Assembly: GCA_020831965.1 (NCBI GenBank) | Contig: JAFIFP010000001.1 | Location: 1-64,000, forward strand | Reading direction: 5' to 3' | DNA: 64,000 nucleotides | Origin: Idiomarina sp. | GTDB lineage: Bacteria; Pseudomonadota; Gammaproteobacteria; Enterobacterales; Alteromonadaceae | In this document: in pieces, positions 1 through 64,000 of the stretch | How the letters are laid out: every line of letters begins with the position of its first letter | How positions within the stretch are numbered: the stretch's first letter is position 1 | Notes under the pieces: model-generated | Databases searched by the model: none | What the model saw: only the letters and a program-made list of their open reading frames with translations | What the model was told of the DNA's origin: nothing | Program-made: the position numbers and the translations under genes

Positions 1-226
1 GTTTGTGGAAAGCCTGAACGGTAAGTTTAGAAACGAATGCCTCAATCAGCATTGGTTTAGAACACTGGATGAAGCACGTTACGATATTGAGCAGTGGCAG
101 CGTCATTACAACGAAGAACGACCGCACAGCTCACTGAATTACTTACCGCCAGCTGAGTACGCAAAGCAGGTGGCATAAAAACTGAAATCTCATTGAAAGT
201 GTGGTGTTATTTCAGGGGAAAGGTCA
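1..226 (+). mobile_element. Right end of an IS3-family insertion sequence
   Basis: The first 226 bases hold the 3' end of an IS3-type orfB transposase followed by a short non-coding tail. The tail ends in a sequence whose reverse complement begins TGACCTTTCCCCTGAAATAA (right terminal repeat about 201-226). IS3-family termini typically run TG...CA, which fits the final CA at 225-226. The left end lies outside the window, so completeness and target-site duplication cannot be judged. Beyond 226 the sequence becomes AT-rich and unrelated, which supports this position as the boundary. Confidence 0.75.
2..178 (+). CDS. IS3-family transposase OrfB, C-terminal 58 residues (cut by window edge)
   Basis: The open frame encodes the end of an IS3-type DDE integrase catalytic domain. 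It contains FVESLNGKFRNECL, where the E is the last acidic residue of the DDE triad, then WxxHYNEERPHSSL and a terminal LPPAEY motif; all are hallmarks of the rve domain of IS3 OrfB. It stops with TAA at 176-178. The start is beyond the left edge. No stops or shifts are seen in the part present, so the element may be intact. Confidence 0.85.
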   Translation, partial: FVESLNGKFRNECLNQHWFRTLDEARYDIEQWQRHYNEERPHSSLNYLPPAEYAKQVA

Positions 227-304
227 ATTGCAGATAATCACCGTGCCTGCTATAACATTTAAACGCCGATATATAAACAATGCGTAAAACCATGTTCTAA
301 ATGT

Positions 305-346
305 GATGTTAATTATATTAACATCATGATAAATATAAATATTTAT
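305..346. promoter_or_regulatory. Two adjacent perfect inverted repeats upstream of the hipA-like gene
   Basis: GATGTTAAT-TAT-ATTAACATC (305-325, 9-bp arms) is followed three bases later by ATAAATAT-AA-ATATTTAT (329-346, 8-bp arms). They lie in very AT-rich DNA 70-110 bp before the HipA-like start codon. Such palindromes are typical operators for HTH proteins, and the downstream protein has its own N-terminal winged helix, so autoregulation is a reasonable inference. Chance palindromes are commoner in AT-rich DNA, which lowers confidence. Confidence 0.4.
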
Positions 347-415
347 ATGCTTTTAATCGTGCTTTAAATGCTGCGTACAGCGCTTTGAAATCATGTTCAT
401 GATGGCTAGGAATTT

Positions 416-1798
416 ATGGCGACGATAACTGATAACATTTTGCTAACCCTTCGATCTGGCCCTCGGTCGGCGGCCGACATCGCCACTCGTTTGGGTGTTG
501 ACGCATCGACTGTCAGCCGACAACTCAACGCTATTAATGATCAAGTAATTAAGGCCGGCAGCGGTCGCGGAACGCGGTGGTATTTAAGCCGACCGTTAGA
601 GCATCTTGATGAGGCGAGGAATCTCCCGATTTACCGAGTGAGTGCTCATGGGAGGGCAGAGCGAATCGCTAATTTGTATTCCGTATATCCTGCTGACACC
701 TATCTCGTTGAATACTTTCGCCCAACAAATAGTGATGCTCCGCCAAACATGAGCAGGGAGTGGACTTGCTACGAATCCTTACCTTGGTGGTTAAATGATA
801 TGCGACCTCAGGGGTTCTTGGGTCGGTTACTTGCTAAAAAGGTGCGTAGTAGCGGAGAGCAGCTCGATGCTGACCCTCGCCGATGGCGAGATGATCATGT
901 ACTCGCTATTTTACTGAAGTATCCCCAAGATCATGTTGGTAACTTACTCATTGGGGATGTGGCATATGAAGCTTGGCTTCAGCGCCGAGAGCCACAACCA
1001 ATTAGTGATTTGGCTGCCGCTAAAATTGCCGATGCCATTGCAGCTGGTGAGCACTTTGAATCTTCAGCGCAGGGCGAGCAACCAAAGTTTACGGCACGGC
1101 TCACTGAGGGTGACTGCATTGTAAAGTTCTCAGGTGTAGTCGAGCAAACACAAGAAGATGGCGTGCCAAACCGATGGGCTGATTTATTGCATACAGAGGC
1201 TCTAGCATCCGTGGCTTTGAACGCTGCGCTACCTGGAATTGCAGCTCTTAATCGCAGTTTTAATGAAAACGGTAGAACTCTGTTAGCTTCGCTACGATTC
1301 GATCGCACCACGCAGGGTGGTCGTAACGGTTTGGTTTCATTTACGAGCTTAGATGCCGAATTTGTAGGTAAAGCGAATAGACCGTGGCCCGTGATTGTTG
1401 ATGCACTGCACCAAGAAAGGGTGGTCACAGAAAAGACGGTGATGTGGTGCAAAGTGGCATGGGCATTTGGGCAACTGATTGCAAATTCAGATATGCATTT
1501 AGGTAATGTTTCGGTGATTCATCGTGGCGCACAACCTTATGAGTTGGCACCTATCTACGACATGTTACCCATGCACTATGCTCCAACAGCTGCCGGAGAT
1601 TTGCCTTCGGAACTCTATCAGATTCGTGTGATTCCAGAAGTACCTCGGGTGTGTTGGGAAATGGCGTTCTCAGCGGCAATCCAATTCTGGGAGTTGGTGT
1701 TAATCCATACGGATATTAGTTTGCATTTCAAAGTGTTGGCAGAAAGGCAGCTACAACATGTCAGAGGTTTCGAGCAGGCATTAGCGCGAATGGCCTAA
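416..1798 (+). CDS. yjjJ: HipA-family Ser/Thr kinase with N-terminal winged helix (YjjJ type)
   Basis: Residues 5-45 form a winged HTH (GPRSAADIATRLGVDASTVS). The rest is a HipA-type kinase: EGDCIVKFSG (nucleotide-binding Lys), FDRTTQGGRNG, the catalytic loop NSDMHLGN (D359, N364) and the metal-binding APIYDMLPM. Length (460 aa) and the built-in HTH match E. coli YjjJ, a HipA homologue without a separate HipB antitoxin. HipA-family kinases phosphorylate aminoacyl-tRNA synthetases or other targets and cause dormancy; the target here is unknown. No small upstream antitoxin ORF is present, so the fused HTH probably does the DNA binding. It sits directly beside an IS element end. Confidence 0.85.
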   Translation: MATITDNILLTLRSGPRSAADIATRLGVDASTVSRQLNAINDQVIKAGSGRGTRWYLSRPLEHLDEARNLPIYRVSAHGRAERIANLYSVYPADTYLVEYFRPTNSDAPPNMSREWTCYESLPWWLNDMRPQGFLGRLLAKKVRSSGEQLDADPRRWRDDHVLAILLKYPQDHVGNLLIGDVAYEAWLQRREPQPISDLAAAKIADAIAAGEHFESSAQGEQPKFTARLTEGDCIVKFSGVVEQTQEDGVPNRWADLLHTEALASVALNAALPGIAALNRSFNENGRTLLASLRFDRTTQGGRNGLVSFTSLDAEFVGKANRPWPVIVDALHQERVVTEKTVMWCKVAWAFGQLIANSDMHLGNVSVIHRGAQPYELAPIYDMLPMHYAPTAAGDLPSELYQIRVIPEVPRVCWEMAFSAAIQFWELVLIHTDISLHFKVLAERQLQHVRGFEQALARMA

Positions 1799-1824
1799 AT
1801 CTACTTATAGAATTATTGCGCAGG

Positions 1825-2511
1825 TTAACCATCCACACTCATCGACAAAATCCGTGACAGGTGCGCGTAGGGTCGTTGCGTTTCTTCATGCCAGGTATTG
1901 AAGACGGCTTGCGCTTGCTTGAGCTCTTTTTGTGAGCCCGGCGAAGCGTCGAGCAAGTTGTGGTTGCGCAAGGCAGTAGTCACGTCGTTGGACAGGATAA
2001 AGCCGTCCCAACCGACCATGCGTAGAAAGTATTGGGCACTGGCTCCGCCGAGGCGGGCGCCATGCTTCTTTAGCCAAAGCAGCAAACCCACTTGGTCTTC
2101 ATGCGGCCACTGGGCAAGGAATGCGCCGAAGCTGCCATGGGTTTCGGCGGCTTCAACAATCATGTAGGCGTTCTGCGGCACGGTCGCTATCTTTTGCATG
2201 TTGCGCACAATGCGGGTATCTCGCGCTAAAGCCTCTAATCGCTCCGGTGGCACTTGTGCCCAATAGATGGGTACAAAGCCACTAAATGCTTCTTCAAATC
2301 CGTCCCATTTATTCTCGATAATGCGCCACACAAAACCGGCACGAAATACACATTTGGTGATCGCCGCTAAGTAACGGTCATCTCCAAGCGCGGTGAGCTC
2401 TGAAGCGTTTGCGATGCGTGGTAACCGCCTAATAACCTCGGCTTCTCCACCATTTTTACTACCATGGCGCGCCATGGCTCGCTCGTAAAAATAATCGAAT
2501 TTAATAGTCAT
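1825..2511 (-). CDS. DNA-3-methyladenine glycosylase I family protein
   Basis: A 228-aa protein of the Tag-type (HhH superfamily) glycosylase family, which removes 3-methyladenine from alkylated DNA. Recognisable parts are the FRAGFVWRIIENKWDGFEEAFSGF block (family pattern of a buried Trp and acidic base pocket) and the later MVGWDGFILSNDV segment. Classical Tag binds zinc through an N-terminal Cys and C-terminal His/Cys residues. Those are not evident here, so this is a divergent subgroup. It is first downstream of yjbQ with a 25-bp gap on the same strand, so co-transcription with yjbQ is likely. Confidence 0.75.
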   Translation of the reverse strand: MTIKFDYFYERAMARHGSKNGGEAEVIRRLPRIANASELTALGDDRYLAAITKCVFRAGFVWRIIENKWDGFEEAFSGFVPIYWAQVPPERLEALARDTRIVRNMQKIATVPQNAYMIVEAAETHGSFGAFLAQWPHEDQVGLLLWLKKHGARLGGASAQYFLRMVGWDGFILSNDVTTALRNHNLLDASPGSQKELKQAQAVFNTWHEETQRPYAHLSRILSMSVDG

Positions 2512-2536
2512 GATTAGGCTTCCAGATGTGCGGTGT

Positions 2537-2959
2537 TTAAGAGATTAGCGTGAGTACCAAGCTGCGCGAGCCACCATGATCGCGATGCTCGCACAGATAA
2601 ACACCCTGCCATGTCCCCAGGTTTAAACGCCCTTGCGTGACAGGTATGGTCACTGAACTTCCCAATATACTCGCTTTCAGATGTGCCGGCATATCGTCGG
2701 GTCCCTCGCAGGTGTGCCGATAATAGGGAGCGTTTTCTGGCACAAACTCGTTGAAGTGACTTTCAAAGTCTTGGCGCACTGTGGGGTCCGCATTCTCATT
2801 AATCGTCAGGGACGCCGAGGTGTGCTGAATAAACACCTGCAGCACGCCGGCTTCCACTGCGTCGAAATTAGCTAATGCGGATTCAATGTCACGGGTGATC
2901 AGGTGAAAGCCACGTGGCTTGGCCGCAATTCTGATCGTGGTTTGTTGAGTGGCCATCAT
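2537..2959 (-). CDS. yjbQ: YjbQ / UPF0047 family protein
   Basis: A 140-aa UPF0047 protein. The signatures QHTSASLTINENADPTVRQDFE and GSSVTIPVTQGRLNLGTWQ carry the conserved His and Gly positions of the family. E. coli YjbQ has been described as having weak thiamine-phosphate synthase activity, and the true role is unsettled. Two tandem ATGs (2959 and 2956) follow a GGAGG sequence; the second has the better spacing. It lies between rlmA and the glycosylase gene, all on the minus strand with short gaps. Confidence 0.9.
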   Translation of the reverse strand: MMATQQTTIRIAAKPRGFHLITRDIESALANFDAVEAGVLQVFIQHTSASLTINENADPTVRQDFESHFNEFVPENAPYYRHTCEGPDDMPAHLKASILGSSVTIPVTQGRLNLGTWQGVYLCEHRDHGGSRSLVLTLIS

Positions 2960-3001
2960 TGTTCCTCCAAATCTTAAATACCGAGGGTTGCACGCTTCGC
3001 T

Positions 3002-3829
3002 CTATGCGCGTACCTCAAACTCCCGCACCCACACATCCACAGTGACCGTGAGCTCTTGCAGCGCTTCTGCGGCGGCACGGCCTTCGGCGCTGGCGCGATA
3101 TAAATGAGGTGTCATCACCAGCAAGTCTTGGATGGCTTGTGGGTTCGGTAGATGCACTGCGTAAGTTACGCGCGCTTCTGATGTAAGCACCCACTTCGCA
3201 TCAGACACAGGCAACTGCGCGGGTTTCGCCTTTAGTTCAGGATAAATAATCTGCTTAAGCTCGGTAAGATGCGCAGTGGCAGGATCGACCATGACCAAAC
3301 GTCCGGTAGGTTTTAATACGCGACGAAATTCACTTTCGACCGGAAAACCGAACACGCAGAGCAGGCTGTCCATACTCGCGCTGGCAATGGGGATTTGGCT
3401 ATTAGAAGCCACCATCCAAGTTACTCGTTTATCCAACTTGGCCGCCGCTTGCACTGCCCACTTGGAGATATCCAGTGCGGCTGGGGCAAGCGAAAGCTCA
3501 CTGGCATGGGCAAGGAGCTGGCGTAGGTAATAACCTTCACCACAGCCAGCGTCGAGGAGGGTCTGCGGGTTCTGACTTAGCACCACTTCTGCCACCACAT
3601 TTGCGAGCTGCGCATAGAAACCCTGCGCGAGAAAGTTCGCGCGGGCGTTCACCATGGCTTTGCTATCGCCGGGATCTTTGGAGCGTTTATTCTGAACTGG
3701 CAATAAGTTCACATAACCCTGCTTGGCCACATCAAAGCTATGCCCGTTGACGCAGCGCCAAGTTTTCTCTGTTAACCTAAGAGGCTCACCATCCAAAGGA
3801 CAGCGCAGTGTAGTAAACGGAGTGATCAA
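3002..3829 (-). CDS. rlmA: 23S rRNA (guanine-N1)-methyltransferase RlmA
   Basis: The zinc-finger start (CPLDGEPL...RCVNGHSFD), the segment AKQGYVNLLPVQNKRSKDPG and the SAM-binding LLDAGCGEGYYL identify RlmA, which methylates G745 of 23S rRNA. In E. coli the second zinc ligand is Cys (CPLC); here it is Asp (CPLD). An ATG at 3958 would add 43 unrelated residues and leave only 3 bp to the divergent gene at 3962. I therefore prefer the TTG at 3827-3829, preceded by GGAAAAGG, which gives 275 aa, close to the family length. The start is inferred; the identity is secure. Confidence 0.85.
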   Translation of the reverse strand: MITPFTTLRCPLDGEPLRLTEKTWRCVNGHSFDVAKQGYVNLLPVQNKRSKDPGDSKAMVNARANFLAQGFYAQLANVVAEVVLSQNPQTLLDAGCGEGYYLRQLLAHASELSLAPAALDISKWAVQAAAKLDKRVTWMVASNSQIPIASASMDSLLCVFGFPVESEFRRVLKPTGRLVMVDPATAHLTELKQIIYPELKAKPAQLPVSDAKWVLTSEARVTYAVHLPNPQAIQDLLVMTPHLYRASAEGRAAAEALQELTVTVDVWVREFEVRA

Positions 3830-3961
3830 GGGCCTTTTCCAAGCAGACGGTCGATAGTCTCGTATTGTATGGTAGTTCGTCACAAAGATCAGGGCCGAAT
3901 GACTGGGATTAACCACTGGCACAAGCCACTGAAATAAACAGAGGGGCAAGTAAGACAACCC

Positions 3962-4258
3962 ATGCGGAAATCAGATAAGAAAATCGACAATGACATTATT
4001 CGCCGCCTGACTGCCTTATGTGAGGAAGCGAAATACGATTACACCGGCTTTGAATGGCTCACGCACGAGGTAAATTACCAACGCTTTCCGCAAAGCTTGA
4101 AAGTACTGTTGGTATTCAACGACGAGGTGGCGGAACCGGCAATGCTTCAGTCATTGCGAGACCTGATTCCAAAAGTCCAAGACGCACTCGAGCCAGTGAT
4201 TGGCGGTCGGTTGCCGGCAGCTCAGATAGAAGCTGCCCGCGAACACTCGGTACACTAA
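3962..4258 (+). CDS. Conserved hypothetical protein (98 aa)
   Basis: A small soluble protein divergent from rlmA, beginning MRKSDKKIDNDIIRRLTALC and containing GFEWLTHEVNYQRFPQSLKV. Short proteins with this pattern recur in marine gammaproteobacteria and are sometimes labelled Fis-family regulator, but I see no convincing HTH of the Fis type. Function is unknown. The 132 bases between its start and the TTG start of rlmA would carry both divergent promoters. Confidence 0.7.
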   Translation: MRKSDKKIDNDIIRRLTALCEEAKYDYTGFEWLTHEVNYQRFPQSLKVLLVFNDEVAEPAMLQSLRDLIPKVQDALEPVIGGRLPAAQIEAAREHSVH

Positions 4259-4272
4259 AACCAGTCCGAAAT

Positions 4273-5484
4273 TCAGTCGGAAACAGCTGCCGCAATGGCA
4301 CGCATGACGGTAAATGCTTCCGCCCCACGCCAGTCCCACAGCGGATCGCCTGCATGTTGTACAATTACCACATCGCGCCGCTCATCTACCCAAATATACT
4401 GGCCATAGACCCCGGCAAAGAAGTATTCACCCTCGTGTCCTTCGGGTACCCAAAAGTGCAGGCCATAACCACGGGGACCATAGGATGGTGTGCCACCAAC
4501 CTCATGAGCAGGTGACACCGGACGAGTGGCTTCTTGAACCCAACCTTCGGGCAATAGGCGCTCGTCGTTCCATACCCCATCTTGTAGATAGAATTGACCC
4601 ATTAAGGCGTAGTCCTCACTGGTGGCCTGCATGCAGCAATAGCCAACGGCTACGCCACGTTGTCCGGGCACATGTTGCAACCAACTGCCATCAGCGGTCA
4701 TGCCAAGCGGCGTCCAAATACGTTCTTGTACCACCTCTACAAGTGGCCCGCCAAAGACCTGTCGTACCACAGCAGAGAGCACTTGCGAATTGGTGCTGAC
4801 ATAATGAAAGTGCTCACCGGGCACCTGGTCACTGGGGCCAAAGGCGCGCGCTAATCGGTCGGGGCTACGGCCTAAGATAAAGGCATTAAAGAAGAAGGGG
4901 CGTACATCGGAGGGGCGGTTGGCAGAATACTCTTCGTTGAACTCCACGCCAGCCGACATCATTAGCAAATGACGCAGTGACACCGAGCCATAATAGCTAC
5001 CTGCATATTCAGGAGCGTAACGTTCTGCTGGGTCATCTAGGCTGTCAATCAGTCCATCCTTGAGTGCCATCGCAATTAATGTCGCGACATAACTTTTACC
5101 TACAGACCAGGAAGTAAAACGGGTAGTTTCGTCGGCACCATGCAAAAAACGCTGATGTACCATTTCACCCCCACGCAGAACAGTCAGTCCCATCACGCGC
5201 GCTTCTTCCAAATAAGTGTCGAGCGAGCGCAGCTCTCCCTGCCACTCATAATGCAGATCCAAGGGTTGCACGTTACGTGGCAGCTTGGTGGGTTGCATGG
5301 CAAGAATTCGACGACTCGGTAGAATCTCATCCATGCGTTGGAAGGTTGTTACATACTCGGCGGGATTATCGAGCGCACGCACAGTCGCTGGCGCAAAGGG
5401 CGACCACGGGCGGTAGTACCAGCCTCCAAAAATCAGGACGATGGCAATCATGAGTACAAGTAGGCCGATCCAAATGCGTTTCAT
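4273..5484 (-). CDS. Membrane-anchored serine hydrolase, class C beta-lactamase-like
   Basis: Residues 5-26 form an N-terminal membrane anchor (WIGLLVLMIAIVLIFGGWYY), placing the enzyme in the periplasm. The body is a beta-lactamase/PBP-like fold: WSVGKSYVATLIAMAL supplies the SxxK nucleophile motif, HYVSTNSQVLSAVV the YxN-like motif, and VVIVQHAGDP the third (KTG-like) strand. Length (403 aa) and the DGxWLQ / GYCCMQATSEDYALMG region resemble the 6-aminohexanoate-dimer hydrolase/EstB group rather than true beta-lactamases. The substrate is unknown. The 236 bp between it and the next gene show no other gene. Confidence 0.8.
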   Translation of the reverse strand: MKRIWIGLLVLMIAIVLIFGGWYYRPWSPFAPATVRALDNPAEYVTTFQRMDEILPSRRILAMQPTKLPRNVQPLDLHYEWQGELRSLDTYLEEARVMGLTVLRGGEMVHQRFLHGADETTRFTSWSVGKSYVATLIAMALKDGLIDSLDDPAERYAPEYAGSYYGSVSLRHLLMMSAGVEFNEEYSANRPSDVRPFFFNAFILGRSPDRLARAFGPSDQVPGEHFHYVSTNSQVLSAVVRQVFGGPLVEVVQERIWTPLGMTADGSWLQHVPGQRGVAVGYCCMQATSEDYALMGQFYLQDGVWNDERLLPEGWVQEATRPVSPAHEVGGTPSYGPRGYGLHFWVPEGHEGEYFFAGVYGQYIWVDERRDVVIVQHAGDPLWDWRGAEAFTVMRAIAAAVSD

Positions 5485-5720
5485 ATCTTTGCCTTAAACG
5501 AGTTGTAACATATTCAGTGCCAGCCTGTGAGTGCCCTCTGAAGCTATGCCTAAGAGCACCTTAAACAACGTGACAAGAGCAGGCAAGTTGAAATCAGGAC
5601 GACTGATCAAAGCACCTAGGTCAGTATCTCGGCCCCTAGTTCCAGGACCAAAGTTTAGCTACTATCGATGTTGCGCCACGCGTTTTTCAAAAAGTACTTA
5701 AAGGATATAGGTAAAACATA

Positions 5721-6290
5721 ATGGAAATGAAATCGAATGTATTCGCACTCACATTAATTCTTTGTGCAGCCTTCTGCTTGGCAACGGGCATGTCTTCCAC
5801 TGCTACCGCTGCAACCGCGGAACGGGCAGACACGCAAAAGAGCTTCGATGAAGTTGTGCGCGATACGCAGCCACCAGCAGGTCCAGTACATCGCGTTCGT
5901 GACGGTGTGTTCAGCCCCATTCAAGCCGTGGTATATGCTGCCCAAGCCGCACCTGCCAGTATTGAAGGAACCTTCGGCTTCGAAGTGAGAAATGTGGGGC
6001 AAGCGCGTAACGGCACCATTTACTTCAATAGTGAACTGAACTATCGCGAACAAATGAATGTCACCGTACGCATGAGCCAGCGGGCAGCCAGTTATTTGCA
6101 ACGCACCTATGGGCGCGATTGGGTGAATGAAATAGTGGGTCGTAACATCGAAGTGACCGGTGAAGCGAAACGCGTTCCGATCTACTTTTTCTTCCAAAAT
6201 GGACAGCGCAGCGATTCCTACTATTACCAAACCCAAATTGAAATTAGCCGCCCGGAGCAGTTTAAAATATTGCCTGCTCAGGGCGAGTAG
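5721..6290 (+). CDS. Exported hypothetical protein
   Basis: A 189-aa protein with a clear signal peptide (residues 3-31, MKSNVFALTLILCAAFCLATGM, probable cleavage after TATAA). The mature part contains NGTIYFNSELNYREQMNVTV and GRNIEVTGEAKRVPIYFFFQNG, a pattern of short beta strands compatible with an OB-like barrel; this is a weak inference. The start is either the ATG at 5721 or the ATG six bases later, and AGGATATAGG lies just upstream. It lies convergent with eda, with 41 bp between the stops. Confidence 0.65.
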   Translation: MEMKSNVFALTLILCAAFCLATGMSSTATAATAERADTQKSFDEVVRDTQPPAGPVHRVRDGVFSPIQAVVYAAQAAPASIEGTFGFEVRNVGQARNGTIYFNSELNYREQMNVTVRMSQRAASYLQRTYGRDWVNEIVGRNIEVTGEAKRVPIYFFFQNGQRSDSYYYQTQIEISRPEQFKILPAQGE

Positions 6291-6331
6291 TCAGCCCTGA
6301 TGCGACGGGGCAAAAGTTACGGGGCAAAAAG

Positions 6332-6976
6332 TTATGGGGTCAGAAGAACAGCTTGGGCGACAAGCTTCTCGATCTGACCCCAATCTTTCTGAGCAATTGC
6401 CTGCTTAGGGAGAATCCAAGAGCCGCCGACGCAGCGCACGTTAGGCAAGGCCAGATAGTCGCGATAATTCCCTTGATGAATTCCGCCCGTAGGACAAAAT
6501 GCAATGTTCGGAAATGGGCCTGCAATGGATTTCAACATGGCAACGCCACCGGCCGCTTCTGCTGGGAAAAACTTTAGATGATCATAACCCGCAGCCTTTG
6601 CCTGCATCAGCTCTGAAATAGTCGCAACGCCTGGAATTAAAGGAATATCTCCCGCGCGACCCGCTGCTAGCAACAATGCGGTAATGCCTGGACTAATCGC
6701 AAACTGCGCTCCCGCACTTTGCACTGCAGCAAGCTCTTCGGGCGTGGTAACGGTTCCTGCACCGACCGTGGCCTCAGGCATCAGGCGACGCAACAGTGCT
6801 ATCGCTTCCAGAGCAACCGGTGTTCTCAGGGTGACTTCAAACAGTGAGATGCCCGCATTGAGAAGGGCGCGCCCCATCGGTTCTGCATCTTCGAGCTGAT
6901 CGATCACCATGACCGGAACTACCGGGGTAAGTTTAAAAATATCAGCGGGTGCGATCTGCCAGTGTGAAAAGCTCAT
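6332..6976 (-). CDS. eda: 2-dehydro-3-deoxy-phosphogluconate (KDPG) aldolase
   Basis: The enzyme splits KDPG into pyruvate and glyceraldehyde-3-phosphate, the last ED step. Family motifs are FEVTLRT (catalytic Glu), VGAGTVTTPEEL, YDHLKFFPAEAAGG (Schiff-base Lys) and CPTGGIHQGNY for phosphate binding. Its 214 aa match E. coli Eda. Its ATG overlaps the glk stop by four bases (ATGA, 6973-6976), so it is translationally coupled as the last gene of the zwf-pgl-edd-glk-eda operon. Confidence 0.97.
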   Translation of the reverse strand: MSFSHWQIAPADIFKLTPVVPVMVIDQLEDAEPMGRALLNAGISLFEVTLRTPVALEAIALLRRLMPEATVGAGTVTTPEELAAVQSAGAQFAISPGITALLLAAGRAGDIPLIPGVATISELMQAKAAGYDHLKFFPAEAAGGVAMLKSIAGPFPNIAFCPTGGIHQGNYRDYLALPNVRCVGGSWILPKQAIAQKDWGQIEKLVAQAVLLTP

Positions 6977-7968
6977 GGTCTATTTTCCAAGGTTTGTTTT
7001 AAGTATTGCCCAACACCACGTAGGCCAGCATATTCTGCCGTGATCACAAAGCAGGGAATGGCTTCAGCAACCTTACAGAAGCGTCCTTTGTGCTCAAACC
7101 GCGCACGAAAGTTTGAGGTAGTCATGAGGTTGAGGAGCTTCGGTACTACGCCACCAGCAATGTACACGCCACCATAAGTATTGAGATTCAGAGCCAAGTT
7201 CCCAGCGAAGGCGCCTAGGCTTTCGAAGAACTGATTTACTGTTTCTAATGCCAAGGTGTCGATACCACTTAATGCACGCTGACCAATTTTAGCCGCGCTC
7301 AGTGGAGCGACATTGCGACCATGATAGTCGGCGAGTGCCAGATAGATATTCTCGAGCCCCGGTCCTGACAGAACACGCTCTGCGGAGACCCGCCCGAAGC
7401 GATTCTGAATAAAGCGATGAATCGCCCATTCTTTCTCATTGGTGGGAGCCCAATCTACGTGGCCACCTTCACCCGGTAGCGGCATGACCGTGCCATTACT
7501 GAGCGTGATCAAGTGACCTACGCCAAGCCCTGTGCCCGCTCCAAGAATGGCCTTGGGTGCTTTGGGAGTAATCTTACCGCCACCGATTTGTTTTAGTTCA
7601 CTTGGCTTCAGTGTCACGATACTCATGGCGGCGGCCGCAAAATCGTTGAGCACAATAAAAGTTTTGAGCTTCATGCTTTTGCGAATGCCACGAACCGAAA
7701 ACTGCCAATAATGATTGGTCATGTTGATTTCATCCGAGTCAACCGGACACGCGATGGCAATGGCCACATGCTCAAGTGGCACCTCTTGCTCTTCGCTGTA
7801 AGCGGTCATCACATCGGTCAGCGTTGGGTAGTCGGCACAGGGAAACACTTGAATGCGATCGAGCTCAAAAGTTTCCAAGTTAATGCGACTAAAGCGTGCA
7901 TTGGTGCCACCGATGTCAGCGACTACCGCGAAAGTGTCGAGCTTAAGTTCTTCGTTGTTGTTCACCAT
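6973..7968 (-). CDS. glk: Glucokinase
   Basis: ATP-dependent phosphorylation of glucose, feeding Zwf. The phosphate-1 loop VVADIGGTNARFS, the phosphate-2 region AILGAGTGLGVGHL and PGEGGHVDWAP mark the Glk (not ROK) family. Length 331 aa is typical. It lies 20 bp after edd and overlaps eda. A glucokinase in this operon implies that free glucose is a main intracellular entry point, consistent with the neighbouring beta-glucan locus. Confidence 0.96.
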   Translation of the reverse strand: MVNNNEELKLDTFAVVADIGGTNARFSRINLETFELDRIQVFPCADYPTLTDVMTAYSEEQEVPLEHVAIAIACPVDSDEINMTNHYWQFSVRGIRKSMKLKTFIVLNDFAAAAMSIVTLKPSELKQIGGGKITPKAPKAILGAGTGLGVGHLITLSNGTVMPLPGEGGHVDWAPTNEKEWAIHRFIQNRFGRVSAERVLSGPGLENIYLALADYHGRNVAPLSAAKIGQRALSGIDTLALETVNQFFESLGAFAGNLALNLNTYGGVYIAGGVVPKLLNLMTTSNFRARFEHKGRFCKVAEAIPCFVITAEYAGLRGVGQYLKQTLENRP

Positions 7969-7988
7969 AAACGCTCTTATTTTTATAT

Positions 7989-9803
7989 TTAGTCGTTAAA
8001 GAATGCGCAGGCACCGGATTCAGCCCCGCTCAACTGGTTACGTAGTGCTGCAAACAATTCCCGCCCCATACCGCTGTGGCTATCCGTTAAATCATGGGAG
8101 GCCAAGGGGCGTTGTGCGAGCTCTTCGGCATTCAGCAGCACATCGAGTTTGCCATTGATGGCATCCACGGTAATGAGGTCGCCGTCTTGAATCTTGCCGA
8201 TCAGTCCACCGTCGACTGCTTCGGGGGTCAGGTGAATGGCGGCGGGCACTTTACCTGAGGCTCCAGACATTCGTCCGTCAGTCACTAAGGCCACTTTATA
8301 GCCCCGTTTTTGCAATACCCCGAGTGGGGGCGTGAGCTTGTGAAGTTCGGGCATACCAATGGCTTTGGGGCCTTGAAAGCGCACGACAACCACACAATCA
8401 CGATCCAGTTCGCCAGCTCGAAAGGCACGGTCCAGTTCATGTTGACTCGCAAAAACTACTGCAGGCGCGGTGATGGTCTCAGTCCCTTCCGGAATAGCCG
8501 AGGTTTTCATGACGGCGCGGCCTAAATTGCCCGACAGTACGGCAAGTCCACCATGACTACTAAATGGCTGATCGGCGCTGCGCAATACATCGGTGTCGAG
8601 TGATTCGGTTGGGCCGTCCCGCCACACCACGCGATCGCCTTCGAGTTCAGGGCGTTGGGTGTAGCGGCGTAAACCTTGTCCAGCAACAGTTTTAACGTCT
8701 TCGTGGAGCAGACCTGCGTCGAGCAAGGTGCGCACTAAATACGCCATACCACCGGCACGTTGGAAGTGATTAATATCAGCATCACCATTCGGGTAGATGC
8801 GAGTAATTAGCGGCGTCACAGAAGATAGTTCGGCGAAATCGTTCCAGTCGATGTCATAGCCAGCCGCTCGCGCCACTGCGATGAGGTGCATGGTATGGTT
8901 CGTAGAGCCGCCGGTCGCAATAAGGCCCACGAGTCCGTTCACAATACTTTTCGCGGTGACTATTTCGGAAATGGGCGTGTATTCCGTGCCCAAATCGGTG
9001 AGTCGTGTCACTTGTTGACCCGCAACTCGTGTCAATTCGTCTCGTAAAACAGAGCCTGGGTTCACAAAGGAAGAGCCGGGTAACTGCAAACCCATAATTT
9101 CGACGACTAACTGATTAGAGTTCGCCGTGCCGTAGAAGGTACAAGTACCCGCGCTGTGGTAAGAGGCCGCCTCCGCATCTAATAACTCGGCTTTACTGAC
9201 CTTCCCTTCTGCATAGAGCTCACGCACACGCGCCTTTTCTTTATTGGTAATGCCAGACGGCATTGGGCCTGCAGGCACAAAAATGAAAGGCAGATGACCG
9301 AAGCTGAGTGCTGCAATGAGCAGGCCGGGTACAATCTTGTCGCAGATCCCGAGCATTAAACCGCCATCAAACATATTGTGAGACAGTCCAACCGCAGCCG
9401 CCATGGCAATCACGTCTCGGCTCAAAAGGCTCAACTCCATGCCAGGTTGCCCTTGGGTGACACCGTCACACATGGCGGGTACGCCACCGGCCACCTGCGC
9501 GACACTGCCAACGTCTCGAATGGCTTGTTTCAATTGCTCTGGATAATTGTGGTAGGGCTGGTGGGCCGACAACATGTCGTTGTAAGACGTCACAATGCCA
9601 ATATTGGCTTTCGTTAGGCTGCGTAGCTGACCTTTTTCAAGCTTGTCACATGCGGCAAAACCGTGAGCAAGATTGCCACAGGAGAGTGCGCCGCGGTGTG
9701 GTCCTTCACGACGGGCTTTTGCCATACGTTGTTCGTAAGCTTGGCGCTCCGCCTTGCTGCGTTCCTCAATACGTTGAGTGACTTTCTCTATTACCGGGTG
9801 CAT
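7989..9803 (-). CDS. edd: 6-phosphogluconate dehydratase
   Basis: Converts 6-phosphogluconate to KDPG. It belongs to the IlvD/Edd family with the iron-sulfur ligand segments [17 protein letters not shown] and [12 protein letters not shown], plus the C-terminal [17 protein letters not shown]. Length is 604 aa, as in E. coli. The start codon is three bases after the pgl stop, so the two are translationally coupled. Confidence 0.97.
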
Positions 9804-9806
9804 GGG

Positions 9807-10499
9807 TTACTCCTCGGGCACGGCTAACATCACGTCAACCGGCACTTGCTCTTGCTGTAGGAAAGCACTTGCGGGGAATTTAGCACCGGGCTGCATCGCT
9901 AGGTCTAAAACATCTGCTTTGGCTTGTCCGACTAAATGAAAGTAGATTTGGCGGCTATTGAGTAGCCGCGATTTACTCAGTGAGATCCGTTCATGCGGTG
10001 CGTGGGCCGGAGTCACCGCCACGACCGGCTGAGAGGTGGTCATTCCCTGATGCAGTTGCGGGCTTTCGGGAAACAAGGATGCCGTATGGCCATCTTCACC
10101 GAGACCCAAAATCACTACATCAAAGCGAGGTAAATCTGCAAGGCGTTCTGCCAAGGTTGGCACTGCTTCAGCGGGTGTTGCATGCTCAGTATTGAGACTT
10201 AGCCAATTTGCTGCCTTCGCTTGATGCTGAAACAGGTGCTGCTTCACTAAACGTTCATTGCTCGCTTCATGATCCTTTGGCACCCAGCGGTCGTCGGCAA
10301 GCAGTACCGTAATGTCGGACCAAGGCAGTGGGTGGTGAGCGAGTCGTTCGAAAAGCGCTATTGGCGTTCGTCCGCCAGACACTACTAAATAACCATGCCC
10401 GCGCGCATTCACCGCTTGCTCTAGGTTAAAGCGAATGCGGTTTGCGAACTCAACGGTGAGCTCATGCTCCTGTGAGAATTTGTGTACTGATGTGGACAT
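9807..10499 (-). CDS. pgl: 6-phosphogluconolactonase
   Basis: A SOL/NagB-type (not YbhE) 6-phosphogluconolactonase of 230 aa that hydrolyses the Zwf product. Motifs are LVVSGGRTPIALFE, LLADDRWVP, SNERLVKQHLF and LGLGEDGHTASLFP, the last holding the catalytic His. It is the second gene of the ED operon, 42 bp after zwf. Confidence 0.95.
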   Translation of the reverse strand: MSTSVHKFSQEHELTVEFANRIRFNLEQAVNARGHGYLVVSGGRTPIALFERLAHHPLPWSDITVLLADDRWVPKDHEASNERLVKQHLFQHQAKAANWLSLNTEHATPAEAVPTLAERLADLPRFDVVILGLGEDGHTASLFPESPQLHQGMTTSQPVVAVTPAHAPHERISLSKSRLLNSRQIYFHLVGQAKADVLDLAMQPGAKFPASAFLQQEQVPVDVMLAVPEE

Positions 10500-10541
10500 G
10501 CTGTTCTGTTTCCAAATTCCAGTGAATGCAAATAAATGCGG

Positions 10542-12017
10542 TTAAAAGTCGTCGTCCCACTCTCTGCCATCATGAGCAATAAGTGTCACGGAAGCCGAAG
10601 GTCCCCAGCTGCCTGCGGCATAATTCTTTGGTGCTTCATCGAGTTGTTGCCATGCTGCACGAATACCATCAATCCATCGCCATGCGTGCTCCACTTCTTC
10701 GCGAGCCACAAAGAGATACTGGTTGCCCTGAATCGCCTCGAGCAAAAGCCGCTCATAGGCGTCGGCGATACGCTGGTTTTCAAAGGTTTCATCGAAACTT
10801 AGATCGAGTGTGGTGGGCTTAAGTAGCATTTGCTTCCCGAGTCCCGGCACTTTATTCATCATCTGAATCTCGATGCCTTCGTCGGGTTGTAAACGAATCA
10901 CCAGTCGGTTCGGTGGTAGTTGGTTTACGGTTTCGTGAAAGATGTTGTGAGGCTGTGGTTTGAAGCTAATCACAATTTCCGTGCGCTTCTGAGCCATACG
11001 CTTACCGGTGCGCAAATAGAAGGGCACATTTGACCAACGCCAGTTATCAATATGGGCTTTAATTGCGACGAAGGTTTCGGTCGTACTTGCGGCTTTTGCG
11101 CCTTCTTCATCGAGATAACCCGGTACTTTCTTTTCACCCGCGATACCGGTGGTGTACTGGCCACGAACGGTATCGTCCACCACGTTGTGGCGCGTAATGG
11201 GGCGAAGCGACCGTAGTACCTTAATTTTTTCTTCTCGCACGCTCTCTGCATCAAGCCGCGTGGGCGGCTCCATAGCCACTAAGGCCAAGACTTGCAGCAG
11301 GTGGTTCTGCACCATGTCTCGTAGCTGTCCGGCGTCATCGTAATAACTCCAGCGACCTTCAACACCCACTTGCTCTGCGGCAGTGATTTGAATGTGATCA
11401 ATGCTGTTGTGGCTCCACTGGTCCGAGAAAATCGAGTTCGCAAAGCGCAAGGCAAGTAAATTGAGAACAGTCTCTTTGCCGAGATAATGGTCGATACGAT
11501 AAATCTGAGACTCGCTAAAATACTCACCGACCCGTTGGTTAATCTCACACGAAGACTGTAAGTCATGACCTAGCGGTTTTTCGAGCACAATCCGCGCGTT
11601 TTCGTCATTCAAGCCCTGCTCACTCAAGCCTTTACAAATTGCCGAGAAAAGTTGGGGTGGAGTCGCGAGGTAGCTTACGACAGCCCGCTTACTATCTTGT
11701 TGGCGTAAGACGGACAAGGCTCCATAAGCTGCTAAATCAGAGAGATCAAAACCAATAAACTTGAAGCGTTTGGCAAAGCGCTCCCACACTGCTAAGTCCA
11801 AAGCGTCCTTTCCCATAAACTTCTGGAGACTTTCGTGCACCTTCGACCGAAAAGCCTCATCGCTCATGTCTTCGCGAGCGACTCCGATAATCCGGGTTTC
11901 TTTATGCAAGAGTTCTGCTTTTTCGAGCTGGTACAACGCAGGCAGTAGCTTGCGCCGAGCGAGGTCGCCTAGCGCTCCGAACAGAATAAAATCGCAGCAA
12001 GGTGTAGTGGCAGTCAT
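10542..12017 (-). CDS. zwf: Glucose-6-phosphate 1-dehydrogenase
   Basis: Oxidises glucose-6-phosphate to 6-phosphogluconolactone. FILFGALGDLARRKLLP is the nucleotide-binding loop, RIDHYLGKE the active-site signature, and RTGKRMAQKRTEI a C-terminal family block. An upstream in-frame ATG exists at 12032, but the ATG at 12017 follows GAGGATCTC at proper spacing and yields 491 aa, the length of E. coli Zwf, so I use it. First gene of the five-gene ED operon, divergent from hexR across a region with HexR-type sites. Confidence 0.96.
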   Translation of the reverse strand: MTATTPCCDFILFGALGDLARRKLLPALYQLEKAELLHKETRIIGVAREDMSDEAFRSKVHESLQKFMGKDALDLAVWERFAKRFKFIGFDLSDLAAYGALSVLRQQDSKRAVVSYLATPPQLFSAICKGLSEQGLNDENARIVLEKPLGHDLQSSCEINQRVGEYFSESQIYRIDHYLGKETVLNLLALRFANSIFSDQWSHNSIDHIQITAAEQVGVEGRWSYYDDAGQLRDMVQNHLLQVLALVAMEPPTRLDAESVREEKIKVLRSLRPITRHNVVDDTVRGQYTTGIAGEKKVPGYLDEEGAKAASTTETFVAIKAHIDNWRWSNVPFYLRTGKRMAQKRTEIVISFKPQPHNIFHETVNQLPPNRLVIRLQPDEGIEIQMMNKVPGLGKQMLLKPTTLDLSFDETFENQRIADAYERLLLEAIQGNQYLFVAREEVEHAWRWIDGIRAAWQQLDEAPKNYAAGSWGPSASVTLIAHDGREWDDDF

Positions 12018-12060
12018 GAGATCCTCGCACATCTATTGTCGATCAAGACAAGGGAATAAA

Positions 12061-12075
12061 TGTAATTTAGCAACA
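12061..12075. promoter_or_regulatory. Degenerate HexR-like half site near zwf
   Basis: TGTAATTTAGCAACA shares its left half exactly with the palindrome at 12123-12137, but its right half is degraded. It lies 44 bp before the zwf start, close to where the zwf promoter should be. It may be a weak second HexR contact or simply chance. Confidence 0.35.
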
Positions 12076-12122
12076 TAATTTGAAATTAAGATACCAATCC
12101 ATTGCATTAAAATCCAACAAAA

Positions 12123-12137
12123 TGTAATTTAATTACA
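12123..12137. promoter_or_regulatory. HexR operator between zwf and hexR
   Basis: TGTAATTTAATTACA is a perfect 15-bp palindrome. The HexR consensus in gammaproteobacteria is of the form TGTARTNNNAYTACA, which this matches. It lies 22 bp before the hexR start and 106 bp before zwf, so one site could control both the ED operon and hexR-gap. KDPG is the known HexR ligand in related bacteria, and it is the substrate of eda in this operon. Confidence 0.85.
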
Positions 12138-12159
12138 AAATTAGATTGGGATTCGAATC

Positions 12160-13023
12160 ATGACGCTCCTCGAAAAGTTACAGGCAGAACTTACTCGGCT
12201 GAGTAAATCTGAACGCAAAGTGGCTGAAGTGGTACTCGCGGAACCGCAAGCGACACTTCACAAAAGTATAGCGAGTTTGGCGCAACAAGCGGCGGTGAGC
12301 GAACCCACAGTGAATCGCTTCTGTCACTCGCTCGGTGCGAAAGGCTACCCCGACTTCAAGTTGCAACTCGCGCAAAGCCTAGCCCAGGGTACTCCCTTCG
12401 TAAACCGTCATGTGGATCAGAGCGATACCACACAAAGTATCGTCGAGAAAATTATTGAGTCGACCATGGCCTCGCTCAATGTAACGCGGCGCAGTCTCGA
12501 TATTGCAGCGATGGACAGAACGGTTGAGGCATTCCTGCAAGCGCCGCGGATCTCATTTTTTGGCCTTGGTGCCTCGGCATCTGTCGCCCATGACGCGCAC
12601 AATAAATTCCTGCGCTTTGACACACCGGTGCAGTTCTCAGATGACACGTTAATGCAGAAGATGGCTGCGATTAACGCGAAACCAGACGACGTGTTGGTGT
12701 TTATTAGTCACACCGGACGCACAAAAGTACTTTGCGAAGTGGCTGCACTCGCTCGCGAGTCGGGGGCCACAGTTGTTGGCATTACCGCAGCTGACAGTCC
12801 CCTCGCGCAAGAATGCGCCACAGTGTTAGCGACTCATGTTCCCGAGGACACCGACCTATATATGCCGATGGCATCGCGTATTGCGCAACTGGTGCTCATT
12901 GATGCTTTGGTGACCAGTTTTACCTTAAAGAAAGGCCCCGAGATTCACGAGAAATTACGATTAATTAAAGAAACGCTGCGGGACTCACGGTATGAGAAGA
13001 AAGATATCCGTGATCTGCCCTAA
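12160..13023 (+). CDS. hexR: RpiR-family regulator HexR
   Basis: Residues 1-77 are an HTH_6 domain (SLAQQAAVSEPTVNRFCHSLGAKGYPDFK). Residues about 120-255 are a SIS sugar-phosphate-binding domain (FFGLGASASVAHDAHNKFLR, VFISHTGRTK). Length (287 aa), its position divergent from zwf and the adjacent HexR palindrome identify it as HexR, the regulator of central sugar catabolism in many gammaproteobacteria. It is followed after nine bases by gap, so the two are very likely co-transcribed. Confidence 0.93.
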   Translation: MTLLEKLQAELTRLSKSERKVAEVVLAEPQATLHKSIASLAQQAAVSEPTVNRFCHSLGAKGYPDFKLQLAQSLAQGTPFVNRHVDQSDTTQSIVEKIIESTMASLNVTRRSLDIAAMDRTVEAFLQAPRISFFGLGASASVAHDAHNKFLRFDTPVQFSDDTLMQKMAAINAKPDDVLVFISHTGRTKVLCEVAALARESGATVVGITAADSPLAQECATVLATHVPEDTDLYMPMASRIAQLVLIDALVTSFTLKKGPEIHEKLRLIKETLRDSRYEKKDIRDLP

Positions 13024-13032
13024 GGAGTACAT

Positions 13033-14037
13033 ATGGCGATAAGAGTAGCAATAAACGGCTTCGGTCGAATCGGTAAAATGATTGTTAGGGCATGGGTTGA
13101 GCGTGGTCTCGAAGACGATATTGAGATTGTCGCCATAAATGATCTCGGAGATGCCGCGGTACACGCGCATCTCTTAAAATATGACTCAGTGCATGGTCAG
13201 CTTAATGAATCGGTGAGCTATGACGGCAACGCATTGGTTATCGGCGAACGACGAATTCAGTTCTTGTCTTCGCGAAATCCTGATGAGTTACCTTGGAAAT
13301 CTTTGAATATTGATGTTGTTTACGAATGCACAGGATTCTTTAACACACGCGAGAAGGCGTCGTTGCATGTGAAGGCTGGCGCTCGCAAAGTGCTTATTTC
13401 AGCGCCAGGCAAAGATGTAGACGCAACGATCGTGTATGGCGTCAACCATCAGCAACTGACGAGTCAGCAGCAAATTGTCTCGAATGCGTCCTGCACCACT
13501 AACTGTTTGGCGCCCATCGCCAAGCCGCTCCATGAGGCGCTTGGGATTGAAAATGCACTTATGACCACAGTGCATGCATATACCAATGACCAGAACCTAT
13601 CGGATGCGCTGCACAGTGATCCCCAACGAGCACGTGCTGCCGCTTTGTCCATGATTCCTTCGAAGACAGGGGCCGCCGCCGCGGTGGGATTAGTCATTCC
13701 AGAGTTGAAGGGGCGTTTTGATGGTGTAGCGGTGCGTGTGCCAACGCCAAACGTGTCGTTGGTTGACCTATCCTTTATTTCTAGTCGCAGTACCAATGTG
13801 GGCGAAGTGAATCGGATTGTCGACGCTGCAGCAAACACGGACGCCCTCAAAGGCGTTTTAAGTGTAAATACTTTGCCTTTGGTATCTATCGACTTTAATC
13901 ACAATTCTTGCTCGTCAATTTTTGATGCCAGCCAAACCCGAGTAAGCGGACGATTAGTGAAGGTAATGGCTTGGTATGACAATGAATGGGGCTTTAGCCA
14001 TCGAATGCTCGACACCACCCTTGCTTGGTTTCGTTAA
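13033..14037 (+). CDS. gap: Type I glyceraldehyde-3-phosphate dehydrogenase
   Basis: Oxidises the glyceraldehyde-3-phosphate released by Eda. [18 protein letters not shown] is the NAD-binding start, [12 protein letters not shown] carries the catalytic Cys, and [12 protein letters not shown] is the C-terminal signature. The residue after the second strand (AINDL) is Asp, as usual for NAD-preferring enzymes. TAAGGAG just upstream overlaps the hexR stop, linking its translation to hexR. 334 aa, full length. Confidence 0.95.
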
Positions 14038-14122
14038 GCGCGAGCTCGCCTACAAAACGCCTGATCTGGCAATTATTTAGAACAACATCCACAAATAAGT
14101 AACATTTTTTACAGGGCAATGA

Positions 14123-14151
14123 TTGACGATGAAATATTCTTGTTCTATTTT
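14123..14151 (+). promoter_or_regulatory. Sigma-70-like promoter of the GH16-TBDR unit
   Basis: TTGACG (14123-14128) and TATTTT (14146-14151) are separated by 17 bp. The LacI-type operator begins at the next base, so a bound repressor would cover the start site. This was assigned by eye from the hexamers. Confidence 0.55.
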
Positions 14152-14167
14152 ATGAAAGCGCTTTCAT
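14152..14167. promoter_or_regulatory. LacI-family operator upstream of the GH16 gene
   Basis: ATGAAAGCGCTTTCAT is a perfect 16-bp palindrome with the central CG typical of LacI/GalR-family operators. A copy with one changed base lies at 24056-24071 in the same locus, which also encodes a LacI-family regulator (26830). It follows directly after the likely -10 hexamer of the GH16 promoter. Confidence 0.85.
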
Positions 14168-14250
14168 TGAAGCAGAAAAAAGTAGAAACACGCACAAAAT
14201 TACAATAACAAAACCAAAAACGGCATGAGTAAACAACCAGGAACTCAGTT

Positions 14251-16890
14251 ATGTACAACAGCAGAATGACAAAGGGCGCGCTTGTTGCGGCCTTCATAAC
14301 GCTCGGTTTGTCCGGATGTGGTTTCGATGACGTCAAAACAGAGTCTAACTTTGACGACTTCGATACCACAGCACCCGTAGACGACTGGCAACTTGTCTGG
14401 AGTGATGAATTTTCGGGAAATCGAATCGACACGAATAAGTGGACATTTGAAGTTGACTGTCGAGGCGGTGGCAATCAGGAGCGTCAGTGTTATACCGACA
14501 ATCCTGAAAACGCCTTTGTGTCAGACGGTACCCTTAAGATTGTTGCTCTGCCTGCTGAAGAGGGAGCTGAGCAGCCTTACACCTCAGCGCGTTTAAATAC
14601 GCGCTACAAAGGTGATTTTAAGTACGGTCGGATTGAAGTACGCGCTCGGATGCCACGCGGGCAAGGCACTTGGCCAGCCGCGTGGATGATGCCGACGGAT
14701 GCAGTGTACGGTGGATGGCCGAAGTCAGGCGAAATCGATATTGTCGAAGCGGTCAATTTAGGCACGCAAACGGCAGAAGGTGATGTGGAAACTCGCGTAT
14801 ATGGGACACTTCATTATGGTCGCGACGCGCCAAACAACTCTTCCTCAGGAAAAGCCTACACGCTACCAAATGGCGTGAATCCAGCGGACGGTTTCCACAC
14901 TTACGCCATTGAATGGCAAGAGGGTGAAATTCGTTGGTATGTGGATGGCTACCTTTATCAAACCCAAACACGCTCATTTGAGCGTTTTAACAGTCGTGGT
15001 GAAACGGTTGGATTACGCCACCGGGGCTGGTTTGCTGAGTTCTTTAATCAAGCCACTGGCGACTTAGAAGTCGTTTATGGTCCACAGCCTTTTGATCAAC
15101 GTTTCCACCTGATCTTAAATCTCGCGGTTGGCGGTAATTGGCCGGAGAATGTCAATGAAGGCGGTATCGATCCTGACGCCTTTGTCGATGGACAGGTCTT
15201 TGAGATTGATTATGTTCGCGTGTATCAGTGTGGCGCTAACCCGAATACGGGACGTGGCTGCGACACTATTCGTGCGGGCTATAAAGACGCCGACACCTTA
15301 GTGCAAGGTGAAGCGCCGATTCCGTCGCCGCCTTCGGATGGTGTGCCGCGTAACCTAACTATTTTTGATGGTACGCCAAATCCAAACTGGCCGGCATGGG
15401 ACTGCTGTGGTGGTTCTACGCCAGAGCTAGTGGATGACGAAGATAATAATACTGCTTATCGTTTTACCGTTGGTGCAGAACCTACGGTGAACGGTTTCGT
15501 GTCTCGGTCTGCGTTTATCACAGACCCAGAAGGCGTAGCATCGCCGTTTGATGCGTCACCAATTTTGGCAACTGGCAGTGTGTCCTTCGACATCAAAGTC
15601 TTGTCTCAGCCGAATGCCGATTCAACCTGGTTATTTAAGATTGAAAGTAACTCGGGCTCTACCGATGCTGAGTTACCGATTTCAGCAAGCCAAGAGGGTG
15701 TTCCTCCGGCAACCGGAGAGTGGCAAACGGTCACTTACTCCTTACAAGAACTCGCGGACGCAGGTCTCGATGTTTCAGCTATTGACGTCATTATGGTGTT
15801 TCCTGCATGGGGCACGGGTGAAGGCGCTGAATACCTACTCACGAATGTTGAAATTAGCGCACCATTAGGTCCATTCCCGTCGCTGACACTCTTTGCTGAT
15901 GGTATGGAAAACCCTGATTGGCCCATGTGGGATTGTTGCGGTGGCACAGTGCCAATGATCGTTGAAGACGAAGACCGCGGCCCTGTTGCTGAGTTCATGA
16001 TTGGTGAAGCGCCAACTGTAATGGGCTTTAGACCACCTGAAGGCAGTGGCATTCAGTTTGATGCAACGGCGCTGTTAGTTGATGGCGTGGTGCAGTTCGA
16101 CATGAAGATTGTCGATCCACCCAGCAACCCAGATGCAGTCTGGCTCTTCAAAATTGAGTCAGATGGTGCGTCAAGCGAAGTTGAGCTGCCTCTGTCTGCA
16201 GGTAACGCGGGTAGCGACCCTGTTGTGGGTGAGTGGCAAACTTATACCTTCAGCATGCAGAACTTGTCTGACTTAGGTCTTGATGTGTCTGCTATTGATG
16301 TACTCATGATCTTCCCTGCCTGGGATACCGGCAATGGTGCGGTATACCGTGTGGATGAAGCACGTATCTACAATCCGAGTGAAGGAAGCGAAGGCCTCAC
16401 GGTGTTTGAGAACAACATCGTTGATGGTTGGTCACTGTGGGATTGCTGTGCCGGCACGGTACCGCAAATCGTGATGGAAGATGAGCCGTATGGTGCAGTT
16501 GCTCAGTTCGAAATTCCGGGCTGGCCCGAGACTGTGCTTGGCTTCCTAGCCGATGACGGCGTTTCCTTCGATGCGTCTAACTTGGTTGCGAACGGTGCCA
16601 TTAGCTTTGATATGCGAATTGTGGAGCAGCCGTCAGGCGGCGAAACAGACTGGTTCTTTAAGGTGGAATCTTCGGGTGCAGCGTCAGACGTCGAGCTTCC
16701 CTTGTCTGCAGGTAACTTTGGCCAGGAGCCTGTGACGGGAGAGTGGGCGCGTTATACGTTCTCACTGCAAGACTTGTTTGACGCTGGACTCGATTTAACC
16801 GACATCAACGTCATCATGGTGTTTCCTGCATGGGGTTCGGGGCAAGGCACGGTGTATCAAATTGATAACGTCAAAATTGCCAACTTTTAA
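14251..16890 (+). CDS. GH16 endo-beta-1,3-glucanase (laminarinase-type) lipoprotein with three C-terminal WDCC modules
   Basis: The lipoprotein signal (LGLSGC) implies membrane anchoring. Residues about 47-330 are a GH16 domain: GEIDIVEAV gives the ExDxxE site with E161 as nucleophile, D163 as helper and E166 as acid/base; VWSDEFSG and HTYAIEWQEG are further family marks. This pattern fits laminarinases (GH16_3). Three tandem modules follow (about 369-540, 545-712, 716-879), each opening LT(I/L/V)F...W.(M/L/A)WDCC and ending with an FPAWG/D segment. They resemble the beta-sandwich domain at the C-terminus of ExoP-type GH3 enzymes and probably bind glycan. First gene of a unit with the TonB-dependent receptor 31 bp downstream. 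Confidence 0.9.
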   Translation: MYNSRMTKGALVAAFITLGLSGCGFDDVKTESNFDDFDTTAPVDDWQLVWSDEFSGNRIDTNKWTFEVDCRGGGNQERQCYTDNPENAFVSDGTLKIVALPAEEGAEQPYTSARLNTRYKGDFKYGRIEVRARMPRGQGTWPAAWMMPTDAVYGGWPKSGEIDIVEAVNLGTQTAEGDVETRVYGTLHYGRDAPNNSSSGKAYTLPNGVNPADGFHTYAIEWQEGEIRWYVDGYLYQTQTRSFERFNSRGETVGLRHRGWFAEFFNQATGDLEVVYGPQPFDQRFHLILNLAVGGNWPENVNEGGIDPDAFVDGQVFEIDYVRVYQCGANPNTGRGCDTIRAGYKDADTLVQGEAPIPSPPSDGVPRNLTIFDGTPNPNWPAWDCCGGSTPELVDDEDNNTAYRFTVGAEPTVNGFVSRSAFITDPEGVASPFDASPILATGSVSFDIKVLSQPNADSTWLFKIESNSGSTDAELPISASQEGVPPATGEWQTVTYSLQELADAGLDVSAIDVIMVFPAWGTGEGAEYLLTNVEISAPLGPFPSLTLFADGMENPDWPMWDCCGGTVPMIVEDEDRGPVAEFMIGEAPTVMGFRPPEGSGIQFDATALLVDGVVQFDMKIVDPPSNPDAVWLFKIESDGASSEVELPLSAGNAGSDPVVGEWQTYTFSMQNLSDLGLDVSAIDVLMIFPAWDTGNGAVYRVDEARIYNPSEGSEGLTVFENNIVDGWSLWDCCAGTVPQIVMEDEPYGAVAQFEIPGWPETVLGFLADDGVSFDASNLVANGAISFDMRIVEQPSGGETDWFFKVESSGAASDVELPLSAGNFGQEPVTGEWARYTFSLQDLFDAGLDLTDINVIMVFPAWGSGQGTVYQIDNVKIANF

Positions 16891-16921
16891 CGCGTACAGC
16901 GCAGAAACGGAATAAGAGATC

Positions 16922-19894
16922 ATGAAAAAAATAACGTTTATGAAAAGCCCTGTCGCAATCGCCGTGTCAGTTGTACTTACCGCCGGTTTGGTGGCGCCGA
17001 TTTACGCTCAGGAAACAGCTCCAGAAGAGACAGAAGAGCAAGCATCAGAACAACGTGAAATGGAAATTATTGAGGTTCGAGGGATCTTAGGAAGCCTTGC
17101 ACGCTCACTCCATTTCAAACGCAATACGCGTGGAATTGTAGATGCTATCTCCGCTGAAGAAATGGGTAAATTCCCAGACACCAACCTTGCTGAATCGCTG
17201 CAACGCATTACTGGTGTGTCAGTGAGTCGCGTGAACGGTGAGGGTAGCCAGATTACGGTGCGTGGATTCGGCCCTGAATTCAATATGATCACCTTAAATG
17301 GTCGCCAGATGCCCGGTACTGGTTATAGCCGCGCCTATAATCTGGAGAACTTGTCTGCAGAAGGTGTGAGTGCGCTCGAAGTCTATAAAACTGGACGAGC
17401 AGCAACACCGAGTGGTGGTTTGGGCGCGACGGTGAATATTGTGACCACTCGCCCGCTCGATCGGCCAGGCCAGAACTTTGTCTTTATGGCAAAGGGTCTC
17501 TACGACAGCTCATGGCAGGACGGTAGTAGTATCAATCCTGAAATCTCGACTGTGTATAGCAACACCTTCGCAGATGATCGATTCGGGGTGGCGTTCTCAT
17601 TCTCACAATATCGTCGCGATTTCCAGATTCAACAAGCAAACATTCAGGGTTGGCAGGCCAATGTGCCCTTACCAACACTGGATGAGGCATACGCTATTGA
17701 CCCGCGTCCGGTGGATAGCGAAGGCAATCGTGTTGGGAACCACTTTTTCCCGAAAGACATGAACTACAGCATTGCGGATCATCAACAAGAGCGAACCAAT
17801 GGGCAGCTAACGTTGCAGTTTGCGCCGACAGACCGCCTAACCATTACCACCGATTACACTGCGAGTCGCAATGTGGTGGGCCGAGAGTCCTTCGGTTGGG
17901 GTATTTGGAATGAGTTCGGCGGTAACATTAACGCCTACGAGCTCGATGAAAATGGTACTGCAATCTTTGCTGATATCGCCGGTAACGATGGTTCGTTTAC
18001 TGCGGAAAAAGGCACGACAGAAGTCAGAGCCCGCTCTATCGGTTTGAACCTCGCTTATGAATTGGATGACAGCTGGAGCTTCTGGTTTGACGTTCACAAT
18101 TCAAATAGTGAAACCAACGACGGTGCCGATCCAGGTAGCGGAATGTTTAGTCAGGTCATTTTGGGGTCGGATCAACTTCGCTCTAAAATTTACGACTACC
18201 GCCAGGGTGAAATTCCACAAATGTTGGTGAACTGGAACAATGGCTCAAACGTTCTCGGCCCTGGAGAAATTGACTCAAACTTCAGTCAGTTCTTCCATCG
18301 CCCAGGCAAGTCAACGGTCAAACAAGGTCAGTTCCGAGCGGACTGGTACAACAATGACACCTTCGATCTTCCTCTAGTGAAAATTACGGGTGGGATGTCA
18401 CACACCGATCAAGACATGGGCGGTTATACCGCATGGAGTGGATTGCGCGGCGGCCCGGGTTTTAACCCAGCATTCGCGTTTATTTTCCCAGACAGCATGT
18501 TTACTCGCCAAGGCACAGGAAACTTCCTGAACCAATTCGCAGGTGGTGGTGATTCATTGTGGACCAACTACTACTACACCTTTAATTTCGACGAGGCGGT
18601 GGCTCGGCAACAAGCTTACTTAACTCGCGAATTGATGGGTGATGACGTGTACTTGGCTGACCCTTACATTGACGGTATCAATAGCGAAAGCTACGTAGGA
18701 GAAGTCACCAACGCTATCTTCTTGCAGTCAGATTGGGAGTTCTATGTTGCGAACTTGCCAGTCGAGCTGAATGTTGGCTTGCGCTATGAAACTACTGATG
18801 TCACAAGTCGTGTGCGTCAGCGCGTTGAACGTCAAGTTAACTGGGTGAGTGCATCAGAGTGGATTATGCAGTACGAGCCAGAAGATCAAACGACCTTCCT
18901 GACTCTGACCGGTAGCCATAATGTGTTGTTGCCAAGCCTCGACTTTAAAGTTGATTTAACGGACGACTTGGTCGGTCGCTTCTCTGTTGGGCAAACGATT
19001 TCGCGTGCACCTTTGGGTGACTTAGCGGGTGGTCGGGCGCTGAGCGGAAGCCCAAGACCGGGCGCACGTTCAGGTGGACAAGGTAATACGAACCTCCTGC
19101 CCTTTAAGTCAACCAACATCGATGTGGCATTGGAGTATTACTATGCTCCAGGCAGCTATGCCGCCATTGGTTACTTCCGCAAAGACGTGGATAACTTTAT
19201 CCAACGCACCATCACAGAAGTGACGATCGATGGACTGCGTGACATCTTTGAGGGGCCGCGTTATCAGCAAGCGGTTGCTTCTCTGGAAGCACGTGGTGAG
19301 CAAGCAACGAGTACGGCTATCTTCCAAGAAATGCTCGACCTTGGTTTTGGTAACGAAAACGGTGTGATTGAGCCGGATGAAAATGACCCACTGATGGTGT
19401 GGCAGTTGTCACAGCCAACGAACACAGACAGCAAGCGTGTTCATGGTATTGAGATGGCACTGCAGCATGTCTTTGGTGAGACGGGCTTCGGGGTTGGTGT
19501 GAACGCCACGCTAGTAAGTGGTGATGTGAACTTCGATAACCAAAGCTTAACGCAACAAGCACCTTTGACTGGGTTGAGTGACTCGGCGAACTTCCAAGGC
19601 TTCTATGAGAAGTATGGTTGGTCAATCAAAGCAACCTACGCTTGGCGTGATAGCTACCTGATCGGTGTCGGTCAAGCGCAAGGCTCAGCTGATGCACCAC
19701 CTCAGTACGCCAAGGCCTATGGTCAATGGGATCTTAGTGTGAACTACAACGTCACCGACAACCTTACCGTATCGTTTGAGGGGATTAACCTGACGAACTC
19801 TACGGAGCAAGGCTATGGACGTTATAGAGAGCAGTTCCTCTTCGCCCGTCAGTACGGTCCACGTTATTCATTAGGGCTTCGTTACAGCTTCTAA
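16922..19894 (+). CDS. TonB-dependent outer-membrane receptor for oligosaccharides
   Basis: A 990-aa TonB-dependent receptor. The signal peptide covers residues 1-30 (cleavage after IYA). A TonB-box-like EIIEVRG follows, then a plug domain (AEEMGKFPDTNLAESLQRITGV, NGEGSQITVRGFGPEFNMITLNGR) typical of the carbohydrate-type receptors of marine gammaproteobacteria. The protein ends RYSLGLRYSF, with the terminal Phe of outer-membrane barrels. Context suggests uptake of laminarin-derived oligosaccharides; that substrate is inferred from the GH16/GH3/GH1 neighbours. A strong terminator follows. Confidence 0.93.
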   Translation: MKKITFMKSPVAIAVSVVLTAGLVAPIYAQETAPEETEEQASEQREMEIIEVRGILGSLARSLHFKRNTRGIVDAISAEEMGKFPDTNLAESLQRITGVSVSRVNGEGSQITVRGFGPEFNMITLNGRQMPGTGYSRAYNLENLSAEGVSALEVYKTGRAATPSGGLGATVNIVTTRPLDRPGQNFVFMAKGLYDSSWQDGSSINPEISTVYSNTFADDRFGVAFSFSQYRRDFQIQQANIQGWQANVPLPTLDEAYAIDPRPVDSEGNRVGNHFFPKDMNYSIADHQQERTNGQLTLQFAPTDRLTITTDYTASRNVVGRESFGWGIWNEFGGNINAYELDENGTAIFADIAGNDGSFTAEKGTTEVRARSIGLNLAYELDDSWSFWFDVHNSNSETNDGADPGSGMFSQVILGSDQLRSKIYDYRQGEIPQMLVNWNNGSNVLGPGEIDSNFSQFFHRPGKSTVKQGQFRADWYNNDTFDLPLVKITGGMSHTDQDMGGYTAWSGLRGGPGFNPAFAFIFPDSMFTRQGTGNFLNQFAGGGDSLWTNYYYTFNFDEAVARQQAYLTRELMGDDVYLADPYIDGINSESYVGEVTNAIFLQSDWEFYVANLPVELNVGLRYETTDVTSRVRQRVERQVNWVSASEWIMQYEPEDQTTFLTLTGSHNVLLPSLDFKVDLTDDLVGRFSVGQTISRAPLGDLAGGRALSGSPRPGARSGGQGNTNLLPFKSTNIDVALEYYYAPGSYAAIGYFRKDVDNFIQRTITEVTIDGLRDIFEGPRYQQAVASLEARGEQATSTAIFQEMLDLGFGNENGVIEPDENDPLMVWQLSQPTNTDSKRVHGIEMALQHVFGETGFGVGVNATLVSGDVNFDNQSLTQQAPLTGLSDSANFQGFYEKYGWSIKATYAWRDSYLIGVGQAQGSADAPPQYAKAYGQWDLSVNYNVTDNLTVSFEGINLTNSTEQGYGRYREQFLFARQYGPRYSLGLRYSF

Positions 19895-19934
19895 GTGACC
19901 TTCTACACCCAGACGGTTCAAGGATGAACACAGG

Positions 19935-19966
19935 AAAACCCCGCACTTCACAGTGCGGGGTTTTTT
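19935..19966 (+). terminator. Rho-independent terminator after the TonB-dependent receptor gene
   Basis: A perfect 13-bp stem (AAAACCCCGCACT paired with AGTGCGGGGTTTT, loop TCAC) runs into TTTTTT. It closes the GH16-TBDR unit. Confidence 0.92.
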
Positions 19967-20170
19967 ATTACCTGCGCCCTTAAGTCCGTACCTTGACCGA
20001 GTAAGGACAAAAGGTCAGCTGTCTAAAAGAAGGTGGAAGTTAAGTATGGATGACAAGGTAGATGCGCTGTTGTGGTATGGCACCGCAGCCTTTAATCCTT
20101 GATAAGGAAGAGTTTATCGGTAAGCTGACCGAAGCTTAGATTGTGTAGGAAAAGCCCAAATGAGGCGCAT
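19967..20170. other. Gene-free stretch between convergent units
   Basis: About 200 bases lie between the terminators of the receptor gene (plus strand) and the GH3 gene (minus strand). I see no intact ORF, no recognisable RNA and no repeat. Fragments such as DKEEFIGKLTEA can be read with stops on either side, so a decayed gene is possible, but I cannot name it. Confidence 0.5.
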
Positions 20171-20201
20171 AAAAAAGCCAGTCGCTTTTCACAACTGGCT
20201 T
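20171..20201 (-). terminator. Terminator of the gluP-GH3 unit
   Basis: On the minus strand, AAGCCAGT and ACTGGCTT form an 8-bp stem around an 11-base loop followed by TTTT. It lies 62 bp after the GH3 stop. Confidence 0.7.
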
Positions 20202-20262
20202 CCTAAACTACCCGAGCGAAGCCGCCCATATAGCTTCAGACGGCTCGCTCACATTCCGCCAA

Positions 20263-22773
20263 CTAGTGTCCTAGGCAGATATTGTGAGCGCTCTCGCTCG
20301 CATGCGGAGTAATCCGAATATCGTTGAAGCTGACTTGCCATTGGGCTTCGGTAGCGATACCCAGTGCAGTGCCTACTTGGGCAAGGTTGAAACCCATGTC
20401 TTGTAAACAGCTCAGGTTGAAATGCAGTGTTTGCCACTCGTTCATGGGTAAGTCACCAAGCACAGCGCTGATGTCTGCCTGAACATTGCATGATTCACCA
20501 CAATATAACTGTAATGACACAGCATCTGGCAAAGCCGATTCAACGCGCAAGGTCACTGAGATGGCGCTGTCGTCTGTGGCAAAAGCTCGCAAGTCACGTG
20601 GGAAAGGCGTCACCATGGTGAATGCTGCACGTTCGTCGCCAGAGAAGCGGAATCTGCGTGCATCTTCTTGCACCTGGTCGTCAAAGGTCTCGGTGCGAAT
20701 GGCGCCTAGGCTTTGCACACTACTTTCCACGATACGGCGTTGTTCACCGCTACTGATTTCGAGGAGCCAAGGTGATTGTACCGCACGGTCAAATATCACC
20801 AGATCCTCGGTTTGCATATCGTCTTCAATATCGGTCGACAGCGCAGTACTCAGAATGGCTTCGTCGCCATAGCTCAGGCCTGCGCCAAGCGGCAATAAGG
20901 CTTCTTCTGCCGACGGAGTCGCAGGCCAAGTGAAGGGAAGGCGCCCCGTCATGTCGTACTGCACATCACCGTCAGCATTTCGAAGGATCACATCTGCGAT
21001 ACCCTGACCTTCGCTACCCGGTAACCAAATCGCCACGAATGCGTCGGAAGCGTTAATTTCCGGATTCACCCACATTGGGCGACCACTAATAAACAAACTG
21101 ACGACCGGAATTCCTTGCTCTTTCAGACTATGCAGAAGCGCAAGGTCAACGGCATTACCGCGTTGGAAATCCAGGTTAGCAATGTCGCCATTTCCTTCGG
21201 CATAAGGCTCTTCACCGAAAACGACTACCGCAACATCGGGGCGCTCGGTGAACTGACCGTCTTCTGCAAGTTCTACACTACCGCCTGCTGCACGCACTTG
21301 TTCGGCGATGCCCTGATAAATAGAAGTGCCACCAGGGAAGTCTTCGTTGCTGTTACCCGTTCCTTGCCAGCTAATGGTCCAGCCACCAGACTGTTGGCCA
21401 ATGTTATGCGCGCCAGGGCCTGCAACCAGAATCCGTTGTTGTGGGTTCAGGGGCAGAAGTTGACCTTCATTCTTCAGCATGACCAGTGATTGACGTACGG
21501 CATCGCGTGCCACGGCACGGTGCTCTGCAGCGCCAATTAGTTCGGTACGGCCGGCGAGCGGACGTTGTGCTGGGCTTGGTTTATCGAATAAGCCGGCACG
21601 CATTTTCACACGAAGAATGCGGCGTACTGCATCATCAACCCGACTTTCGGGAATAATGCCGTCTCTCACTTGTTGAATCAGGTTGTAGTAAAGCGGTTGC
21701 CACGCGTCGGTTGGCACCATGTAAACGTCTAAGCCCGCGTTTGCGGCTTGCGGACAATCATAGTTGGTACAGCCCTCGATCTGGCCGTGACCATTCCAGT
21801 CACCGACAATAAAGCCGTCAAAGCCCATGCGCTCTTTTAGTACATCGGTCAGCAAGTATTCATGACCATGAATCTTTTCACCGTTCCAGCTGTTAAAGGT
21901 TGCCATCACGGTCTGAGCACCTGCGTGCAGGCCGCCCACATAACCTTGAGCATGTTCTTCAAACAGCGTGCGCTCGTCCATTTGCGCGTCACCTTGGTCA
22001 ATACCGTCAGTGGTGCCGCCGTCGCCGACAAAGTGTTTTACGGTACTTACGACCCGTTGTTCACTCAGAAAGTCTCCGTCTACAGGACCTTGTAAGCCCG
22101 CCACTATGGCGGCCGCGTAATCACGGACTATTGCTGGGTTCTCTGAGTAGCTTTCGTATGTTCTGCCCCAACGTAAATTCTTTGCGACTGCAACTGTGGG
22201 AGCGAACACCCAGTCGATACCAGTCACCATGACTTCGCGTGCAGTTACCGCTGCAATTTGCTCAATCAGGTCGGGGTTATTCGCTGCACCTAACCCAATG
22301 TTGTGGGGGAAAATGGTGGCACCAATGACGTTGTTATGGCCATGAACCGCGTCGGTTCCCCACATGGTCGGGATCGAAATACCGTTGAGACTGTCATCCA
22401 TGGAGGCTTCATACATGGCTTCTGCTAAAGCGATCCAGTCTTGCGGCGTGGCGTACTTGTCATTGTTTGGGAAGGAACCACCACCATTGAGATAAGACCC
22501 AAAGCCGTACTTACGCATATCTTCCACGGTGATATCGCGAATTTCGGGCTGAATCATTTGCGCAATCTTCTGCTCAAGGGTCATGGTGTCCATGAGCTCG
22601 GTGATGCGTCCTTCGATGTCATCATTGAGTCCAACAGGAGAACCAATCTCAGGCCAAATAGTCACGTCGCGTTCTTGCAGAGCGCTCGTTTGTGGAGCTC
22701 TATCTGAGCAGGCTGCTAGCGTTACCGCAATGCCAAGCGCGAGAGCGGTTTTAGTGAAGTAGTTAGACTGCAT
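20263..22773 (-). CDS. GH3 beta-glucosidase/exo-beta-glucanase lipoprotein (ExoP-like)
   Basis: The ATG at 22773 follows TAAGGAGG and starts a lipoprotein signal ([22 protein letters not shown]); an in-frame ATG at 22845 would bury this signal, so I use the inner start (836 aa). The GH3 N-terminal domain holds [23 protein letters not shown] and [12 protein letters not shown], with D325 as the expected nucleophile. The GH3 C-terminal domain follows ([11 protein letters not shown]). The last 170 residues (from LVIFDRAV) resemble the C-terminal beta-sandwich of Pseudoalteromonas ExoP, a beta-1,3/1,4-glucanase. It overlaps the gluP stop by 11 bp, so it is second in a gluP-GH3 operon. Likely role: trimming laminari-oligosaccharides to glucose in the periplasm. 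Confidence 0.92.
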
Positions 22774-24004
22774 GCGCGTCCTCCTTAACAGATGAGAATG
22801 TACGGGGGCGGTAGCCTCGCAAGCCGTAGTAAGCAATATACACATAACACAGAGCTGGAATTATAAAGGACATCTTCACCCCGACTGCGTCAGCTAAGAA
22901 GCCTTGTGCCAGTGGAATGATCGCGCCACCAACAATGGCAAGGCACAGAATGCCAGAACCTTGACCGCGGCTATTGCCAAGATTTTGTAGAGCAAGGCTG
23001 AAAATGGTGGGGAACATAATTGAATTACACAGACCCACGAACAACAATGACCACATGGCGAGTGTTCCCGAAGACGTCATGGTGGTTGCAATCAATAACA
23101 CGGCAGCAATGGCATTGAAGGTAAGTACTCGATTGCCAGAGATGCGTTGCATAATGGCTGCACCAAGAAAACGACCTACCATCGCGCCGCCAAAATACCA
23201 TGAAATATAATGAGATGCCCTTGCGGTACTCATATCACCAACTTCTGGCATCGCGATATAGATAGCGAGGAAGCTGCCAATTCCAACTTCAGCACCCACA
23301 TAGACGAAGATGGCCAATGCACCAAGGACTAAATGCTTTTGACGCCAAGCGGAACCGTCTTTCGATACAGGCAACGCAGGGTCGACTTTACCCATGTCGG
23401 GTAGCTTTAGCTTAACGAAGATAATGGCCATGATAATCAGTGTGGCGGCCAGAATGAAATATGGCAGGGCGACCGTATCTTTCGACACGCCTGTCACCTC
23501 AGGATCCGCCATACCACCGAAAATTAACCAAGCACCAAAGAGCGGTGCGACTGTTGTACCTAAGGAGTTAAATGCTTGGGTCATGGTCAAGCGGCTTGAA
23601 GCTGTCCCTGGCTCACCGAGTACGGTCACATAGGGGTTCGCGGCAACTTGCAGAATAGTAATCCCTGAAGCGAGAACAAAAAGTGCGAACAGGAACAAGC
23701 CATAGACTTCGAGCTGAGCTGCCGGATAGAACAGAAGACAGCCTGCGCCCGCCACCATGAGGCCCGTCACAATGCCGGATTTATAGCCTATTTTACCAAT
23801 CAGCAATCCCGCCGGAATCGATACAATAAAGTATGCACCGAAGAAGCAAAATTGAATCAACATAGCTTGCGCAAACGTCAGGTCAAAGAGTAATCGCAAG
23901 TAAGGGATAAGGATATCGTTCAGGCAGGTAATAAACCCCCACATGAAGAAAAGTGAGGTGAGCGCGGTGAGCGCAAACCGATAATCTGATTGTTGTGTAG
24001 TCAT
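22763..24004 (-). CDS. MFS sugar transporter, glucose/galactose (GluP/FucP) type
   Basis: A 413-aa transporter with about 12 membrane segments. [20 protein letters not shown] at the N-terminus and [16 protein letters not shown] with [19 protein letters not shown] are the signatures of the FHS (fucose-glucose/galactose:H+ symporter) family. It would import glucose released by the GH3 and GH16 enzymes for Glk. It is first in a minus-strand operon with GH3, driven from the divergent promoter region at 24028-24098. Confidence 0.88.
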
Positions 24005-24027
24005 AGCCGCCTCAATGTAATTATTTT

Positions 24028-24098
24028 TTGACCTTTTATGGGTTCTTCGCCTATCATGAAAGCGCTTACATTTATATCATACTTGAACGGATTCGCAA
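24028..24098. promoter_or_regulatory. Divergent promoters of the GH1 and gluP units
   Basis: Plus strand: TTGACC (24028-24033) and TATCAT (24052-24057), 18 bp apart, point to the GH1 gene. Minus strand: TTGCGA (complement of 24093-24098) and TATAAA (complement of 24071-24076), 16 bp apart, point to gluP. The single LacI-type operator at 24056-24071 lies at the end of both -10 hexamers, so one bound repressor could block both directions. Hexamers were assigned by eye. Confidence 0.55.
24056..24071. promoter_or_regulatory. LacI-family operator shared by the GH1 and gluP promoters
   Basis: ATGAAAGCGCTTACAT differs from the perfect palindrome at 14152-14167 by one base in its right half. It is the only such site in the divergent region between gluP and the GH1 gene. 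Confidence 0.82.
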
Positions 24099-24103
24099 TC
24101 CTT

Positions 24104-25462
24104 ATGAAAAAAATCAAACTGCCACTGCATTCGGAACTACTCTCACGCGATTTCATTTTTGGCGTTGCAACGTCGTCGTTCCAGATTGAAGGTGCTGCCG
24201 ACCGCCGTGAGCCCTGTATTTGGGACACCTTTTGTGCAGAGCAAGGCCGCATTAAAGATGGTAGTCATGGCTTAAACGCCTGCGAGCATATTGATCGTTG
24301 GCAGGACGATGTGGCATTGATTGCGAGCCTCGGTGTGGACGCCTACCGTTTCTCCATTGCTTGGGGGCGTGTCATTCGCGCAGACGGTACAGTCAATCAA
24401 GAGGGGCTCGGGTTTTATGTGAACCTAGTTGAGCGCTTAGCTGCGTTAGGAATTGCTTCTCATGTGACGCTTTACCACTGGGACTTGCCGCAGTATTTGG
24501 AAGATCGCGGTGGTTGGCTCAACCGAGAAACCGCTTATCGATTTGCCGAATATGCAGAGGTAGTTGCGAAGGCCCTCGGGAACCACGTCGCAAGCTACGC
24601 GACCTTAAATGAACCTTTTTGTAGTGCCTATCTAAGTTACGAGGCTGGTATTCACGCGCCGGGCTATAAGAATAGAAAATATGGACGGCAGGCCGCGCAT
24701 CACTTATTGCTCGCGCATGGGTTGGCGCTAACGCCACTGCGGAAATACGCGCCAAATGCAGAACATGGCATTGTATTGAACTTCAGCCCTTGTCACCCAG
24801 CCAGTTGTGATCCAGCCGACCGACAAGCGGCGCAACTCGCACATGCCTATCATAACCTGTGGTACCTCCAAGCTATTCTGAAAGGCCAGTATCCGGATTT
24901 GGGCGACAAAATTAGCCCGAGCGACCTTCCCGATTTAGAGCCCGGCGATTTGACGACTATTTCTCAGCCCATCGACTTTTTAGGTGTGAATTATTACACC
25001 CGTACGGTATTCCGTGAGAAGAATGGGTGGTTCTCCGATGTCCCGCCCACGACACCACCGCTGACGACCATGGGGTGGGAAATCTATGCCGAAGGGCTGA
25101 CGGAAATTCTAGTCGATTTGCAGAATACCTTTGGTAAATTGCCAACTGTCTATATCACCGAGAATGGCGCAGCCTTTCCTGATAAGGTTGAGAACAATCA
25201 GGTGCATGATACGGCGCGAGTCGATTACTATCATCAGCATTTGAATGCTGTGCATGCTGCCATTGAACAAGGCGTGCCGGTAAAAGGCTACTTCGCTTGG
25301 AGCCTATTGGACAACTTCGAGTGGGCGGAAGGCTATACGCAGCGGTTCGGTATTGTGTATGTGGACTTCGATACCCAACAGCGGACGATTAAGGATAGCG
25401 GTCGTGCTTTGCAGCAACTTTGGCATGAGCGCAAAAAGCAGGTTGAGGCCCAACAGGCATGA
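24104..25462 (+). CDS. GH1 beta-glucosidase
   Basis: A 452-aa GH1 enzyme. FIFGVATSSFQIEGA is the N-terminal signature, TLNEPF holds the acid/base E170, and YITENGAAF holds the nucleophile E353. There is no signal peptide, so it is cytoplasmic and would hydrolyse imported beta-gluco-oligosaccharides. The frame is open from an ATG at 24038, but that would place the start before the operator and promoter, so the ATG at 24104 is preferred. Its stop overlaps the start of the following transporter by four bases. Confidence 0.93.
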   Translation: MKKIKLPLHSELLSRDFIFGVATSSFQIEGAADRREPCIWDTFCAEQGRIKDGSHGLNACEHIDRWQDDVALIASLGVDAYRFSIAWGRVIRADGTVNQEGLGFYVNLVERLAALGIASHVTLYHWDLPQYLEDRGGWLNRETAYRFAEYAEVVAKALGNHVASYATLNEPFCSAYLSYEAGIHAPGYKNRKYGRQAAHHLLLAHGLALTPLRKYAPNAEHGIVLNFSPCHPASCDPADRQAAQLAHAYHNLWYLQAILKGQYPDLGDKISPSDLPDLEPGDLTTISQPIDFLGVNYYTRTVFREKNGWFSDVPPTTPPLTTMGWEIYAEGLTEILVDLQNTFGKLPTVYITENGAAFPDKVENNQVHDTARVDYYHQHLNAVHAAIEQGVPVKGYFAWSLLDNFEWAEGYTQRFGIVYVDFDTQQRTIKDSGRALQQLWHERKKQVEAQQA

Positions 25463-26781
25463 ATGTTTCACGTCGCGAAAAAATAGCTTACGGATTCGGT
25501 GACACGGCCAGCAATCTGATTTTTCAAACGGTAATGCTATTCCTAGCATTCTATTACACCGATATCTTTGGCATTTCTGCCGCCACAGTGGGCACCATGT
25601 TTTTGGTGGTACGACTCCTCGACGCGGTGACTGATCCGGTGATGGGATATTTGGCGGATAAGACACGCACCCGCTTTGGTCAATTCCGTCCGTACTTACT
25701 CTGGCTCGTAATTCCTTTCGCAGTGTGTAGCATTTTGGCATTCACCACGCCTGACCTCGGCGACCGCGGCAAAGTCATTTATGCTTACATTACTTATACC
25801 TTGTTGATGCTGGCTTATACCGCTATCAACATTCCTTACTCTGCGCTAGGTGGCGTTATTACCGCCGATCCTCAAGAGCGCGTGTCAGTGCAGTCGTATC
25901 GTTTTGTGTTCGGTATGCTCGGTGGTTTGATTGTAACTATGCTCACGCTGCCGTTGGTGAACTACTTTGGCCAAGGTGATCGCGCGTTGGGTTATCAATT
26001 AACCATTGCGACCATGAGCGCCGTTGGGGTCGTGTTGTTTCTGCTCTGCTTTGCGGGAACTAAGGAGCGGGTGCACCCACCCGCCGATCAACAGTTGCGC
26101 TTTCGCTCGACTTATATCGCGATGTGGAAGAATGAAGCCTTCCGCACCCTCGCTGTGGTCGCGGTGCTCTTATTGATTGGTATTGCCATTAAGAGCACGC
26201 TCGCGATCTATTACGTGACCTACTATCTCATGCGCGAGGACTTGATTACCGCGTTTATCTCGCTCGGTATGGTCGGCAATATTTTAGGCTGTTCGCTCGC
26301 TGCTTTCTTGGTGCGCTATGTGGATAAGGTCAAAGCTTATAAAGCCTTACAACTCATTGCAGCGGTATTCTCGTTGGCCGCATTTTGGGTGAAACCCGAT
26401 CAGCTCGTGCTCGCGTTTGCGCTCTATTTCCTCTGGAGTTTCTTCTTACAAATGGCCACCCCCATGCTGTGGGCTAAAATCGCAGACACTGTTGATCTCG
26501 GCCAACAAAAGTCAGGCGTACGAGCGACCGGCTTGGTTTATGCGTCGGTGGTATTCTTTATCAAGATTGGTATTGCCTTTGGTGGCGCTATTGCAGGTTG
26601 GTGGTTGGCGTTCTCTGGCTATGAAGCGAATCAAGTTCAAACCGCCGAAAGCCAGTTTGGAATTCTGATTGCCTTTACTGTGTTACCCGCAGTCGCTTCT
26701 GTGCTTGTTGCTTGGGTGATGCGTAGTTACACTCTAACAACGGCTCGTGTGCAAGAAATTGCGAGAGAACTGAATCACTAG
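25459..26781 (+). CDS. GPH-family sugar:cation symporter (MelB type)
   Basis: A 440-aa protein with about 12 membrane segments. KIAYGFGDTASNLIFQTVMLFLAFYYTDIFG at the N-terminus and LDAVTDPVMGYLADKTRTRFGQFRPYLLW are glycoside-pentoside-hexuronide symporter signatures, the latter including cation-binding Asp residues. Coupled to the GH1 gene by a 4-bp overlap (ATGA), it probably brings in disaccharides or short beta-glucans for GH1 hydrolysis, in parallel with GluP for monosaccharide. Confidence 0.9.
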   Translation: MNVSRREKIAYGFGDTASNLIFQTVMLFLAFYYTDIFGISAATVGTMFLVVRLLDAVTDPVMGYLADKTRTRFGQFRPYLLWLVIPFAVCSILAFTTPDLGDRGKVIYAYITYTLLMLAYTAINIPYSALGGVITADPQERVSVQSYRFVFGMLGGLIVTMLTLPLVNYFGQGDRALGYQLTIATMSAVGVVLFLLCFAGTKERVHPPADQQLRFRSTYIAMWKNEAFRTLAVVAVLLLIGIAIKSTLAIYYVTYYLMREDLITAFISLGMVGNILGCSLAAFLVRYVDKVKAYKALQLIAAVFSLAAFWVKPDQLVLAFALYFLWSFFLQMATPMLWAKIADTVDLGQQKSGVRATGLVYASVVFFIKIGIAFGGAIAGWWLAFSGYEANQVQTAESQFGILIAFTVLPAVASVLVAWVMRSYTLTTARVQEIARELNH

Positions 26782-26829
26782 TTACGTTAAGCCCACTAAA
26801 TAGAACGCGGTAACGAGATCCCAGAACGA

Positions 26830-27819
26830 ATGGCGACAATTTACGAAGTTTCAAAACTCGCAGGGGTTTCCCTTGCCACAGTGTCACGCGTTATTAACAA
26901 CACAGTACCTGTGCGTGAGGCGACTAAGCTTAAAGTTGAAGCTGCCATGCGAGAACTTGGCTATCGCCCTAATTCAGTCGCACAATCTTTGGCATCGAAT
27001 CGTTCCAACAGTATCGGTATCCTAGTTTCGGAATTGGGCGGCCCGTTTTACGGCGAGCTCTTGAGCCGCATTGAGGCTGAATTCCGAGCTGCAGGCAAGC
27101 ACGTGATTATTGCCGCTGGTCACAGTGATGCGGCACTTGAGCGAGACAGTATTGAGTTCCTGCAAAGCCGGAGTTGTGACGGACTGATTTTGCATGTGGA
27201 GTCAGTGGATGATGAGTATTTGTGCAAGCTTGCAGAGAGCGGCCTGCCTTTCGTGCTGATCAACCGCATGGTCGAAGGAATTGCCGACCGCTGCGTGACC
27301 CTCGACAACGAGCGTGGTGGTTATTTGGCGACTGAACATCTCTTGCAGCAGGGGCATCGGGATATTGCCTATATTGCCGGCCCCATGTGGAAGCATGACT
27401 CGCAGGAACGTTACAAAGGTCACCAAGACGCATTGAAGGACTTTGGCGTGGCGGAAAATCCAGCGCTTTTCTTCGAAGGTGACTTCCAAGAGACAGGTGG
27501 CGTCAATGGTCTCAATCATCTACTCAAGCAAGGTGCGCCTTTTTCTGCTTTGGTGTGTGGAAACGATGAAATGGCCTCGGGGGCCATTACCGTCGCTCAC
27601 GAGGTGGGTTTGGAAATACCCGAACAGCTGGCAGTGATTGGCTTCGATAACATTAACTTTTCCCATTACACCTATCCGAAACTCACGACCATCGACTATC
27701 CAGTGGCGGAAATCGGTCAGATGGCAGCGCGATGGATCCTCAAGCGGGTCTACCATCGACCTATCGACGAGTTAAAAGCAGTGTTTACACCGGAACTGAT
27801 CGTGCGCGACTCGACCTAG
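26830..27819 (+). CDS. LacI-family repressor of the beta-glucan locus
   Basis: The N-terminal HTH (TIYEVSKLAGVSLATVSRVINN) and hinge (YRPNSVAQSLASNRSNSIGI) are followed by a periplasmic-binding-protein-like effector domain of usual length (329 aa). It is third in the GH1-GPH-lacI unit, 48 bp after the transporter. The two CG-centred palindromes in the locus (14152, 24056) are the obvious targets. The inducer is presumably glucose or a beta-glucoside; this cannot be read from the sequence. Confidence 0.9.
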   Translation: MATIYEVSKLAGVSLATVSRVINNTVPVREATKLKVEAAMRELGYRPNSVAQSLASNRSNSIGILVSELGGPFYGELLSRIEAEFRAAGKHVIIAAGHSDAALERDSIEFLQSRSCDGLILHVESVDDEYLCKLAESGLPFVLINRMVEGIADRCVTLDNERGGYLATEHLLQQGHRDIAYIAGPMWKHDSQERYKGHQDALKDFGVAENPALFFEGDFQETGGVNGLNHLLKQGAPFSALVCGNDEMASGAITVAHEVGLEIPEQLAVIGFDNINFSHYTYPKLTTIDYPVAEIGQMAARWILKRVYHRPIDELKAVFTPELIVRDST

Positions 27820-27846
27820 TTCGATGCAACTTTAGAGCTCGGTAAT

Positions 27847-29010
27847 TCACTCTACCCTAAGCGTCTTTTGGGCTTGGACTTCGCCAGCCGCATTGAGGCT
27901 CTTAACGTCGTATTCGAATCCAGGTAAGAGGTACAAAGGAAGAGCTTCGCCTGCATGTATCATTACCTGATCGTAGGGAATGGCTTCGGAGCTTGCGCGA
28001 AACGCACGCACTAAGCGGGGCTCGTCGGCGCTCAGTAATTCTTCTGGAATCATTACTGCAGGCCCCAAGGCTTGCCGATAGAAGCCGGTCGCTGCTGTTT
28101 GTGGGGGCAATGGCAAATGTAATTGTGCATCCACGCGCCCGCTCATTTGTCCCGCAACAATAGGGTGTTGGTCACTGTCGAGTAATATTCTGGCCTGAGT
28201 TGGCAGAGCGTCGGAACCTGCAGTAAAAATACAAGTCACCATATCAACCGCGTAGGGCTCAATCTCGGTGAGATCATGAAAACGAGCGGCCATCCAGCGT
28301 TGCTGATTGTCTCCGACTGGCACTTTGGCAATATGTCCCCACCCTGCAAAGATTAAGAATCGCGCGCTTTCGTCGGCGTCGGCAATCGCTTGAGCAATAT
28401 TCTCTGCTTGGGTTTGTTCACGCACTTCAAGGGGCGACGCGCCCTCGGGTACTGCCTTGGTGGACTCATAACCAAACACTTCAAACCCCATGGCCTGCGC
28501 ATCTCGAATCAGGGCTTTAAAGGTGGGTTCATAGGTGTAGAAACCGGTTTCGGGTGTGGTGTCGCCGGGAATCAATGCTTCGAAGCCAAGGTGAGTAAAA
28601 CCTTGTGCTTTAAACGCTGCCAGCATGCTGTGAACCCATACGCGCGAAGCAATATGGAAGTGGTTTTCGTTAAACATCACGATTTTCTGATCGGTAAAAG
28701 CGTTGCTTGCCCATTTGTCTGCGCTCAGGAAAGTGCCATCGATATCATTGCCGTTAGCAGAACAGTCGCGTGGTAATGGGACGAAAGCATCCATTTCGAA
28801 CACGAGGTCCTGACGCCCAACGAGGGTGTAGTAGGTCGCAAGCATTTGTGCACGAAAGGCTTCATGCTCGATGTTCTGCAGTGCTTCGTAGGTTTCACCA
28901 AACGCCCCTCGTTCTAGCAGCGGCTCCATGTCCGAGGCTTGGCTTGCACCAAAATACAAAGCGAAAATACTGGCTGTGAGTTTTGAAATTGTCCCTGCAA
29001 CGATGCGCAT
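27847..29010 (-). CDS. Secreted ChaN/EreA-like superfamily protein
   Basis: The signal peptide covers residues 1-25 (TASIFALYFGASQA). The mature region has IVMFNENHFHIASRVWV, THLGFEALIPG, GFEVFGYES and FLIFAGWGHIAK. This spacing of E..H, E and GH motifs recalls the ChaN/EreA/TraB-Tiki fold, whose members bind haem or act as hydrolases. The match is by motif only, and function is not assigned. Its 387 residues are longer than ChaN; the last 110 residues have no recognisable domain. It is convergent with the lacI gene. Confidence 0.6.
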   Translation of the reverse strand: MRIVAGTISKLTASIFALYFGASQASDMEPLLERGAFGETYEALQNIEHEAFRAQMLATYYTLVGRQDLVFEMDAFVPLPRDCSANGNDIDGTFLSADKWASNAFTDQKIVMFNENHFHIASRVWVHSMLAAFKAQGFTHLGFEALIPGDTTPETGFYTYEPTFKALIRDAQAMGFEVFGYESTKAVPEGASPLEVREQTQAENIAQAIADADESARFLIFAGWGHIAKVPVGDNQQRWMAARFHDLTEIEPYAVDMVTCIFTAGSDALPTQARILLDSDQHPIVAGQMSGRVDAQLHLPLPPQTAATGFYRQALGPAVMIPEELLSADEPRLVRAFRASSEAIPYDQVMIHAGEALPLYLLPGFEYDVKSLNAAGEVQAQKTLRVE

Positions 29011-29111
29011 CAGCTGTCCTTAGTAAATCACTCGAAAATAGAAGTAACGCAGTCACCGACTGTAGCGCGCTGGCGCGTCACGATCAAACAGCTCCCCTGG
29101 CGGGGGGGTGT

Positions 29112-29130
29112 CGGTAACTTGACGTTACCG
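29112..29130. promoter_or_regulatory. Inverted repeat upstream of the HTH-membrane gene
   Basis: CGGTAAC-TTGAC-GTTACCG has 7-bp perfect arms, 63 bp before the ATG at 29194. It is a candidate autoregulatory operator for the HTH protein that follows. Confidence 0.4.
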
Positions 29131-29193
29131 TGTCGTGGTGTGTGCGGGGTGTTGCGCCCAATCTTGAGCTTCCATTCAAGAGGAGACATCACT

Positions 29194-29796
29194 ATGCTTT
29201 ACGACATGAGTATTAATGCAGAACAAGTGCGCGCCTTGCGCGAAAGCCGGGGCTGGTCACAGGAACATTTAGCTGAAGTCGCAGGCTTAAGTTTGCGCAC
29301 TATCCAGCGTGTGGAAGCGGAAGGCAAAGGTTCGCGCGAAACCAAGTTGAGTTTGGCTGCTGCTTTCGACGTGCCATTGGGGCGCTTGTCCGTGGTCACC
29401 GCGGGTGATTTGAATGCAGGCCAAGGGGCCGGCACAGCAAGTATGTCGCTGATTATTACTGCCACCCTCCTGATCTTGGCGGGCTTATTCGCTGGCGTGA
29501 ATGCTGGGATTATCATTGCGGGTGCTGCGATACTCGTCTCCGGGGTGGCGGTGCATGCTATGGAGACACTCAATAGTATGCGCAGAGCCGCAGGATTATC
29601 ACCATTGTTAGGCGCACCGACGGCCATTGCAGGCTTTTCTATTCTGCTGTCCGGCACCATGGTGCTCTTGCTCGGATTGAGCGTCACGGGTCAACTATGG
29701 TGGATGCCGGGCGGAGTGCTTGCTGGAATCGGTATCGCACTCATGCTGTCTTCATGGGCACTGCGCCTCGTTGGCGGTGAACCCAACCCGTCTTAA
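29194..29796 (+). CDS. XRE-family HTH protein with C-terminal membrane segments
   Basis: Residues 9-65 are a Cro/CI-type HTH (VRALRESRGWSQEHLAEVAGLSLRTIQRVEAEG). The remainder has four hydrophobic segments (LIITATLLILAGLFAGV, AGIIIAGAAILVSGVAV, LLGAPTAIAGFSILLSGTM, MPGGVLAGIGIALMLSSW), giving a membrane-tethered DNA-binding protein. The ATG at 29194 follows AGAGGAGACATCACT; an in-frame start at 29119 lacks this and would overlap the inverted repeat region. 200 aa. The regulated genes are unknown. Confidence 0.75.
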   Translation: MLYDMSINAEQVRALRESRGWSQEHLAEVAGLSLRTIQRVEAEGKGSRETKLSLAAAFDVPLGRLSVVTAGDLNAGQGAGTASMSLIITATLLILAGLFAGVNAGIIIAGAAILVSGVAVHAMETLNSMRRAAGLSPLLGAPTAIAGFSILLSGTMVLLLGLSVTGQLWWMPGGVLAGIGIALMLSSWALRLVGGEPNPS

Positions 29797-29803
29797 CAAG
29801 AAG

Positions 29804-29827
29804 AAAGGCCACATGCGTGGCCTTTTC
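29804..29827 (+). terminator. Rho-independent terminator
   Basis: AAAGGCCAC-ATGC-GTGGCCTTT is a perfect 9-bp stem followed by TTCTATT, eight bases after the HTH-membrane gene stop. Confidence 0.85.
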
Positions 29828-29843
29828 TATTCTCTAAAAGTTA

Positions 29844-30026
29844 CTATTTAGAGTCGGAGATGGCGCGTGGAGAACTCATCATCTCGTCTTGCATCCGAAT
29901 TGCATCATCAATCACTTGGCGGTAAACGCGCTTCTTCTCTCGCGAGGACGCGTTTTGGATGAAATCGGAAAAACCCGTTGAAGGAGTTTTCCTCTTAGTT
30001 TTAAAGCCGAACATAGTTTTCCTCAT
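29844..30026 (-). CDS. Small protein (60 aa) downstream of the zeta-toxin gene
   Basis: A basic small protein whose second half (FSDFIQNASSREKKRVYRQVIDDAIRMQDEMM) looks like an amphipathic helix pair. It follows the zeta-toxin gene by 31 bp on the same strand, so it is probably co-transcribed. An antitoxin or accessory role is possible but inferred only from context. The start is either the ATG at 30026 or the ATG at 30014, which has AGGAAAAC before it. Confidence 0.55.
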   Translation of the reverse strand: MRKTMFGFKTKRKTPSTGFSDFIQNASSREKKRVYRQVIDDAIRMQDEMMSSPRAISDSK

Positions 30027-30028
30027 TC

Positions 30029-30084
30029 GCCTTTCAAGTTACTCTTTGCCTTTCAACTTACTCTTCGCCTTTCAACTTACTTAG
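30029..30084. repeat. Three tandem 19-bp repeats at the 3' end of the zeta-toxin gene
   Basis: The unit GCCTTTCAACTTACTCTT plus one base occurs at 30029, 30048 and 30067 with one or two changes per copy. The rightmost copy codes for the KLKGEE end of the zeta protein; the other two fill the gap before the small downstream ORF. It looks like local duplication of the coding end. Confidence 0.85.
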
Positions 30085-30801
30085 AGCCCCGAACAGGGAT
30101 TGCTCAGTATAGTTTTCAGGCACATGGGAGTCAATTGAGGATACCCCCTGATGATAACTACGGGCGCCATTACCTTGATGTTTGATTATCACATCAACTG
30201 AAAGTTGCTTACCAAATTCTTCTTTTAGCTGATTAACTACTTTTCTTGCGCCGAAATACTGGTCGATAAAAGCTTCCAAAGGAATGTTCCGGCCCTCTTT
30301 GCGTTCCCTTTCTTGGGTAAACTTCCAGGCGACTATTGGGCTTTGATAAACATACAGTATTTGGATAATACGTTTGTGTCGAATTGAGCGTGTGATGTTT
30401 TTGCGCGCAATTTCAATGTTCGCAAAGGTCCCATCAAGAATGAAGTTGATATCCTTTTTGTAAGCCCGATCCAGAATGCGCTCGATTAGAATAGAGACTC
30501 CTGGCTGGAAGAGATATGAATTGGTACCGTCATATCCAGGTAACTTATCCCTAAGTTCATCGGGATCAATTCTAACAACTTCCAGTTGAGCTTTTCGTCG
30601 ATCAATGAGAGCTTTTGATGCCTCAGTTTTACCTGCACCCGGAGAGCCCGCCATGAAAACTGACACCGGCGACTCTTCACGTCGGTACTTGGTCACATCG
30701 ACAATCAGTTTTGCGATCTGTTGTCTGTTCTTCCGTGCAAATTCTAAGGCATTCTGAGCTATACGCTCTTCGGTCGAATTTAAAGTCGAATTATGATTCA
30801 A
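30058..30801 (-). CDS. Zeta-toxin family kinase
   Basis: A 247-aa P-loop protein. Walker A is GSPGAGKT (residues 52-59), followed by RIDPDELRDKLPGYDGTNSYLFQ and FILDGTFANIEIARKNI, the substrate-binding and Asp-containing blocks of zeta/PezT kinases, which phosphorylate UDP-N-acetylglucosamine and stop peptidoglycan synthesis. No epsilon/PezA-type antitoxin lies upstream; the only small companion is the 60-aa ORF downstream. Whether this stand-alone zeta kinase is toxic is not known. It is divergent from a diguanylate-cyclase remnant. Confidence 0.82.
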   Translation of the reverse strand: MNHNSTLNSTEERIAQNALEFARKNRQQIAKLIVDVTKYRREESPVSVFMAGSPGAGKTEASKALIDRRKAQLEVVRIDPDELRDKLPGYDGTNSYLFQPGVSILIERILDRAYKKDINFILDGTFANIEIARKNITRSIRHKRIIQILYVYQSPIVAWKFTQERERKEGRNIPLEAFIDQYFGARKVVNQLKEEFGKQLSVDVIIKHQGNGARSYHQGVSSIDSHVPENYTEQSLFGALSKLKGEE

Positions 30802-30971
30802 CTAGATGGCTCCGCACTGCATGAGGTTTAATTGGGTTTAAGACCTTTCGTACGCAAAACACATAGTAATAATTGCTAGGTACTACCGTTGAACCTTTGT
30901 TGCAAATATTCATTACCTGACCACTGTCTATATGCTCATCAATTTTGTTAAGCTGATCATCCGATCTGGGT

Positions 30972-32024
30972 ATGACCAATCAACCGAGTCGCCGAGGAGT
31001 GACATTACTTATGCAAGACGCCGATGAGATTTCTAACTCTTTCTTGCAGTTACAACAGTCTGTCCAGCCACTGTTAAAGTTAGCAGTAGAAATTACGGGC
31101 TTAGAAACCACTTTCGTGACTTATATCGACGCAGTCAAACAACGGCAACGGGTGATCTGGGTTGAAGGCGCTGGAGAGATTGATATTCAGCCGGATGCAG
31201 AGCTGGATTGGACTGACTCAATGTGTCGCTTACTGTTTAACAATGACGCCGTTGTTTCGCTGAATGTTCAGCGCGAATTTCCCGACAGTGTGGGTGCGGC
31301 CATTGGGATGAACACGTTTTTAGCACTGCCAGTGCTCAGCGAACAGCAAGTGGTGGGAAGTCTTTGTGCGGCCAGCACTCGCGAGCACAACATGTCACCC
31401 GAGGTGATGTCGCAACTTGAGTTACTCGCAAACGCGCTCAGTTTGCACATTGAGCAATGGCAAACGATTACCAAGTTATCGCAACGCTATGATCGCACAC
31501 AAAGAGCGCTCTCTGAAGCAAAGCAGACATCGGAAGAGCTCTCCGTGACTGCCATGACGGATAGTCTAACCGGGTTGTCGAATCGGCGGGGTTTCTAAGA
31601 GCAGTGGGACCTTCTCAAAGCTGGGAAGCAGGGGCCTGTTGCAGTGATCGCGATCGATTTTGACCACTTTAAAGAACTCAATGATCAATTTGGTCATGCC
31701 CTCGGTGATAAGGTTTTAGAAGCCTTTGGTGAAGCGTTAAATTCATGTAGTCGCGATACGGACATATGCGCTCGGATGGGCGGCGATGAATTCTTTTGGA
31801 TCCAACCCCATTCATCGGTCAATGACGCACGAAAAGCAACCGAGCGACTTAGAGAACGCTTCACTGAACAGCTGAAACCGCTGGAGGTTGAGTGTTCATT
31901 AAGCATCGGAATTCAGCTGCACTCCATGGTACTTGACGACAATTTGCTGCTAGCAGCTGATAAAACCATGTATCGAGCTAAAGTCCAAGGACGAGCAACA
32001 ACGGTGGTGGATGGAAAACTTTAG
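30972..32024 (+). pseudogene. GAF-GGDEF diguanylate cyclase interrupted by a nonsense codon
   Basis: The frame is continuous except for a TAA at 31596-31598. Before it lie a GAF domain (residues about 20-170) and the start of the GGDEF domain (MTDSLTGLSNRRGF). After it, in the same frame, come EQWDLLKAGKQGPVAVIAIDFDHFKE and ARMGGDEFFWIQP with the intact GGDEF signature. The family needs both halves, so cyclase activity should be lost unless the stop is read through. A GTG at 31644 could restart translation but would omit the first GGDEF strand. The break is one codon; a sequencing error cannot be excluded. Confidence 0.85.
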
Positions 32025-32125
32025 GTATTCACAAGCAAAATAGGCGAATCTGAACTAGCTTGTTAAGGCGTCTTGATTGCGAGGCGAGCCAAATACGTAT
32101 GACAACAACTTCACGGAGAACAATC

Positions 32126-32317
32126 ATGGCTAACATCGGTGTGAATGTGGGTACAACAGATCGGATTATTCGTATTGTCGTGGGTGTGGCGCTGGTGGTG
32201 TGGAGTATTACCGCTGCAAACTTCTGGTGGATTCTCGGGGCCGCCTTGATTGCCACCGGTGTGTTCAGATTCTGCGGACTTTATAAAGTGATTGGCGTTA
32301 ACACCTGCAAAATCTGA
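32126..32317 (+). CDS. DUF2892 (YgaP-like) small membrane protein
   Basis: 63 aa. NVGTTDRIIRIVVGVALVVW followed by WWILGAALIATGVFRFCGLYKVIGVNTC matches the DUF2892 family of two-helix inner-membrane proteins with a terminal Cys region. The ATG at 32126 follows ACGGAGAACAATC; the frame is open further upstream, but without family similarity. Function unknown. Confidence 0.85.
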   Translation: MANIGVNVGTTDRIIRIVVGVALVVWSITAANFWWILGAALIATGVFRFCGLYKVIGVNTCKI

Positions 32318-32337
32318 AGGGATTATTTGAGGGACAT

Positions 32338-32685
32338 ATGTCAGCTGGAGATTGGAAAGACTTATACAGTGCCGCATTAAATGGCGATTTGGCGCGTGTA
32401 CAGTATCACTTGAATGCGGGTGTGAATCCGAATTATCAGCATCCAGAAATTATGAGTACACCACTGGTGGCGAGCATTATTGCTGGTCATGAGCAGGTGA
32501 CCGCCTGTTTGCTGGCCCATGGAGCCGATCCGAATCTGTTTTCTACTATGGACAATCTGACGCCCTTGGAGGCGGTCGAGAAATACCCTTGTGCGGCGTC
32601 ACTCAGCCGCCTGCAAGAGGCGGGTGCGAAACAGCGCAAGAACACAGTGTGGCAACGACTATTTGCCCGCGTAGGAGCAACCTAA
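32338..32685 (+). CDS. Ankyrin-repeat protein
   Basis: A 115-aa soluble protein with two to three ankyrin repeats (DLYSAALNGDLARVQYHLNAGVNPN, TPLVASIIAGHEQVTACLLAHGADPN, TPLEAVEKYP). It is probably a protein-binding scaffold. It lies 20 bp after the DUF2892 gene and is likely co-transcribed with it. The partner is unknown. Confidence 0.85.
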   Translation: MSAGDWKDLYSAALNGDLARVQYHLNAGVNPNYQHPEIMSTPLVASIIAGHEQVTACLLAHGADPNLFSTMDNLTPLEAVEKYPCAASLSRLQEAGAKQRKNTVWQRLFARVGAT

Positions 32686-32689
32686 AGCG

Positions 32690-33606
32690 TTAGCGGGTGA
32701 ATTGGTTTCCGCCCGCTTTCTTGGCTTTATACATGGCAAGATCAGCCCTGTTGAGCAATGTATCTGTGGTATCACCGTCTTCAGGCCACATGGCGATGCC
32801 AATACTCGCGGTAATAACTTCTTCGCCATGAGGGAGCCGCATCGGGGCTTGCATTGCTGCGAGGATTTTTTGGGCGACCCCCACCACAACCAGCGGTGTT
32901 GTATCGCCAAGCGGAACTGCATCTATTAACACCACAAACTCATCGCCGCCGACGCGTGCCACATATCAGAGGCTCGAATCGCGGAGCTGATGCGTTGCGC
33001 GACGGTTTGTAGTAGGAGATCACCTGTGGCATGACCTTGCTCGTCATTAATGCTCTTAAAACGATCAAGGTCTAAATACAGCACACCCAAACCTTTCCCT
33101 TCACGCTCTGCTCGCGCTTGCGCAGTGGCAACGCGATCATAGAAGAGCGCGCGGTTAGGAAGCTTGGTTAGATTGTCTGTCAGCGCCATTTGGGCCAGGC
33201 GATGAATCAATTCTTCGCGGTCGTGCTCAAGTTGCTTTTGCTCGGAAATGTCTCGTGCAACACCCACGCGCATTTGGTCTCGTTCCGACCAACGGGCAGA
33301 ACACAGTAAGTGAACAATGGAGCCGTCCTTGCGAATATAACGGTTCTCGAAATGTACTACTTGATCGCCGGCATTGATTTTTTCAGCCACCGCCCGTGTA
33401 GTGTGGTGATCATCTGGGTGCATAAAGTCGAACATGGAGCGCCCCAACATTTCTTCGGGCCGATAACCGAACACGCGTTCTGCGCCGGGGCTTAGGTAAC
33501 TGTAACGGTGCTCTTGATCAACCACGCAAATGGCATCTAATAGGAGATCCATATATTCGGCAAGTTGAGCGAATGCGGCTTGATTCTTGCGGCTTGATTC
33601 ATGCAC
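32690..33606 (-). pseudogene. PAS-GGDEF diguanylate cyclase with a frameshift
   Basis: Residues 10-130 form a PAS-PAC domain (DAICVVDQEHRYSYLSPGAERVFGY). The GGDEF domain begins at MALTDNLTKLPNRALFYDR. After RISSAIRASDM the frame shifts: it continues as WHASAAMSLWC and stops, while the next frame reads VARVGGDEFVVLID to a normal C-terminus. Adding one G near 32962 (ATG-GTG instead of ATGTG) restores the protein. The gene is therefore broken, or the base is a sequencing error. The GGDEF motif itself is intact but out of frame. Confidence 0.88.
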
Positions 33607-33687
33607 TTCAGCGAGCTCCGGAGTGAACAGACAACCTAGCTATGGTTGCCCGGCGGGCGCGCGCTGTCTAGCGTTTTGCAGTGATTT

Positions 33688-33719
33688 CTGAATAAGCCGA
33701 GCGGCCTCGGCTTATTCAG
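33688..33719. other. Strong hairpin without a U-tract
   Basis: CTGAATAAGCCGAG and its perfect complement surround a 4-base loop, ten bases beyond the stop of the YcaC-like gene. No T-run follows on either strand, so it may stabilise mRNA ends or act as a weak terminator. Confidence 0.6.
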
Positions 33720-33728
33720 TCGTAGAAG

Positions 33729-34349
33729 CTACTTGCTGGTGAAGGTGGTGTAGCTGTTGATCAGATTCCGATAATCAGGAATGTGATTTGAGAACAGCGC
33801 ACCTAAGCCTGCAATGTCATTGCGCCAATCACGGTGTAATTCACAGGCGACGCCAAACCAGGTCATCAGCTGTGCACCTGCTGTCGCCATGCGATTCAGG
33901 GCTGCATCGCGAGTCATGTCGTTAAATGTTCCTGACGCATCGGTGACGACAAACACGTCAAAGTCTTCCGCTAATGCTGACAAGGTCGGGAATGCTACGC
34001 ACACTTCGGTTACTACCCCAGCGATGATTAACTGCTTTTTACCAGTGGCTTTAACTGCCTTCACGAAGTCTTCGTTGTCCCATGCGTTGATTTGCCCCGG
34101 ACGCGCAATGTAAGGCGCGTCTGGGAACGCTTCTTTCAACTCGGGAACCAGTGGACCGTTCGGGCCGTCTTCAAAGCTAGTCGTCAGGATAGTTGGCAAA
34201 TTGAAATATTTTGCCAAGTCAGCCAGCGCCAACACGTTGTTCTTGAACGTGTCTGGCTGAATATCCCGTACCAACGACAGCAATCCGGTTTGATGGTCGA
34301 CAAGTAATACCGCTGCTTCATCTTTGTTCAGTCGCTTATAGTCTTGCAT
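33729..34349 (-). CDS. Isochorismatase-family hydrolase, YcaC type
   Basis: 206 aa. Asp in VLLVDHQTGL, Lys in the central region and Cys in IIAGVVTEVCVAFPTLSA form the cysteine-hydrolase triad. Length and the start MQDYKRLNKDEAAVLLVDHQTGL match the YcaC subgroup, octameric hydrolases of unknown substrate. It lies 76 bp downstream of a pirin gene on the same strand and is probably in its operon. Confidence 0.87.
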   Translation of the reverse strand: MQDYKRLNKDEAAVLLVDHQTGLLSLVRDIQPDTFKNNVLALADLAKYFNLPTILTTSFEDGPNGPLVPELKEAFPDAPYIARPGQINAWDNEDFVKAVKATGKKQLIIAGVVTEVCVAFPTLSALAEDFDVFVVTDASGTFNDMTRDAALNRMATAGAQLMTWFGVACELHRDWRNDIAGLGALFSNHIPDYRNLINSYTTFTSK

Positions 34350-34425
34350 AGCTCATTCCTCTCTTTGCTTTTGACGCTTTTGACGCATCTAACGCTTAAA
34401 CGCTGGCGAGGCGCTTGAGTTGTTG

Positions 34426-35292
34426 TTATGCAGGTAGCTCGCCGAAGCCACCTGATTTCAGATCTTCGATTGCCGTAACAATCTCTTCTTCCGTGTTCAT
34501 TACGAATGGTCCGTAGCCCACCACCGGCTCACGAATTGGCGCTCCGGCGGTGATCAACACACGGGCGTCGTTGTTGGCTTCTACCACAATGTACTCACCG
34601 TCATTTTCGAAGGTGGCAATGGTGGCGTCTCGGCCAAGATGACCGTCGTTCACTTGTACCGTGCCGGTAAGCACGGTCAGCATCACATTCCAGTCTTTGG
34701 CAAAAGGCAGCTCAATGCGCTCTCCGGCCACGAGTGCTAAGTCCATCACCAGCATCGGACTCATGATGCGCGCAGGACCGGTTAGCCCTTGGAACTCACC
34801 AGCAATCACGCGAAATGAGGACGCAGCATCGGTAAAGTTCGCAGTTGGGAACATGTCAGCCGTGAGGCTTTGATAGCCTGGTGGCATCATTTTGTGTTCC
34901 GCAGGCAGGTTCACCCACAGCTGCACCATTTCCAGCACGCCGCCCGATGCGGCAAAAGCGTCACTGTGAAATTCTTCATGCATAATGCCGGCACCAGCGG
35001 TCATCCATTGCACATCGCCCGGACCAATCACACCGCCTTTGCCCGTGCTGTCGCGGTGCGCAACTTCGCCCCGGTAAACTAGGGTAACGGTCTCGAATCC
35101 ACGATGCGGATGCTCGCCAACGCCACGAGCGCTTTGGGCTGGACCAAACTCCACTGGCCCTGCGTAATCGAGCAGCAGGAATGGTGAAACGGCTTGCGCA
35201 CCTTGTTCGTAAGAGAACATCGTGCTCACAGGGAAACCGTTCCCGACCCAGTGGGCCTCAGTTACGGTGTTGATATTGCGTAGCGTTCTCAT
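34426..35292 (-). CDS. Pirin-family cupin protein (first copy)
   Basis: A 288-aa bicupin of the pirin family. The metal site is in GVGEHPHRGFETVTLVYRGEVAHRDSTG (His-x-His, His) with HEEF further on (GAGIMHEEFHS). Bacterial pirins such as YhhW can act as quercetin dioxygenases or regulators. It is transcribed away from a LysR gene across a region with a palindromic LysR-type site. Confidence 0.9.
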   Translation of the reverse strand: MRTLRNINTVTEAHWVGNGFPVSTMFSYEQGAQAVSPFLLLDYAGPVEFGPAQSARGVGEHPHRGFETVTLVYRGEVAHRDSTGKGGVIGPGDVQWMTAGAGIMHEEFHSDAFAASGGVLEMVQLWVNLPAEHKMMPPGYQSLTADMFPTANFTDAASSFRVIAGEFQGLTGPARIMSPMLVMDLALVAGERIELPFAKDWNVMLTVLTGTVQVNDGHLGRDATIATFENDGEYIVVEANNDARVLITAGAPIREPVVGYGPFVMNTEEEIVTAIEDLKSGGFGELPA

Positions 35293-35368
35293 ATGTATTC
35301 CTCCAATGTGATGACACCCATTCTAGTTATGCAACGAACTCTAAAAAAGATAGATATATGGCACGCAT

Positions 35369-35386
35369 CGTTCTAATATTGGAACG
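35369..35386. promoter_or_regulatory. LysR-type binding site between the first pirin and lysR genes
   Basis: CGTTCTAATATTGGAACG is a near-perfect palindrome (16 of 18 positions symmetric) and contains T-N11-A. It lies 76 bp before the pirin start and 38 bp before the lysR start. A second copy of its left part lies upstream of the second pirin (36406). Confidence 0.7.
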
Positions 35387-35424
35387 TTTTGTGCGGGTGG
35401 CGGAAGCTTTAAGGGTAGGAAATA

Positions 35425-36330
35425 ATGCATGACTTAAATGATTTGTATTACTTCGCAAAAGTAGTGGAACACCGAGGCTTTGCACCGGCCGGACGTGCGT
35501 TAAACATTGCCAAGTCGAAACTGAGTCGGCGGGTGAGAAAGCTGGAAGACGAGTTAGGCGTTAGTCTGTTGATTCGTTCTTCGCGGACCTTCGCGATTAC
35601 GGATCTTGGCGAGCGCTTTTACGAACACTGTCGTGCCATGTTGGTCGAGGCTGAGTCGGCGGTGGAAATTATCGAGTCATTCCAGTCTGAGCCCTGCGGC
35701 ACCATTCGGTTGTCTTGTCCTATCGGGTTATTGAACTTTCACGTGGGGCAAATGCTCGCAGACTTTATGCTGGCTTATCCGCAGGTCACTATTCAGCTCG
35801 AGGCCACCAACCGGCGCGTTGATGTGCTCGGTGAGGGTTTTGACCTAGCCCTGCGGGTGCGACCCTTTCCGTTGGACGACAGTGACTTGGTGTTAAAAGT
35901 GCTTTCGAGTCGCGCGCAATGCATTGTTGCGGCGCCAAGTTTGGCGAGCCAATATCCTAAGCCAAAGTCTCCAATGGACCTGAAGCAATATCCTGCGCTG
36001 GCCCGCGACAATCCGCTCGAAACTCATGCATGGAATTTGCGAGATACTGCCCAAAACGAAGTCACGGTGAAGTTCACACCACGATACACCACCACCGATA
36101 TGCTGGCGCTGAAGCAAGCAGCTCTTAAAGGCGTTGGGATCGTGCAGTTGCCCTCACTTATGCTCATAGACGAGTTAAAACGCGGTGAGTTAGTGCCCTT
36201 GCTAACTGACTGGCGGCCAAGAACCGAAGTGATTCATTTAGTCTTCCCCTCGCGGCGTGGCATGCTGCCATCAGTGCGTGCGCTGATCGACTTTCTTGCG
36301 GAGAAATACGCCGAGATTAATGAAGATTAG
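35425..36330 (+). CDS. LysR-family transcriptional regulator
   Basis: 301 aa. The HTH (FAPAGRALNIAKSKLSRRVRKLEDELGVSLLIRSSRTFAITDLG) is followed by a LysR substrate-binding domain. Of the LysR types it resembles those linked to pirin/quercetinase genes (YhaJ/QuiR-like start LNDLYYFAKVVEHRGF). It is flanked by pirin genes on both sides, each with a copy of the same DNA motif upstream. Confidence 0.9.
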   Translation: MHDLNDLYYFAKVVEHRGFAPAGRALNIAKSKLSRRVRKLEDELGVSLLIRSSRTFAITDLGERFYEHCRAMLVEAESAVEIIESFQSEPCGTIRLSCPIGLLNFHVGQMLADFMLAYPQVTIQLEATNRRVDVLGEGFDLALRVRPFPLDDSDLVLKVLSSRAQCIVAAPSLASQYPKPKSPMDLKQYPALARDNPLETHAWNLRDTAQNEVTVKFTPRYTTTDMLALKQAALKGVGIVQLPSLMLIDELKRGELVPLLTDWRPRTEVIHLVFPSRRGMLPSVRALIDFLAEKYAEINED

Positions 36331-36405
36331 TGGCCAGTAGCCTCCACGCTTAGGCGTTCTGAGAATGGAACGAAGCGTTGCATGCAAAAAGACATCAAAT
36401 AACCA

Positions 36406-36419
36406 CGTTCTAAGATAGG
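36406..36419. promoter_or_regulatory. Second LysR-type site, upstream of the second pirin gene
   Basis: CGTTCTAAGATAGG matches 12 of 14 bases of the left part of the site at 35369. It lies 41 bp before the pirin start. The right half is degraded. Confidence 0.5.
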
Positions 36420-36459
36420 CTATGAGCTAACGAAGAGTGGATCGAATAGAGGAAAAAAC

Positions 36460-37383
36460 ATGAGTAATCTTAGCGACCAAACCCAATTTCCCTGTCATTT
36501 TGAAAGTTCCGAGTGTGGACATATCGATCTGATTGTCACACCGAAAGACAAAGACTTGGGCGGCTTTTGTGTCCGCCGTTTATTGCCCAATGCGTTGCTT
36601 AAATCTGTGGGGCCATGGATTTTCTTCGACCACATGGGGCCTGCAACTTTCGAACCTGAGCAAGAGTTTAAAGTGCGTCCGCACCCCCACATTGGTATTG
36701 CGACCGTGACTTATTTGTTTGAAGGTGAAATTGTCCACCGGGATTCACTGGGTACTGAAGCAACTATCACGCCGGGCGCGATTAATCTGATGATCACCGG
36801 CTCAGGTATGGTGCATTCCGAGCGTCAATCGCCAGAAATGCAAGCCACCCGTCGCAACCTGCACGGCCTCCAACTTTGGCTTGCGTTGCCTGAAGATCAG
36901 CAAGAAGCCGATCCGGCGTTCTATCACTATCCTGCCGATGATATTCCTTCAACCGCTGTCGATGGTGTTCAGGTGCGCGTCATGATGGGCCGTGCTTATG
37001 GTTTAGAGTCACCGGTGGTGACCTTAAGCGACACACTTTATGTGGAAGCGAAACTGCGCAAAGGACAATCACTGACGTTACCCGAGTCGGCCGAGCGCGC
37101 AATGTATGTAGTAACGGGACGTGTGATGGCGCGGCATACCGAACTCAAAGCGCATAGCTTTATTACTTTCAAGCCGAGCGACGGTGAGGCGGTGGTGATT
37201 ACTGCAGAAGAAGACACGCAGATTGCAATTCTTGGTGGTGCGCCACTCGGGCCTCGCCACGTGGAGTGGAACTTCGTATCCACCTCACCAGAGCGTATTG
37301 AAAAGGCAAAACAAGATTGGGTCGACGGCAACTTCCCGAAAGTGCCGGGTGATGAACAGGAGTTCATTCCTCTGCCTAAGTGA
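36460..37383 (+). CDS. Pirin-family cupin protein (second copy)
   Basis: 307 aa. The metal site is RPHPHIGIATVTYLFEGEIVHRDSLG with HSERQSPE later. It is only distantly similar to the pirin at 34426, so it is an old paralogue rather than a recent duplicate. It is downstream of lysR in the same direction with its own putative LysR site. Function is not known beyond the family's dioxygenase/redox roles. Confidence 0.9.
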   Translation: MSNLSDQTQFPCHFESSECGHIDLIVTPKDKDLGGFCVRRLLPNALLKSVGPWIFFDHMGPATFEPEQEFKVRPHPHIGIATVTYLFEGEIVHRDSLGTEATITPGAINLMITGSGMVHSERQSPEMQATRRNLHGLQLWLALPEDQQEADPAFYHYPADDIPSTAVDGVQVRVMMGRAYGLESPVVTLSDTLYVEAKLRKGQSLTLPESAERAMYVVTGRVMARHTELKAHSFITFKPSDGEAVVITAEEDTQIAILGGAPLGPRHVEWNFVSTSPERIEKAKQDWVDGNFPKVPGDEQEFIPLPK

Positions 37384-37494
37384 TGCTCTGCTGCGTAGAT
37401 ACGACGCATTAAAGTATGAGAGTCTGGAGCATGAGAGTGCAGGTGTGATAATATCATACGCTAAAGTGTCGTAGTTTTATGTGGGAGCGTGGAA

Positions 37495-37749
37495 ATGAGC
37501 ATGCATCGGAAAACCATTACGCTGACAGAGCAACAAGATGATTGGGTGAAAGATCAGGTTCAAACTGGTCACTTCGGTAATGACAGTGAGTATATTCGTC
37601 ATCTGATCCGGCGCGACCAGTTGGCTCAGGAGCGTATTGTTACCTTGAGAGAAGCACTTCTCGAAGGTGAACAGAGCGGAGTGTCCGAGCCCTTAGATAT
37701 TGGCGCAATCAAGGCCGCTGCTCGGAAACAGTCAAAGGCAAAAAACTAG
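37495..37749 (+). CDS. ParD/CC2985-type antitoxin
   Basis: An 84-aa ribbon-helix-helix protein: RKTITLTEQQDDWVKDQVQTGHFGNDSEYIRHLIRRDQ is the RHH fold and the C-terminal half is the toxin-binding tail. The ATG at 37495 is preceded by GGGAGCGTGG. A GTG at 37489 is also possible. Its stop (TAG) shares its last base with the GTG start of the ParE-type gene. Confidence 0.92.
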   Translation: MSMHRKTITLTEQQDDWVKDQVQTGHFGNDSEYIRHLIRRDQLAQERIVTLREALLEGEQSGVSEPLDIGAIKAAARKQSKAKN

Positions 37750-38045
37750 TGCTGCAACTGAGTGTGACTCCGAAGGCAAAGTCCGATCTGCTGGCGGTAT
37801 GGTTATACACCAGCACACAATGGGGGCCAGAACAGGCTGATGCGTACCTCGATCAGCTCGCACTGGGCATGAACCAGCTCACGCGGCATCCTCAGCTTGG
37901 AATCAGTTATGCCCATGTTTTGCCTGGCTATCGACGACTGCAGGTGGAGCACCATTGCGTATTCTATCGAGTATTGGACTCCGAAATTCTCGTGATTCGG
38001 GTGTTGCATAAAGAGATGGACGCGCCTGAACGGCTACTGGATTAG
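37749..38045 (+). CDS. RelE/ParE-family toxin
   Basis: 98 aa. LSVTPKAKSDLLAVWLYTSTQWGPEQADAYLDQL and LGISYAHVLPGYRRLQVEHHCVFYRV are the ParE signatures. ParE poisons DNA gyrase in studied cases. Starts with GTG overlapping the antitoxin stop (TAGTG), so the two are translationally coupled. The pair lies immediately after the pirin gene and appears intact. Confidence 0.92.
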   Translation: MLQLSVTPKAKSDLLAVWLYTSTQWGPEQADAYLDQLALGMNQLTRHPQLGISYAHVLPGYRRLQVEHHCVFYRVLDSEILVIRVLHKEMDAPERLLD

Positions 38046-38167
38046 CTGACAAAGTAAAGCTCGGGATTTATGCAAAGCAACATTTATTTATGTTTTTCAT
38101 AAAATAAATATTGCTTATAGTAAAATTCAGCATTAGAGTTATTGCACTTTCGATAAGGAGATTTGCA

Positions 38168-38773
38168 ATGAACTCTAATTTGTACAAACAAGCAGGTGTG
38201 GCTGCGATTCTGTTAGCGGTGCTTTACCCAGTGTATTGGTTGGCGGTGGTCGGCTTCGCTTTGGATGGGTATCAAGAAAGCATTCGTGCAGACTTCTTAA
38301 CACTCAATGGATGGGACGCGCTTTTCGTCATTATCGGTGCACTGGAAATAATGGTTTACTTAGCTCTGCGCCGCATGTTCCAAGATCAACTGAACGGCAC
38401 CGTACCCGGAATTTTATTACTGATTATGGCGGTGCTGGTGGCGTTGTTTCATAGCACCGTTTTTGCAGATGTATTTTTTGCAATGGGTCTTTTCACCGAT
38501 GCCGTGGATAAAATCATTGATGTGTTGCTTATCGCAGGCCTTATCTTGCATTTCCTCTTTACAATCGTTGCGCTTATTTTTGCTATCTCGTTGTTGGTGA
38601 AATTCAATGACTTTTCGACGGTCATGAAAATATTCGCATGCGGAATGCTTATTGTCGCCGTGTTCGATATGACGGTTATTCTGGGCGTAGTAAATATCTT
38701 CTTATTCCCTGTGCTCCTGCTCCTACTTGCGGTTCAGTTCCTTCGTGGTGAACAAGAAGTAGAAGTCGTCTAA
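38168..38773 (+). CDS. Membrane protein of unknown function
   Basis: 201 aa with about five membrane segments (AAILLAVLYPVYWLAVVGFAL, ALFVIIGALEIMVYLAL, ILLLIMAVLVALFHSTVF, LLIAGLILHFLFTIVALIFAISLL, MTVILGVVNIFLFPVLLLLLAV). The ATG at 38168 follows ATAAGGAGATTTGCA; an upstream in-frame start at 38111 is less likely. It is followed after 32 bp by a small XRE regulator. Pairs of a 4-5-helix membrane protein and a YozG-like regulator recur in bacteria (for example with DUF2975). Confidence 0.7.
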   Translation: MNSNLYKQAGVAAILLAVLYPVYWLAVVGFALDGYQESIRADFLTLNGWDALFVIIGALEIMVYLALRRMFQDQLNGTVPGILLLIMAVLVALFHSTVFADVFFAMGLFTDAVDKIIDVLLIAGLILHFLFTIVALIFAISLLVKFNDFSTVMKIFACGMLIVAVFDMTVILGVVNIFLFPVLLLLLAVQFLRGEQEVEVV

Positions 38774-38805
38774 GACCATTTAACAGGTAAGCAGCGAGAA
38801 TTATC

Positions 38806-39012
38806 ATGGCTATTCGTATTAATCTCGACATTGAACTGGCGAGAAACAAAATGTCTCTTACCGAGCTTTCAGCGCGGGTTGGGGTTTCGATGACAAACCT
38901 ATCACTCCTGAAAACGGGCAAGGTAAAGGCAATTCGATTCAGCACATTAGAAGCGATTTGCCGTGAGCTGAATTGTCAGCCGGGAGATTTGATGGTGTAC
39001 GAACCCAAGTAG
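38806..39012 (+). CDS. Small XRE-family regulator (YozG-like)
   Basis: 68 aa consisting only of a Cro/CI HTH: LARNKMSLTELSARVGVSMTNLSLLKTGKVKAIRFSTLEAICRELNCQPGDLMVY. The conserved LNCQPGDLM end is typical of the YozG group. It probably regulates its own operon with the upstream membrane protein. Confidence 0.9.
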   Translation: MAIRINLDIELARNKMSLTELSARVGVSMTNLSLLKTGKVKAIRFSTLEAICRELNCQPGDLMVYEPK

Positions 39013-39022
39013 AGTTCAGTGC

Positions 39023-40306
39023 CTAAGCGATAGAAATGGGCTTAAATATCCCTGTCTTTGTCATATCACGCGTCAAGTCGAATTGCTCTAAGCAGTGAAT
39101 GGGGTCAATGCGCTCGGGAGATGCCAGATTTAAATGCTGCCACTGAGCGCGTGAGACCCCCACGCTTAACAGATACCTATCTTCTTCATGGCCGGTCGCA
39201 GTATTAAGATCCTGTGTGTAACCGGCAATAACGAGCTTCTCAATCGACGGCAAGGTGACAAAAACCACGCCAATCAGCCTGAGTATCACGCCATGCACAT
39301 GCGCCGCATATTCTTTGCGCTGTTGAGTGGCACTCTTGTGTTTAATCAGTAATCGGCGTTCGGCCTTGTTTAAGGCTGCTTCGCGACTCGGAAAAGCCTC
39401 TGCCGTGGGAAGATCGACATCAAGCTTGATTTGGTTTTGTTCAATCTCAAAGTCAATATGGGTTTCCCGCGGCCAGTCCAGTTGCGCAAGCTCACTTTCG
39501 AGTACCGTAGACATGAAATCGGTATCTTCCCGTAAATCGGCGGCAAAGGACGTCGCCAATGCATGCTGAAGTGCTTCATGTTTCGCTTTACCGCGTTGCC
39601 ACGCTTGGTGTTGTTCGGAATGCTGAGCGGTCAACGTCGCAATGGCTTGCGTGACTTGCGTGGTTTCCTGTTGCCAGGCTTGTTTGAGCTCATGGTTGTG
39701 TCGCGACCGCCGCGCTTCGAGTGAAGGCAAGCAACGGTGCCAAAAGCGTTGTTTCGAGTATTTGGGCGCAGGAGGTAATTCAGGCAGTTCAGGTTGAACG
39801 GGTTCCTGTTCAGTAAATTCCTCAGGTTCATACTCTGGCGGCTTGGTGTCTTGAGTTGGCGTGTCATGATGAATGTTTACGAGCAATTCTTGATCTGCGT
39901 TAATACGATTCGCTTCCTGACGGAGAAAGGCGCGAATGTGCTCGGCGTGATGACTCCAGGCGTGGCGGACCAAAGCTGTGGATGCCGGTTGCTGCTGTTC
40001 GTCGGTCATGAGCAGTTTTCCTTGCTCGTCTACGCTCAGTTGCAGTACGCCGGAGCCCGACAAGGTATTCTGCCCCGCAGAACTTTGCGTGGCCTGTTGC
40101 ACCCGTCGCTGGTGTGCGGGTGACTTATCAAGGCGTGTTCGATAGGACAAGCCTGTGCCGGGCGCTCCTAAATTGCCATAGAGCCCTCGTCGGCCCGCCG
40201 TTACGCTTGCGCCTCGAATGCCCGCAGAAACACTCACGCCACGCTTACCAAAATTGAGGCGTAAACCCGGTATGATGGTGACTCGACGTTGAAATCGAAA
40301 AGCCAT
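39023..40306 (-). CDS. DUF4236 domain protein
   Basis: 427 aa. Residues 1-60 are DUF4236 (FRFQRRVTIIPGLRLNFGKRGVSVSAGIRGASVTAGRRGLYGNLGAPGTGLSYRT). The middle (about 125-270) is charged, rich in Gln/Glu/Pro, with helical coiled-coil potential around SLEARRSRHNHELKQAWQQ. The C-terminal 150 residues have no known domain. Function unknown. The 196 bp before recC hold no gene. Confidence 0.8.
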   Translation of the reverse strand: MAFRFQRRVTIIPGLRLNFGKRGVSVSAGIRGASVTAGRRGLYGNLGAPGTGLSYRTRLDKSPAHQRRVQQATQSSAGQNTLSGSGVLQLSVDEQGKLLMTDEQQQPASTALVRHAWSHHAEHIRAFLRQEANRINADQELLVNIHHDTPTQDTKPPEYEPEEFTEQEPVQPELPELPPAPKYSKQRFWHRCLPSLEARRSRHNHELKQAWQQETTQVTQAIATLTAQHSEQHQAWQRGKAKHEALQHALATSFAADLREDTDFMSTVLESELAQLDWPRETHIDFEIEQNQIKLDVDLPTAEAFPSREAALNKAERRLLIKHKSATQQRKEYAAHVHGVILRLIGVVFVTLPSIEKLVIAGYTQDLNTATGHEEDRYLLSVGVSRAQWQHLNLASPERIDPIHCLEQFDLTRDMTKTGIFKPISIA

Positions 40307-40502
40307 GGGATGTCCCTTTCTGCGTTTTTTGGCAATGAATGAAGTAATTTATACATGACGGCGTCACAGTATGACGCAGTAGTCAGTACAATCGACAGTC
40401 GCCGTTTGTTTACGAACTATAGATTACAAGACTACACAAAGCTGCGATAGGTCGTACAATGGTTATGGTTTTCATTAGATTGCTCACATAACAAGGACTT
40501 AT

Positions 40503-43500
40503 ATGCAGCAGGATCTCGTGTCAGGTTTAGTTGTTGCCCACAGCCATAGGTTAGAAGACTTAACCGAAGTGGCGGTGACGCTTATGTCGAAGTATCCGCT
40601 ACCGCCATTGGAAGAAGAAATGGCCTTGGTGCAGAGCAACGGTATTGCGCAATGGCTAAAGATTAATGTGGCGCAGTCTAGTGGTATTGCGGCAATGATT
40701 AATGTGACCTTGCCCGCGCGCTTTGTCTGGAAAGCTTATCGTGCGGTGCTTGGCGACGAGATCCCACGAGTTTCTCCGTTCGACAAAGACCGTCTCGCCT
40801 GGCGCATCATGCGACTGTTGCCGGACTTGGTGGCCAGCGATGGAGAGGGCACGTTTCGCGCATTAGCCAATTACCTGAAGCAGAACCAGAATCCCGACCT
40901 TGCCGATCAGCGCAAACTTTTTCAATTAAGCCATCGCATCGCCGATCTCTTTGACCAGTACCAGAACTACCGGGCGGATTGGCTCGACCATTGGACGCGC
41001 GGCAATGACTGTCTCGATCATGACGGTATGCCGGTCCCAGCCAGTGATTTGTGGCAGCCCCAGCTTTGGCGAACGCTGGTGAACGACATCGGCGCCGAGC
41101 AGTTGTGGACGAATCGCGCCGAACTCCATCGTACCTTTGTGAACAAAGCGAAATCTCTGACTCAGCGTCCCGCCGGCATGCCTGCGCGGGTGGTGGTGTT
41201 CGGCATTTCTTCGTTGCCACAACAGAGTTTAGAGGTGCTCGACGCGATTAAAGGTTTTACCCAAGTAGTGCTGTGCGTCCACAATCCTTGTCAGCATTAC
41301 TGGGCCAATATTGTCGACGGTAAGGAAGCGCTGAAGGACATTTTGAAGCATACCCGCCGCCGCCACGCGCTGAAAACTGACATGGCGGAAGATATTCAAG
41401 ACGATGAACTGCACCATCATGCCCAGCCACTGCTTGCCAGTTGGGGTAAACAAGGCCGCGACTATATTCATTTGCTCGACTTATACGACGAAACTCTTGA
41501 GAAACAGGCGCAATTCGACGCCATTAAATTTGAGCTATTCGACGAGCAGCCCGCCGAGAATTTGCTGCAACAGCTACAAAACGATGTACTGAACCTGCGG
41601 CCTTTGAAGGAAACTCAAGCCCATTGGCCAGCGGTGTCGCCTCACGATAGCTCGATTCGATTCCACAGTTGCCATAGCGTGCAGCGTGAAGTGGAAGTGT
41701 TGCATGATCAACTGCTCCAAGCCTTCGCTGATGATCCCACATTGTGCCCACGGGACATTATGGTGATGGTGCCGGATGTGAATACCTACGCGCCTCATGT
41801 GGAAGCCGTGTTTGGTCGGTTCGAGCGCTTTCAGGCTGGAAAACCAGAACAACGCCGCATTCCTTACACTATTGCCGACCAAGGCCAGCGCCATCAACAG
41901 CCCTTGCTGGTGGCACTCGAGTTACTTCTCACTCTAGAGCAATCTCGTGTTACTCAAGCGGATGTGTTGGCGTTGCTGGCGGTTCCCGCAGTGCAGGAGC
42001 GTTTTGCCTTAACGGCGCAAGAGCTGGTGGAAATTCAGGCGTGGTTTGATGCTGCGGGCGCGCGTTGGGGACTCGACGGCGCGCATCGGCACCAGTTTGG
42101 AATGCCCGACAAGGATTCGACCAACAGCTGGTGGTTTGCACTGGAACGGATGGTGTTTGGCTACATGATGGGTCGCCCTGAGGGACTGGAGCAGGATCGC
42201 TGGCGCAGTATCGAGCCCTATCATGAAGTGGCAGGTTTGGCGGCATCCGCAGCGGGCAAGTTAGCCAACGTGATTGAAGCGCTAAATCAGTGGTGGCATG
42301 AGACTCAGCAGGAACGCGCCTTAAAGGACTGGGCGCTGGCTGCGGAGCAGTTGCTTGATACCTTCTTTGCCCCTATCGCAGATGAGGACATCTTGCTCCT
42401 GGCTCAATTGCGTGGCGAGTTATCCACGTTGCTTGAACAGGCTGCAGAAAGTGATTTCGTGACAGCCCTCGAGATCGCGATTTTCCGAGAGGCATGGTTG
42501 TCCCGCGTGGATCAACCGCAGTTGCATCAACGCTTTTTGGCGGGGGCGGTGAATGTAGCCACCTTGATGCCCATGCGGGCCATTCCTTTTCGCCAGATAT
42601 ATGTGCTTGGCATGAATGACGACGCCTATCCACGCCGTCAGCCCAACAGTGATTTTGATTTAATGACCGAGCGCTACCGCCCGGGAGACCGTGCGCGGCG
42701 CGAAGATGACCGCTATTTGTTCTTGGAGGCCATGCTCTCTGCGCGTGACCGTTTCTCCGTAAGTTGGCTGGGCCACAGTGCCCAAGACAATAGCGAATGG
42801 CCTGCTTCCGTGTTGATGGCGCAGTTGCGTGAACACCTTGCGCAAGGCTGGCGGCTGAGCGGTACTGAAGTTCTGGTTTCACCAACCACGCCCGTGCTAG
42901 ATCCTGAAAAAAGTCCCTTGTTGCAGCATTTAACTACCGAGCACAAGCTTCAAGCCTTTAGCCCCGCATACTTCCAAATGCAGCAGCCGGGTGAGTTGTT
43001 CACGTACGCCAGTGAATGGTTGGAGGCGCGACAGCCAATTGCAACGCAAGTCAGCGACGATATTCCTATGTGGCAGCAAAGCGCCGGTGAACGCTTGCAT
43101 TTGAGTGCCCGCGACTTAGACAAATTCTTACGCGAAGCGGCGCAACCGTTCTTCAATCAGCGTTTGAATACCTATTTCTCCAGCGACGACATGCAAACAC
43201 GCGACAGTGAAACGTTCGCGCTCGACGGCTTAACGTCATGGCAACTGCGTGATGAGCTGACCCGTGACGGGGTGCGCACCATTCGTCGACAACTCGAACA
43301 AGGGGCGACTAACCAAGAAAGACTCATACAGCAGGTGGAACAGCACCTGAACCGTATGCAGCGAGAGGGTAAATTGGGGGTGGGCGCGATTGCGACCCAA
43401 ATGCGCCTTGAGCTATTTGAACGCGTCGAGGCGGTTCTGCAAGCAGTACAAAGTGCCTTGGCTGACTTCCCAACACCAGCGCCTGACTGCCCTATCTTTG

Positions 43501-44213
43501 AGCAATCAACACGCGAAGTGGGTGGCTGGTTGATTGAAGATCATGCATCGCAGCTGTTTCAGAATGACCAAGGCGAGTTGTTGCAAGTAATCGTGTCGGC
43601 CAGTGCCCCGAAAGCGAAATATTACTTTTATCCTTATGTGAAGCACCTGTTGCTGACGCTCGCGCTTCAGCGGTTAGGCAAGCGCTCCGGTTCATCGGCT
43701 CGGGTGACTACCGACATGATTTTCTACAAGAAGGGCAATAAAGGTGATCATGGTGCTGAAACGGTTCGTTTCCCTGCGCTGGATGCCAATCAAGCCCGTG
43801 TGTTACTGAATCAGTTAATGGCGCGTTATGAAGAGACGCTTCATGCCCCGAGTCCGGTTGTGGGTGAGCTGGCCGTGCTCTGGTTAGAAACCTATTACCA
43901 AGGCATCTCGGGTACCTTAAAAGAAGGCCGCAGTAAGCTAGGCACTATTAGCGAAGAAGAAGCGAGAGAGCGCGCCACTTTGGCCGTGGACAGCGCATTG
44001 GAGCCGGCAGACAGGGACCCGCGCAGCAGTTGGCCTTATGCGTTGCGGGTTGGATTGGATGAAGGGCTGAGTCAATTGCCTGACTTCAAGCAAGCCATAC
44101 TCGATTGCTATGCACCTATGGTGCGGCTAGTGAATGGACAAACCCCGACCTTTGAGTGGCCGGAAGCACAGGACGCACAGAAGGCAGAGAGTGCAGAAGG
44201 AGCACGCTCATGA
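40503..44213 (+). CDS. recC: Exodeoxyribonuclease V subunit gamma (RecC)
   Basis: 1236 aa, family length. VVAHSHRLEDLTEVAVTLMSKYPLPPLEEEMALVQSNGIAQWLK is the diagnostic N-terminus. It is a degenerate UvrD-like helicase fold with an inactive nuclease domain (QIYVLGMNDDAYPRRQPNSDFDLM) and recognises Chi in the RecBCD complex. AAGGACTTAT precedes the ATG. It overlaps recB by four bases. Unlike E. coli, no ptrA protease gene lies between recC and recB. Confidence 0.96.
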   Translation: MQQDLVSGLVVAHSHRLEDLTEVAVTLMSKYPLPPLEEEMALVQSNGIAQWLKINVAQSSGIAAMINVTLPARFVWKAYRAVLGDEIPRVSPFDKDRLAWRIMRLLPDLVASDGEGTFRALANYLKQNQNPDLADQRKLFQLSHRIADLFDQYQNYRADWLDHWTRGNDCLDHDGMPVPASDLWQPQLWRTLVNDIGAEQLWTNRAELHRTFVNKAKSLTQRPAGMPARVVVFGISSLPQQSLEVLDAIKGFTQVVLCVHNPCQHYWANIVDGKEALKDILKHTRRRHALKTDMAEDIQDDELHHHAQPLLASWGKQGRDYIHLLDLYDETLEKQAQFDAIKFELFDEQPAENLLQQLQNDVLNLRPLKETQAHWPAVSPHDSSIRFHSCHSVQREVEVLHDQLLQAFADDPTLCPRDIMVMVPDVNTYAPHVEAVFGRFERFQAGKPEQRRIPYTIADQGQRHQQPLLVALELLLTLEQSRVTQADVLALLAVPAVQERFALTAQELVEIQAWFDAAGARWGLDGAHRHQFGMPDKDSTNSWWFALERMVFGYMMGRPEGLEQDRWRSIEPYHEVAGLAASAAGKLANVIEALNQWWHETQQERALKDWALAAEQLLDTFFAPIADEDILLLAQLRGELSTLLEQAAESDFVTALEIAIFREAWLSRVDQPQLHQRFLAGAVNVATLMPMRAIPFRQIYVLGMNDDAYPRRQPNSDFDLMTERYRPGDRARREDDRYLFLEAMLSARDRFSVSWLGHSAQDNSEWPASVLMAQLREHLAQGWRLSGTEVLVSPTTPVLDPEKSPLLQHLTTEHKLQAFSPAYFQMQQPGELFTYASEWLEARQPIATQVSDDIPMWQQSAGERLHLSARDLDKFLREAAQPFFNQRLNTYFSSDDMQTRDSETFALDGLTSWQLRDELTRDGVRTIRRQLEQGATNQERLIQQVEQHLNRMQREGKLGVGAIATQMRLELFERVEAVLQAVQSALADFPTPAPDCPIFEQSTREVGGWLIEDHASQLFQNDQGELLQVIVSASAPKAKYYFYPYVKHLLLTLALQRLGKRSGSSARVTTDMIFYKKGNKGDHGAETVRFPALDANQARVLLNQLMARYEETLHAPSPVVGELAVLWLETYYQGISGTLKEGRSKLGTISEEEARERATLAVDSALEPADRDPRSSWPYALRVGLDEGLSQLPDFKQAILDCYAPMVRLVNGQTPTFEWPEAQDAQKAESAEGARS

Positions 44214-47200
44214 GCCATACTTTGAACGCACTCGATTTTCCCTTGCACGGCAGCCGCCTCATTGAAGCCAGTGCGGGTACCGGAAAAACCTACACCATTG
44301 CGGCGTTGTTCGTGCGTTTAGTGATTCAACATGGTCGAAATGACACTGCATTTCACAAGCCTTTGCAGCCAAAAAATATCTTGGTAATGACCTTTACGCG
44401 GGCGGCCACGGCGGAACTTGCAGATCGAATTCGCGCGCGCTTGAGTGAAGCGGCGAGTTACTTTCGTCTTGATGCTGATACAAAGAGCGCCGCCGATCCC
44501 TTTCTCCAAGCCCTCAAGCGTGAGGCTATGGAAGCGTCAGAAGGCCTGTCGCTCGCTGGTTTAGCGCGGCAATTGGAGCTAGCCGCCCAGTCCATGGACG
44601 AGGCGGCGGTGAGCACCATTCATGGCTGGTGTCAGAAAATGCTGACTGAGCATGCCTTTGCCAGCGGTAGCTTGTTTGAGCAACAGATTGAAACCGACGA
44701 AGACAGGTTGCGCCAAGCTGCTGCTGAAGATTACTTCCGTCGTTTTGTGTATCCCGCACCGCAAGCATACTTAGAAGACCTGTTGAAGCTCCTCAAAACG
44801 CCCGAAGAGCTATTACGCAAAGTGGTACGCACGGCACCGGACAGTATTCGCAGTGAAGACGCTTTTGAAACTTTAGCCAGCTGTTGCGAACAAGCACGCG
44901 CCACCGCACAAGAACAAGTGGAAGGACTGAAAGCGAAGTATCGTGAGGTGGCGACCGATCTCTTTGCAGTGGTGGATGCCTTGCCTGAAAAAGGCAATGG
45001 CGGACGGAAAGAGGCGGTCAGTGCATTCTTCCGCTGGGTGTCTACGGATGAATTGCAGCTTGAGGTGAAATCTGGACTTAGAAAACACCTGCTACCCGAA
45101 GATATTCGCAAAAAACTGAAAGACAGTGCGCCGGCCAATCTCGATGTGCTGGAGCAGTTGGAGCAAGACAGTGCGGTGCTGAGCGGTATTGTGAAACAAA
45201 TGGATGCGGCGGTGTTGCGTCATGCGGGTGAGTACCTAGCGAGTCGCGTGAGCTATTTGAAACAACAAGCCGCGATGATGGGCCATGACGACATGCTTAC
45301 CCGTTTGCGAGACGCGTTACGAGGGCCGAATGGCGAGGCGTTGGCGGCGACTATTCGGCACCAATATCCTGTCGCGTTGGTGGACGAGTTCCAAGACACC
45401 GACCCTGTTCAATATGAAATTTTTGACCGGATCTACCGGCTCCAAGCCAATGACCCTGAGTCAGGTATTTTCCTGATCGGCGACCCGAAGCAGGCTATTT
45501 ACAGCTTCCGTAATGCTGACATCTTTACTTACTTGAAGGCTCGGGAAGCCACAACGGGCCGTCATTACAATCTGGACACTAACTACCGTTCTTCCGAAGC
45601 CATGGTGGCGGCGGTCAATGAGCTGTTTGCCAAGGCCAATACTAAGAGCACGCAGGGCGCGTTTTTATACCCAGATATTCCGTTTTTGGCGGTGCGAGCG
45701 AATGGTCGCGACAGGGTTTTCCGCGGCATCGAAGGCGAACCTGCACCAGCATTACAGTGGCATGTGAGTGATCAACCGGCGGGGAAGAAAGACGACTATC
45801 AACGCCCGTCGGCTGAGTTTCATGCCAATACCATTGCGCGCTTGCTCATGTCCGAGCATGCAGGTTTTGCGCAAGTGGGTACGGACGATTTCCGACGGGT
45901 GCAGCCCAGTGACATTGCCGTTCTGGTGGGTAATGCTTCCGAAGCGCGGTTGATTCGTCGAGCTCTAGCGGCACGGGGTATTCGCAGTGTGTATTTATCA
46001 GAACGAGATTCCGTATTTGGCCAAGAGGTTGCGCAAGATCTGCTGTATTTGCTGAAAGCCTGTGCTCAGCCACGGGATCCAAGTCGAGTGCGCACGGCAT
46101 TGGCCACATCGTTGCTGCACCTGCCACTCGCAGCGCTGACGGCGTATCAAGAGAATGAACAACGTTGGGAAGAAGCGATCGAGACCTTCCTGCGCTATCA
46201 CGATATTTGGCAGCGCCAGGGTGTATTGGCCATGTTGCAGCGGCTGTTGCATGACTTCAAAGTGCCGAAGCGCTTGTTGGCTGGCAACGATCTCGACGGT
46301 GAACGGCAATTGGCGGACATTCTGCATATGTCCGAATTGCTACAGCAAACCAGCATGACCCTCGATGGCATGGCAAGCTTGGAAGATTACTTTGCTGAGC
46401 AAGTGCATGAATATCAGCAGACTGTGGGTTTCGGCAGCACCAAAAAGGCCAACAGCGAGTCCATGCAGTTGCGCTTAGAAAGCGATGAGACCTTGGTGAA
46501 AGTGATTACTTATCATAAGTCGAAGGGCTTGCAGTATCCCTTGGTATTTATTCCCTTCGCAGCTTACAGCAAGGACTCACAGTACCGCATTCGTTATCCG
46601 GCCACCTATCATGATGCCCAGCGCCGCCGTTGTGTGGCGTGGGACGGTTCCGACAAAGAGGTGGTGCAGCGGATTAGCGATGAGATCCTCGCCGAAGATC
46701 TGCGCAAAATGTATGTGGCCCTCACGCGGGCCGAGTTTGCGACTTTTGTGAGCCTGCAAGCAGTGGGTGACTCGAAGGTGAATCCGCTATTTCACCTGCT
46801 CTACGGCTGCTTGAGTGACACCGTAACGCAACGCAGAAAAGACGATTACACCAACCTTGTGGAAGAAGCTCGGGCGGCCTGGGTTACCGATGCCTTGGAC
46901 ACGCAAGTGAGCAAGATCCGTATCGACGAGCCAGTGAAGTATCAACCCAGTGCCGATGAGCAAGCGTTGAATCCAGCGGCAATGGGTGTACGGGTAATGC
47001 CCGAAGCCCATCGTTTCGAACGCTGGTGGGTGGCAAGCTACAGCGCACTAAAACTCGGCACCGAACTGCTAGCCCCGCAAACCCCCGAAGAAATGAATAC
47101 CCGCGACGAAGCCGACCTAACAACAGAAAGAGGGTCAGACCACCAAAATGAGGTGCTAAACACGGAAAACCAAGGCCTCCAGAGTATAGGGTCAGATCAA

Positions 47201-47959
47201 CAAAAGGGGTTTTCGGAGCCTCAAGGCCAAATTCATCACTTACCCAAAGGTGCGGGACCGGGCACCTTCCTGCATGAGCTTCTGGAAGACGCCGCCGAGT
47301 TAGGCTTTGCTGCAACAGCAGCAGAGACAGAGGTGCGAAGCGCTTTGTTGGACAAGCGCTGCCGTGGTCTTTGGGAGAGCTATCGCGACACGCTCGATGC
47401 GTGGCTTGCTGGTTATTTAACCGCGCCCTTCCCGCTCAATGGAGAAGGAAAGCAGGTGCGGTTGTGCGATTTAACTCAGTACAAAGCCGAGCCGGAATTT
47501 TGGTTCGCGGCCACCCAAGTGGACACGCAGCAAATCGACCGATTGGTCGCCCAATATGTTCAGCCTCAATGTGAGCGACCCAAGCTGGAACCGAATCAAT
47601 TAAACGGCATGCTGAAAGGCTTTATCGATTTGGTGTTTGAATACGAAGGCCGCTATTACGTGGCGGATTACAAGTCGAATTGGCTTGGCGAGCAGAACGA
47701 GGACTACAGTTTCGACGCCATGCGGGACAAGATTTTGAGCAGTCGCTACGACTTACAATACGTACTCTACACCCTGGCCTTACACAAGTTGCTGAAGTCG
47801 CGCTTGGGCGAGAGCTATGACTACGACACTCATGTGGGCGGCGTGCTGTACCTGTTCTTGCGCGGCCATTGTGCGGAAGGGGCTGGCGCGTTCTATGACC
47901 GACCCGATAAGGCGTTAATTCTTGAATTGGAAGCGCTGTTTGCTGGAGGTGACGCATGA
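44210..47959 (+). CDS. recB: Exodeoxyribonuclease V subunit beta (RecB)
   Basis: 1249 aa from the ATG at 44210 (preceded by AGAAGGAGC; the longer frame from 44156 overlaps recC). Walker A EASAGTGKT (residues 19-27), MTFTRAATAEL, VDEFQDTDPVQYEIF and GDPKQAIYSFR are helicase motifs. The C-terminal nuclease has GTFLHELLE, LVFEYEGRYYVADYKSNWLG and QYVLY. Between helicase and nuclease lies a low-complexity linker with a 57-bp direct repeat (47131/47188). 3'-5' helicase and nuclease of RecBCD, acting on double-strand breaks. Confidence 0.96.
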   Translation: MSHTLNALDFPLHGSRLIEASAGTGKTYTIAALFVRLVIQHGRNDTAFHKPLQPKNILVMTFTRAATAELADRIRARLSEAASYFRLDADTKSAADPFLQALKREAMEASEGLSLAGLARQLELAAQSMDEAAVSTIHGWCQKMLTEHAFASGSLFEQQIETDEDRLRQAAAEDYFRRFVYPAPQAYLEDLLKLLKTPEELLRKVVRTAPDSIRSEDAFETLASCCEQARATAQEQVEGLKAKYREVATDLFAVVDALPEKGNGGRKEAVSAFFRWVSTDELQLEVKSGLRKHLLPEDIRKKLKDSAPANLDVLEQLEQDSAVLSGIVKQMDAAVLRHAGEYLASRVSYLKQQAAMMGHDDMLTRLRDALRGPNGEALAATIRHQYPVALVDEFQDTDPVQYEIFDRIYRLQANDPESGIFLIGDPKQAIYSFRNADIFTYLKAREATTGRHYNLDTNYRSSEAMVAAVNELFAKANTKSTQGAFLYPDIPFLAVRANGRDRVFRGIEGEPAPALQWHVSDQPAGKKDDYQRPSAEFHANTIARLLMSEHAGFAQVGTDDFRRVQPSDIAVLVGNASEARLIRRALAARGIRSVYLSERDSVFGQEVAQDLLYLLKACAQPRDPSRVRTALATSLLHLPLAALTAYQENEQRWEEAIETFLRYHDIWQRQGVLAMLQRLLHDFKVPKRLLAGNDLDGERQLADILHMSELLQQTSMTLDGMASLEDYFAEQVHEYQQTVGFGSTKKANSESMQLRLESDETLVKVITYHKSKGLQYPLVFIPFAAYSKDSQYRIRYPATYHDAQRRRCVAWDGSDKEVVQRISDEILAEDLRKMYVALTRAEFATFVSLQAVGDSKVNPLFHLLYGCLSDTVTQRRKDDYTNLVEEARAAWVTDALDTQVSKIRIDEPVKYQPSADEQALNPAAMGVRVMPEAHRFERWWVASYSALKLGTELLAPQTPEEMNTRDEADLTTERGSDHQNEVLNTENQGLQSIGSDQQKGFSEPQGQIHHLPKGAGPGTFLHELLEDAAELGFAATAAETEVRSALLDKRCRGLWESYRDTLDAWLAGYLTAPFPLNGEGKQVRLCDLTQYKAEPEFWFAATQVDTQQIDRLVAQYVQPQCERPKLEPNQLNGMLKGFIDLVFEYEGRYYVADYKSNWLGEQNEDYSFDAMRDKILSSRYDLQYVLYTLALHKLLKSRLGESYDYDTHVGGVLYLFLRGHCAEGAGAFYDRPDKALILELEALFAGGDA
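47131..47244 (+). repeat. In-frame 57-bp direct repeat in the recB linker
   Basis: AGGGTCAGACCACCAAAATG at 47131 and AGGGTCAGATCAACAAAAGG at 47188 are two diverged copies exactly 57 bp (19 codons) apart, coding for GSDHQNEV and GSDQQKGF. The later parts of each unit are weakly alike. It lies in the non-conserved linker and keeps the frame. Confidence 0.6.
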
Positions 47960-50088
47960 GTGGGCTCAGTCTTTCACTAAGGCAAGTGCTAAGCCAAGTG
48001 CTAAGCCAGTGGCAAGAACAGGGATGGATGCGGGCACTCGACCGTACCGTGGCGACCATGTTGCTGCGCCAAGGGTGTAATGAGCAAGTGGCTCTGATGG
48101 CCGCGTTGGCCTCCCATCAGGTGGGGCGTGGGCATACCTGTCTGGCGCTCAGTCAATTCGCGCAGCTCGATTCCGTGGCTTCAACAGAACACAACCTGTT
48201 TGAGTTGCCGCCCAGTGGTTGGCAGCCCGACGCCACAACGACTGACATCATGCATTTGCAGCCATTGTTGCAGCAGGTGTTTGGTATTCAAAGCATGGCG
48301 GAATTGCCCTCACGCTGGCAGCAGATTGCCAATGACAGCGATGCGGTAACTGTGCTGCCTGCAAGTGATTCGCAGAACAAAGCCACCGATGTGAGTTTGG
48401 CGCCATTGGTCTACGACCCGCAGTTGCAGTTGCTTTACCTGCGTCGCTATTGGCAACACGAAGCGCGCATTGGCAGCTGGCTTCAGAGCCGTTTCCATCA
48501 GCCTGCAGAGCCGTCGCTGCCTTTGCTACTGACGCAGGAAAGCCAAGTGCCAGCGCCCGAGCTATTGCGTGAGATTGTCCGAGCCATAACAAAGCCCAGT
48601 ACAACAGACTCGACACCTTCGTTGGAAGACTTAAACTGGCAGGGTATTGCCTGTGTGAACGCAGCAAAGTTCAACTTCAGCGTGATTACCGGCGGCCCCG
48701 GCACGGGCAAAACCTTCACGGTTATTCGCGTGCTGTCTACGTTGTTGGCATTAGCGGAGCACAACGGCCAACAGGGGCTGCGCATTGCACTGGCGGCACC
48801 AACGGGTAAAGCTGCGGCGCGGATGCAGCAATCCATCAACAATGAGCTTAAAGAGCATCCAGAAAGTTTTACTGCGCTCCGCAACTGCTTACCGGGCAAA
48901 GCGTCGACCTTGCACCGACTGTTAGGTTCTCAGCGGGGCACCCGTTATTTCCGACATCATCGTGACTTCCCGTTACCGCACGACGTGGTGGTGGTGGATG
49001 AGGCATCGATGATCGACACGGAAATGTTCGATAACTTGCTCGACGCTCTCGCGCCCAGCACGCGCCTCATCCTCTTAGGTGACAAGGATCAGTTGGCACC
49101 GGTGGAAACCGGATCCATCCTCGCTTCCTTGTGTAGAGGTGCTGAAGACGGCGGTTATGCGCGACAACACTGGGAATGGTTGCAGCAAGCCACTGGCGAA
49201 ACGCTACCAGAAAGTTTGATTGGTGCAGACGCGATGCAAAAACCACACTTGAACCATGTGGTGATGTTGCGGAAGTCCCATCGCTTTACCGGCTTAATTG
49301 CGGATCTCGCAAAAGCCGTGAATACCTGCGATCTCGCTGCCACCGCACAAGCCCTCACTATCGCCGAAGCAAAAGAAGCACGAGAAGCACGAGAAGCACA
49401 AAAAGCCGCGCCGGTTTCTGTGTTGCGCATTAAGTCGCCCATGCAAACATCAGCGGCCTATCCAAACAACCGCCTAATCACTCATTTAGCGCAAGGCTTT
49501 CAGCCCTTCGTGCAGGCCTGTTCGGCATCCACACGCGATGCGGCGCAGAATACAGATGCCTGGGCTATCGACGTATTGAAAGCCTATAGCCAGTACCAAT
49601 GTTTAACGGCACTGCGCGAAGGCCCTTATGGCCAAGTGGAATTGAATCGGCAATTGTCGCTTCGGCTGCAGGGCAAAGCAGAGCAGTGGTATCACGGGCG
49701 CCCAGTTATGGTGACCAGTAACGACTATAGTTTGAATCTGAATAACGGTGATATTGGCGTGGCCTTGTTCCATCCAGAAAGTCGGCTGCTCAAGGTGGCC
49801 TTTCCCGGTTCAGAGCCGAATTCGGTGCGCTGGGTGCTGCCAAGCCGCTTGTCGCAAGTGGAAACTGTGTATGCCATGACGGTGCATAAGTCTCAGGGCT
49901 CGGAGTTTCCGCATGCAGTTTTGGTGCTACCCGACCGGGGCAGCCCAGTACTCACCAAAGAACTGGTGTACACCGGAATTACTCGCGCGAAGCAGCAGCT
50001 AACGCTAGTGATTCCGAATCAAGCTGTGTGGGAAACCGCTATTACTCAGCGTATTGAACGCTTGGGTGGCTTATTTTCAGAGCGTTAG
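47956..50088 (+). CDS. recD: Exodeoxyribonuclease V subunit alpha (RecD)
   Basis: 710 aa. Walker A GGPGTGKT (residues 246-253), DVVVVDEASMIDTEMF, LGDKDQLAPVETGSILASLC and the C-terminal TVHKSQGSEFPHAVLVLP are SF1B helicase motifs; the fast 5'-3' motor of RecBCD. It overlaps the recB stop by four bases. A run KEAREAREAQKAAP (near residue 475, encoded by GAAGCACGA units) is a lineage-specific low-complexity insertion. Confidence 0.96.
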   Translation: MSGLSLSLRQVLSQVLSQWQEQGWMRALDRTVATMLLRQGCNEQVALMAALASHQVGRGHTCLALSQFAQLDSVASTEHNLFELPPSGWQPDATTTDIMHLQPLLQQVFGIQSMAELPSRWQQIANDSDAVTVLPASDSQNKATDVSLAPLVYDPQLQLLYLRRYWQHEARIGSWLQSRFHQPAEPSLPLLLTQESQVPAPELLREIVRAITKPSTTDSTPSLEDLNWQGIACVNAAKFNFSVITGGPGTGKTFTVIRVLSTLLALAEHNGQQGLRIALAAPTGKAAARMQQSINNELKEHPESFTALRNCLPGKASTLHRLLGSQRGTRYFRHHRDFPLPHDVVVVDEASMIDTEMFDNLLDALAPSTRLILLGDKDQLAPVETGSILASLCRGAEDGGYARQHWEWLQQATGETLPESLIGADAMQKPHLNHVVMLRKSHRFTGLIADLAKAVNTCDLAATAQALTIAEAKEAREAREAQKAAPVSVLRIKSPMQTSAAYPNNRLITHLAQGFQPFVQACSASTRDAAQNTDAWAIDVLKAYSQYQCLTALREGPYGQVELNRQLSLRLQGKAEQWYHGRPVMVTSNDYSLNLNNGDIGVALFHPESRLLKVAFPGSEPNSVRWVLPSRLSQVETVYAMTVHKSQGSEFPHAVLVLPDRGSPVLTKELVYTGITRAKQQLTLVIPNQAVWETAITQRIERLGGLFSER

Positions 50089-50121
50089 CTTTTTCATTAA
50101 CTTTCAAGAGGAGCGCGAGCC

Positions 50122-50316
50122 ATGTCACTGGCCTATGAAACCGAGTTCAGTTGCCCTTATTGCATGGCGCCCAACTCCCTTGAAATCGACCCACTGCATG
50201 ACGTTGATCAAGAGCAGATTGTGGATTGTCAGATATGCTGTCAGCCCATTGAGATCCGTGTTTCAGAAATCGCGCCGGGTGAATATGACGTGATTGCCCG
50301 CACGGACGACGAATAA
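50122..50316 (+). CDS. CPXCG-motif cysteine-rich protein
   Basis: 64 aa. CPYC (near residue 11) and CQICC (near residue 36) form a zinc-ribbon, matching the CPXCG cysteine-rich family. An AAGAGGAGC ribosome site precedes the ATG. Function unknown; probably a zinc-binding adaptor. Confidence 0.85.
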   Translation: MSLAYETEFSCPYCMAPNSLEIDPLHDVDQEQIVDCQICCQPIEIRVSEIAPGEYDVIARTDDE

Positions 50317-50346
50317 ACGGCGTTTAATTACGCGAGGAGTGCATCG

Positions 50347-51348
50347 GTGAAAACCGCATTTTTTAGCAGTAAGAGCTATGACCAGCAGTCATTTCAGATT
50401 GCGAATCAGAATCACGATCACGAGCTTACTTTTTTCGAAGTGCCTTTGTCTGCCAATACCGTCAGCCTTGCGGAAGGCTACGAAGCCGTATGCGTGTTCG
50501 TGAATGATCAGGTGGACGAAGCAGTATTAAAACAACTCTATACGGGTGGCACGCGTTTAGTGGTACTGCGTTGTGCGGGCTTTAACAATGTGGATCTCGC
50601 AGCCGCCGAAGCCTTAGGCATTACCGTGGCACGGGTGCCCGCCTATTCCCCCCATGCGGTTGCCGAACACACGCTAGCGCTCATTCTCACACTGAACCGG
50701 AAAACTCACCGGGCCTACAACCGCGTGCGGGAGGGCAATTTTGCCCTAGATGGTCTATTAGGATTCGACTTGGCCGGCAAAACAGTGGGCGTGGTGGGTG
50801 CTGGAAAAATTGGCGAGATCTTCGCGAAAATTATGCAAGCCATCGGCTGCAAAGTGCTCATTGCCGACCCCTTTGCGAGTGACGAAGTGCAGGCCAGCTA
50901 TGAGGTGGTGAACTTTGACCAGCTGATACGCAACTCCGACATTATTTCACTGCACTGCCCACTCACGCCTGACACCCATCACCTCATCAATAGCGAGGTG
51001 CTGGCGCAATGCAAACGGGGTGTCATGCTGATTAACACCAGTCGCGGTAAAATGGTGGATACCAAGGCCGCTATTCAAGCACTCAAAAGCGGCCAGCTCG
51101 GTGCTTTAGGGTTGGACGTATATGAAGAGGAAGGCGACTTGTTCTTCTCCGATTTGTCGTCGCAAGTGATTCAAGACGACACCTTTATGCGCTTACTCAC
51201 CTTCCCGAATGTGCTGATTACGGGTCATCAAGGCTTCTTCACGCGCGAGGCGCTAGCCAATATCGCCGACACCACCTTGGGTAATCTCAGTGCGTTCGTG
51301 AGTGGTGAAGGTGAACTCTTTAAAGTGACCACACAGAAGTTAGCTTAA
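50347..51348 (+). CDS. ldhA: D-lactate dehydrogenase (2-hydroxyacid dehydrogenase family)
   Basis: 333 aa starting at GTG (50347) after a GAGGAG sequence. The NAD-binding motif is [56 protein letters not shown] and ITGHQGFFT carry the catalytic Arg, Glu and His. The start and YDQQSF pattern are those of LdhA, which reduces pyruvate to D-lactate. Lactate context: an L-lactate permease lies 1.4 kb downstream. Confidence 0.9.
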
Positions 51349-52622
51349 CTACTCACAACACGATTTCGCCCTTGGGACTTGGCTTCGTACAGCAAGGCGT
51401 CGGCGGTTTTGTAGCTGTTGGCGAAGTTCTGGCTAGAGTTTGGGTCGGTATACACCCCGACACTTAAGGTGACGCTAATGGACTCACCACTACTGATCTT
51501 CACTGGGGTGGCTTCAATGGCTTTGCGCATTTTCTCTGCCAACGCGATGGCTTTGTCCTTCGGTGTGCCGGGTAGCAATAACGCGAATTCTTCGCCGCCA
51601 AAGCGTGCCAGCAAGTCATTCTTGCGCACTTGGTCAGCGAGGCGTTCGGCAATAGCCACTAACACTTCGTCACCCACTGGATGACCGTATTCGTCGTTCA
51701 CATTTTTAAAGTAGTCTAGGTCGATCACGAGGAAGCAGCTGGATTCTTCGGCTTGCTTCGCGGTCAGTAGTAGTTTCTCACCTTCACTGAAGAAAAAACG
51801 GCGATTGTAGAGCTGGGTCATGTCGTCGTGGGTCGATTGGCGTCGTAACTTTTCCTGCAAATGGAACATTTCTGTCATGTCTGTGGAAAAGCCAATGATC
51901 ATGCGTTCGCCCGTAACCATGGTGTGGGGCACTTTCACTGACCAGAAGACTTGCTCTTCACCTTGGGCGGTCATAGCGCGTTCTTTGAAGCGCTCGGCGG
52001 AGCCTGTTTCAAACACTTTCTTGTTGTTTGCAGAAATAAGTTCGTAGGCTTGGGCGTCCACTACTTTGGAAATATGAACGTCTTTAATGTCGCCTTGTGG
52101 CAAGTTAAAACGCTCTGCCAAACGGCGATTGGCATAGCGAAGGTTGTCGTGCTGGTCGACCATATAAATGGACGACTCAATGTTGTCCATAATGACTCTT
52201 AGGAAGTCGTTCTGCTGCTGAAGCTCGAGCTCCATTTTTTTGCGTTCGGTAATGTCGGTAGAAATTCCGAACATGCCGATAATTTGGCCTTGGTCATTGC
52301 GTAGTGGCTTTTTGACCGACCAGAAAATGCGAATTTCATGAGTTCCTTTGACGTGATTGTGTTCTTCCGCTTCACGCACTTCGCCAAGCTGCACAACCTT
52401 CAGGTCGTTCTCGCTGAGTTCGTTGGAAGCCGCTAAATCAAAGAATGCGTCGTCAGTTTTTCCGACAATTTCGTCCAATGGCAGGCCAAAGAGATCCTGC
52501 ACCTTTTGGTTGGCATACAAGTACCGTCCCTCAAGGTCTTTGATATAAATGAACGCGCCGACGTTATCCATAACCGCCCGCAACGCCTGCTGTGAAATCA
52601 ATTCCTGCTGATTATCGGACAT
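51345..52622 (-). CDS. PAS-PAS-GGDEF diguanylate cyclase
   Basis: 425 aa. Two PAS-PAC units (residues about 10-130 and 138-255; [22 protein letters not shown] and [22 protein letters not shown]) precede a GGDEF domain ([14 protein letters not shown]). [13 protein letters not shown] is an intact GGEEF active site, so it should make c-di-GMP. No membrane segment or signal peptide; cytoplasmic sensor. It is convergent with ldhA, the stop codons overlapping, and is the only intact cyclase in this window. Confidence 0.93.
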
Positions 52623-52761
52623 CCTAAATTACCACCAAAGTGATAGGTTCCTTGAGTGCAGGGAATACGTTGAGAAAAGGAAAAGGTTTACAGTACGCGG
52701 AAAATTAAAAATAAGGTAATAATAGGCTTTTAGGGTACTCAGTCATGCAAAGGGAGAGCTT

Positions 52762-54306
52762 GTGCACGAAAATTGGATGTTATTGATTCTGAGCTTTCCC
52801 TTTGTGGTGATTCTGGTCTGCATGATTGGCTTGCGTTGGAGCGCCCTCAAGGCTGGCTTGGTCGCGTTGGTGGCTACCTTGGCCATTGTGCCGGTGTTTC
52901 TCGATGTGTCCCTGGCTCAAGTGCGTAACGATATTTTGCCACGCTCCATGTTTGAAGCCGCCGTTTCAAGTTTAAGTATTCTCTGGATTATTTTTGGTGC
53001 GCTCTGTATCTACTATGCCCAGTTACACCAAGGTGCAATTGCGCGCATTCAGCAGCAGTTGCAACAGCTTCACCCAAACCCCAAAGTGAGTGCGCTCTTT
53101 GTCGCCTGGTTCTTCTCCATGTTTATGGAAGGCGCCGCAGGTTTTGGTACTTCTGCTGCGCTCACCGCGCCGTTCTTGGTGGCGGCAGGTTATCGACCGG
53201 TGATTGCGGTGGTGTTGGCGCTCTGGGGGCACAGTTTGGGTGTCGCATTCGGAGCAGTCGGCACGCCAGTGATTACCCAGTCTCTGTTAGTGTATGGCGC
53301 CGCAGCGCCCGACATGGAGCTGCTGCTCTCCCAAGCCGTGCTGCCCTATTTGATTCCCACAACCTTCGTACTGGCCATTGGCCTGGCATGGGGATGTACG
53401 CGATTTCATGTGAGTTACGCTGGCCAGTTACATGCAGCACTTTATAAAAGCGCAGCGGGCTTGGGCACCTTGGCGGCACTGTGCTTTTTACTGCCAGCGG
53501 TGGCGGTTGCCTATTTCCTTGGCCCGGAATTACCCACCTTACTTGGCGCTGTGGTGGGAGCAGCCCTATTTTCCCTGCTCTTAAGGTCTCGCCGCGGTGA
53601 AGCAGCTGACTTGCACGTAGTAGCTCAAGACATGTCCTTTGCGCGGGCCACCGCTCCTTATGCAGTATTGATTCTGTTGGTCTTGGTAACCCGACTGGTT
53701 CCCGAAGTGAAAGCTACACTCATGTCGGTGCAGTGGACCTTTGAATGGCGAGGGTATCAAGGCATGATTCCGGTGCTGTACCACCCAGGCACCCTGTTGG
53801 TGGTAAGTTTTGTTGTGGGTGGTCTGCTACAACGACAGTCTGCTCCAGCCTTGCTCAGTGCTTTGGTTCTCGCTGCCAAACGAGTACTCACTGTACTGGC
53901 GCCATTGTTTATCATGCTCTTACTGTCGCGCGTACTGGTTCATGGCGGGGCGATTAATCAGTTAGGACAACAAGTGGCCATAGTAGCGGGTGCCTTCTGG
54001 CCTTTCTGGGCGCCTTGGTTTGGTGTGCTAGGCACCTTTATTACCGGCTCAGCCACGTCGTCCAATATTTTGTTTAGCGAATTCCAACGCTCTGCCGCCG
54101 AAGCCGGCGGACACGAATCCATTGGCTTACTCGGCAGCCAAACCATAGGCGCCGCCATTGGCAACATGGTCTGCCCCCACAACATTATCGCCGCCGGCGC
54201 CACAGTAAACATTCAAGGCAACGAAGGCCAAGTGATGAAGTACACCTTCCCCATGGCCGCCATACTTACCACCATCGCTGGGGTTGTGGCGTTGGGGTGG
54301 GTTTGA
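52762..54306 (+). CDS. L-lactate permease (LctP family)
   Basis: 514 aa with about 12-13 membrane segments. FMEGAAGFGTSAALTAPFLVAAGYRPV, WGHSLGVAFGAVGTPV and ATSSNILFSEFQ are LctP/LldP signatures. Starts at GTG (52762) after AGGGAGAGCTT. It takes up lactate with protons. The surrounding genes do not include an L-lactate dehydrogenase. Confidence 0.93.
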   Translation: MHENWMLLILSFPFVVILVCMIGLRWSALKAGLVALVATLAIVPVFLDVSLAQVRNDILPRSMFEAAVSSLSILWIIFGALCIYYAQLHQGAIARIQQQLQQLHPNPKVSALFVAWFFSMFMEGAAGFGTSAALTAPFLVAAGYRPVIAVVLALWGHSLGVAFGAVGTPVITQSLLVYGAAAPDMELLLSQAVLPYLIPTTFVLAIGLAWGCTRFHVSYAGQLHAALYKSAAGLGTLAALCFLLPAVAVAYFLGPELPTLLGAVVGAALFSLLLRSRRGEAADLHVVAQDMSFARATAPYAVLILLVLVTRLVPEVKATLMSVQWTFEWRGYQGMIPVLYHPGTLLVVSFVVGGLLQRQSAPALLSALVLAAKRVLTVLAPLFIMLLLSRVLVHGGAINQLGQQVAIVAGAFWPFWAPWFGVLGTFITGSATSSNILFSEFQRSAAEAGGHESIGLLGSQTIGAAIGNMVCPHNIIAAGATVNIQGNEGQVMKYTFPMAAILTTIAGVVALGWV

Positions 54307-54335
54307 GTTTGGGGGTGGGTGTAGGTTTAGAAAAG

Positions 54336-56066
54336 CTAGTTCTCCAGCGTCCACGCCGAGGCACCACGTTGGAATATTGCTACCTCTGCTTTTCGTTTCA
54401 TGTAATCGAACAGCGGTTTCTCCCAATAGTTTGGCGCAAACTCGCCTAATGTTCGAGTGACTTCAAACTCAAAGATTTGGGGTTTGATGTGGTGCGCAAA
54501 GCGCCAGTTGTCGATGATTCGGTCTCTGGACTTTAGCAGTGTGAAACTGTTTGGCACGTTGTCGCGCTTCTTATTATTTAATGGCCGATACGCGGGGAGT
54601 AGATTCCAGAGATCGTTGTTGCGCCAGAGGCTATAGGGCAATGCATGATCCACATCCATTTGCTTCATGGTCAGTGCACGCCCACTCCACACACATTCTA
54701 AATGGGGCTTCTGTTGGTATAAGCCGCGCGCGATCTGCTGTTCGCGTTCTATTTCAGGAGTCTGAGCCAGACTTTGCATGACAGTGCCCATAGACACATG
54801 GGGCAGGCTTTTACCAAAGCGTTCGCAAAGCTCCGCCCAGCGAAGAATTAAGGAGTCGCGCACCCAATACCCGGTCAGGCAAAACTCCAGCCATAAGTCG
54901 GACTCTACGGTGACACGCTGCTGGTGTTTGTCGTATGAAAACATTTCTCCGCTGTTGGCATACTTGACTGGTCCATCGACAATGGCTCGTGAGATTTTCT
55001 TGAGTAAAGCGGATAAGTTCTTACTCAACTCTGAAGGTAAGCTGTCGTTTTTCCATGCCAGCATAAATACAGAGAAGAGCTCCGTACTCGCTAAGTTAGA
55101 AATCGCAAAGAAGTGCCCACTCTGCTCAATGAGGTCACGAAGTCCTTGCCGAAACGCGATAGGCTTCCCACCTGTGGCTTCGGAGGTATTCTGTGGAATG
55201 AGTTCCGGAGCAGCGATTAAAGGCCAATAATAAGTAAACCAAAGTTCAGCAAGTCGTAGAATCGGAATGCCAATAGTGCCGTCCGGGTTCCAGGTTACGG
55301 CATGATCATCTTGGTCTGCAACATCGCAAAATGCGCGTAGTAACGCCAGTTTATAGGACGCGGTTTTACGGTCATTCCTCAACACAGACTCAATCCGATC
55401 GAGCGGCTTACCTGCTGCAGATTGCTTCACAAACAACAGCGTACACCAGCTCGTTCCGGCTCGGCCTAAAGAGTCCGTGTCGATGTGCTCCTCAATACAT
55501 TCCAAGGCAAGGCGTTTACACAGAAGCTTTAGTTGGTTGGGAGTAATAGGACTGAAGAGGCGATCATGTGCGTCACGATGCTCTGCTGAAATGTCGGTAC
55601 GCGAAGCCGGAATGGATATTAACAAGCGGCCTTTTTCTACGAGTAAGTCTCTTAAGGTCACCATGGAATCAAACAGCAGGTTGCTTGGCAAATGCATAAG
55701 CACCGCGGAGCAAACAATACCGTCATACTTCACATAGGACGTTAACTCGTTAGGTAAGCTGCCCGCGAATAACCGGTGCTTCAGTTGCGGATGATTTGCA
55801 ATAACCATCTCGCGCATTTTGTCGGCGGGTTCCACACCATAGGCGTCAAAGCCAAGTTTGAGAAGTTCGCGGAGATCCCGGCCACTGCCTGCGCCTACAT
55901 CGAGAATACGACTTCCAGACGTGAAGCTTGTTGGAAAGTAGCGAGCAATACCGCTGCCTTCTAATGCTTCATATCGCGCATAAACTTCTTCCACATGGTT
56001 GTTGTAGTAGGAGAGTGTTTTTGAGTCTGCTGAGTCGTCCATAAATGCATACCGGCCAGAATTCAA
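54336..56066 (-). CDS. SAM-dependent methyltransferase fused to an HNH endonuclease domain
   Basis: 576 aa. Residues 1-215 are a class I methyltransferase: RILDVGAGSGRDL (motif I, 53-65), GFDAYGVEPADKM (acidic loop) and YDGIVCSAVLMHLP (motif IV-like). Residues about 225-440 are helical without a known domain (RKTASYKLALLRAFCDVA). Residues 455-505 form an HNH nuclease core: CVWSGRAL, then VDHALPYSLW (D473-H474), LWNLLP (N488) and NNKKRD (N497-N498, K499-K500). No separate specificity or ATPase gene is adjacent. Methyltransferase plus nuclease in one chain suggests a restriction-like or RNA/DNA-modifying defence protein. The substrate is unknown. Confidence 0.82.
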   Translation of the reverse strand: MNSGRYAFMDDSADSKTLSYYNNHVEEVYARYEALEGSGIARYFPTSFTSGSRILDVGAGSGRDLRELLKLGFDAYGVEPADKMREMVIANHPQLKHRLFAGSLPNELTSYVKYDGIVCSAVLMHLPSNLLFDSMVTLRDLLVEKGRLLISIPASRTDISAEHRDAHDRLFSPITPNQLKLLCKRLALECIEEHIDTDSLGRAGTSWCTLLFVKQSAAGKPLDRIESVLRNDRKTASYKLALLRAFCDVADQDDHAVTWNPDGTIGIPILRLAELWFTYYWPLIAAPELIPQNTSEATGGKPIAFRQGLRDLIEQSGHFFAISNLASTELFSVFMLAWKNDSLPSELSKNLSALLKKISRAIVDGPVKYANSGEMFSYDKHQQRVTVESDLWLEFCLTGYWVRDSLILRWAELCERFGKSLPHVSMGTVMQSLAQTPEIEREQQIARGLYQQKPHLECVWSGRALTMKQMDVDHALPYSLWRNNDLWNLLPAYRPLNNKKRDNVPNSFTLLKSRDRIIDNWRFAHHIKPQIFEFEVTRTLGEFAPNYWEKPLFDYMKRKAEVAIFQRGASAWTLEN

Positions 56067-56243
56067 AGCTTAGCTTGTACGCAATAGATTAATTTCGCAA
56101 TGGCCTTCTCGGACTTTGTGATCGCCGAGCTACTTTTGGCAAGAAATAGTCGTTTCCAGCCAACAGCACTGTTTTGCGGTGATCGCTAAAATGACAGTTA
56201 CAAGCGCCTCTGTTGTCAATTGACAATAGGTGTGGTGAGGATT

Positions 56244-56348
56244 ATGTTTATGTCACGGAAAAGACATCCATCTAAGGATATTGAAGCAGCCATTCGGGTT
56301 GCTGAAGAGCAAGGATGGAGACTTGTTTTGGCGAGTAAGGGCAAGTAA
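56244..56348 (+). pseudogene. Truncated toxin-like gene preceding the DNA-binding partner
   Basis: A 34-aa frame, MFMSRKRHPSKDIEAAIRVA..EQGWRLVLASKGK. The start RKRHPSK.IEAA...AE..GWR is the N-terminus of a recurrent short HicA-like toxin family whose normal partner is the gene immediately downstream. The usual core after GWRV (GGSHAWGR-type, several Cys) is missing, so this is an internal deletion or remnant. The motif is recalled from the family, not searched. Confidence 0.55.
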
Positions 56349-56368
56349 TGGCGAGTGAGGGATTAGCG

Positions 56369-56860
56369 ATGAAAACATTTGAGTTTAGTTTGCGCTTTGA
56401 CGTTGCGTCCTGTGGCCTTGAGCTCCATGAGCTTGATGACAAGTTATTTAGTGCAGGGTGTGACGATGCGTTGATTCGGCACAATCGTCAGGGTGAAGTA
56501 CTTATCGAGTACGAACGAGCGGCCACTACCGCACTTGAAGCGCTTGAGCAGGCGAAACAGGAAGTCATATCGGGCGTGCCAGGCGCTGTTTTTCTAGAGG
56601 CCAAACCCGATTACGTGAGCCCCACAGATATTGCTATGGCTTATCAAATTACTCGGCAACGTGTGCAGAAGATTATTCAAACCAAAGGGATTGGCATTCA
56701 TCCGCTCACGAATGTGGGTAATACGCAGGTTTTTCGGTTAGCTAAAGTGATGGAAGAATTCAGGAAAGTAGGCACACCTATTTGTAATCCTGCTCTTTAT
56801 GAGGCAGCAACCGCAGCACTCAAGCTCAATCGAGATATTGAGCTACGGGATTATTACTAA
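56369..56860 (+). CDS. DNA-binding antitoxin-like protein (partner of the truncated toxin)
   Basis: 163 aa. KTFEFSLRFDV...AGCDDALI...GEVLIEYERAATTALEALEQA is a ferredoxin-like N-terminal domain. SPTDIAMAYQITRQRVQKIIQ (residues 85-110) is a predicted HTH. This architecture matches the antitoxin-like companions of the short HicA-like toxins. GAGGGATTAGCG lies before the ATG at 56369; an in-frame ATG at 56348 is possible. It overlaps no toxin now that the gene upstream is reduced. Confidence 0.65.
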   Translation: MKTFEFSLRFDVASCGLELHELDDKLFSAGCDDALIRHNRQGEVLIEYERAATTALEALEQAKQEVISGVPGAVFLEAKPDYVSPTDIAMAYQITRQRVQKIIQTKGIGIHPLTNVGNTQVFRLAKVMEEFRKVGTPICNPALYEAATAALKLNRDIELRDYY

Positions 56861-56978
56861 GATCGATGTTATCGGAGTTGGCAGTCGCTTTGGTGATAGA
56901 ACAGGTAAGGTGATATAACCGTATTCAGCCCCTAGTGGTCTTTTAATTTTTGGTTGCAAACGTGCAAAGGACATCGCC

Positions 56979-57437
56979 ATGAGACTTATCGGAAATCTGC
57001 TTTGGTTTATTCTAGGAGGCCTTGTGATGGGGCTGGCCTGGTGGTTGGTCGGAATCATCGCATTTTTAACTGTAGTGGGTATTCCATGGGGCCGCGCTTG
57101 TTTTGTTATGGGTAATTTCTCGTTCTTTCCTTTCGGCAAAGAAGCGATTAATCGCAGAGACCTAACGACCCGAAGCGACATTGGAACCAGTGGCTTCGGC
57201 ACCGTCGGCAATGTGGTTTGGTTTATCCTCGCCGGAGTATGGCTCGCCATTGGCCACGTGATTTCAGCGCTCGCCTGCTTTATTACCATCATCGGTATTC
57301 CCTTTGGCATTCAGCATTTGAAACTTGCCGACATTGCCCTATTCCCGATTGGTAAAACAATAGTGTCCAAAGAAGTCGCGAGAGCCGCACGAGAAGCCAA
57401 TGCACACGCTGAGGTAGCAGCCATGCGGCGGCGATGA
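56979..57437 (+). CDS. yccF: YccF-domain inner-membrane protein
   Basis: 152 aa with a twice-repeated YccF motif: LLWFILGGLVMGLAWWLVGIIAFLTVVGIPWGRACF and VVWFILAGVWLAIGHVISALACFITIIGIPFGIQHLKL. Four membrane segments in an internal duplication, as in E. coli YccF (148 aa). Function is not established. Confidence 0.93.
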   Translation: MRLIGNLLWFILGGLVMGLAWWLVGIIAFLTVVGIPWGRACFVMGNFSFFPFGKEAINRRDLTTRSDIGTSGFGTVGNVVWFILAGVWLAIGHVISALACFITIIGIPFGIQHLKLADIALFPIGKTIVSKEVARAAREANAHAEVAAMRRR

Positions 57438-57618
57438 AGCGGTTGAGGTTGTTCAGCCTGATTTAGTTTAGTAACCTCAAGTTAGATTAAAAAATGTACG
57501 CCACAGGATGTTCGGCGAAGGCGATCTGAGTTAAGACGTGCTCAGATAGTTTCCTCAAGGAAGAGCCTACCTCGGAGATACGTGATGCGCTTCCTACTAC
57601 AATCATAAGCGAGTCGAC

Positions 57619-58098
57619 ATGGAAATTATTGCTTGGCACGGTGGATGGGGGAAGTTCTCTGCCGTGGATGAAAAGTATCATGGCTCAGGAGAGGGGGACT
57701 CTCAGGGGTGGGGGTTCTACGCAGCAGAAAATAGGGTTGGAGGGGAATACTTTGCCCGTTATATGCACTGTCGAAACGATAAAGTGTATCTGCATAAAAT
57801 CAGATTCGAAATCCAAGAGCATGAATTTTGGAAAAATGCAGATAAGACTGGCAAGAAGCTTTCAACTGGAGAAATTTTTTCTTACTCCAAGTATTTTGAT
57901 CTTCGACAAAAAATAGGGGATGAGATGGCGGCAAAATATTTGAGATCAAATGGTGTAAAAGCATTCATGCTGTGGGAAACGGATAAACCTCCTCATGGGT
58001 ATACATACGTTATTTTGCAACCGGAAATTGTCCAAGTAGTAGAGTCTTATGAATATATTTTTGATGTAAAGCAATCCTATTGGAAAAAAATTGCTTAG
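57619..58098 (+). CDS. Possible ADP-ribosyltransferase-fold protein
   Basis: 159 aa, single-domain and AT-richer than its neighbours. WHGG..KFSAVDEKYHGSGEGDSQGWGFYAAENR resembles the N-terminal half of ADP-ribosyltransferase-like domains of phage polyvalent proteins (form H-G, F..F, GxGEG...GWGxYF). A C-terminal catalytic Glu is not clear (YVILQPEIVQVVES is a candidate). No antitoxin or secretion gene is adjacent. Assignment rests on one motif and is tentative. The 181 bp before it hold no supported gene. Confidence 0.4.
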   Translation: MEIIAWHGGWGKFSAVDEKYHGSGEGDSQGWGFYAAENRVGGEYFARYMHCRNDKVYLHKIRFEIQEHEFWKNADKTGKKLSTGEIFSYSKYFDLRQKIGDEMAAKYLRSNGVKAFMLWETDKPPHGYTYVILQPEIVQVVESYEYIFDVKQSYWKKIA

Positions 58099-58239
58099 CA
58101 AGAAGATGCAATGGATTCTAAAAGCGTGGATTCGCGCAGTTTTTGTAACCGGTTATGGCCGCTATCCTCTCCCCCCCTACAAAACCCCAGCCCCACGGTA
58201 ATCCCTCACCATGAAGCCGGTGTACTCAGTAAGCCTGAA

Positions 58240-59586
58240 TCAGTCCCTGTCTAACTTCATATCGATACGAATCTGCGCGGGGTAGTCGTCCCGTGGGGCG
58301 TAGCGCCATCTACTAAAGGCGTTCACTACTGCGGTTTCGAATACGCCGGCGGGTTCGGCGTTGATTATGTTGATAGCTTGCACACGACCTTCCTGATCGA
58401 TAACAAAGCTAAGGTCGACGTAGCCTTCAATGCCTTGTTCTTTGGCGGCTTCAGGATAAGTCGGGTTCACAATCACGATGGGCCGCGGTGGGCTGCCGGG
58501 TGTGAGGTCAGGTGCAGGTGGCGCGTCGGCGTTTGGAGCTTGAGCCGTATGATCGGTACCAGCAAAAGCAAGTGGAGCCGAGTTCACTGACACCATACCG
58601 AGCAGCAGAAAGGCGCTGGTCATCATGGTGGTAATGCCAAGCATTAGCGTGCGACGGGATGTTTTGTTGTGGAGAGTAGAAAGACGTTCTTTGGTCATAG
58701 CAAAAGTTCCTTTTGAGTTGCGGCCTTTAGTTGGGGCAATGAAAGGCCAGAATTGAGTACTGCTTAATGTGTAGTGAGTGGTATTGAGCATTGGACGCGC
58801 CTCGGAATCCGTGCTTGCGCCCAAGACAGGAATGGTTTTCAGTAGCGCATTGGCGTAGGTACTGAGGGTGGTTGAGCTCGCTTGGACACACCGATGCACC
58901 AATACATCTGCGTCGCAGGCAAGTTCTTGGTCGGCGCGAAAACGTCGATAGGCTTGCCATGCCAGCGGGTTAAACCACTGGGTTGCGAGTAATAGCCACG
59001 CGAAAAAGTTAATGCGGGTGTCGCCGCGGCGCCAGTGGGTGAACTCGTGTTGTAGTACTAAATGCTGCTCTTGTGGGGAATAGCGCGTGCTAAAGTCCTG
59101 AGGCAGCATGAGGCGCGGCGCTATGAAACCAGCAATGCCGGGGCTTTCGCCTGCGGGCGTGCGAACTACCCGTAAACCGAGCCGGTTTTGAGTTGGCAAG
59201 CGGCGTAACCTTGAGTAGTCGATACACCACAAGGCAATCATGCCACCGAAGCCTAAGCTCCATATGGAGAGCGCGAAGACTATCGCAACGTCATAGAGCG
59301 GCAATGCGCTGGTCAGGTGTTGCGCCGTCGCGCTGGCGTTGGCGACAAATTCCATGGTGAGTGGGGTGGCGAGGGTTTCGCTACGCATCCAGTTCGGAAA
59401 TAGCTGCACCACAGTTGCGAGCAGCACTAACAGGGGTGCCAAGATCCAGAGTGAGTAAAGTGCTCGTGGCCCAAGTACGCGCAGCAAGGGCGAGTGACAG
59501 AGGCGCTGCAATAGGAAGAGCACACTGAGGCCGAGGGTAATGGCGAGCAGCCAGCCGCTTGTTTGTGAGAGTGTTGGCAGGTTCAT
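58240..59586 (-). CDS. M56-family metallopeptidase with C-terminal TonB domain
   Basis: 448 aa. Four membrane helices and a zinc-protease site HEFTHWRRGD (residues 180-189) mark the BlaR1/MecR1-type M56 domain. After a helix (LMLGITTMMTSAFLLLGM, residues about 310-327), the last 90 residues are a TonB-type energy-transducer domain (YPEAAKEQGIEGYVDLSFVIDQEGRVQAINII). Its ATG overlaps the BlaI-type stop (ATGA), so the pair is coupled. An in-frame ATG at 59613 lies within blaI and is not preferred. Confidence 0.9.
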   Translation of the reverse strand: MNLPTLSQTSGWLLAITLGLSVLFLLQRLCHSPLLRVLGPRALYSLWILAPLLVLLATVVQLFPNWMRSETLATPLTMEFVANASATAQHLTSALPLYDVAIVFALSIWSLGFGGMIALWCIDYSRLRRLPTQNRLGLRVVRTPAGESPGIAGFIAPRLMLPQDFSTRYSPQEQHLVLQHEFTHWRRGDTRINFFAWLLLATQWFNPLAWQAYRRFRADQELACDADVLVHRCVQASSTTLSTYANALLKTIPVLGASTDSEARPMLNTTHYTLSSTQFWPFIAPTKGRNSKGTFAMTKERLSTLHNKTSRRTLMLGITTMMTSAFLLLGMVSVNSAPLAFAGTDHTAQAPNADAPPAPDLTPGSPPRPIVIVNPTYPEAAKEQGIEGYVDLSFVIDQEGRVQAINIINAEPAGVFETAVVNAFSRWRYAPRDDYPAQIRIDMKLDRD

Positions 59587-59981
59587 GACTGACCTCCCTG
59601 GTCTTTCTCCCATTCAGCAATGAGCGACTTTAAAGCTTCCACATCGTCGGACTTCAGCGCGCCTTGCTGCGCAAAGCCGGCTACCAGCCCCGACACAGAA
59701 CCTGAAAATACGTTATCGAGTAGCCGCGTGCTCACTTGCTTTTGATAGACCTGTTGGCTAATTAGCGGCGCATATAAATATTTGCGGCCGGCCTGCTCGT
59801 AGCTCAACACTGCTTTTTTCACGAGCCGATTGAGCATGGTCTTGATGGTTTTCTCGTGCCACTCTTCGTGGCGCTGCACACGCTCCACAATGTCGGCAGA
59901 ACTTAACGGCGACTCTTGCCAGAGCACCTTAAGCAATACCAATTCCGCATTTGAAATATCTGACGCTGTGGCCATATACAC
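59583..59981 (-). CDS. BlaI/MecI-family repressor
   Basis: 132 aa. The winged helix (SNAELVLLKVLWQESPLSSADIVERV, TIKTMLNRLVKKAVLSYEQAGRKYLYAP) is BlaI-type. It forms an operon with the M56 peptidase, which would sense a signal and cleave it. Two TACA-N2-TGTA operators lie just upstream. ATGs at 59981 and 59975 are both possible starts. Confidence 0.93.
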   Translation of the reverse strand: MYMATASDISNAELVLLKVLWQESPLSSADIVERVQRHEEWHEKTIKTMLNRLVKKAVLSYEQAGRKYLYAPLISQQVYQKQVSTRLLDNVFSGSVSGLVAGFAQQGALKSDDVEALKSLIAEWEKDQGGQS

Positions 59982-59990
59982 TCCTAAGAT

Positions 59991-60000
59991 TACAAATGTA
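59991..60000. promoter_or_regulatory. BlaI operator, proximal
   Basis: TACAAATGTA matches the BlaI/MecI core TACA-N2-TGTA. It lies 10 bp before the repressor start. Confidence 0.75.
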
Positions 60001-60014
60001 ATTCATATAAAGAT

Positions 60015-60024
60015 TACACATGTA
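60015..60024. promoter_or_regulatory. BlaI operator, distal
   Basis: TACACATGTA is a perfect palindrome with the same core, 24 bp from the first site, a little over two helical turns. Two such boxes are usual for BlaI-type autoregulation. Confidence 0.75.
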
Positions 60025-60078
60025 GTCCAAAGGCGCAAGTGGTTATTTTGTGAACTGGGCGTATTATTTGAGTTGGAT

Positions 60079-60315
60079 ATGAACTCAGTTAGCCAATTTG
60101 CCCACAAGCAAGCCATGTCATCAGGTTTGCAGCTTGCAGACTTAGTTGCTCGCCCAATAGGTTTGAAGACTTTACGTCCAACTCAAAATAATCGAGCGTT
60201 TGAGTCATTGCAGACTAAATTCTACTGTAAGGGCGGCAGATGTCATGCCGGAGAGGGATATCAAGGTGTCGGGATGATGATTTATCCAACTCCAAAAAGC
60301 GAAAAGCCCCAGTGA
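60079..60315 (+). pseudogene. C-terminal remnant of a DUF3800 protein
   Basis: SSGLQLADLVARPIGLKTLRP, NNRAFESLQTKFYCKGGR and GVGMMIYPTPKSEKP reproduce the C-terminal third of DUF3800 proteins, which are RNase H-like and often found near mobile or defence genes. The N-terminal two thirds with the catalytic Asp residues are missing; BlaI operators and a repressor occupy the site instead. About 78 residues survive. Confidence 0.65.
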
Positions 60316-60473
60316 AACCACTGAGGCATTGACGCCGACCGGGACTGCCCAATCCATTTATAAAGAAGTTTGGCCAAAATTGGCACTATTGTCAACTGAG
60401 TGTTGACATGGAGATAGGTGCGAAAGAGTTATCTCCGAAGCAAGTAGGTACTGAACCTTACAAGGACTCCAAC

Positions 60474-60689
60474 ATGAAACATCAGCGCAGAATCTATGTG
60501 GTACTCGCCATGCTCGCCTGTGTGTTTGGCTTGCAAGGTTGTACTAGCAAGCAGCTATATGAAGCGGCGCATGAGAACCGGCGGAATGAATGTCGAAAGC
60601 TCCCGCTGCAACAGCAGCGCGAATGCTTCGAGCGGTACGACATGTCTTACGAAGAATACGAGCGCAAGCGCCGGGAAGTGATTGAGTAG
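60474..60689 (+). CDS. Small lipoprotein
   Basis: 71 aa. The lipobox is LQGC at the end of the signal sequence (IYVVLAMLACVFGLQGC). The mature part is charged with many Arg/Glu (NRRNECRKLPLQQQRECFERYDMSYEEYERKR), including two Cys. CAAGGACTCC precedes the ATG at 60474; the frame is open further upstream. Function unknown. Confidence 0.75.
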   Translation: MKHQRRIYVVLAMLACVFGLQGCTSKQLYEAAHENRRNECRKLPLQQQRECFERYDMSYEEYERKRREVIE

Positions 60690-60694
60690 CCGGT

Positions 60695-62050
60695 TTACAA
60701 GATATGCGCTTTGATTGCGTGCTCTGCATAGTAAAGCGGGTATACGAAATGTGTTGTTTCGAGTGGACCAGAGCCCTGAGTGCCAGTGAGTTTGATAGTT
60801 TTCTCAGGACTGCACTTCTGTATGTAGGACTGTAATGACCGAGCACGCGTGCGTGTGCCACTTTTGACCTCAATAGGTATGATTCGACCTTCTTGATCGG
60901 ACGCAATAAATTCTATTTCGGCGCGCGCGTCATTCCAGGAGTATGTGGGGTCGATATTGAGAGCAACCAGCTCTTGTTGCACGAAGTTTTCTGCAACGTA
61001 GCCTTTATATTCGTAACCTTGCTTTTTAATTTCTTTATAACTCACACCCAACATATGATTGAGCAGCCCCACGTCCATAAGAAAGAGCTTGACGCGATTT
61101 TCTCTCTTGTAAGCAGCTAAGGGACTTCGGGGCCGCCCTTCCACTGGATGGTTCTTTAGGATTAATCGACACTTTTCCAGCCAGGAAATACCACTCTCCA
61201 GTTCTTGATAACGGGATTTGCGCTCATGCACATGCTTAAACTTGAAGCGCTTTACCGAGTCGTCTAGCACTGCCGAAAGTTGTGAGGGAACAGCTTTAAA
61301 TACACCTTCAATTAGACTGGCGTCGACTTTGCCTGAGTACTTCCCGAAGTCACGTTGGTAACCTGCAATTAAATCACCGTGAATACGTTGGACGGCCTGA
61401 ACACGTTCGAGAATATTTTGCTCTGCTAGCTGGAACCAAACTTTAACGGCCTCAGGCATTCCCCCAGTGAAGTAGTAGTCGGTGAGCATTTCCATGAGCT
61501 TGAGATGCGCTGCTGGTGAGCTCGCTTGATTCTCGAATGCCTGCAACAATGCGGGTTGATTGGCGGCGGTCAGAAACTCGCGGAATGATAACGGTCGCAA
61601 ATTATATTGCTCTACTTTTCCAACGGGAAAGGTATTGAGCAAGCCAATATTAGAACCACTGGCGGCGACGTACATCCAAGGCGCCTTCTCAGCAAAGTAC
61701 TTCAATGACGTGACCGCTCGTTCGCATTCACCAATTTCGTCGAGAATAAGTAAGTCGGTTTCGGCGTTAAATGTGGCTCCAGAGATAAGCTGGATGTTGT
61801 CAATGAGATCTGACGGGTTGAGTGAACCAGCAAAAGCCTCAATCATTTCGGGAGACTCGAGAAAATCAATGCGTAGCACCTGCCTAAAAGAACTACCCAA
61901 GAGTTCCTGCAGAAGATAGGTCTTTCCGGTTTGACGCGCGCCATCGATAAGTAGCGGTTTTCGTTCCGCTCTGTTTTTCCACTGCTGCAGTTGCGTATGC
62001 AGGGTTCGATGTAGGGGCTGAACCGCTGATTGAAGCGGGTCTTGACGCAT
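60695..62050 (-). CDS. AAA ATPase with DUF4143 C-terminal domain
   Basis: 451 aa. Walker A is LIDGARQTGKTYLLQELL, Walker B LLILDEIGE, with VAASGSNIGLL as the sensor-1-type segment. The C-terminal DUF4143 (YEYKGYVAENFVQQELVAL, WNDARAEIEFIASDQEGRIIPIEVKSGTR) has a PD-(D/E)xK-like E-x-K core (EIEF...IPIEVKSG). These ATPases are common orphan genes of unknown role. Three precisely spaced palindromes lie immediately upstream (62090-62175). Confidence 0.88.
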   Translation of the reverse strand: MRQDPLQSAVQPLHRTLHTQLQQWKNRAERKPLLIDGARQTGKTYLLQELLGSSFRQVLRIDFLESPEMIEAFAGSLNPSDLIDNIQLISGATFNAETDLLILDEIGECERAVTSLKYFAEKAPWMYVAASGSNIGLLNTFPVGKVEQYNLRPLSFREFLTAANQPALLQAFENQASSPAAHLKLMEMLTDYYFTGGMPEAVKVWFQLAEQNILERVQAVQRIHGDLIAGYQRDFGKYSGKVDASLIEGVFKAVPSQLSAVLDDSVKRFKFKHVHERKSRYQELESGISWLEKCRLILKNHPVEGRPRSPLAAYKRENRVKLFLMDVGLLNHMLGVSYKEIKKQGYEYKGYVAENFVQQELVALNIDPTYSWNDARAEIEFIASDQEGRIIPIEVKSGTRTRARSLQSYIQKCSPEKTIKLTGTQGSGPLETTHFVYPLYYAEHAIKAHIL

Positions 62051-62089
62051 AGCTTACCTCAAAGTCATAACGATTCCAGTGATAAACTA

Positions 62090-62175
62090 CACTTTTCTGC
62101 GCCTAAAAACAAACATCCGAACATTTTTATGCGCATAAAAATGGGAAATTACGCACTTTTCTGCGCATAAAAGTG
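62090..62175. promoter_or_regulatory. Three palindromic operators with exact 32-bp spacing
   Basis: Copies of TTTT(C/A)TGCGC(C/A)TAAAA are centred at 62100/62101, 62132/62133 and 62164/62165. The middle copy, 62122-62143, is a perfect 22-bp palindrome. Centres are exactly 32 bp apart, about three helical turns, so bound proteins would lie on one DNA face. It lies 40-125 bp before the ATPase gene. The binding protein is unknown. Confidence 0.8.
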
Positions 62176-62219
62176 TGATTTACACCGAGCGGGTGCAACT
62201 CGGAGTGCACCTAGAGGGG

Positions 62220-62795
62220 CTAAACCGCTTCCCGCAACGCAATCAGCGCCTGCTCAATGGCGAATACATGGGGGTCGTTTACCTTGAGTTCACGTAGCGC
62301 GGCGGCGAGCTTGAGTAAGTACTCGTCGTTCGGGCCACTGGGGCCTTCGGAATTGGCAATGTGAGCGGCTATCGCAGCTTCGCTGGCGGGGCCAAGAAAT
62401 GCCTCGTTATCAGGGCCGGCCACATACACTAGGCCTTTCACTGCGCCTGCACCGTCAAGCCATTCGAACTCGGTGAAGAAGCGCAGATAGCCATTCTTCT
62501 CGCGATGATCCAAATGCGCGAACACGTCGGGAGTTACTTCATAGGCCATCCCCACACAGATTTCCTCGGGAGCTTTAATTAAAGTCGCCACGCGGCCGGG
62601 TTGTTCGGGGGTGCCCCGGTGATCATGGCTGCCTTGCCAGAAACGACGCGTCCAGCCATGAATTTGTGCAGGTCGGCGCTGCAGAAAGGGGAAATCCGCT
62701 TTATAAATTAACGAGCCATAACCGAATAACCAGACCGAGTCTAAATGGTCGAGTGGCTGGCGCTGTTGATTTTCTAAAATGGTGTTGTGCGACAT
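62220..62795 (-). CDS. chaC: Gamma-glutamylcyclotransferase (ChaC)
   Basis: 191 aa. VWLFGYGSLIYK is the substrate-binding signature, with RRFWQGSHDHRGTPEQPGRVATL and LDHREKNGY (catalytic Glu) following. ChaC degrades glutathione to 5-oxoproline and Cys-Gly. It is a lone gene, 169 bp from the ATPase gene. Confidence 0.92.
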   Translation of the reverse strand: MSHNTILENQQRQPLDHLDSVWLFGYGSLIYKADFPFLQRRPAQIHGWTRRFWQGSHDHRGTPEQPGRVATLIKAPEEICVGMAYEVTPDVFAHLDHREKNGYLRFFTEFEWLDGAGAVKGLVYVAGPDNEAFLGPASEAAIAAHIANSEGPSGPNDEYLLKLAAALRELKVNDPHVFAIEQALIALREAV

Positions 62796-62954
62796 GCGGC
62801 TTCCTTACTTCCGTCCGAGACGCCCATGGTAACGGCTTCCCAGAGCGGGCACAAAGTTAAAGAAACGGGAAAAGTTGTATTTTAGATTTACCTTTTGCCA
62901 CGCCCTGAGGTCATAGTTGTTCATATCCCCTCATTGCCACGTTAAGGACAGATT

Positions 62955-63695
62955 ATGTATCGGATTATTTTCGCTGCAATAAACGCACTCGTATTGGTAT
63001 TGGGCATGTCGGCGGCTCAGGCTTCGTCGCTACCCGATTTTCCCTTTGTCACGGTCACAGGCCAAAGTGAGCGGGAAGTGACACCCGACATGGGCGTACT
63101 GAATTTTAGTGTGACCAGCTTCGACGCGGAGTCGGAAGTGGCGAGTGAACAGCTTGCGGCGACCACGCGCGAAATACTGGCAGCCCTGCGAGCCCATGAA
63201 GTACCTGATTCAGCCATTACGTCCTATGCCATCGACAAGAACATTCGGCGCGAGCGCGACAGTCAGCACCGGGAAACTCATATTATTGGGTATGAATTTT
63301 CTCGTCGGTTCGAGATTCGCTTGAGCAGCTTGGAGCGCTACGCCGAGCTTGTTACCGCGCTGATGAACATTAACCGGTTGGGCAACATTAACTCACGCTT
63401 TGATTACTCGCAGCGTGAAACGGTTGAGCTGGCGCTCATTGCAGAGGCTGCAACACAGGCAAGAACACGAGCGAACCAAATGGCCACGGGGCTCGGTGTG
63501 CAGATTGATAGTGTTTTCGCGTTCAACGACACGGGCTCGTTCACGAACTTCTTCGCGACTTTCGGCTTGCAAGGCGGCCATTACGGTGTTGACCGTATGC
63601 AAACCATGAGCTCGCGCAGCGACCAACCCCTGTTCATACCCCAAGCCATGACCATTTCCAAAACTGTGAATGTCATTTACAAGGTGAAGCCCTAG
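62955..63695 (+). CDS. SIMPL-domain periplasmic protein
   Basis: 246 aa with a signal peptide (residues 1-24, INALVLVLGMSAAQA). The SIMPL/DUF541 motif FVTVTGQSEREVTPDMGVLNFSV is followed by the LAALRAHEVPDSAITSYAIDK helix-strand unit. Related proteins (YggE) affect oxidative-stress resistance in E. coli. The ATG at 62955 follows TTAAGGAC. Function here is not established. Confidence 0.9.
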   Translation: MYRIIFAAINALVLVLGMSAAQASSLPDFPFVTVTGQSEREVTPDMGVLNFSVTSFDAESEVASEQLAATTREILAALRAHEVPDSAITSYAIDKNIRRERDSQHRETHIIGYEFSRRFEIRLSSLERYAELVTALMNINRLGNINSRFDYSQRETVELALIAEAATQARTRANQMATGLGVQIDSVFAFNDTGSFTNFFATFGLQGGHYGVDRMQTMSSRSDQPLFIPQAMTISKTVNVIYKVKP

Positions 63696-63711
63696 GAAGG
63701 GTTTGAGTGTT

Positions 63712-63999
63712 TTAGCTGCTTCTTTGTTGCGCTTCGTTTTGTCGTCTTTCTTCGTCTTGAGCAAACGAAGCGCCGGCGAAAACAATAGCAGCAAGTGCGG
63801 CAATTGCGAGCAGCCGTGGGCTAATTATGCTTTCGGTAGTGAACGCGCCAAAAATAAGCGTGCTCACAATGCTAAGTAGGAAAAAAGCGAGGAACGCACG
63901 AGTGGCGGCACGTTCGATGGCCGCTTCCCGCGAAAGCTCGGGGTTGGCAAATAGCACTTGGTATCCAGAGTAGCTGTAGGCTGCAAAACCGAGGGGCAC
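63712..63999 (-). CDS. Hypothetical membrane protein, running to the window edge
   Basis: At least 95 aa with two hydrophobic segments (AFLAFFLLSIVSTLIFGAF, LLAIAALAAIVFAGASF) and a charged tail EERRQNEAQQRSS. The frame is open to the right edge, so its start may lie outside the window. No known family is recognised. It is convergent with the SIMPL gene. Confidence 0.55.
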   Translation of the reverse strand: MPLGFAAYSYSGYQVLFANPELSREAAIERAATRAFLAFFLLSIVSTLIFGAFTTESIISPRLLAIAALAAIVFAGASFAQDEERRQNEAQQRSS

Positions 64000-64000
64000 G

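Follow-up and report, generated by a model that had tools for sequence, protein, structure and literature searches.

In known modular defence systems a constant part senses or signals and a variable part does the harm. PMC10853773 places HKD-helicase and wHTH(SBD)-SAD-HNH enzymes beside Dnd genes, and according to PMC12839542 DUF4007 marks type-4 BREX. Judged from its homologues and their neighbours, the methyltransferase that we describe is a constant module with exchangeable partners, and this is what is new here.

The window, that is the whole 64,000-nucleotide stretch of Idiomarina sp. DNA that was analysed, carries on its minus strand at 54336 to 56042 a gene in which a methyltransferase is fused to an HNH nuclease, 568 amino acids long when read from the ATG at 56042 to the stop at 54336. 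The same frame can be read from an upstream TTG (56066-54336, minus strand, 576 amino acids), and ATG 56042 is the likely start rather than TTG 56066 because relatives in the genus begin near that point; residues are given in ATG numbering unless stated otherwise. A sequence-only reading had proposed a methyltransferase and an HNH nuclease in a single polypeptide and this is borne out by Pfam, in which Methyltransf_23 matches residues 38-191 (1.6e-14) and HNH_4 residues 464-505 (2.6e-7), both above the curated cut-off. In NCBIfam the methyltransferase matches were weak and generic and a Cas9 match was weak as well, with no score close to a cut-off, and PADLOC gave matches to the SAM-binding stretch of mad2 and the HNH stretch of Cas9. 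The class I SAM-dependent methyltransferase module occupies 55410 to 56042 (minus strand, residues 1-211, Methyltransf_23), with the end point of standalone homologues nearby. Within it the SAM-binding motif I, LDVGAGSGRD, lies at 55875 to 55904 (minus strand), and SAVLMH, of the form SAVxMH, at 55692 to 55709 (minus strand), a position that we take to be that of DNA methylase motif IV in class I methyltransferases. A middle region of about 230 residues without recognised fold, with a conserved YKLALL near its start, follows at 54726 to 55409 (minus strand) and leads to a Cas9-type HNH core of the HNH_4 kind at 54525 to 54725 (minus strand) with C450, D465-H466, N480, N489 and K492; the HNH residues picked out earlier, C458, D473-H474, N488 and K499, are correct in TTG numbering.

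A scan of genome contigs with the single window protein as query gave no relative, whereas an alignment as query did find relatives. With the alignment, 84,980 species were scanned at one genome each, and at least 404 stretches, not all of them necessarily fusions, were confirmed as relatives by tblastn. The best 80 of these were taken as loci (2 of the 80 truncated by contig ends), 4 with an internal stop were left out, and 65 of the other 76 were aligned with the window protein. The titles of the best 80 loci name Pseudomonadota groups, Acidobacteria, Cyanobacteria, Nitrospirae, Roseiflexaceae, Rhodothermales and others, including many metagenome bins, which may be misassigned. The 65 further fusions share 23-29% identity with the window protein, and G50, G52, G54, R55 and D56 of motif I as well as C450, D465, N480, N489 and K492 are present in all 66 rows, H466 in 65 of them; the acidic motif II residue of the methyltransferase is E71 in 64 rows and D in the other 2. 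The fusion thus combines the glycine-rich motif I loop and acidic motif II residue of class I SAM methyltransferases with the D-H and N catalytic residues of an HNH_4-type nuclease, placed within the HNH profile match, and both halves look active, as predicted from these residues. Loss of the HNH residues among homologues, which the sequence-only reading had named as a reason for doubt, is not what we see, the residues being kept in 65 or 66 of the 66 fusions.

Taken literally, a methyltransferase and an intact HNH in one chain would be a self-contained restriction-modification enzyme, type IIG-like or based on a novel modification, in which the methyltransferase marks host DNA and HNH cuts DNA that is unmarked, and the occurrence of methyltransferase homologues beside restriction enzymes and phosphorothioation genes speaks for such a role. 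The methyltransferase half, however, does not look like a DNA-base methylase: [DNS]PP[YFW] and PC[QP] occur in none of the 66 rows of the methyltransferase part of the fusions and in none of the 26 rows of a wider methyltransferase alignment. The domain is about 200 amino acids long and the chain has no recognised target-recognition domain. Compared with the PDB at 0.001, the methyltransferase profile gave 92 matches; among the 60 listed of these 92 many are without stated function, those with a name for the most part act on small molecules, CmoM (8joz/4htf), a tRNA methyltransferase, is also present and none is named a DNA methylase. Nor do the membrane-protein partners presented below fit such a role. 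Because the DNA-methylase motif is missing we hold strict restriction-modification, the literal form of the restriction-modification-like effector put forward in the sequence-only reading, to be distinctly unlikely, and the classical form is probably not the case.

A weak profile likeness to CmoM and to the phage tRNA methyltransferase family phrog_4752 (0.0011) would suit an RNA-directed enzyme in which a tRNA-type methyltransferase is coupled to an RNA-cutting HNH, for abortive infection or RNA repair. The HNH half points elsewhere, as Cas9 HNH domains, which cut DNA, rank first among its solved relatives (Cas9 chain 9vj8, 1.8e-7; the best 60 of 64 PDB matches to the HNH-half profile all fall within the HNH part), and several partners of the methyltransferase are DNA restriction-type enzymes, so that an enzyme directed at RNA seems to us very improbable. 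For a nucleic-acid repair enzyme, the other possibility raised at the outset, the analysis brought no positive evidence. For the middle region, searches of Pfam, NCBIfam and PADLOC gave no separate match, and neither did a PDB search with its first 100 columns. A common 'K..LL.A..D' motif prompted comparison of this region with sulphur-binding and winged-helix domains, and neither likeness was supported (hhalign probability 3.6% and 0.7%, no PDB match).

The methyltransferase is found with a fused HNH, with a separate HNH gene, with an HNH_2 restriction enzyme carrying a sulphur-binding domain, with a PLD-helicase-type enzyme or with a small membrane protein, and its stand-alone homologues end near the point where the HNH half starts in the fusion. 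Surveys of 299 genomes of the window's phylum at 1e-25 and of 369 genomes of its class at 1e-40 gave matches in 27 and 17 genomes, 40 of them different. With partner classes and query families chosen, and loci classed, after the loci had been read, the methyltransferase is fused to HNH in 15 of the 40 (1 frameshifted, 1 shortened), has a separate HNH gene in 5, a PLD-helicase-type partner in 3, a sulphur-binding (SBD) HNH_2 partner in 1 and a fused membrane protein in 2; a 'GTEGY' clade of 9 is partnerless and 5 others are without recognised partner. A recognised partner was therefore found for 26 of the 31 survey members outside the GTEGY clade as against 0 of the 9 inside, about 1.5 kb on each side having been seen for some survey genomes, including 3 of these 9. 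In one genome (G307) the HNH partner lies in the same gene run, not adjacent and split over two frames, and in one of those without recognised partner (G421) a possible nuclease gene and a helicase follow.

In HL-AS1, G260, G177, G290, G310 and G602 the separate HNH gene abuts or overlaps the methyltransferase gene or is at most 17 bases from it. The HNHs of G290 and G310 are remote relatives of the window HNH (profile E 3.2e-8 and 3.4e-7), the former giving PtuB-like and weak HNH matches, and the G177 HNH protein has at its end an S24-like domain, as in the PLD-helicase. An HNH_2 enzyme with a sulphur-binding domain is encoded 3 bases on in G133 (L181), and a profile of that domain, whose rows include L024, L025 and L181, matches SBDHga (8h0l) at 1e-32; in two genomes of the window genus (G007, G009) an SBD-HNH_2 gene is convergent to the methyltransferase at distances of 3 and 1 bases, in place of the fusion present in others of the genus. 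In G050 and G466 a PLD-helicase gene overlaps that of the methyltransferase, and in G412 the two are convergent, the C-terminal part alone of this PLD-helicase having been seen; the G050 protein has the domains PLDc_2, ResIII, S24 and DUF3427 and matches PADLOC mREase_IV at 5.8e-114. The HKD-helicase and wHTH(SBD)-SAD-HNH enzymes of PMC10853773 resemble these two enzyme types. Two unrelated nuclease partners, the HNH at L140:1465-3009 and the PLD-helicase at L183:3657-6950, have an S24/LexA-type domain in common, a hint that they may be regulated alike. The membrane partners are one family with 2-3 hydrophobic segments and the pattern W-Q-x-P ... GGLW. In phage phi458, Sphingopyxis, Sphingomonas and two IMG/VR contigs they are encoded by a gene of their own before the methyltransferase; in Rhizobium, G291 and G267 the two form one chain. 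The phi458 pair (L115:2336-3519) adjoins an integrase and has matches in 43 of 5426 E. coli genomes, 29 of them over most of the pair and all at chromosomal places, and several methyltransferase-membrane pairs or fusions lie beside dndB/C/D or in islands of DUF4007 and cysteine desulfurase.

On a methyltransferase tree of 85 domains, which takes in 45 of the 110 fused loci and omits the short row L188, at least 11 changes among the five partner classes are required, or 17 if 'none' is counted as a state. On an independent origin of the fusion in the window clade the evidence points both ways: fusions lie on one side with support 83, yet a topology that joins the window clade to stand-alone HNHs is also acceptable (p-AU 0.39), with long branches meeting. 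In the genus clade two SBD-HNH_2 neighbours stand among the fusions, and G004 has two nearby genes in common with each of G007 and G009, which weakly suggests partner exchange in one neighbourhood.

As the methyltransferase is constant and the partner variable, by the logic of modular defence systems, we lean, with real reserve, towards a module of defence type whose harmful effector, in this protein HNH, would be gated by a methyltransferase that does not act on DNA. The fusion would be a single-chain, mobile, defence-type (conflict) enzyme; its small SAM-dependent methyltransferase would act on a substrate other than a DNA base, or sense SAM or its own substrate, and would gate the effector module, in this case a Cas9-type HNH endonuclease that would cleave nucleic acid, probably DNA, once the methyltransferase module is tripped, for example by infection. 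That the methyltransferase is the controlling half, infection the trigger, the effector toxic and DNA its target is what we infer. The features of sequence that favour the gated effector are intact catalytic residues, a wide and patchy spread, recurrent pairing and repeated partner change, and against it count the lack of clear enrichment of known defence genes around the fusions, most of which stand alone, the ordinary or metabolic settings of the GTEGY clade and some other methyltransferase relatives, the independence of the fusion from phosphorothioation and the unsupported kinship of its middle region with sulphur-binding domains. It is conceivable, if doubtful, that we are looking at modular immunity of a new kind, in which the constant sensor or signal-maker is a small SAM methyltransferase not directed at DNA, unrelated effectors are plugged in by adjacency or fusion, and one and the same module travels in phages and in phosphorothioation islands.

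The exchangeable effectors and the mobility of the family would also suit a single-chain toxin-antitoxin, with HNH as toxin and a methyltransferase domain that neutralises the toxin or modifies its target. The HNH half occurs alone in Deinococcus, Leptolyngbya, Hymenobacter and Nostoc (L007, L008, L117, L118), each time with a small gene just upstream, which could be read as an antitoxin gene; yet these stand-alone HNH proteins have no adjoining methyltransferase, and the small neighbours look mutually unrelated by eye (that of L117 is an HTH_17 protein), so that one antitoxin family upstream of the stand-alone HNHs was dropped as a candidate and a toxin-antitoxin role appears rather unlikely. 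Near the stand-alone HNH half of Leptolyngbya, type III-B CRISPR genes lie about 3 kb away.

The gated-effector reading is in keeping with the distribution of the fusion. With the HNH-half profile, 10 intact fusions, the window's included, and 1 frameshifted were found in the 299 genomes of the window's phylum. In the window genus (17 genomes, its own included) a fusion of the window type is present in 4, the full-length relatives in the 3 other genomes being 62-65% identical, a distant fusion type in 2 (G013, G014) and a methyltransferase without HNH half in 3 (G007, G009, G011), the remaining 8 having no match or only a weak generic one; the distribution in the genus is patchy and accessory. 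IMG/VR holds three relatives, two of them methyltransferase only and one an HNH fragment, a phage collection queried with the Azospirillum protein gave 2 partial methyltransferase matches, and relatives are carried on phage, plasmid and transposon. The effector or defence flavour that had been proposed finds support here, in methyltransferase homologues beside restriction-type nucleases, phosphorothioation or phage genes and in patchiness within the genus. Mobility, patchy presence and the 26 of 31 survey members outside one clade that pair with a nuclease or membrane protein also argue against an everyday accessory enzyme of metabolism or repair that has no part in conflict. For such an enzyme speak the position of the fusions, mostly outside recognised defence islands, and the metabolic settings of the methyltransferase relatives L188 and L189, and we consider it unlikely; among the fusions looked at, no plainly metabolic setting, which the sequence-only reading would have held against an effector, was found. 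L188 and L189 lie in housekeeping-like runs, between kbl- and tdh-like genes and beside rpsB/tsf-like genes (names by eye), and part of the methyltransferase superfamily may be metabolic.

Around the gene in the window, a short stop-ended frame at 56244-56348 (plus strand) stands directly before a 170-amino-acid ORF at 56348-56860, the 164-amino-acid form of which has no match in Pfam; the frame seems to resemble the start of a HicA-type toxin and is perhaps the toxin relic mentioned in the sequence-only reading. In the accessory patch a 159-amino-acid ORF at 57619-58098 (plus strand) has no Pfam match at 0.01, and a gene for an AAA_14/DUF4143 ATPase lies at 60695-62050 (minus strand).

The survey of homologues for defence neighbours, suggested at the outset, gave a divided answer. 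A restriction-type or dnd gene lies within 1.5 kb (307,820 bases) at 17 of the 110 fused loci, which count three genomes twice (G475, G498 and G675) and hence are 107 distinct ones; further out (988,622 bases) there were 2 matches, and 20 control regions held none of the partner genes at 1e-6. Four HNH_2 queries derive from the 17 neighbour-bearing loci themselves, but all 12 HNH_2 neighbours were also found by queries from non-fusion loci (L181, L024 and L118; 5e-7 or better), and so were the four PLD-helicase and one DndB neighbours. Of the 17, seven represent a single Sphingomonadales arrangement, with the gene 15-57 bases upstream, and 2 are near-identical Azospirillum loci. ORFs in GC-rich loci were called by simple rules, and neighbours may have been missed (the first picker dropped 10 of 80 main genes). 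General enrichment, on the other hand, was not clear: PADLOC applied to 3 genes on each side of 20 fusions gave 59 families for 114 proteins, against 30 families for 119 proteins in 20 control regions, a comparison of family counts and not of proteins with a match, mostly 1 protein per family among the first 25 listed. The fusions mostly stand alone, outside recognised defence islands.

Dependence of the fusion on DNA phosphorothioation was considered and is not supported. DndC is absent from the window's own genome, and of 19 other fused genomes none has a match above cut-off, G325 having one below it. Of the whole set of 34 genomes, 3 exceed the cut-off (G602, G291 and G307), with DndC about 4-7 kb from the methyltransferase. 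Because of these counts we conclude that the methyltransferase module occurs in phosphorothioation islands and that the fusion does not need them.

The statement that no described system has this order stands in part. Neither Pfam, NCBIfam (2026) nor PADLOC (2023) has a model for the whole fusion, and among the papers listed by searches for the fusion or the pair none showed the fusion, the methyltransferase-partner pair or partner exchange; the order is, however, not peculiar to this genome, it marks a large family, and this type of methyltransferase also occurs with other partners. For the phi458-type pair novelty is to be qualified, as the figure legends of PMC13092281 (DefensePredictor) show validated E. 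coli systems with methyltransferase or TM parts, which may include such a pair. Taken together with its several partners, the methyltransferase looks like part of an undescribed, modular defence-type system. If this is true, a protein that commonly goes under the generic label 'class I SAM-dependent methyltransferase' is the mark of a large group of exchangeable-effector systems still without a name, and is a handle for finding more of them, and the role of a methyltransferase without DNA-methylase motif beside restriction nucleases and membrane proteins becomes a sharp biochemical question.

Of the known systems, MADS supplies through Mad2 (PDLC04134) the best PADLOC match of the methyltransferase region (2.1e-11), but the window protein aligns at 49-158 only, which is the SAM-binding part. 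At 1e-50 the Mad2 profile matches long stretches of other frames of about 400-940 amino acids in 81 of 299 genomes, probably HsdM-type DNA methylases, and nothing in the window's own genome, and kinship with Mad2/MADS was rejected on these grounds. The Dnd-associated putative methyltransferase TIGR04096 shares an island with the methyltransferase in L177 and both have SAM motif I, yet it is a different protein of which 30 columns align only. Closer to the partners are the SBD-HNH phosphorothioate-dependent enzymes (NF045808; SBDHga, PDB 8h0l), as the methyltransferase partners in L024, L025 and L181 carry a sulphur-binding domain and NF045808 also matches the L181 partner (72 bits, below the cut-off of 180), whereas the window protein has no detectable sulphur-binding domain and its nuclease is HNH_4, not HNH_2. 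Type IIG restriction-modification enzymes, like the window protein, have methyltransferase and nuclease in one chain; unlike them, the window protein lacks a DNA-methylase motif and a recognised target-recognition domain, no profile of which matched the middle region in Pfam, PADLOC, NCBIfam or the PDB. Cas9 and IscB differ in their RuvC and guide-RNA parts, since in the window protein the HNH region alone matches Cas9-type profiles (Pfam, PADLOC, NCBIfam), no Rfam family is found at 54000-57000 and the region upstream of HNH is unrelated to theirs. With the HNH domain of Cas9 and IscB (HNH_4, PF13395) the window protein nevertheless shares D-H, N and K at matching places, in a chain to which a methyltransferase is fused.
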